Shown: piece by piece, positions 1 through 20,318 of the stretch
Layout of the letters: each line of letters begins with the position of its first letter
How positions within the stretch are numbered: the stretch's first letter is position 1
Source: a virus
Reading direction: 5' to 3' (one strand)
DNA: 20,318 nt
Virus record (IMG/VR): IMGVR_UViG_3300045453_000015
Location: 1-20,318 of that record
The notes under the pieces: generated by a model
The model's database searches: none
The model's input: the letters and a program-made list of their open reading frames with translations, nothing else
What the model was told of the DNA's origin: nothing
Program-made: the position numbers and the translations under genes

Positions 1-532
1 CGAGCGGCCGCGACACTTCCTCACCACGCGTGTAGGGCACGACGCAGAAGGTGCAGTACTTCGAGCAGCCTTCCATGATCGACACGAAGGCGCTCGCACC
101 TTCCACACGTGCGGGTGGCAGGCTGTCGAACTTCTCGATTTCCGGGAATGAGATATCGACCTGCGAGCGCCCGCTGCGTCGCCGCTCGGCGATCAGCGCC
201 GGCAGGCGATGCAAGGTCTGCGGACCGAACACGAGATCGACGTAAGGCGCGCGCGCGACGATCGCGTCGCCCTCCTGACTCGCCACACAGCCGCCCACGC
301 CGATGATGAGCTCGGGCCGCGCGCGTTTGAGGTGCTTGACCCGCCCCAGGTCGTGAAACACCTTCTCCTGCGCCTTCTCGCGCACCGAGCAGGTGTTGAA
401 CAGGATCACGTCGGCCTCTTCGGGGTTGTCGGTCTTTTCCAGCCCTTCGGCGGCGCCGAGCACGTCGGCCATCTTGGCCGAGTCGTACTCGTTCATCTGG
501 CAGCCGAAGGTGCGGATATACAGTTTCTTCAT
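1..532 (-). CDS. miaB: tRNA-2-methylthio-N6-dimethylallyladenosine synthase MiaB, N-terminal part (runs off window)
   Basis: Host gene. MiaB is a radical-SAM methylthiotransferase that adds a 2-methylthio group to i6A37 of tRNAs reading UNN codons. The visible 177 residues start [18 protein letters not shown]. They carry the three cysteines of the N-terminal UPF0004 domain (C11, C48 in FNTCSV, C82 in GVGGC) and the radical-SAM triad CSKYCTFC (C156, C160, C163). The ATG lies at 530-532 on the minus strand; the C-terminal radical-SAM barrel and TRAM domain are outside the window. No strong Shine-Dalgarno is visible before the start. It is divergent from the tRNA-Met gene. It shows no sign of damage and marks host DNA to the left of the prophage. 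Confidence 0.96.
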
Positions 533-550
533 GCGGTGCTCGTCTTTTGG

Positions 551-580
551 TTGACGCTGTCGTCGTCGAGCCATTATATT
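551..580 (+). promoter_or_regulatory. Sigma70-type promoter of the tRNA-Met gene
   Basis: A TTGACG -35 box (551-556) and a TATATT -10 box (575-580) are separated by 18 bp. This places the transcription start near 587, just before the tRNA at 593. The spacing, near-consensus boxes and position directly upstream of the tRNA support it. The same AT-rich stretch reads TATAAT on the minus strand (578-573) and might also serve miaB, but no good -35 box was seen there. Confidence 0.7.
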
Positions 581-592
581 AGCAGGCTTGTT

Positions 593-669
593 GGTGATGT
601 AGCTCAGACGGTTAGAGCGACGGATTCATAACCCGTAGGTCGGCAGTTCGATTCTGCCCATCACCACCA
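593..669 (+). tRNA. tRNA-Met (anticodon CAT, elongator type)
   Basis: A 77-nt cloverleaf. The acceptor stem GGTGATG (593-599) pairs with CATCACC (659-665), followed by discriminator A666 and an encoded CCA (667-669). The D-arm AGCTCAG...GAGC and the T-arm with GTTCGATTC are clear. The anticodon CAT is at 627-629. The perfect first acceptor pair (G-C) and the absence of three G-C pairs next to the anticodon loop argue for elongator rather than initiator tRNA. The innermost anticodon-stem pair appears as an A-C mismatch. A tRNA-Ile with lysidine-modified CAU cannot be formally excluded. Confidence 0.95.
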
Positions 670-680
670 CGGCCCTTTGA

Positions 681-713
681 AAGCCGCTGATCCGCGAGGT
701 TCAGCGGCTTTTT
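681..713 (+). terminator. Rho-independent terminator after tRNA-Met
   Basis: A perfect 10-bp stem (AAGCCGCTGA at 681-690, TCAGCGGCTT at 701-710) with a 10-nt loop runs into a short T tract ending at 713. It sits 11 nt after the tRNA and ends its transcript. It is the last feature that can safely be assigned to the host. Confidence 0.9.
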
Positions 714-831
714 CGTGCCTTGGCTTGCAACGCGATCGGCTATGATCACCCGGATCAACGCTGGCCGCGACACGGTGGTCGCCTGCGAACACCGTGGCCT
801 GCTTGTGCCCAGGTGACGGTATTGGCACGAG
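714..831. other. Host-phage junction zone without a clear gene
   Basis: This stretch probably contains the prophage left end. It holds a 7-bp inverted repeat CACGGTG / CACCGTG (771-777 and 790-796, 12-nt spacer) and a shorter one, GTGCC / GGCAC (805-809 and 824-828). A TGT at 804-806 could be the first bases of a Mu-type end (5'-TGT...), but TGT is too short to be decisive. The 3' part of the leftward reading frame 755-1162 runs through here and may not be meaningful coding sequence if the junction lies inside it. Confidence 0.4.
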
Positions 832-1162
832 GCGGGAATTCGCGGGAATCCCAGGGAATCCGTGGGAAAGCGACGAGTTCGACGGTCGCCGCGTTTGCAG
901 CGCGGAGACCCCGCGAGTGCCCCCAGTTTGCGCAAGTAATGGCATAGAGCCAGCACGCGGCTAGCGCCCATATGAGCGCGGCGGCGTCCATATCGTTGGC
1001 CGCTCGCTCCTGGTGCCGGCGGATCATACCAGCTGCGGCGACCACGAAAGCAACCTCGAGGCGATCGCGGCGACGATTGCCGTCCGTCGAGCCCTCCTTT
1101 TCCTGCTGCAGGCGCGCCCACAGGGCGCACCAAGCCTGCAGCTGATCGTCATCTTTTCCCAT
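755..1162 (-). CDS. Leftward hypothetical protein near the phage left end
   Basis: A 135-residue frame starting MGKDDDQLQAWCALWARLQQ. The N-terminal about 75 residues look like a real protein: acidic start, an amphipathic helix, and a hydrophobic stretch AAALIWALAACWLYAITC (about residues 60-77) that could be one membrane segment. The last 50 or so residues are Pro/Arg-rich and run over the tandem 10-bp repeats and the probable phage end, so the natural stop may be accidental. It lies downstream of the repressor on the same strand. No family was recognised. A TATACT box only 7 nt before the ATG suggests a leaderless or nearly leaderless mRNA. Function unknown. Confidence 0.5.
   Translation of the reverse strand: MGKDDDQLQAWCALWARLQQEKEGSTDGNRRRDRLEVAFVVAAAGMIRRHQERAANDMDAAALIWALAACWLYAITCANWGHSRGLRAANAATVELVAFPRIPWDSREFPPRANTVTWAQAGHGVRRRPPCRGQR
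832..871 (+). repeat. Four tandem 10-bp repeats, consensus nnGGGAATCC
   Basis: The four units are GCGGGAATTC (832-841), GCGGGAATCC (842-851), CAGGGAATCC (852-861) and GTGGGAAAGC (862-871). They are spaced by exactly 10 bp, about one helical turn. They lie between the presumed phage end and the repressor gene and overlap the leftward frame 755-1162. By position they could be transposase end-binding or other protein-binding sites, but no binding is shown by sequence alone. Confidence 0.6.
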
Positions 1163-1169
1163 GGCGGGC

Positions 1170-1175
1170 AGTATA
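1170..1175 (-). promoter_or_regulatory. Candidate -10 box for the leftward gene at 755-1162
   Basis: TATACT on the minus strand (1175-1170) matches the sigma70 -10 consensus in five of six positions. The ATG follows after 7 nt (1162), so transcription would start at or next to the start codon. No convincing -35 box was found at 16-18 bp, so the promoter is weak or needs an activator. Confidence 0.4.
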
Positions 1176-1206
1176 GCGACCGCATACGCCCGTCACTTGA
1201 CATGGC

Positions 1207-1728
1207 TCAGGAAGCCTTCGCGCCGCCCTCCCCGACACCCGTCGCGGTGATGAGGCCTTCCTCGATCGCCCTGCGGTAGAACTCGACGGCCTGCCGTGCG
1301 ATGTACTCGGCCGACACGTCGCGGCCGCGCGTGGCTTCCACGACGCCTTGGATCATCCCGCGCATGGCTGCGTCGTTAAGGATCAGGCCTTCGGGGCGAG
1401 TCGCCTGCAGGCGCGCTTCGATTTCGGCCACCCGCGCCTGCAGGGCGTCGCGCTCGGCCTGCGCCTGGTCGAGCCGCGCTCGCGCCTCCTCAAGCTCGTG
1501 CGCCTGGTGCTGCAGCTCCTCGAGGAGCACCGGACCGTCGCCGGTCAGCAGCCAGTTAGCGTTGATACCAGCGCGGATAAACCCCTCGATTGCTTCCGCC
1601 CCTGGCCGCCGATCGTCACCTTCGTACTTCTTGTAGGTGGCCAATGGTATCCCTGCTGCTGCGGAAACCTCCTCTTGAGTCTTCTCGAGAGCGGCCCGTG
1701 CAGACCGCAAACGTCCGCCGATGCTCAT
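1207..1728 (-). CDS. Phage c-type transcriptional repressor (HTH, Xre/Cro-CI-like N-terminus)
   Basis: A 173-residue protein, probably the lysogeny repressor that silences the early promoter. The start is the ATG at 1728 (MSIGGRLRSARAALEK), with a GGAAG ribosome site 6 nt upstream; an in-frame TTG at 1755 is a poorer start. Residues 5-60 form a helix-turn-helix domain (RLRSARAALEKTQEEVSAAA, then AGIPLATYKKYEGDDRRPGA) of the type seen in Mu-like phage repressors. The motif INANWLLTGDGPVL follows, which is common after such HTH domains. Residues 75-115 are a heptad-rich coiled coil (ELEEARARLDQAQAERDALQ). No S24/LexA autoprotease domain is visible, so direct RecA-driven cleavage is unlikely. 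Operator-like repeats cover its start codon and upstream DNA, implying autoregulation. Confidence 0.88.
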   Translation of the reverse strand: MSIGGRLRSARAALEKTQEEVSAAAGIPLATYKKYEGDDRRPGAEAIEGFIRAGINANWLLTGDGPVLLEELQHQAHELEEARARLDQAQAERDALQARVAEIEARLQATRPEGLILNDAAMRGMIQGVVEATRGRDVSAEYIARQAVEFYRRAIEEGLITATGVGEGGAKAS

Positions 1729-1874
1729 TCCGCACTTCCGGGGTGACGACACCAAGAAAGTGCCGAAGCGGAAGCGCGGAACGCAAGGCCGTTCCGCACT
1801 TCGTGCATTCCATTGAATTCTAAGAAATTTTCATCATAAGTTCCCATTCGGGACTGCTCCTGAAGTGCAGAACG
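1727..1874. promoter_or_regulatory. Operator array A: five copies of a GTTCCGCACTTC-like site
   Basis: Sites (read in the GTTCCGCACTTC sense) are ATTCCGCACTTCC at 1727-1739 (+), TTCGGCACTTTC at 1767-1756 (-), CGTTCCGCGCTTC at 1783-1771 (-), CGTTCCGCACTTC at 1790-1802 (+) and CGTTCTGCACTTC at 1874-1862 (-). The third and fourth form a 13-bp inverted repeat with one mismatch and a 6-bp spacer. The first covers the repressor start codon and ribosome site. Five related copies in under 150 bp between repressor and ner are best read as repressor operators, comparable in role to Mu O1-O3. Confidence 0.75.
1833..1861 (-). promoter_or_regulatory. Candidate leftward repressor promoter
   Basis: TATGAT on the minus strand (1838-1833) is a good -10 box. 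At 17 bp the -35 position (1861-1856) reads AGGAGC and is weak, so activation may be needed. An array A site begins right behind it at 1862. The 17-bp spacer contains the palindrome-like AGTCCCGAATGGGAACT. The leader before the repressor ATG would be about 100 nt and carries four of the array A sites. Confidence 0.45.
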
Positions 1875-1920
1875 ACTATCGGGGCCTTAGCGGCGTTGAC
1901 ATAGTCCCCAATTGGGGTTC
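1840..1920. promoter_or_regulatory. Operator family B: two GTCCC...GGGAC-like palindromes
   Basis: Copy one is GTTCCCATTCGGGAC (1840-1854). Copy two is GTCCCCAATTGGGGTTC (1904-1920), with a perfect 12-bp palindromic core CCCCAATTGGGG at 1906-1917. They are oppositely oriented relatives unlike array A, and each lies inside the spacer of one of the two divergent promoters. A single factor bound at both would shut both promoters; the Ner-like protein is the obvious candidate, by analogy with Mu Ner. This assignment is inference. Confidence 0.6.
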
Positions 1921-1924
1921 TAAT
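1896..1924 (+). promoter_or_regulatory. Early lytic promoter (Pe type)
   Basis: A consensus TTGACA (1896-1901) and TCTAAT (1919-1924, five of six matches) are spaced by exactly 17 bp. The start would be near 1931, 28 nt before the ner ATG. The spacer holds the perfect palindrome CCCCAATTGGGG. This should drive the whole rightward early operon from ner onward. Confidence 0.8.
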
Positions 1925-1958
1925 TCACCCATCGCAACCCGACCAAGAGGCGAAAAGG

Positions 1959-2294
1959 ATGAACGCAGCACCCGTTAAAAAAGCCAGCCAAGAGGACTGG
2001 CACCCTGCCGACGTCGTAGCAGCGCTGCATAAGCGCGGCATCACGCTGCGCGCGCTGGCCGAGATGCACGGGCTGAAGGGTTCATCGGGCATTTCGGCCG
2101 CGCTGGTGCGCAGCCTGCCGCTGACCGAGAAGCGCATTGCCAATGCGCTGGACCTGCACCCGAAGGACATCTGGCCGAGCCGGTACAACGCGGACGGCAG
2201 CCCGAAGCCGCGGGGTATTCGCGGCCTGCGGGCACAAGGCAAGTCTACTCGCGTTACTGGCGCGCGCAATGCCGACGTACGGGCGGCAGCGTAG
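1959..2294 (+). CDS. ner: Ner-like DNA-binding regulator (Mu Ner / Nlp family)
   Basis: A 111-residue protein; the first 80 residues match the Ner pattern. DWHPADVVAALHKRGITLRA (about residues 13-32) is followed by a recognition-helix region SSGISAALVRSLPLTEKRIA and the family signature HPKDIWPSRY (residues 67-76). In Mu, Ner binds between the early and repressor promoters, turning off repressor synthesis and dampening early transcription. Here it is the first gene of the early transcript, 35 bp from the Pe -10 box, with an AAAAGG-type ribosome site close to the ATG. The basic C-terminal tail (about residues 77-111) is variable. Function is assigned with good confidence; which operator family it binds is not known. 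Confidence 0.9.
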   Translation: MNAAPVKKASQEDWHPADVVAALHKRGITLRALAEMHGLKGSSGISAALVRSLPLTEKRIANALDLHPKDIWPSRYNADGSPKPRGIRGLRAQGKSTRVTGARNADVRAAA

Positions 2295-2395
2295 ACACGC
2301 GCCAGCTGACACCACCCAGACACCCCGCACCAGGACCCCGCGCGATGCCCGACGAGTACTTCGAGCTCCCCACACAGCACACACAGGAGGTGCCC

Positions 2396-2836
2396 ATGAG
2401 ACGCGATGCGATGACCCTCGACCTGTTCGAGGTCCCCCAGCCGCTGCCGGCGCTGGAAGGGACCCACGACTTCCGTGCCCACGTGGCCGGCCTGGTGGCC
2501 GATCTGCTCGAGCAGGCCGCCGCGGGCGGCATGAAGCGCCACCAGGTGGCGGCCGAAGTGTCGCGCCTGACCGGCAAGGAACTGAGCAAGGCGATGCTGG
2601 ATAACTACACCAGCCTCGCGCACGACACCTACAACATTCCGCTGTGGCGCGTGCCGGCGCTGGAGTCAGTGTGCAATGCGCACGTGCTGACGCAGTGGCT
2701 GGTCGGCACGCGCGGCGGAAAGCTGCTGGTCGGCCGAGAGGCGTTGAACGCCGAGCTCGGCCGGCTGGAGCGGGCGCGCGACGAGGCGGCGCGCAAGATC
2801 AAGCAGCTCAAGCACGTGATGGGAGAGCAGGGATGA
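2396..2836 (+). CDS. Conserved Mu-like phage hypothetical protein, early operon
   Basis: A 146-residue soluble protein beginning MRRDAMTLDLFEVPQPLPAL. The ATG at 2396 is preferred over the upstream in-frame ATG (2345) because a perfect AGGAGG lies 5 nt before it. The middle part (HQVAAEVSRLTGKELSKAML, about residues 45-65) looks like a helix-turn-helix. The C-terminus (about 115-146) is a charged helix or coiled coil ending KIKQLKHVMGEQG. Its position between ner and the transposase is typical of small early genes in Mu-like phages whose role is unknown. No family name is claimed. Confidence 0.8.
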   Translation: MRRDAMTLDLFEVPQPLPALEGTHDFRAHVAGLVADLLEQAAAGGMKRHQVAAEVSRLTGKELSKAMLDNYTSLAHDTYNIPLWRVPALESVCNAHVLTQWLVGTRGGKLLVGREALNAELGRLERARDEAARKIKQLKHVMGEQG

Positions 2837-2844
2837 GCCTGCGC

Positions 2845-3294
2845 CTACCCGCGATTGCGCTCGTACTCGTGCAGCGCATCCAGCAGTCGATCGAACTTCT
2901 CCGGCATCGCGCTGTAGCTGCGTGCCGTCGTGAGAAGACTGGCGAGATGCGTGACGGGGACGTCGCCGCTGGCTTGCATCCGAGCAAAGCTGTGACCGAG
3001 ACGGTCGATGATCATCGCATGCGTCACGTCGACGAGTTCATCGAACGCGCGCAGATTCTGCTCGCGTTTTTGCGAAAGGTCGAAGACGCGAATGAGCGTC
3101 AGTGCCAGGGCCAGTGCAGCCAGGGTTGCAGCAGCCGGCCATGCCCAGTTGGGGGATCCCGGAACAAGGCTTGCGAACCATGCAAGACCGGTGGCGATGC
3201 TGAACACGTTGCTCAACCCATTGATGAGCTTCGCGTGCGCGTCATAGAAGGCGTGAAGGCGGCGTGCGTGGAGTTTCTGGACGGAGCTTTTCAT
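2845..3294 (-). CDS. Leftward two-TM membrane protein, SLATT-like candidate (moron)
   Basis: A 149-residue protein starting MKSSVQKLHARRLHAFYDAH. A basic amphipathic N-terminal helix is followed by two hydrophobic segments (about 24-44 and 50-70, joined by a short VPGSPNW turn). A long charged helical part then runs to the C-terminus, with RVFDLSQKREQNLRAFDELV after TM2. This layout resembles SLATT/S-2TM-type proteins, which are predicted membrane effectors in bacterial conflict systems, but no diagnostic motif proves membership. It is transcribed against the early operon and has its own upstream control region with a 10-bp inverted repeat. It ends 8 bp after the preceding convergent gene. 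Such isolated opposite-strand genes in prophages are often lysogenically expressed morons; superinfection exclusion or defence is an inference. Confidence 0.8.
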   Translation of the reverse strand: MKSSVQKLHARRLHAFYDAHAKLINGLSNVFSIATGLAWFASLVPGSPNWAWPAAATLAALALALTLIRVFDLSQKREQNLRAFDELVDVTHAMIIDRLGHSFARMQASGDVPVTHLASLLTTARSYSAMPEKFDRLLDALHEYERNRG

Positions 3295-3374
3295 GAGGGT
3301 TCATCCAAGAGGTTGAATGGGATGCAAGCTGGTAGCCTGCGCCATTCTAACGGCATGAACCCTCGCCAATTCAA
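3295..3374 (-). promoter_or_regulatory. Control region of the leftward two-TM gene, with inverted repeat
   Basis: On the minus strand a TAGAAT -10 box (3349-3344) lies 19 bp from a TTGAAT -35 box (3374-3369); the spacing is long but the boxes are good. A perfect 10-bp inverted repeat GAGGGTTCAT (3295-3304) / ATGAACCCTC (3355-3364) flanks the -10 box, with one arm directly at the start codon and the other between -35 and -10. A further pair, TTGAATGG (3313-3320) and CCAATTCAA (3366-3374), is also inverted. The layout looks like an operator pair controlling this gene, possibly also affecting read-through toward the transposase at 3390. Confidence 0.5.
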
Positions 3375-3389
3375 GAGGGGAGCACGGGC

Positions 3390-5492
3390 ATGAGCAAGCT
3401 CGTGACACTGGCCGAGATCGCCGCGGCGCTGGGTGTGAGCAAGAGCGCCGCAGAAAAGCGCGCGGTGCGCGAGTCGTGGCCCTACACCGAAGAGTCCGTC
3501 CGCGGCGGCCTCCGCCGACAATACGACTCCGACACGCTGCCCACGCGGGTCCGGAAAGCCGTCAAGGACCACGCCCTGAAGGCCGCGGCGGCCACCATCG
3601 GCGCGACCTTGCCGGCGGCCCCCGCGCCCGTCGCGCCGCCGGCGAGCCTGCCGGCGCCGCTCGATCCGCAAACCGAGGAGCAGCGCACCCGCCGCGATTG
3701 CCGCGAGGCGGTGCTGCGCGAGCTCGCCCGCCTGCAGGCCGAGGCCGGCTGCTCGCAGGAAACCGCCATGACGACGCTGCTGACCAATGCCCGCGCCCGC
3801 AACTGCGCGCCGCACATCGTGAAGGCACTGCAGCTCGCCCGCGATCGGCGCGGCCGGCGCGGTCCCGGCCATGACGGCTTTCCCAGCGTGCGCTCGCTCA
3901 AGCGCTGGCTCGGCGCCGACGATCTGACCCCGCGCGTGCGCCAGCAGGACATGGCGGCGCAGCCCTGGCACATGCTGGCGATCGCGCTGTCGCAGCGGCC
4001 GCAGGGCAGCATTCGCAAGTGGCTGCACGAGCAGATCGTCGAACAGTGGGATCCAGCATGGGGCGAGGCCCCGCCGAGCTATGACGCGGTGTGCCGCTTC
4101 CTGCGCGAGAAGGCGAGCCGCATCGACCCGCTGGTCGGCCGGCACACGGGCTCGGCGCTCAAGGCACACCGCTTCTACCGCAGCCGCCGGACCTCACACC
4201 TCGAGCCCTTCTTCGAGGTGCATGCGGACGGCTGGGCCACGCACTTCACCGCGCCGCACCCGGTCACCGGCGAGTTCGTCACCTACGAGGTGTGGCACTT
4301 CCACTGCATCCGCACGCGCTACGTGCCGCCGTTCTCGGTGGGCCTGTCGGAGAGCTTCGAGGTGATCGCCAAGGGCCTGGAGAACTGCATCCGCGTGGGC
4401 GGCGTGCCGGCGATCCTGCAGACCGACTCGACCGGCTCGGTGAAGAACGACCGCTTCGAGTTCGACCCGGTCACCTCGATCGGCGAGCGCGCCGGCCTGA
4501 CCGTCGTACATCCGCAGGAGGTCGGCAACAGCCAGGCCAACGGCATCCCGGAGAACTTCAACACATGGCTCGACCGCGAGTCGCGCGAGCTCGCCACGTA
4601 TCAGGGCGCGGGCATGGACAGCCTGAGTCTGAAGCGGGTCAAGAAAATTACCGCCAAGATGGCCAAGGCCGCGACCACCGATGAGCGCGCCCGCTTGCGC
4701 GCCGAGGCCATGCGCATGGGCAAGGGGCTGGTGTTCGACTCGCACGCCGAGGCGCTCGCCTGGCTGGAAGCGAAGCGCCAAAAGTGGAACGACAAGCCGC
4801 ACAGCGCGCTGGCCAAGCTGCGCGACCCGCAGACCGGGCGGCTGCGCCACCTGAGCCCGAACGAGGCGCTCGAAGCCGCCCGTGCGGCCGGCTGGGAGCC
4901 GGTGATGCTGGACGAAGCGAGCCTCATCGACCTGTTCCGCCCGCACGTGAGAAAGACCGTGCGCCGCGGCTGCGTGAGCCCCTTCGCCCGTCAGCGCTAC
5001 GGCGCGCCCGAGCTCGAGCACTGGAACGGCGAAGAGGTGCAAGTCGCCTTCGACATCATGGACTGGCGCACCGTCTGGGTGAAGGACATGCAAGGGCGAT
5101 TGATCGGGGAATACCCGCTCGTCGAGGCCCAGGGCCGCGCCGAGAGCTTCTACGAGTACGTCACCGAGAAGCGCGCCCGCGCCCAGGTGCGCCGCAAGGA
5201 AAACCAGATCACGCAGATCGAGGAGCGTATGGCGCCGGCCGCACTGGAGGCCCCGGTCGCCCCGGCGATCGACATCGCGATGCAGCTCTACGGCGACCAG
5301 GTCGAAGCCGAGCCGGTGGCGTTACCGCAGGCGACACCGGCGGCGCGGGATGCGCGCGCAGTAACGCCGGCCGCGACCGGCGGTAAGCGCCGGCACGACG
5401 ACATCACCGACATTGCGATGTACCTGTACGGGGATCAGCTCGACGAGGAAGGCGAGCGGGAACGGGACGATTTTGAGGCGGCCGTCGGGTGA
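3390..5492 (+). CDS. Mu-type DDE transposase (MuA/TnpA family)
   Basis: A 700-residue transposase that cuts and joins phage ends during integration and replicative transposition. The N-terminus (VTLAEIAAALGVSKSAAEKR) is a Mu-type winged-helix DNA-binding domain. An Ala/Pro linker covers about 70-95, and a further helical DNA-binding region about 100-250. The catalytic RNase-H-fold domain (about 270-400) shows D280 in EVHADGW, D346 in LQTDST and E388 in GIPENF, the expected DDE order and spacing. The beta-barrel and C-terminal domains follow (FARQRYGAPELEHWNGEEVQ, 520s), with a charged C-terminal tail that in Mu contacts the ATPase and ClpX. Length is close to MuA (663). The start is supported by an AGGGGAG site about 8 nt upstream. 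It is followed by its ATPase partner. Intact, with no frameshift. Confidence 0.95.
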   Translation: MSKLVTLAEIAAALGVSKSAAEKRAVRESWPYTEESVRGGLRRQYDSDTLPTRVRKAVKDHALKAAAATIGATLPAAPAPVAPPASLPAPLDPQTEEQRTRRDCREAVLRELARLQAEAGCSQETAMTTLLTNARARNCAPHIVKALQLARDRRGRRGPGHDGFPSVRSLKRWLGADDLTPRVRQQDMAAQPWHMLAIALSQRPQGSIRKWLHEQIVEQWDPAWGEAPPSYDAVCRFLREKASRIDPLVGRHTGSALKAHRFYRSRRTSHLEPFFEVHADGWATHFTAPHPVTGEFVTYEVWHFHCIRTRYVPPFSVGLSESFEVIAKGLENCIRVGGVPAILQTDSTGSVKNDRFEFDPVTSIGERAGLTVVHPQEVGNSQANGIPENFNTWLDRESRELATYQGAGMDSLSLKRVKKITAKMAKAATTDERARLRAEAMRMGKGLVFDSHAEALAWLEAKRQKWNDKPHSALAKLRDPQTGRLRHLSPNEALEAARAAGWEPVMLDEASLIDLFRPHVRKTVRRGCVSPFARQRYGAPELEHWNGEEVQVAFDIMDWRTVWVKDMQGRLIGEYPLVEAQGRAESFYEYVTEKRARAQVRRKENQITQIEERMAPAALEAPVAPAIDIAMQLYGDQVEAEPVALPQATPAARDARAVTPAATGGKRRHDDITDIAMYLYGDQLDEEGERERDDFEAAVG

Positions 5493-5553
5493 GTTGCCGC
5501 TCACCCGAGGCCAGAACGATGCAGCAGAGCTATTGCACAAGGGAGTGTACCGC

Positions 5554-6285
5554 ATGAGACGAGAGTTCGTAAAAACCGACAACGCCAAGCGCTTTCGCGC
5601 CGGCATCGCCATGCTCGAAGCGCGCGGCGCCATGGAGGCCGGCTGGATGCTGGTGATCGGCCGCCCCGGCGAAGGCAAGACCACCACGCTGCACAACTGG
5701 GCCGCAGAGGCCGGCGCGGTGATGCTGACCGCGCAAGAGGGCTGGACGCCGAGCCGCATGCTCACCGAGCTCGCCGAGAAGCTCGGCATCGAGCCGGTGC
5801 GCGGCTTCGAGCGCAAGATCGAGGAGACCATCGCCGGCGAAGAGATCCCCATCGTGCTCGACGAGAGCGCCTTCGCCCTGCACAACTCGGCCGCCTGCCT
5901 CGAGCGGCTGCGCGGCATCACCGACAAGAGCTGCACGCTGATGGTGATGGCGGCGATGGAGCAAGACCGCCCGAAGTTCGCGCGGCGCATGCAGATCGCC
6001 AGCCGCATCAGCTATGTGTGCGACTTCCACAAGAGCAGCCTGGATGACGTCGGCGCCGCGTGCCGCCAGCTCGCCGAGGTCGACATTGTCGACGACCTGG
6101 TCGAGCGCATCCACCGCGACACCGACGCGCGCATGCGCCTGGTGATGACCGCCATCAACCGCGTCGAGGCGGTCGCGCGCAGGAACGGCAAGGGCCGCAT
6201 CGAGGCGGCCGACGTCAAGGGGCTCGCGCTGTGCGAGGACTTCAACCGCGCCATGGTGCGCGGCGGCGTGCGGAGGGCAGCGTGA
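5554..6285 (+). CDS. Transposition target-selection AAA+ ATPase (MuB/TnpB family)
   Basis: A 243-residue ATPase that binds target DNA, stimulates the transposase and gives target immunity. Walker A is GRPGEGKT (residues 36-43) and Walker B is IPIVLDE (D103, E104). A sensor-1 region follows (LMVMAAMEQD), then a helical lid with a basic C-terminus. It is shorter than MuB (312) because the N-terminal HTH domain of Mu is absent; several transposable phages have such short forms. The ATG at 5554 (MRREFVKTDNAKRF) is chosen with a GGGAG site 9 nt upstream. The frame is open further upstream (to 5413), but that part overlaps the transposase and reads poorly. Its stop overlaps the next start (GTGA). 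Confidence 0.93.
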   Translation: MRREFVKTDNAKRFRAGIAMLEARGAMEAGWMLVIGRPGEGKTTTLHNWAAEAGAVMLTAQEGWTPSRMLTELAEKLGIEPVRGFERKIEETIAGEEIPIVLDESAFALHNSAACLERLRGITDKSCTLMVMAAMEQDRPKFARRMQIASRISYVCDFHKSSLDDVGAACRQLAEVDIVDDLVERIHRDTDARMRLVMTAINRVEAVARRNGKGRIEAADVKGLALCEDFNRAMVRGGVRRAA

Positions 6286-6866
6286 GCCGCCTCGCCCAGC
6301 CACTGCTCGAACACATCGCCGCGCAGCCCGGCGGCGTCGGCCTCACGGCCGAGCTGGCCGCGGCGATGGGACGCAAGCCCAACCTCGTCACCACCGCCGC
6401 GCTGATCCTCAAGCGGCGAGGCCTCATCACCGCGCCCGTGCGCGGCCGCTACCACATCACCGAAGCCGGCCGTGCCTGGCTCGCCAGCGGTCGCATCATC
6501 GCCAGCGGCCAGGGCCGGCGCCGCTACGAGCGCACCGGCGGGCTGCGCGAGCGCGCCTGGTGGCTGATGCGCGAGATGCGCAAGTTCACCGTCGCCGACC
6601 TGCTCACCACGCTGGCCGACGGCAGCGAGCGCGACGCCGCCGGCAACCTGGGCAAGTACCTCACCGAGCTCGCCCGCGTGGGCGTGGTGGTGCGCATGAA
6701 GCGGCGCGTGCCGGGTGTGGCCGTGCAGTCGAACGGCCACGTGCTGTGGTGGCTCAAGCACGACCTCGGGCGCATCGCCCCGGTGTGGCGCCAGCGCCAC
6801 GGCGTGGTGTTCGACCCCAACAGCGGCGCGGTGCTGCCGCGCGTGGAGGAGGGCGCCGATGTCTGA
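6282..6866 (+). CDS. Double winged-helix protein, early operon
   Basis: A 194-residue protein with a GTG start at 6282, translationally coupled by a GTGA overlap with the ATPase stop. Residues 1-60 form a winged helix (LLEHIAAQPGGVGLTAELAA, then KRRGLITAPVRGRYHITEAG); a second similar unit covers about 80-150 (RERAWWLMREMRKFTVADLL, then LARVGVVVRMKRR). The tail HGVVFDPNSGAVLP is a small hairpin-like segment seen in phage regulators. It probably binds DNA. It is the first of a run of small coupled early genes; the role (transcription or DNA-end control) is unknown. Confidence 0.8.
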   Translation: MSRLAQPLLEHIAAQPGGVGLTAELAAAMGRKPNLVTTAALILKRRGLITAPVRGRYHITEAGRAWLASGRIIASGQGRRRYERTGGLRERAWWLMREMRKFTVADLLTTLADGSERDAAGNLGKYLTELARVGVVVRMKRRVPGVAVQSNGHVLWWLKHDLGRIAPVWRQRHGVVFDPNSGAVLPRVEEGADV

Positions 6867-7173
6867 CTGGCTCGCCATCCTCAAGGCCGCCATCGCCGCC
6901 GAGCCGCGCGGCATCAGCGGCGTGGCGCAGCGCCTGGGTTACAGCCGCCCGGCGGTGAGCCGCGTGCTCGCCGGCAGCTACGGCAACACCGAGCGCCTCG
7001 CCGCCGCGGTGCTCGCCACCTTCGCCCGCATCGACTGCCCGCACCTGGGCGCGAGCCTCGCCCCCGACGAGTGCCGCGCGTACGCCACGCGCAGCTATTC
7101 GGCCATCAGCGCCGCCGACGTGCCGCACTGGCGCGCCTGCAAGAAGTGCCCCCACAAACCGGAGGAATCATGA
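6859..7173 (+). CDS. Small HTH protein, LacI-like fold with C-terminal cysteine cluster
   Basis: A 104-residue protein starting MSDWLAILKAAIAAEPRGIS. The segment GVAQRLGYSRPAVSRVLAGS (about residues 21-40) is a textbook helix-turn-helix resembling LacI-family headpieces. There is no sugar-binding domain, so it is not a classical LacI repressor. The C-terminus has cysteines in DCPHLG, DECRAY and ACKKCPHKPEE, which could bind a metal ion. The start overlaps the previous stop by 8 bp (ATGTCTGA). Genes of this kind occur beside MuA/MuB in several transposable phages; their regulatory target is unknown. Confidence 0.8.
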   Translation: MSDWLAILKAAIAAEPRGISGVAQRLGYSRPAVSRVLAGSYGNTERLAAAVLATFARIDCPHLGASLAPDECRAYATRSYSAISAADVPHWRACKKCPHKPEES

Positions 7174-7577
7174 CCACGACTCAGAATCCCCCCGTTGCCC
7201 ACGCCGCCGGCCCGCACGCCGTGCCGCTGCGCCTGGTGCATGCCGCCACCGCCGCGCAGGCCGCCGGCGTGCCGGAGCTGGCCGCGCCGCGCGTGTTCAG
7301 CGACGAAGTGCTGACGCGCCTGTGCAACCTCAACGCCGCCGTGCGCGGCCTGCGCGCCATGGGCATCCGCGTGCGCGCCACCAATCTGAGCGGCGAGTAC
7401 GCCGGGGCCGACGAGCCGTCCATCCATATCCACCGCGACCCGGCCTCGAGCATCGCCGCGCTGCTCGACGCCGCCGGCCCGCGTCGCTACGTGCCCCATA
7501 CGGTCGACGGCGTGGCCATGGCGTCGGTGCGCTGCGCCTACCGCGGCTGCCTGGTGATGTGGGAGGAACGCGCATGA
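7170..7577 (+). CDS. Hypothetical early protein
   Basis: A 135-residue protein with a good GGAGG ribosome site (7161-7165) and a 4-bp ATGA overlap with the previous gene. The N-terminal 40 residues are Ala/Pro-rich and probably disordered. The rest (about 42-135) reads as a small alpha/beta domain: FSDEVLTRLCNLNAAVRGLR, then GIRVRATNLSG and a C-terminal VRCAYRGCLVMWEERA. No family was recognised. It is part of the coupled early block. Confidence 0.72.
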   Translation: MTTTQNPPVAHAAGPHAVPLRLVHAATAAQAAGVPELAAPRVFSDEVLTRLCNLNAAVRGLRAMGIRVRATNLSGEYAGADEPSIHIHRDPASSIAALLDAAGPRRYVPHTVDGVAMASVRCAYRGCLVMWEERA

Positions 7578-7825
7578 CCGCCCGCCCCCGCACGCCGTCA
7601 TGCCCGCCACCGTGCCCGCGCTGCGCGCCGAGCGTCGCCCGGCGCGACGCACAGATGGCCGAGATCGCCGCCTATGTCGTGCATGTGAGCGAGATCGCCA
7701 CCGAGCTGTCCGGGCGCCTGGCGGCACTGCTCGCCGCGCACGGCGCCGGCGACCTCGACGCCCTTCGCGCCGAGCTCGACGCGACCGCCGCGCACTTCCA
7801 CCACCGCACGCGGAGGCTGCACTGA
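7574..7825 (+). CDS. Small hypothetical helical protein, early operon
   Basis: An 83-residue protein. A proline/cysteine-rich start (TPSCPPPCPRCAPS, possible metal-binding CxxxC and CxxC spacing) is followed by one long helix (AQMAEIAAYVVHVSEIATEL and onward). It is coupled to both neighbours: its start overlaps the previous stop by 4 bp, and its last base is the first base of the next start. Codon use matches the neighbours. No known family was recognised. Confidence 0.65.
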   Translation: MTARPRTPSCPPPCPRCAPSVARRDAQMAEIAAYVVHVSEIATELSGRLAALLAAHGAGDLDALRAELDATAAHFHHRTRRLH

Positions 7826-9123
7826 TGGCCGCGCACATCGACCCGGCCGCGCCACTACCCGAGCGCATCCTCGCCGCCATCGCGCGCGCCTCCAGCCGCC
7901 GCCCGGCGCGCGCCGACGACGTCATCGCCCAGCTCGGCGGCGACGCCGCGGCCACCTGGGCGGCGCTCGAGCAGCTGGTCGCCGAGCGGCGCATCGCCAC
8001 CGCCCACCTCCATTGGCCGGAGGACGACCCCGAGCCGTGGCTCGCGATCTGGCCGACCGGCGTGCGCGTGCCCTCCGGCACCTGGACGGGCGGCAGCCAC
8101 AACAGCCTGTTCGTGCGCCACGAGCAGCCGCTGCGCCAGGCGCTGCGCGCGGCCAGCACCCCGCGACCGGCCGCGACCGCGGCGCGCGAAGCGCCGCCCG
8201 CACCCGTACCCGTACCCACCGACATCGAGGAGCCCGACATGCCCGAGACCCCCACCGCCCGCGCCGCAGCCGGCGCCCGCCCGTCGAATGTGGACGCAGC
8301 CCACGTTCCGACCCACCCCGCCGGCCCGGCCGGCGCCCGTCGCACCCCCGGCGGCCTCGAGGCCGACGTGTGCGCACTGCTCGCCGGCCGCGGCGCCGAC
8401 GACGCGCTCGCCGTACGCGAGCTCGCCACCCCGCTCGGCGGCTCCGACGAAAACGTGCGCCAGGCCGTGCGCCGCCTGGTCAGGCGCGGCGTGCTCGGCC
8501 AGGTCATGCGGAAGGGGCTGAACGGCCACGCCATAGTGGCGTACTACCTCGCCACCCCCGCCGACGACGATGCCGCACCAGCCGCCGGTCAGCACGCCGC
8601 ACCGGCGGACGCTGCGGCCGCAACTGCGGCCGCGCCCGCCGATCATGTTCCTGGCGCCGCGCAAATGGTCGCCCCGGCTCCCGCCGCCGATCAGACCCGA
8701 TGCGAGACCGGCGATCCCGTCGCGGGCGTCCTCACCGCCGCGCCCGCCGGCCCCATCCTCGGCGCCGACGACATCGCCGCGCTCGTCCAGGGCCTGGAGC
8801 CCGAGCCCGAACAGTCCGCCCCGCACGCCACGTTCGCGCACTCCGCCCGTGCCGCGCAGCCCACACGGGCGCCGTGCCCGAGCGTGGATGACGACCCCGT
8901 CGGCGCGCTCGCCTGGATGGCCGCCGCCACCGCTGGCGTCGTGCGCTCGCCGTGCGCACAGCCGGCCGCGGCCGACTCTGCGCCAGCCGCCCGCGCAGAG
9001 TTCGCCCTGTGGGACGACGGCCGCCTGACCATCTGCGACGGCGACGACGTGCTGTTGCTCGCCGCCGCCGACACCCGCCGCCTGGCCGCGCTGCTCGGCG
9101 TGCCGCTGGAGCTCGCCGCATGA
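7825..9123 (+). CDS. Large winged-helix protein with Ala/Pro-rich linkers
   Basis: A 432-residue protein. The N-terminal about 100 residues form a winged-helix-like unit (LPERILAAIARASSRRPARA, then ATWAALEQLVAERRIATAHL). A second one lies at about 175-245 (GGLEADVCALLAGRGADDAL, then ENVRQAVRRLVRRGVLGQVM). Low-complexity Ala/Pro/Asp linkers (about 110-170 and 245-370) separate these from a compact C-terminal domain (about 390-432: EFALWDDGRLTICDGDDVLL and LAALLGVPLELAA). The C-terminal motif is commonly seen in small phage proteins. The ATG is chosen because it overlaps the previous stop; the open frame upstream is a shadow. It is probably a DNA-binding regulator of the early operon; the exact role is unknown. 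Confidence 0.75.
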   Translation: MAAHIDPAAPLPERILAAIARASSRRPARADDVIAQLGGDAAATWAALEQLVAERRIATAHLHWPEDDPEPWLAIWPTGVRVPSGTWTGGSHNSLFVRHEQPLRQALRAASTPRPAATAAREAPPAPVPVPTDIEEPDMPETPTARAAAGARPSNVDAAHVPTHPAGPAGARRTPGGLEADVCALLAGRGADDALAVRELATPLGGSDENVRQAVRRLVRRGVLGQVMRKGLNGHAIVAYYLATPADDDAAPAAGQHAAPADAAAATAAAPADHVPGAAQMVAPAPAADQTRCETGDPVAGVLTAAPAGPILGADDIAALVQGLEPEPEQSAPHATFAHSARAAQPTRAPCPSVDDDPVGALAWMAAATAGVVRSPCAQPAAADSAPAARAEFALWDDGRLTICDGDDVLLLAAADTRRLAALLGVPLELAA

Positions 9124-9413
9124 GCCGGACGCACACCCAATCCACCCTCGCCGGGCGCGCCCTCATCGCGCTGCGCGCCGGCCAGATGAGCACCGACGAG
9201 CTCGTCGCCCGCTTCGGCGGCGGCATCACGACGGTGCTCACGCGGCTGCGCGGCGAAGGGCTGGTCGATCGCCTCGACGGCCTCGGCCACGACACCCTGT
9301 GGCGCCTGACCGACGCCGGCCGCACCGCCTGCCCGCGCCGGCGCGACCCGGTCGAGCCGCCGCGCCTGCCGTACCCGCCCCGTAACGCAAAACAAGGAGT
9401 CCACGCAGCATGA
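9120..9413 (+). CDS. Small winged-helix protein
   Basis: A 97-residue protein with a 4-bp ATGA overlap with the previous gene. The core AGRALIALRAGQMSTDELVA, then TTVLTRLRGEGLVDRLDGLG and WRLTDAGR, is a complete winged helix, with the wing formed by the hairpin before LTDAGR. The C-terminal tail is Pro/Arg-rich. A GGAG for the next gene lies at its 3' end. It resembles the wHTH units of the 432-residue neighbour, so the two may have a common origin. Confidence 0.75.
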   Translation: MSRTHTQSTLAGRALIALRAGQMSTDELVARFGGGITTVLTRLRGEGLVDRLDGLGHDTLWRLTDAGRTACPRRRDPVEPPRLPYPPRNAKQGVHAA

Positions 9414-10042
9414 GCACCACCACCAACCAACACCCCCCGGTCCCGGCCGGCTACTGGCGCGACGCCAAAGGCCACCTGGTGCCCGAGGCGATGATCAAGC
9501 CGATCGATCGCACGCGCGACGAGCTCGTGCGCGACCTGCACACGCGGGCGAAGGCGTTCTCCCAGACGCTCAAGGCGTTCAAGGACGGCCTCTTCGCCGA
9601 CATCGAGGCGTTCATCGACCTGTCCGCCGAGCAGTACGGCGTCCAGCGCGGCGGGCGCAAGGGCAACGTGACGCTGCTCTCGTTCGACGGCCGCATCAAG
9701 ATCGTCCGCGCGATGGCCGAGACGATCACCTTCGACGAACGGCTGCAGGCGGCCAAGGCGCTCATCGATGAGTGCTTTTCCGACTGGACCGCCGACGCCC
9801 GGCCGGAGATCAAGGCGCTGATCGACCGCGCCTTCGAGGTCGACAAGGAAGGCAACATCCGCACCGGCGCGGTGCTCGCACTGCGCCGCGTGAACATTGA
9901 AGACGAGCGCTGGCGCCGCGCGATGGCGGCCATCAACGATGCCGTGCAGGTGGTCGGCAGCAAGGCTTACGTGCGGGTGTACGAGCGCGTCGGCGACTCG
10001 GAGCGGTGGGAGCCGGTGCCGCTCGACGTGGCGGGGGTGTGA
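9410..10042 (+). CDS. DUF3164 family phage protein
   Basis: A 210-residue protein recognised as DUF3164, widespread in the early region of Mu-like phages. The family start PVPAGYWRDAKGHLVPEAMI and the central signature YGVQRGGRKGNVTLLSFDGR (about residues 76-95) are present. They are followed by ITFDERLQAAKALIDECFSD and a C-terminal helix-strand part ending AYVRVYERVGDSERWEPVPL. An AAGGAG site lies about 13 nt upstream, rather far, and the start overlaps the previous stop (ATGA), so translation may be coupled. Function is not established for the family; its constant position near transposition genes suggests a role in early DNA metabolism or regulation. Confidence 0.9.
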   Translation: MSTTTNQHPPVPAGYWRDAKGHLVPEAMIKPIDRTRDELVRDLHTRAKAFSQTLKAFKDGLFADIEAFIDLSAEQYGVQRGGRKGNVTLLSFDGRIKIVRAMAETITFDERLQAAKALIDECFSDWTADARPEIKALIDRAFEVDKEGNIRTGAVLALRRVNIEDERWRRAMAAINDAVQVVGSKAYVRVYERVGDSERWEPVPLDVAGV

Positions 10043-10044
10043 CG

Positions 10045-10494
10045 ATGGATGCCGTGAACCTGCTTGCCGCGCTCCAAGAACATGTTGAGGAGGGGGCACT
10101 CCGCCACAACGGGATCTACAGCAACAAAGAGCTCGCCCACATGATCTGGAACGTTCGGACCGAGCTGGAGCGACTTCGCGGCGGATTCGACCTGGTCGCG
10201 CACTTGCATCGGCAACGCGCCTTCTCCGAGCGCACGTTCGGCCCTGGCGCGCGCACTGCGGGCGTCATCGACCACATCCGCAAGGAACTGACCGAGATCG
10301 AGGCCGCGCCGAACGATCTGTCCGAATGGATCGATGTCGTGCTGCTAGCCCTCGACGGAGCGTGGCGGGCCGGCTTCACGCCCGAGCAGATCGCCGCCGG
10401 CATCGCCGCGAAACAGGCGCGCAATGAAACCCGCACTTGGCCCGACTGGCGCACGGCGCCGGCCGACAAGGCCATCGAACACAACTGCCTTTAA
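10045..10494 (+). CDS. MazZ/DUF550-like dATP/dGTP pyrophosphohydrolase domain protein
   Basis: A 149-residue protein. The ATG at 10045 comes 2 nt after the previous stop and is preferred over an upstream in-frame one. The C-terminal half is DUF550, renamed dATP/dGTP diphosphohydrolase after cyanophage S-2L MazZ. FSERTFGPGARTAGVIDHIR is followed by KELTEIEA and DLSEWIDVVLLALDGAWRAG; E81, E84, E94 and D97 are placed like the metal ligands of MazG-type all-alpha NTP pyrophosphatases. The typical downstream AAKQARNETRTWPDW motif is present. The enzyme would convert a purine dNTP to dNMP and pyrophosphate. No PurZ or DatZ partner is visible here, so Z-genome synthesis cannot be claimed. Confidence 0.85.
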   Translation: MDAVNLLAALQEHVEEGALRHNGIYSNKELAHMIWNVRTELERLRGGFDLVAHLHRQRAFSERTFGPGARTAGVIDHIRKELTEIEAAPNDLSEWIDVVLLALDGAWRAGFTPEQIAAGIAAKQARNETRTWPDWRTAPADKAIEHNCL

Positions 10495-10514
10495 CCACAG
10501 GAGCACCACGCACC

Positions 10515-10796
10515 ATGACCAAAACCGAACTGATCGACGCCATCCACGAGCGCATCGGTACCAGCAAGACCACCATCGCCGCCGTCCTCGCATCGCAGGC
10601 CGCGGTGGTCACTTTTAGCCTGTCTCGCCTAGCCCGCGACGAAGTGACGCTGCCCGGCCTGGGCAAGCTGAAGCTGGCCGGCCGCGCCGCGCGCACCGGC
10701 CGCAACCCGCAGACCGGCGAAGCGGTCGAGATCGCCGCCCGCAACACGGTGAAGTTCGTGCCCGCCAAGGCGCTGAAGGACGCCGTCAACGAGTGA
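10515..10796 (+). CDS. HU-family DNA-binding protein
   Basis: A 93-residue protein, normal HU length. It starts MTKTELIDAIHERIGTSKTT, with the usual two N-terminal helices, the beta region DEVTLPGLGKLKLAGRAART and the arm motif GRNPQTGEAVEIAARNTVKF. This is followed by VPAKALKDAVNE. The arm carries the NPQTG intercalating-proline motif. An AGGAG site lies 11 nt before the ATG. HU-type proteins bend DNA, and Mu needs host HU for transpososome assembly, so a phage-encoded copy may serve its own transposition or repression loops. The small gap to the previous gene and the intergenic hairpin after it suggest a sub-unit of the operon. Confidence 0.93.
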   Translation: MTKTELIDAIHERIGTSKTTIAAVLASQAAVVTFSLSRLARDEVTLPGLGKLKLAGRAARTGRNPQTGEAVEIAARNTVKFVPAKALKDAVNE

Positions 10797-10803
10797 CCGT
10801 AAC

Positions 10804-10864
10804 CGCCTGACTCGATGGCCTGCCCGTTACTGCAGCACTACGGGCGGGCCATGTGGCCAGGCGA
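10804..10864 (+). other. Intergenic hairpin between HU and the next gene
   Basis: TGGCCTGCCCG (10816-10826) pairs with CGGGCGGGCCA (10841-10851), 11 bp with one G-T pair and a 14-nt loop. An outer CGCCTG / CAGGCG pair (10804-10809 and 10859-10864) can extend it. No T tract follows, so it is more likely an mRNA-processing or attenuating structure than a classic terminator. Confidence 0.45.
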
Positions 10865-10890
10865 GTAACGCAACCAGGAGTGATCCAGTC

Positions 10891-11331
10891 ATGACCCCCA
10901 GTCAGTGGAAAGAAGTCGAAGAGCGCCTGTCGCACCCGTACGGCCGCGCGGTGCTGCAGGCCGACGGCCATCGCGTCGTCGCCGAGGTGCGCCCGTACAA
11001 GGGGCTGCGCTACTGCGTGGCCGTGTTCATCGACGGCGTGATCGACTGGAAGTGGGTGGACGGCAAGCACGCGCCGGCGCGCAAGTTCTGGCGCGAACGC
11101 AAGCACTACCTCTACAGCGCCGCCAAGCGCGCCGAGGCCGCGAAACAGGCGAAAAAGCGCGGCATGTCCGCCGGCCTGCGCCAGTGGTGGGCCGACCAGG
11201 CCGAGGCCCACTTCATCCAGTTCGACCCGCTGTGGCCGAACGCGAAGGCCCTGTGCCGCCACCTGCGCAAGACGTGCGCCGAGGTGAGCGTGGTCGAGGA
11301 GTCCGCCGGCCTGCTGTGCGAGGCGTCGTGA
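10891..11331 (+). CDS. Conserved phage hypothetical protein
   Basis: A 146-residue protein with an AGGAG site about 9 nt before the ATG. It starts MTPSQWKEVEERLSHPYGRA, followed by a beta-rich part (VLQADGHRVVAEVRPYKGLR, then YCVAVFIDGVIDWKWV). A basic helical part comes next (KFWRERKHYLYSAAKRAEAA) and a conserved-looking WPNAKALCRHLRKTC. Proteins with this look occur upstream of gemA in Mu-like phages of Pseudomonas and Burkholderia, but I know no function. The basic, aromatic-rich middle would fit nucleic-acid contact. Confidence 0.78.
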   Translation: MTPSQWKEVEERLSHPYGRAVLQADGHRVVAEVRPYKGLRYCVAVFIDGVIDWKWVDGKHAPARKFWRERKHYLYSAAKRAEAAKQAKKRGMSAGLRQWWADQAEAHFIQFDPLWPNAKALCRHLRKTCAEVSVVEESAGLLCEAS

Positions 11332-11333
11332 TC

Positions 11334-11795
11334 ATGCCCAGCGCCCCGCTTGCCACCGCCATCGCCGCGCGCCGGCGCGCGATCTTCGCCGAGTGCCGCA
11401 CTGCCGGCCTCGACGACGACGCGCGCCGCTACCTGGTCGCGCAGCTCACCGGCCGCAAGAGCCTGGCCGACTGCACCCCCGGCGAGCTCTCGCAGGTGCT
11501 CGATCACTTGAAGCGCCGCAACGGCACCCACCGCGCGCAGCGCGCGAGCAACGAATGGTCCTTCGTGTTCGCCGCCGCCCCCGAGCGCCAGGCGCTCTTG
11601 AAGAAGATCTACCGCCTCGCGCAACGCATCGGCGCGCTGCAGGCGCCGCCCGTGCCGGTCATGCCCAAGCACTACATCGAAGGCGTGACCGCGCAGATGC
11701 GCGGCACCACCGCGCCGCTCGAGTTCTGCGACCCCGGGCAGCTCACCAAGGTCGTGCAGGCGCTTGCCGTGCATGTCGAGCGCCATGGAGGATAG
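11334..11795 (+). CDS. gemA: GemA-like regulatory protein (Mu gp16, DUF1018)
   Basis: A 153-residue protein of the GemA family. In Mu, GemA modulates host gene expression and DNA topology during the lytic cycle. The family blocks are visible: an N-terminal helix ending in the GLDDDARRYLVAQLTGRKSL region, then CTPGELSQVLDHLKRR, ERQALLKKIYRLAQRIGALQ, the YIEGVTAQMRG segment and the C-terminal EFCDPGQLTKVVQALAVHVE. The start could be GTG at 11328 (overlapping the previous stop) or ATG at 11334; the ATG is used here. It is followed closely by a small gene and then mor, as in Mu (gemA-mor). Confidence 0.9.
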   Translation: MPSAPLATAIAARRRAIFAECRTAGLDDDARRYLVAQLTGRKSLADCTPGELSQVLDHLKRRNGTHRAQRASNEWSFVFAAAPERQALLKKIYRLAQRIGALQAPPVPVMPKHYIEGVTAQMRGTTAPLEFCDPGQLTKVVQALAVHVERHGG

Positions 11796-11799
11796 CCCG

Positions 11800-12003
11800 A
11801 TGAGCGACAAGCCCGTCATCACCAACCCGCACGTCTCGAGCGTGCACGCGGCGGTGCTGAGCAAGAAGATCGCCGCCGCGCACACCCCCAGGGAGCTCGA
11901 GGCCGCCGCGGCCGAGCACAGCCCGTATCTCGTCGGCAACGACAAGGAAAACCTGCGCCAGGAATACCGTCACCGCCTCGCGCAAGTGGGGCACCGCGCA
12001 TGA
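11800..12003 (+). CDS. Small hypothetical protein between gemA and mor
   Basis: A 67-residue charged helical protein, MSDKPVITNPHVSSVHAAVL, ending ENLRQEYRHRLAQVGHRA. It starts 4 nt after the gemA stop with a GGAGGATAG sequence upstream as ribosome site and overlaps the mor start by 4 bp (ATGA). The tight packing and matching codon use support a real gene. No family was recognised. Confidence 0.7.
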   Translation: MSDKPVITNPHVSSVHAAVLSKKIAAAHTPRELEAAAAEHSPYLVGNDKENLRQEYRHRLAQVGHRA

Positions 12004-12404
12004 CGCGCCCGCGGCTTCCGCTGCCCGAGGAGCATCTGCCGAAGTCGGTCGCCGAGCTGGTGCGCGTGGTCGGCCTGGCGGCTGCGCTGGCGATCGTCGA
12101 GGAGCGCGGCGGCACGCGCCTGTATGTGCCGACCGAGGCCACGCCGGAGCACTGGCTCGCCGCGCTGATCGGCATGGAAGCCTTCGCCGCGCTGGTGGAC
12201 TACGCCGCCGGCGACGAGCTGGATATCGCGCGCTGCGTCGCGGCACTGCGCGCGGCGCAGGAGCTGCAGATCGCGCTCGACGCCGAGGCCGGCATGAGCC
12301 AGTCGCAGCTCGCGCTCAAGCACCGCTACACCGAGCGCGGCATCCGCAAGGTGCTGCGCCGCGTGGCCGTGCGGGTCGATGCGCGGCAGCAGGCGCTGTT
12401 TTAG
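12000..12404 (+). CDS. mor: Mor transcription activator family protein (middle/late activator)
   Basis: A 134-residue protein of the Mor/C family, which binds as a dimer near the -35 region of phage middle or late promoters and recruits RNA polymerase. The N-terminal dimerisation part (LPEEHLPKSVAELVRVVGLA, then AIVEERGGTRLYVPTEATPE) has the GG.R.YVP pattern of the family. The C-terminal HTH (residues about 97-122) reads AGMSQSQLALKHRYTERGIR. It is the last early gene and is followed directly by a possible promoter and a structured RNA. Mu has both Mor and C; only one such protein is visible here, so it may do both jobs. Confidence 0.92.
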   Translation: MTRPRLPLPEEHLPKSVAELVRVVGLAAALAIVEERGGTRLYVPTEATPEHWLAALIGMEAFAALVDYAAGDELDIARCVAALRAAQELQIALDAEAGMSQSQLALKHRYTERGIRKVLRRVAVRVDARQQALF

Positions 12405-12408
12405 AGCC

Positions 12409-12440
12409 TTGACGATGGCAACGTGTTTGGTTCACAGTAT
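12409..12440 (+). promoter_or_regulatory. Possible promoter behind mor (for the structured RNA / late region)
   Basis: TTGACG (12409-12414) lies 5 nt after the mor stop. At 17 bp the -10 position reads TCACAG, and CAGTAT sits at 12435-12440, so the -10 box is poor. A start near 12443 would fit the first base of the structured element. The weak -10 might indicate activator dependence; Mor itself is a candidate by analogy with Mu Pm. Confidence 0.35.
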
Positions 12441-12442
12441 CC

Positions 12443-12530
12443 GGGCTGCCGCATCAACGGCAGCACGGGCTTGGCAGCCCGGAACTCAAAGGCGCACAGC
12501 GCCGCTTACCCGTTCGGGGGCGGTTTTTTT
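12443..12530 (+). ncRNA. Structured RNA element, C4 antisense RNA candidate
   Basis: Within 88 nt there are four predicted hairpins. GCTGCCG / CGGCAGC (12445-12451, 12458-12464) has loop CATCAA, and CGGGCT / AGCCCG (12466-12471, 12476-12481) has loop TGGC. GGCGC / GCGCC (12491-12495, 12499-12503) is third, and the fourth is a terminator-like stem before seven Ts. GGGCTGCC (12443-12450) can instead pair with GGCAGCCC (12473-12480). Two compact hairpins, a terminal stem and a position in a phage regulatory region directly before a truncated ORF recall C4 RNAs of P1/P4-type immunity. The translated frame through it (GCRINGSTGLAARNSKAHSA) also reminds me of ORFs overlapping C4. The assignment is from memory of the family, not a model search. 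Confidence 0.45.
12502..12530 (+). terminator. Rho-independent terminator at the end of the structured RNA
   Basis: CCGC (12502-12505) and inner CCC (12509-12511) pair with GGG (12516-12518) and GCGG (12520-12523), followed by T7 (12524-12530). It shares two bases with the preceding GGCGC/GCGCC hairpin, so the two compete partly. It would end the early transcript, the small RNA, or both. Confidence 0.7.
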
Positions 12531-12534
12531 GTGC

Positions 12535-12678
12535 GTGCTCGGCATCTCGACCGAGGCCGCGCGCCACCGCATCAAGCGCGCGGCCGAGCTGGGCCTGGTC
12601 GATTACGAGCCCAACCCGCGCCTGGCCGCCGCCGGCAAGAAGGGGCACGCCGCCCGCTACCTCGGGAGCGCCGCATGA
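12535..12678 (+). pseudogene. Probable 3' remnant of a winged-helix gene
   Basis: The frame after the T tract reads LGISTEAARHRIKRAAELGL, followed by VDYEPNPRLAAAGKKGHAAR and YLGSAA, a typical recognition-helix and wing part. The expected N-terminal half (first helices) is missing: in frame upstream it is replaced by the structured RNA. A GTG at 12535 could give a 47-residue peptide, with no ribosome site seen. Its stop overlaps the next start (ATGA), so it once belonged to a coupled operon. It is either a decayed gene or a short expressed peptide. Confidence 0.55.
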
Positions 12679-12980
12679 GCCAGGTCGAGGACTTGTCGCA
12701 GGAGTTCCTACTCGCGCGCTTCATCCGCGAGAACCGCGGCCGGCAAACGCCGGAACTGCTCCAGGCGCTCGATAAGCTGGCCACGATCGTGCAGGAAGAG
12801 CAGGCCTATGAAGCGCGCTACAGCCTGAGTGGCAGCGAGTTCGTCGCGATCGTGCAACTGTTGCACAACGTGGGAGTTCAGCGGCGGCCCGCACACGACG
12901 GGCGCGACCCACAGGACGGCCTCGGGCCGTCCGCTGCAACGACGGGTTCGGCTTCTGGTGCCGAAGCGAAGGGACGTTGA
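12675..12980 (+). CDS. Hypothetical protein
   Basis: A 101-residue protein with an ATGA overlap with the preceding frame. The first 70 residues (MSQVEDLSQEFLLARFIREN, then TPELLQALDKLATIVQEEQA and SGSEFVAIVQLLHNVGVQRR) look like a folded helical protein. The tail (about 71-101) is low-complexity Gly/Ala/Asp and coincides with a GC-rich hairpin sequence (GGACGGC / GCCGTCC around 12913-12931), so the true end is less certain. The open frame upstream to 12423 is not used because it runs through the structured RNA. No family was recognised. Confidence 0.65.
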   Translation: MSQVEDLSQEFLLARFIRENRGRQTPELLQALDKLATIVQEEQAYEARYSLSGSEFVAIVQLLHNVGVQRRPAHDGRDPQDGLGPSAATTGSASGAEAKGR

Positions 12981-12981
12981 C

Positions 12982-13416
12982 ATGCTTGCATTGAGCATCC
13001 GCCAGCCGTGGGCCAGCCTGATCCTGAAGGCGGGCAAGAACATCGAGAACCGCGACTGGCCCACCAAGTACCGCGGGCGCATCCTGATCCACGCGGCCAA
13101 GGGCATGACCCGCGCCGAGCACGAGGACGCCATCGCGTTTGCGGTGGATGCGATCAAGGCAGACCCCCGCAACGTTGGCGCGGCGCGCAAGGTGACGTTG
13201 CGTGACCTGGGATTTGCCTTCGAGGACTTGCCGCGCGGCGGCATTGTCGGGAGCGTGGAAATCGTGGGGTGCGTGACCGACAGCGCATCGCCGTGGTTCG
13301 TGGGGCGCTACGGCTTCATGCTGCGCGACCCGCAGCCGCTGCCGTTCGTGCCGTACCGCGGGCAGCTCGGATTCTTCGACGTGCCCGCCGAAGCGCTTGC
13401 ACCGGTGGCCGCGTGA
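12982..13416 (+). CDS. ASCH-domain protein
   Basis: A 144-residue protein with the ASCH signature at the N-terminus: LSIRQPWASLILKAGKNIEN, then RDWPTKYRGRILIHAAKGM (about residues 4-42). A GGIVGSVEIVGCVTDSASPW strand block follows, and the closing YRGQLGFFDVP. ASCH folds are PUA-like beta-barrels thought to bind RNA or modified nucleic acids; some act as N4-acetylcytidine amidohydrolases or nucleases. The ATG comes right after the previous stop, and the next short frame overlaps its stop (GTGA). The substrate is unknown. Confidence 0.9.
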   Translation: MLALSIRQPWASLILKAGKNIENRDWPTKYRGRILIHAAKGMTRAEHEDAIAFAVDAIKADPRNVGAARKVTLRDLGFAFEDLPRGGIVGSVEIVGCVTDSASPWFVGRYGFMLRDPQPLPFVPYRGQLGFFDVPAEALAPVAA

Positions 13417-13487
13417 AGCCGAACTACTCGCTCGAGCTGCACCTGCTGCGTGCGCGCGTGGCGGGGCTCGACGGCTACGACGCGTAG
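13413..13487 (+). CDS. Possible 24-residue peptide after the ASCH gene
   Basis: A GTG start at 13413 overlaps the ASCH stop (GTGA) and gives a 24-residue peptide, VKPNYSLELHLLRARVAGLD followed by GYDA, ending at TAG 13487. The overlap type matches other genes in this phage and the peptide is amphipathic. Nothing else supports it; it could be a chance frame before the strong hairpin. Confidence 0.35.
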   Translation: MKPNYSLELHLLRARVAGLDGYDA

Positions 13488-13655
13488 CCCTCGACCCGAG
13501 CAAGCCCCGCCCTCGCGCGGGGCTTGCGCCCAAACGCCCCGCCGCGCTACCGTATAGCACCGTCCGCACCCCGCCTCCGCGGAACCCGTTCCCCCGTAAC
13601 ACGTCCCGCCCCGCCCGCTTAAGCTCGCCCCATCGTCATCCCGATGAGGCGCGCG
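13488..13655. other. Early/late boundary region, no gene seen
   Basis: A gap between the early-type genes and the endolysin. It holds the strong hairpin at 13500-13527, a TATAGC box (13553-13558) without a clear -35 box, and a palindrome GGAAC-CC-GTTCC (13581-13592). A Mor-type activated late promoter would be expected near here, because the late operon begins just downstream. Which of these elements forms it cannot be decided by eye. A CGATGAGGCG stretch near 13642 provides a GAGG for the endolysin start. Confidence 0.45.
13500..13527 (+). terminator. Strong GC hairpin, probable terminator of the early-side transcript
   Basis: A perfect 11-bp stem GCAAGCCCCGC (13500-13510) / GCGGGGCTTGC (13517-13527) with a 6-nt loop lies 12 bp after the last reading frame. 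There is no T tract, so termination may be weak or bidirectional, but the stability and position fit a transcript end or an mRNA 3' stabiliser. Confidence 0.6.
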
Positions 13656-14057
13656 ATGAGCGGCAGCAAACTCCCCACCGTCACCGACTGGAGCCCGTAT
13701 CCGAACTTTTCGGAAGCGGAGTTCCGCTGCAAGCACACCGGCCGCTGCGCCATGCATCCGGCCTTCATGGCGCGGCTGCAGGCGATCCGCGCCGAGTACG
13801 GCCGCCCGATGGTCATCAGCAGCGGCTACCGCGACCCGTCCCACCCGATCGAGGCGAAGAAGAGCAGCCCCGGCGAGCACACGCTCGGCACCTGCTGCGA
13901 CGTCGCGGTGTCCGGCGCCGACGCGCTGCGGCTCGTCGAGATCGCGCTCAAGCACGGCATCACCCGCATCGGGGTGAGCCAGAAAGGCGCCTCGCGCTTC
14001 CTGCACCTGGGGATCGGCGGGGGCAACCTGCCGGCGCCGATGATCTGGAGCTACTGA
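13656..14057 (+). CDS. Peptidase M15-family endolysin
   Basis: A 133-residue M15 zinc peptidase (Peptidase_M15_3 type) that cleaves peptidoglycan peptide cross-bridges at lysis. The metal ligands are H75 and D82 in GEHTLGTCCD and H117 in RFLHLGI; the SSGYRDP motif precedes them. The start at 13656 (MSGSKLPTVTDWSPY) has a GAGG 7-10 nt upstream; an in-frame ATG at 13644 would add MRRA. There is no signal peptide or membrane anchor, so a holin is required; none is obvious in the neighbouring genes. It opens the late operon, as lysis genes do in Mu. Confidence 0.92.
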   Translation: MSGSKLPTVTDWSPYPNFSEAEFRCKHTGRCAMHPAFMARLQAIRAEYGRPMVISSGYRDPSHPIEAKKSSPGEHTLGTCCDVAVSGADALRLVEIALKHGITRIGVSQKGASRFLHLGIGGGNLPAPMIWSY

Positions 14058-14059
14058 GC

Positions 14060-14608
14060 ATGCGCGCATGGGCAAAGCACTTCGTCGTGCCGGCCTGCGG
14101 CTTCGTCTGTCTGTTGGTGCTCGTGCTGGCCGGCTGCGCGGTCGGGGCCGTCTCGAGCCCGGCGCTGCAGGTCGCCGCGCACCTGGCCGCGCTCGAGCGC
14201 TCGCACGCCGAGGCGCGCGCGATCTACCACGCGCACATCGACGACGTGCCCGCCGCGCGCCGCGCCGAGATCGAGCGCGCGTGGGCGCTGGTCGATGGGC
14301 TGGCGACGCGGCTCGCCGTCGATGACGTAGCCGAGCTCCTCGCGCAGCCGCTCGCGGCGCGCGCGCTCGCCGGCCTGGCCGGAGCGGCCTGGCAGGTGCT
14401 GCGCGCCGAGGCGCGGCGGCTGATCGAGGCCGGCGCGATCGAGCCGCTCCAGGCGGCGCGGCTCGTCGAGATGGATCGGCGCGTGGCCGCGCTCGATGTG
14501 GCGATGGCGCAGCTCGCGGCCGAGCAGGCCGGCGGGCGCCTCGAGCTGCTCGCGGTCGCGCGCGATCTCGCGCCGCTGGTGGCGCTGGTGGCGAGGACGG
14601 TGCGATGA
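14060..14608 (+). CDS. Putative lipoprotein / lysis-region membrane-anchored helical protein
   Basis: A 182-residue protein beginning 2 nt after the endolysin stop. The N-terminus is basic, followed by a hydrophobic core and a lipobox-like LAGC with Cys26 (FVCLLVLVLAGCAVG), which suggests a lipoprotein signal. The rest is almost all alpha-helical and Ala/Arg/Glu-rich (ERSHAEARAIYHAHIDDVPA, then LLAQPLAARALAGLAGAAWQ), possibly coiled coil. By position it might take the outer-membrane spanin role or another envelope function in lysis, but it is longer than typical o-spanins and shows no spanin signature. Family not recognised. Confidence 0.7.
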   Translation: MRAWAKHFVVPACGFVCLLVLVLAGCAVGAVSSPALQVAAHLAALERSHAEARAIYHAHIDDVPAARRAEIERAWALVDGLATRLAVDDVAELLAQPLAARALAGLAGAAWQVLRAEARRLIEAGAIEPLQAARLVEMDRRVAALDVAMAQLAAEQAGGRLELLAVARDLAPLVALVARTVR

Positions 14609-15063
14609 GCGCGGCGCACACGCTCGAGCTGCCGGCCTATTGCGAGGCGCGCGGGCCGTTCTCCGAGCTGCTGCTCGCGCCGCAGCGCCCCGGCTGGTGG
14701 CGGCTCGATGTGCCGTTCATGTACGAGCTGCCGGCCGCGCTCGGCTACCCGGCCGACGAGATCGTCGTCGTGCCGGCCGGCTTCGAGTGCGACCTCGATT
14801 CCGTGCCGCGCCTGCCGCTCGCCTACTGGCTCGCCAAGGGGCGCACCGTCGCGGCCGCCGTGGTGCACGACTGGCTCTACAAATCCGGCCGGCTCTATCG
14901 CGGCGGGCCGCGGGTCACGCGCGCCGCGGCCGACCGCATCTTCCTGGCGGCGATGCGCGACGAAGGCGTCGCGTGGCGTCACCGCGTGCTGATCTACGCT
15001 GCGGTGCGCGTCGCCGGCTGGCTGCCCTGGCGCCGGTATCGGTGCGCGCAGGTGCACGCATGA
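14605..15063 (+). CDS. DUF1353 family phage protein
   Basis: A 152-residue protein with a 4-bp ATGA overlap with the previous gene. It matches DUF1353: VPFMYELPAALGYPADEIVV, then VPAGFECDLDSVPRLP (about residues 53-68) and the HDWLYKSGRLYRGGPRVTRA block with a conserved HDWLY. A typical C-terminal segment RIFLAAMRDEGVAWRHRVLI follows. The family is common in tailed-phage late regions and in lysis neighbourhoods; its function is unknown. A metal or hydrolase site around the H and D residues is conceivable. Confidence 0.88.
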   Translation: MSAAHTLELPAYCEARGPFSELLLAPQRPGWWRLDVPFMYELPAALGYPADEIVVVPAGFECDLDSVPRLPLAYWLAKGRTVAAAVVHDWLYKSGRLYRGGPRVTRAAADRIFLAAMRDEGVAWRHRVLIYAAVRVAGWLPWRRYRCAQVHA

Positions 15064-15383
15064 GCGGGGCGGCCATCGACTGGAGCGCCTGGCAGGTCGG
15101 GCTGATCGCCGTGCAGATGGCTGCCGCCGCGGCGGCGGTCGTCTACACCTGGTGGGCCAACCGCAACAAGGCCATCGCCGCCGACCTGGCCGCGCTCGAG
15201 CGACGCGTCGCCAGGCTCGAGCAGGACATGCAGCACCAGCCCGGCCGCGAGGAGTTCGGCCGGCTCTCCGAGCGGCTCGCGCTACTGCACGCCGACCTCA
15301 AAGGGGTGATCGGCTCGGTCAATGGCATGCAGCGTGCGGTGGATCTGATGAATCAACACCTCCTCGAGCGGAGCAGCAAATGA
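15060..15383 (+). CDS. DUF2730 membrane protein (Mu gp25-like)
   Basis: A 107-residue protein. One N-terminal membrane segment (WQVGLIAVQMAAAAAAVVYT, about residues 10-29) is followed by a heptad-rich coiled coil (ALERRVARLEQDMQHQP and onward, with GREEFGRLSERLALLHADLK). This is the DUF2730 pattern of Mu gp25, which stands between the lysis genes and gp26/gp27 exactly as here. Its start overlaps the previous stop (ATGA). Function is unproven; an N-in membrane protein with a cytoplasmic or periplasmic coiled coil could take part in lysis. Confidence 0.85.
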   Translation: MSGAAIDWSAWQVGLIAVQMAAAAAAVVYTWWANRNKAIAADLAALERRVARLEQDMQHQPGREEFGRLSERLALLHADLKGVIGSVNGMQRAVDLMNQHLLERSSK

Positions 15384-15694
15384 GCAAGACCTATCGTGAC
15401 CTGGTGGCCGGCGCCACCGCGGCGGACCTGCGGCTGGTGATCCTGCGCCTGCTCGCCGAGGACCCCGACTACCGCATCAACTCGAGCATCCTGCAACAAG
15501 GGCTGGACGTGTTCGGCCACAACGTCTCGCGCGACAAGCTGCACACCGAGCTCGCGTGGCTCGCCGAGCAGGAGCTGGTCAAGTGCGAGTCGATCACGTC
15601 GATCCTCGTGGTGAGCCTCACGCCGCGCGGCCTCGACGTCGCCCAGGGGCGCGCCGTGGCGCCGGGGGTGAAGCGGCCCGGGCCGGGGGAGTGA
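15380..15694 (+). CDS. Mu gp26-like winged-helix phage protein (VpaChn25_0724 type)
   Basis: A 104-residue protein, MSKTYRDLVAGATAADLRLV, then ILRLLAEDPDYRINSSILQQ and GLDVFGHNVSRDKLHTELAW, with a winged-helix core and the strand pair KCESITSILVVSLTPRGLDV. It corresponds in size, fold and position to Mu gp26. It overlaps the previous gene by ATGA and leaves 1 nt before gp27. In such phages this gene always sits next to the small terminase, so a role in packaging or late control is inferred. Confidence 0.85.
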   Translation: MSKTYRDLVAGATAADLRLVILRLLAEDPDYRINSSILQQGLDVFGHNVSRDKLHTELAWLAEQELVKCESITSILVVSLTPRGLDVAQGRAVAPGVKRPGPGE

Positions 15695-15695
15695 C

Positions 15696-16253
15696 ATGGC
15701 GCGCGCGAGCTCCATCGAGCAGTTGCCGCCCGACATCCTCGAGCAGTTGCAGGCGCTGTTGCGCGACCCGCGCATCGCGCAGCTCGAGGCGACCGCGCGC
15801 ATCAATGCCATCCTCGCCGAGCGCGGCGAGTCGCCGGTGTCCAAGAGCGCCGTCAACCGCTACGACCTCAAGATGCGCGAGGTCGGCGAGCGGCTGCGCC
15901 AGTCGCGCGCGGTGGCCGAGATGTGGATCGGCAAGCTCGGCGCCGCGCCGCAGGGGCAGATCGGGCACCTGATCAACGAGATCCTGCGCACGCTCGCCTT
16001 CGACATGACGCTGCAGCTTCAGGACGACGCGCAGCTCGCCGTCGACGCCGAGGCGCGCGCCGGCGTGATCGGCATGCTCAAGGAACTGTCGCTGACCACG
16101 CAGCGCCTGGAGAAGGCCGCGAGCGAGAACGTCAAGCGCGAAGCCGAGATCCGCAAGCAGGCCGCCGAGGCCGTCGAGAAGTCGCTCGCCAGCGCCGGCA
16201 TGAGCCGCAGGTCGATCGACAGCATCAAGCGCGAAATCCTGGAGATTGTGTGA
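15696..16253 (+). CDS. DUF3486, Mu gp27-like small terminase subunit candidate
   Basis: A 185-residue helical protein of DUF3486. An N-terminal HTH-like segment (LPPDILEQLQALLRDPRIAQ, then TARINAILAERGESPVSKSA and VNRYDLKMREVGERL) is followed by a long central helix region. The C-terminal coiled-coil part is LEKAASENVKREAEIRKQAA. Mu gp27 is regarded as the small terminase (DNA-recognition) subunit. Normally the next gene is gp28; here two leftward genes intervene. A GGGGGAG stretch lies about 7 nt before the ATG at 15696. Confidence 0.9.
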   Translation: MARASSIEQLPPDILEQLQALLRDPRIAQLEATARINAILAERGESPVSKSAVNRYDLKMREVGERLRQSRAVAEMWIGKLGAAPQGQIGHLINEILRTLAFDMTLQLQDDAQLAVDAEARAGVIGMLKELSLTTQRLEKAASENVKREAEIRKQAAEAVEKSLASAGMSRRSIDSIKREILEIV

Positions 16254-16263
16254 TGGGCAGCGT

Positions 16264-16698
16264 CTATCTGTCAGCACGCCGGCCGCTGATGAGCGCGCGC
16301 GCCACGCCCATCAGCGGCACGCCCAGCAAGGCCAGCGCCACCGAGATCGGGCCATCGGACAAGGCCACCGCCGCCGCTCCGAGCACCGAGCCCACCGACA
16401 CCGTAAAGCCCATCCACTGCCCGCGGCGCTCGAAGGCGCGGCAGGCGGCGTCGTCGTCGATTTCGGCCTGCAAGGCGCTGCGCTCCGCGCTTACGCGGTG
16501 GGCGTGCTCGCTCTCGGCCAGCGCCAGAATGCGTTCGGCCGCGCCGGGCACGATGGTCTCGAACTGTTCGAGCGCGGCGGGCGGGGGCAGCGGGCCGCTC
16601 CAGTGGGCGGCAGTGATCGATGCGGGTTTTTGCGCAGGCTCAGCGCGTCGAGCGGGCTTTTTCACGCTCGATGCCACGGCGCAGATCCTCTCCGACAT
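16264..16698 (-). CDS. DUF2335 family two-TM membrane protein (moron)
   Basis: A 144-residue protein with the DUF2335 layout: a basic, variable N-terminus (to about 33), then SGPLPPPAALEQFETIVPGA (about 34-53). A helical part follows (AERILALAESEHAHRVSAER, then SALQAEIDDDAACRAFERRG), and two hydrophobic segments (about 97-113 and 117-135) end near a basic RALISGRRADR. It is a predicted inner-membrane protein of unknown function. Genes of this family are scattered in prophages and genomic islands. It is transcribed leftward between the small and large terminase genes, so it is probably expressed independently of the late operon, possibly in the lysogen. It overlaps its upstream partner by 59 bp. 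Confidence 0.85.
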   Translation of the reverse strand: MSERICAVASSVKKPARRAEPAQKPASITAAHWSGPLPPPAALEQFETIVPGAAERILALAESEHAHRVSAERSALQAEIDDDAACRAFERRGQWMGFTVSVGSVLGAAAVALSDGPISVALALLGVPLMGVARALISGRRADR

Positions 16699-16852
16699 GA
16701 TTCCAGTCGCTGCGCAGGGCTTCGAGCTCGGAAGCGTGGGGATAGCCTTTGATGCGGTGCCGGCACGGCGGGCCGAACACGAACGCCGGCGCCGCCAACC
16801 CGTCGAGGAAGGCGTTCCAGAAGCTGCGGCGCGCGTTTTGAGGGGTGCTCAT
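16640..16852 (-). CDS. Small partner protein upstream of the DUF2335 gene
   Basis: A 70-residue protein, MSTPQNARRSFWNAFLDGLA, then APAFVFGPPCRHRIKGYPHA and a charged helical tail ending RGIEREKARSTR. A short hydrophobic stretch at about 13-28 could associate with the membrane. The start chosen is 16852; an upstream in-frame ATG at 16861 gives three more residues. It overlaps the DUF2335 gene by 59 bp, so the two are coupled. I recall similar small genes next to DUF2335 genes in phages, but have no family name. Function unknown. Confidence 0.7.
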   Translation of the reverse strand: MSTPQNARRSFWNAFLDGLAAPAFVFGPPCRHRIKGYPHASELEALRSDWNHVGEDLRRGIEREKARSTR

Positions 16853-16882
16853 GGGGCACATGGTAACGGAACCTGTGACGGC

Positions 16883-16909
16883 TTGACAACCAGCGCGGTG
16901 CGTTGGTTG
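16883..16909. promoter_or_regulatory. Inverted repeat and TTGACA box between the leftward cassette and the large terminase
   Basis: CAACCAGCGC (16887-16896) and GCGTTGGTTG (16900-16909) form a 10-bp inverted repeat with one mismatch and a 3-nt spacer. A TTGACA (16883-16888) overlaps its left arm but no -10 box follows at the right distance on the plus strand. On the minus strand TTGTCA at the same place is followed 17 bp later only by a poor TTACCA. It could be an operator for the cassette or a break in the late transcript; both are inference. Confidence 0.4.
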
Positions 16910-16953
16910 CGCTTGTGCGGCGGACGTTTTGCGCCTCAACGGATGGCGCCGGC

Positions 16954-18471
16954 ATGAGCGCGCCGCCCCTCTCCGTCCTGCTGCCGTATCAAAAGGCCTG
17001 GGTCGCCGACGCCGCGCCGCTCAAGATCGCCGAGAAGAGCCGCCGCACCGGCCTCACCTGGGCCGAAGCGGCCGACGCGGTGCTGTCGGCCAGTGCCGCC
17101 AAGTCCGCCGGCGGCACCAACCATTTCTACGTCGGCAGCAACAAGGATATGGCGATCGAGTTCATCGACGCCTGCGCGATGTGGGCGCGCGCCTTCAACC
17201 GCGCCGCCTCCGAGATCGAGGAGGCGATCATCGCCGACGAGGATCGCGACATCCTCACCTTCAACGTCCGCTTCAACTCGGGCTTCAAGATCCAGGCCTT
17301 GTCGAGCCGCCCGTCGAACATGCGCGGCCGCCAGGGCAACGTCACGATCGACGAGGCGGCCTTCCACGAGCAGCTCGCCGAGGTGCTCAAGGCGGCGCTC
17401 GCGCTCACGATGTGGGGCGCCAAGGTGCGGCTCATCAGCACCCACAACGGCGCCGAGAACCTCTTCAACGACCTGATCCAGGACAGCCGCGCGGGCAAGA
17501 AGCGCTACAGCGTGCACCGCATCACGCTCGACGACGCCTGCCGCGACGGCCTCTACCAGCGCATCTGCCAGGTGCGCGGCCAGCCGTGGAGCCAGGCCGC
17601 CGAAGACCAGTGGAAGGAGAACCTGCTCTCCGACACCGCCACCCGCGAGGACGCGCTCGAGGAGTACTACTGCGTGCCCAAGTCCGGCGGCGGCGCGTAT
17701 CTCGCGCGCGCGCTGATCGAGGCGCGCATGGTGGAAGCGCAGGTCGAGCGCTTCGAGGGCTCGGCCGAGTTCAACGCCTGGCCCGAGCACCTGCGCGAAG
17801 CGGAAGTGCGCGACTGGTGCGAGACGCATCTCAAGCCGCTACTCGTCCAGCTCAACGCCTCGACGCCGCACGCCTTCGGCGAGGACTTCGGGCGCTCGGG
17901 CGACTTGACCGTGATCGCGCCGATCACGATCGAGCAGGACCTCAAGCGCCGCGTGCCGTTCCTGGTGGAGCTGCGCAACGTGCCGTTCAAGCAGCAGGAG
18001 CAGGTGCTGAACTACATCGTCGACCGCCTGCCGCGCCTCGCGGCCGGTGCGCTGGACGCGCGCGGCAACGGCCAGTATCTCGCCGAGCAGACCGCCTACC
18101 GGTATGGGGCCGGGCGCATCGAGTGCGTGATGCTCTCGCAGGCCTGGTACCTCGAGCACATGCCCAAGCTCAAGGCCGCCTTCGAGGATGACCGCATCAG
18201 CGTGCCGCGCGATCGCGACGTCGCCGACGATTTGCGCGCGATCCAGGTGATCCGCGGCATCCCGCGCCTGCCCGAGGGCAAGACCGGCGACGCCAAGGCG
18301 CGCCACGGCGACGCGGCGATCGCGATCGCGCTGGCGTACTACGCGGCGCAGATGGACACGGTCGAGATCGACTTCACGCCGGCGCCCAAGGCCGGGGCGT
18401 TCTCCGCGAGCGGCGCCGGCGACGATGACGACGACAACCACGACGACGGATTTGGAGCGGGCGCATGGTAG
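16954..18471 (+). CDS. Large terminase subunit (Mu gp28-like)
   Basis: A 505-residue DNA-packaging motor. The ATPase half shows a Walker-A-like KSRRTGLT (residues 28-35), of the basic form usual in Mu-type terminases. Walker B is NVTIDEA (D133, E134), followed by a coupling motif ISTH (161-164). The C-terminal nuclease has acidic residues in FGEDFGRSGD (D311), GALDARG (D368) and RHGDAAIAIALAYY (D453), as in RNase-H-like terminase nucleases. The tail is acidic and disordered (DDDDDNHDD). The start MSAPPLSVLLPYQKAW is chosen by homology, since an upstream in-frame start (16903) runs through the control region. No strong ribosome site is seen. It overlaps the portal gene by 7 bp. Confidence 0.94.
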   Translation: MSAPPLSVLLPYQKAWVADAAPLKIAEKSRRTGLTWAEAADAVLSASAAKSAGGTNHFYVGSNKDMAIEFIDACAMWARAFNRAASEIEEAIIADEDRDILTFNVRFNSGFKIQALSSRPSNMRGRQGNVTIDEAAFHEQLAEVLKAALALTMWGAKVRLISTHNGAENLFNDLIQDSRAGKKRYSVHRITLDDACRDGLYQRICQVRGQPWSQAAEDQWKENLLSDTATREDALEEYYCVPKSGGGAYLARALIEARMVEAQVERFEGSAEFNAWPEHLREAEVRDWCETHLKPLLVQLNASTPHAFGEDFGRSGDLTVIAPITIEQDLKRRVPFLVELRNVPFKQQEQVLNYIVDRLPRLAAGALDARGNGQYLAEQTAYRYGAGRIECVMLSQAWYLEHMPKLKAAFEDDRISVPRDRDVADDLRAIQVIRGIPRLPEGKTGDAKARHGDAAIAIALAYYAAQMDTVEIDFTPAPKAGAFSASGAGDDDDDNHDDGFGAGAW

Positions 18472-20081
18472 GCCTCAAGACACTGATCAAGCGCCTGTGG
18501 GGCGAGGGTGACAACGCCGGCGCGCAGGCGCTCGACGCGCAGCAAAGCGACAGCGACGCCCGCATCGGGCAGTTGCAGCGCGAGTTCGCCGAGCACCCCG
18601 GCCGCGGCCTCACCCCGAAAAAGCTCTACGACATCCTCGAGGCCGCCGAGCAGGGCGACCTGCGCGCGCAGCACGAGCTCTTCGAGGACATGGAGGAAAA
18701 GGACCCGCAGATCGCCGCCGATCTCGCCAAGCGGCGCCAGCTCGCCGCCGAGCGCGAGTGGCAGATCGTGCCGCCGGACAACCCCTCCGCGGCCGAGCGG
18801 CGCGCCACCGAGCACGCCATCGAGGTGTTCTCCGGCCTCGAGGTCGAGGACCTCATCCTCGACCTGGGCAGTGCGATCGGCCACGGCTGGGCGCTGCTCG
18901 AGCTGCCGTGGGCGCGCGACGGCGCGCAGCGCTTCGTCGAGCAGCCGCAGTTCCGCCCGCACGCGTGGTTCCGCCTGCACCCGGAGCGCCAGGACGAGCT
19001 GCGCCTGCGCGATGCGAGCCACGCGGGCGCCGAGCTGTGGCCGCTCGGCTGGGTGCAGCACCGCCACCGCGCCAAGGCCGGCTACGTCGCGCGCGCGGGC
19101 CTGCACCGCGTGCTCGCGTGGCCGTACCTGTTCCAGAACTACGCGCTGGGCGACCTCGCGAAGCTGCTCGAGCTCTACGGCCTGCCCGCGCGCATCGGCA
19201 CGTACCCGAAGAACGCCACCGACAAGGAAAAGGCCACCTTGCTGCGCGCGGTCACCAGCCTCGGCCACAACGCCGCCGGCATCATCCCGGAGGGCATGGC
19301 GATCGAGTTCATGGAGGCCGCCGGCAAGTCCGCCGGCGCCGACATGTTCATGGTCATGCTGCGCTGGTGCGAGGCGGCCAAGTCGCGCGCCATCCTCGGC
19401 GGCACGCTCACCAGCGGCACCAGCGGCGACAGCAACACCAACGCGCTCGGCAACGTGCACGAGCGCAGCCAGACGAGCCTCATCCGCTCGGACGCCCGCC
19501 AGTACGCCGGCACCATCAATCGCGACATCCTGTGGCCGATGGCTGCGCTCAATTTCGGCATCACCGACCGCCGCCGCGCGCCGCGCTTTTACCTCGACAC
19601 CGGCGAGACGGCCGACCTCGCGCACCTGGCCAAGACGCTGCCGACCTTCGTCGACATGGGCATGCACATCCCGGTGTGGTGGTCTCATGAGAAAAGCGGC
19701 ATCCCCGAGGCGACCGAAGAAGAGATCGCCGCGGGCCGCGTGCTGCAACCGCGCACCGGCGCGCAGCCCTTCGGTGCGCTCAAGGGGGCTCGTGCCCAGG
19801 CCATCGCCGCGCTGCGCGCCCGCGCGCCCGCACCCGGCGCCGACCCGGTCGATGCCATCGTCCCGGCGCTCGGGCGCGACGCCCAGCCGCAGGTCGACGG
19901 CTGGCTCGACCAGGTCGAGCGCCTGCTCGCCGCCGAGCCCGATCTCACCCCGACCGAGCTGCAATCGCGCCTGCTGGATCTGTACGGGGGGCTACCCACC
20001 GACGAGCTGGTCGAGATCATGAGCCAGGCCTACGTGCTCGCCACGCTACGCGGCATGAGCGAGGTGAGCGATGGCCGGTAG
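18465..20081 (+). CDS. Portal protein, DUF935 family (Mu gp29-like)
   Basis: A 538-residue portal protein that forms the dodecameric DNA gate at one head vertex. The DUF935 features are present: GRGLTPKKLYDILEAAEQGD, then ELFEDMEEKDPQIAADLAKR and WQIVPPD near 105. SAIGHGWALLELPWARDG follows near 140, then PEGMAIEFMEAAGKSAGADM and the conserved LGGTLTSGTSGDSNTNALGN (about residues 312-331) with NVHERSQ. The C-terminal 100 residues are variable with two helical repeats. It overlaps the terminase gene by 7 bp (ATGGTAG) and the next gene by 11 bp. Complete, with no sign of damage. Confidence 0.94.
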   Translation: MVGLKTLIKRLWGEGDNAGAQALDAQQSDSDARIGQLQREFAEHPGRGLTPKKLYDILEAAEQGDLRAQHELFEDMEEKDPQIAADLAKRRQLAAEREWQIVPPDNPSAAERRATEHAIEVFSGLEVEDLILDLGSAIGHGWALLELPWARDGAQRFVEQPQFRPHAWFRLHPERQDELRLRDASHAGAELWPLGWVQHRHRAKAGYVARAGLHRVLAWPYLFQNYALGDLAKLLELYGLPARIGTYPKNATDKEKATLLRAVTSLGHNAAGIIPEGMAIEFMEAAGKSAGADMFMVMLRWCEAAKSRAILGGTLTSGTSGDSNTNALGNVHERSQTSLIRSDARQYAGTINRDILWPMAALNFGITDRRRAPRFYLDTGETADLAHLAKTLPTFVDMGMHIPVWWSHEKSGIPEATEEEIAAGRVLQPRTGAQPFGALKGARAQAIAALRARAPAPGADPVDAIVPALGRDAQPQVDGWLDQVERLLAAEPDLTPTELQSRLLDLYGGLPTDELVEIMSQAYVLATLRGMSEVSDGR

Positions 20082-20318
20082 CGTCGGCGCCGCGCTCAAC
20101 CTTCCCTTCGCCGAGCAGATCGAGTTCTTCCGCCGCAAGCTGAACCTGTCCACCGAGCGCTGGGACGATATCCGGCGCGCCGCCCACGACCGCGCCTTCG
20201 TCGTCGCCGGCGCGATGAAGGCGGACCTGGTCAATGACCTGCGCGGCGCGGTCGCGCCCCTGCAGCGCACCACCCAGCGCGAGTTCGACAAAGCGTTTCG
20301 CGACATCGTCCAGGCCCA
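20071..20318 (+). CDS. Head morphogenesis protein, Mu gp30/F (SPP1 gp7-like), N-terminal part
   Basis: The visible 82 residues start MAGSVGAALNLPFAEQIEFF, then RRKLNLSTERWDDIRRAAHD and RAFVVAGAMKADLVNDLRGA. This is the well-known start of Mu-type minor head proteins (FRRKLNLPT.W.D....HD.AFVVAGA.K.DLL). Mu gp30 (protein F) is a minor head component needed for assembly and it follows the portal gene in Mu. The gene overlaps the portal by 11 bp and runs off the window. Confidence 0.93.
   Translation, partial: MAGSVGAALNLPFAEQIEFFRRKLNLSTERWDDIRRAAHDRAFVVAGAMKADLVNDLRGAVAPLQRTTQREFDKAFRDIVQA

What the first reader, a model, noticed from the sequence alone, without database searches (positions are those of the whole stretch)
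16264..16852. Leftward DUF2335 cassette inserted between small and large terminase genes
Mu gp27 and gp28 are neighbours; here two overlapping leftward genes split them. DUF2335 is a two-TM family of unknown function found in mobile elements. The opposite direction and the inverted repeat upstream suggest independent expression in the lysogen, for instance for superinfection exclusion.
Basis: partly seen in the sequence, partly recalled or inferred. Interest (0 to 1): 0.6.

Follow-up and report, generated by a model that had tools for sequence, protein, structure and literature searches.

The report
Two-gene membrane cassette in Mu-like prophage
A Mu-like prophage carries, backwards between its two DNA-packaging genes, a copy of a two-gene membrane module; the second gene (DUF2335) was already catalogued, but here I find that it nearly always comes with an overlooked small overlapping partner gene, in phages and bacteria from many phyla, which makes the module's unknown function (probably prophage-borne protection) testable.

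Summary
Confirmed: two overlapping leftward ORFs (16640-16852, 70 aa; 16264-16698, 144 aa, DUF2335) lie between Mu gp27-type TerS (15696-16253) and TerL (16954-18471). In 81 Mu-like relatives the TerS-TerL gap has a median of -1 bp. Only one of them carries other cargo there (L008, a DNA methylase). A separate Mu-like prophage (L223) has the same pair, same orientation, same slot, beside unrelated terminase genes.

What the finding missed: the small upstream ORF is a conserved protein family, absent from Pfam, NCBIfam and PADLOC. A profile built from 12 phage examples finds it upstream of DUF2335 in 67 of 80 independent clusters (74 after one iteration), spanning many phyla; controls gave 0. 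An unbiased Pfam survey gave 21/31. Natural in-frame fusions occur. The small gene evolves under purifying selection.

Locally the pair has a sigma70-like promoter (16889-16860) overlapped by an inverted repeat, so independent expression is plausible. Elsewhere the pair is patchy, and its phage neighbours are mostly integrase, repressor and antirepressor genes.

Function is not shown. Best guess: a lysogen-expressed, membrane-linked exclusion/abortive-infection module (about 0.4), with toxin-antitoxin addiction as main rival.

The parts
16640..16852 (-). Small upstream ORF (70 aa, P0001), first gene of the pair; not in Pfam, NCBIfam or PADLOC
   Evidence: Profile trained without the window: 51.4 bits, E=1e-15; family seen upstream of DUF2335 in 67/80, then 74/80 clusters; no library family
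16775..16843 (-). Predicted N-terminal helix of the small protein (residues 4-26), the 'fl.G.gs.ldi.p' region
   Evidence: AlphaFold2 model, helix 4-26; consensus of 66 relatives
16670..16717 (-). Conserved motif LRSDWNHVGEDLRRGI (residues 46-61) in the second helix (42-69)
   Evidence: Consensus 'AlrsDW..VG.D.r.A' over 66 relatives; alignment A5; model
16264..16698 (-). DUF2335 gene (144 aa, P0002), second gene of the pair; possible internal GTG start at 16677 preceded by GAGAGG
   Evidence: PF10097 53.7 bits; PHROG 3996, 'membrane protein', moron category, E=4e-26; sequence read
16453..16587 (-). Pfam DUF2335 core (residues 38-82), predicted cytoplasmic
   Evidence: alignment A6 conserved columns
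16273..16416 (-). Predicted membrane hairpin (about residues 95-113 and 118-142) after a long helix that begins at residue 53
   Evidence: Model pLDDT 88, helices 53-113 and 118-142; two hydropathy peaks in 57 of 66 relatives
16640..16698 (-). 59-bp overlap of the two reading frames
   Evidence: overlapping open frames in 61 of 66 relatives, same relative frame in 56 of 66
16860..16889 (-). Promoter-like site TTGTCA-18-TACCAT, 7 bases before the ATG, so a leaderless or near-leaderless mRNA is possible
   Evidence: promoter-like sites upstream of the small ORF in 17 of 65 relatives versus 6.0 in shuffles, max 14
16887..16909 (.). Inverted repeat CAACCAGCGC/GCGTTGGTTG over the -35, candidate operator
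   Evidence: I7
15696..16253 (+). Small terminase (Mu gp27), left flank of the slot
   Evidence: PF11985 E=2.2e-40; PHROG 426
16954..18471 (+). Large terminase, right flank of the slot
   Evidence: PHROG 2 E=1e-39, PF03237

Best explanation
The cassette is a moron: a self-contained two-gene transcription unit, read against the late genes. It belongs to a widespread gene pair, a small helical protein plus the DUF2335 membrane protein. Shown: it sits in a slot empty in most relatives; the two genes are co-inherited and overlap in a fixed frame; the small gene is under purifying selection. Predicted: the second protein has a cytoplasmic part and a two-helix membrane hairpin. Inferred: it is made in the lysogen from the promoter at 16889-16860; the small protein binds the cytoplasmic stalk of DUF2335; the two together form a membrane-linked guard that stops or aborts infection by other phages, in the manner of two-gene prophage exclusion systems such as lambda RexAB.
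For: Slot: 81 relatives, median TerS-TerL gap -1 bp, window 700 bp; same pair, slot and orientation in L223. Pair: profile hits in 67/80 clusters, 0 in shuffles, other windows and the opposite strand; 74/80 after iteration; 21/31 in an unbiased Pfam survey; 20 of 26 PF10097 genomes also rang with the small-ORF alignment. In-frame fusions in L228/L229 and L268. dN/dS of the small gene about 0.10-0.44 where identity is 0.58 or more. Mirrortree r=0.38 versus permutation max 0.16. Own promoter-like site. Neighbours of the pair in viral contigs are integrase, repressor and antirepressor genes. In named phages it lies beside the integrase or at the prophage end. Patchy: 2/199 genomes of one genus, 26/398 of the phylum. 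Lysogen-expressed membrane-protein and two-gene prophage defences are known in that genome region of cluster N mycobacteriophages, and Phrann's DUF2335 gene lies in that region (PMC9262239).
Against: No phage-resistance datum exists for any member. No defence-library family matches (weak LeoBC hits only, best E=0.0016). In cellular genomes no repeated neighbours, defence or other, were seen. Charlie gp32, the tested exclusion protein of a related phage, is not DUF2335. Transcription is inferred from consensus only, and the host's promoters may differ.
Confidence: 0.4

Rival explanations
1. Toxin-antitoxin addiction module that stabilises the prophage: the small first gene is the antitoxin or regulator, the DUF2335 hairpin a membrane-active toxin (or the reverse).
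For: Small first gene overlapping the second, sporadic distribution and no fixed neighbours, as in type II modules. The small gene survives where DUF2335 is broken or lost: L301, L313, L317, L322 and E. coli A8. Inverted repeat over the promoter could be an autoregulatory operator.
Against: The small protein matches no DNA-binding or antitoxin family. Some loci carry DUF2335 without a recognisable partner (Phrann and Purky), so there is no clear asymmetry between the genes. In L223 an IS separates the two genes.
Confidence: 0.27
2. A lysogenic-conversion module that changes the host envelope (for example membrane stress, surface or adsorption changes) for the benefit of the lysogen, not a dedicated anti-phage device.
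For: PHROG 3996 is filed under morons and called a membrane protein. The pair also occurs outside recognisable phage neighbourhoods in bacterial genomes.
Against: Extreme patchiness within a genus (2/199) suits conflict or selfish genes better than physiology.
Confidence: 0.2
3. The reverse transcript itself matters: antisense to the TerS-TerL junction, it damps leaky late transcription in the lysogen, the proteins being secondary.
For: The cassette is opposite to the late genes and has its own promoter-like site; L223 keeps the same orientation.
Against: Elsewhere the pair is found in either orientation relative to its neighbours and far from terminases; proteins are conserved and under purifying selection.
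Confidence: 0.05
4. The small ORF is spurious and the cassette is a decaying single DUF2335 gene.
For: The small ORF lacks a Shine-Dalgarno sequence in the window.
Against: Profile E=1e-15, 67/80 clusters versus 0 in controls, purifying selection, natural fusions.
Confidence: 0.02

Closest known systems
DUF2335 (PF10097) / PHROG 3996
   Same: The second gene is a clear member: 53.7 bits, with the core and two predicted membrane helices.
   Different: The Pfam and PHROG entries describe a single protein; as shown by the tools they do not include the small partner gene.
Pseudomonas phage MD8 gp32/gp31
   Same: Same overlapping pair beside the integrase; gp32 carries the small-ORF motif.
   Different: The MD8 paper reports gp32 as a protein found in no other phage (PMC8508860); the profile used here groups it with a large family.
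Lambda RexAB and CarolAnn gp43/gp44 type two-gene prophage exclusion
   Same: Two adjacent prophage genes, one of them a membrane protein; CarolAnn's pair is expressed in lysogeny and both genes are needed (PMC6426606).
   Different: CarolAnn's membrane partner has four predicted membrane helices and its other protein is about 370 aa; no sequence relation was tested; no defence phenotype is known for DUF2335.
Type II toxin-antitoxin operons
   Same: Small first gene overlapping the second, mobile and sporadic.
   Different: No known toxin family or DNA-binding antitoxin; the presumed effector is a membrane hairpin.
L223 (IMGVR_UViG_2775506897_000002)
   Same: Mu-like prophage with the same pair (55% and 47% identity), same slot, same orientation.
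   Different: Terminase genes not detectably related to the window's, and an insertion sequence between the two genes of the pair.

Membership tests
DUF2335 (PF10097) | Pfam profile above the curated cut-off | tested here: met
   53.7 bits against 25
DUF2335 (PF10097) | Predicted membrane protein with two helices after the core | tested here: met
   Model and hydropathy
Moron | Inserted between two genes that are adjacent in relatives | tested here: met
   81 relatives, median gap -1 bp, window 700 bp
Moron | Own promoter | tested here: met
   Consensus site 9 of 12 at 16889-16860, shuffle mean 0.0; no transcript data
Moron | Own terminator | tested here: inconclusive
   No terminator-like site after 16264 on the minus strand in the stretch scanned (16150-17050); the only site found lies inside the small gene and is at the level of chance. 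The scan covers intrinsic terminators only
Moron | Composition unlike its neighbours | tested here: inconclusive
   Overall GC alike; GC3 0.80 and 0.85 against 0.94-0.97 for TerS, TerL and portal and 0.91 for MuA
Type II toxin-antitoxin | Two small co-directional overlapping genes | tested here: met
Type II toxin-antitoxin | Toxin or antitoxin of a known family | tested here: not met
   No such family in Pfam or NCBIfam for either protein
Type II toxin-antitoxin | Toxicity of one gene neutralised by the other | not testable with these tools
   Needs expression assays
Two-gene prophage exclusion / abortive infection (RexAB-like) | Expressed in the lysogen | not testable with these tools
   Only promoter consensus and position available
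Two-gene prophage exclusion / abortive infection (RexAB-like) | Blocks other phages | not testable with these tools
   No phenotype recorded; only two held papers mention DUF2335, neither about phages
Known defence systems (PADLOC) | Match to a defence model | tested here: not met
   None for the small protein; weak LeoBC and SP_VI hits for a few DUF2335 members

The most novel reading that the evidence does not exclude
DUF2335 and its uncatalogued small partner form an ancient two-component membrane anti-phage (or toxin-antitoxin) system of a new type, spread by prophages and other mobile DNA across many bacterial phyla and overlooked because the partner gene is tiny, fast-evolving and overlapping.
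Probability: 0.45. Interest if true: 0.8.

Novelty: new variant of a known kind. Interest (0 to 1): 0.58.

Why it matters
A domain of unknown function becomes half of a defined two-gene unit. Tests of DUF2335 alone, without its partner, may have been uninformative. The pair is present in two close variants in 209 and 69 of 5426 complete E. coli genomes, so phage-challenge and toxicity tests can be run in laboratory E. coli. If it is a defence system, it is one shared by phages of Gram-negative, Gram-positive and spirochaete hosts.

Tried and rejected
Searching IMG/VR with P0001 or P0002 alone found nothing; a diverse alignment gave no pattern, so a narrow one (A3) was used, which biases the loci toward the GPLPPP motif; the Pfam-based survey was run to check this. 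Charlie gp32, an experimentally known exclusion membrane protein, was tested as a possible relative and rejected. The 'DUF2335 (phospholipase)' entry in PMC6267618 is probably a slip for DUF2235 (my knowledge), and was not used. Fold searches were uninformative: no significant PDB hit, middling Z against helical proteins, two unnamed viral matches, none for the small protein. A one-sided orphan pattern (which would point to toxin versus antitoxin) was looked for and not found: small-gene orphans and DUF2335 orphans both occur. Defence-island association was looked for and not seen (top 25 families only). L274's hit at E=0.009 is probably chance.

Full report
1. The observation. The window is a virus record of 20,318 bases: a fragment of a Mu-like prophage (Mu transposase C-terminal domain, Mu portal) with TerS at 15696-16253 (Mu gp27, PF11985) and TerL at 16954-18471. 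Between them, on the minus strand, lie a 70-aa ORF (16640-16852, P0001) and a 144-aa DUF2335 gene (16264-16698, P0002) that overlap by 59 bp. The inverted repeat is also there (16887-16896/16900-16909) and covers the -35 of a minus-strand promoter-like site, TTGTCA-18-TACCAT, that ends seven bases before the small gene's ATG.

2. Is the slot special? In 81 Mu-like relatives found by the terminases, TerS and TerL are adjacent (median gap -1 bp; three gaps above 100 bp, one above 300). The one filled slot, L008, holds a DNA methylase (PF01555) read with the late genes. A DUF2335-based search then brought in L223, a second Mu-like prophage: portal 40%, M15 peptidase 70% and DUF1353 63% identical to the window. 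It carries the same pair (55% and 47% identity), in the same orientation, between its own small and large terminase-like genes, which are not detectably related to the window's (no tblastn or blastp match; the identification of these two genes rests on position, size and sequence appearance). An insertion sequence splits the L223 pair. So the cassette is neither universal nor unique: it recurs in this slot.

3. The small ORF is a real family. Looking at annotated phages with DUF2335, nearly every DUF2335 gene was preceded by a small overlapping ORF. These ORFs share a short N-terminal helix and a motif of the form DWxxxGxDLRxA. A profile built from 12 of them was run over the upstream DNA of 138 further DUF2335 loci forming 80 clusters at 60% identity. 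It found the ORF in 67 clusters, against 0 in five rounds of dinucleotide shuffles, 0 in five sets of 80 windows elsewhere in the same loci, and 0 on the opposite strand. A second-pass profile gave 74 of 80 and, trained without the window, scored the window's ORF at 51 bits, E=1e-15. Because the search pattern for those loci was narrow, I repeated the test with DUF2335 loci found by the Pfam model in whole genomes: 21 of 31 passed, one more (L268) is an in-frame fusion, and L278, L279 and L294 show the ORF below threshold. The reverse survey with the small-ORF alignment rang in 29 of 398 genomes, 20 of them shared with PF10097; several of the remainder are weak hits inside long frames and probably chance.

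4. Anatomy. The reading frames overlap in 61 of 66 loci and stand in the same relative frame in 56. Fused forms exist: L228/L229 (an insertion joins the frames that are separate in L230) and L268. Pairwise dN/dS for the small gene is about 0.10-0.44 in pairs that align well, and 0.04-0.25 for DUF2335; the small protein evolves faster. Distances of the two proteins correlate (r=0.38, permutations at most 0.16), so they travel together. Promoter-like sites are enriched before the small gene (17 of 65 versus 6.0 expected) and not before DUF2335 itself (3 versus 3.8), as for a two-gene operon. Models: small protein, helices 4-26 and 42-69 (pLDDT 81); DUF2335, a long helix 53-113 running into a membrane hairpin 118-142 (pLDDT 88). 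Database fold searches were uninformative. No Pfam, NCBIfam or PADLOC family covers the small protein; PHROGs splits it over several families of unknown function.

5. Where else. In viral contigs the nearest genes are most often integrase, repressor and antirepressor genes, and no structural family is among the 25 commonest. In named phages the pair is next to the integrase (MD8, Gusanita, IME-SA4), or at the prophage end, as in E. coli prophages at potC; Phrann and Purky carry a single long DUF2335 gene in the integrase region. In cellular genomes the neighbours are different every time. Presence is patchy. Two variants occur in 209 and 69 of 5426 E. coli genomes.

6. Mechanism. Shown: a co-inherited, overlapping gene pair, membrane-linked by prediction, mobile, with a promoter-like site in the window. 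Inferred: expression in the lysogen, complex formation, and action on infecting phages. I favour a two-component exclusion or abortive-infection device because of the lysogeny-region neighbours, patchiness and the precedent of two-gene membrane systems (PMC6426606; PMC9262239). A toxin-antitoxin module is the closest rival and shares most predictions; the small gene persists where DUF2335 is broken or gone (L301, L313, L317, L322, E. coli A8), but DUF2335 without a recognised partner occurs too.

7. Novelty. DUF2335 is known by name only; full-text search found two papers that mention it, neither on its function in phages, and the library is only the open-licence part of the literature. The partner in phage MD8 was described as not encoded in other phages (PMC8508860). 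The gene pair as a unit therefore appears undescribed in what I could search. It is a new two-gene variant of the known kind 'prophage moron'; its function remains to be tested.

Noticed in passing
L223 4880-6336: An insertion sequence (transposase ORFs) separates the small gene from DUF2335 in a Mu-like prophage with the pair in the same slot and unrelated terminase genes.
   Followed up: partly
L008 5573-6382: N6/N4 DNA methylase in the TerS-TerL slot of a Mu-like relative, read with the late genes.
   Followed up: partly
window 2848-3294 (-): Another leftward ORF (149 aa, two hydrophobic stretches) just before the transposase gene; no Pfam hit and no match in phage records.
   Followed up: partly
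L316 1-385 (contig end): A small-ORF-like domain runs in frame into pentapeptide repeats, suggesting a partner other than DUF2335.
   Followed up: no
L322 minus strand, 1314-2227 of the reverse complement: A small-ORF relative without DUF2335 is followed directly by ORFs that look like a HigB/HigA toxin-antitoxin pair.
   Followed up: no
L255 2501-2701 (E. coli A8): Intact small gene, with DUF2335 absent at the same prophage end where other E. coli carry both.
   Followed up: yes
L101 4463-4624, L106 3458-3616, L252 5476-5637: A third tiny gene (secreted or 'transmembrane anchored' peptide) often follows DUF2335 in enterobacterial phages.
   Followed up: no
window 16282-16318: Strong 14-nt-arm inverted repeat inside the 3' end of the DUF2335 gene, 93% complementary, without a T run.
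   Followed up: no
window 2-574 (-): Left edge reads like a host miaB-type gene, so the record appears to include the prophage-host junction.
   Followed up: no
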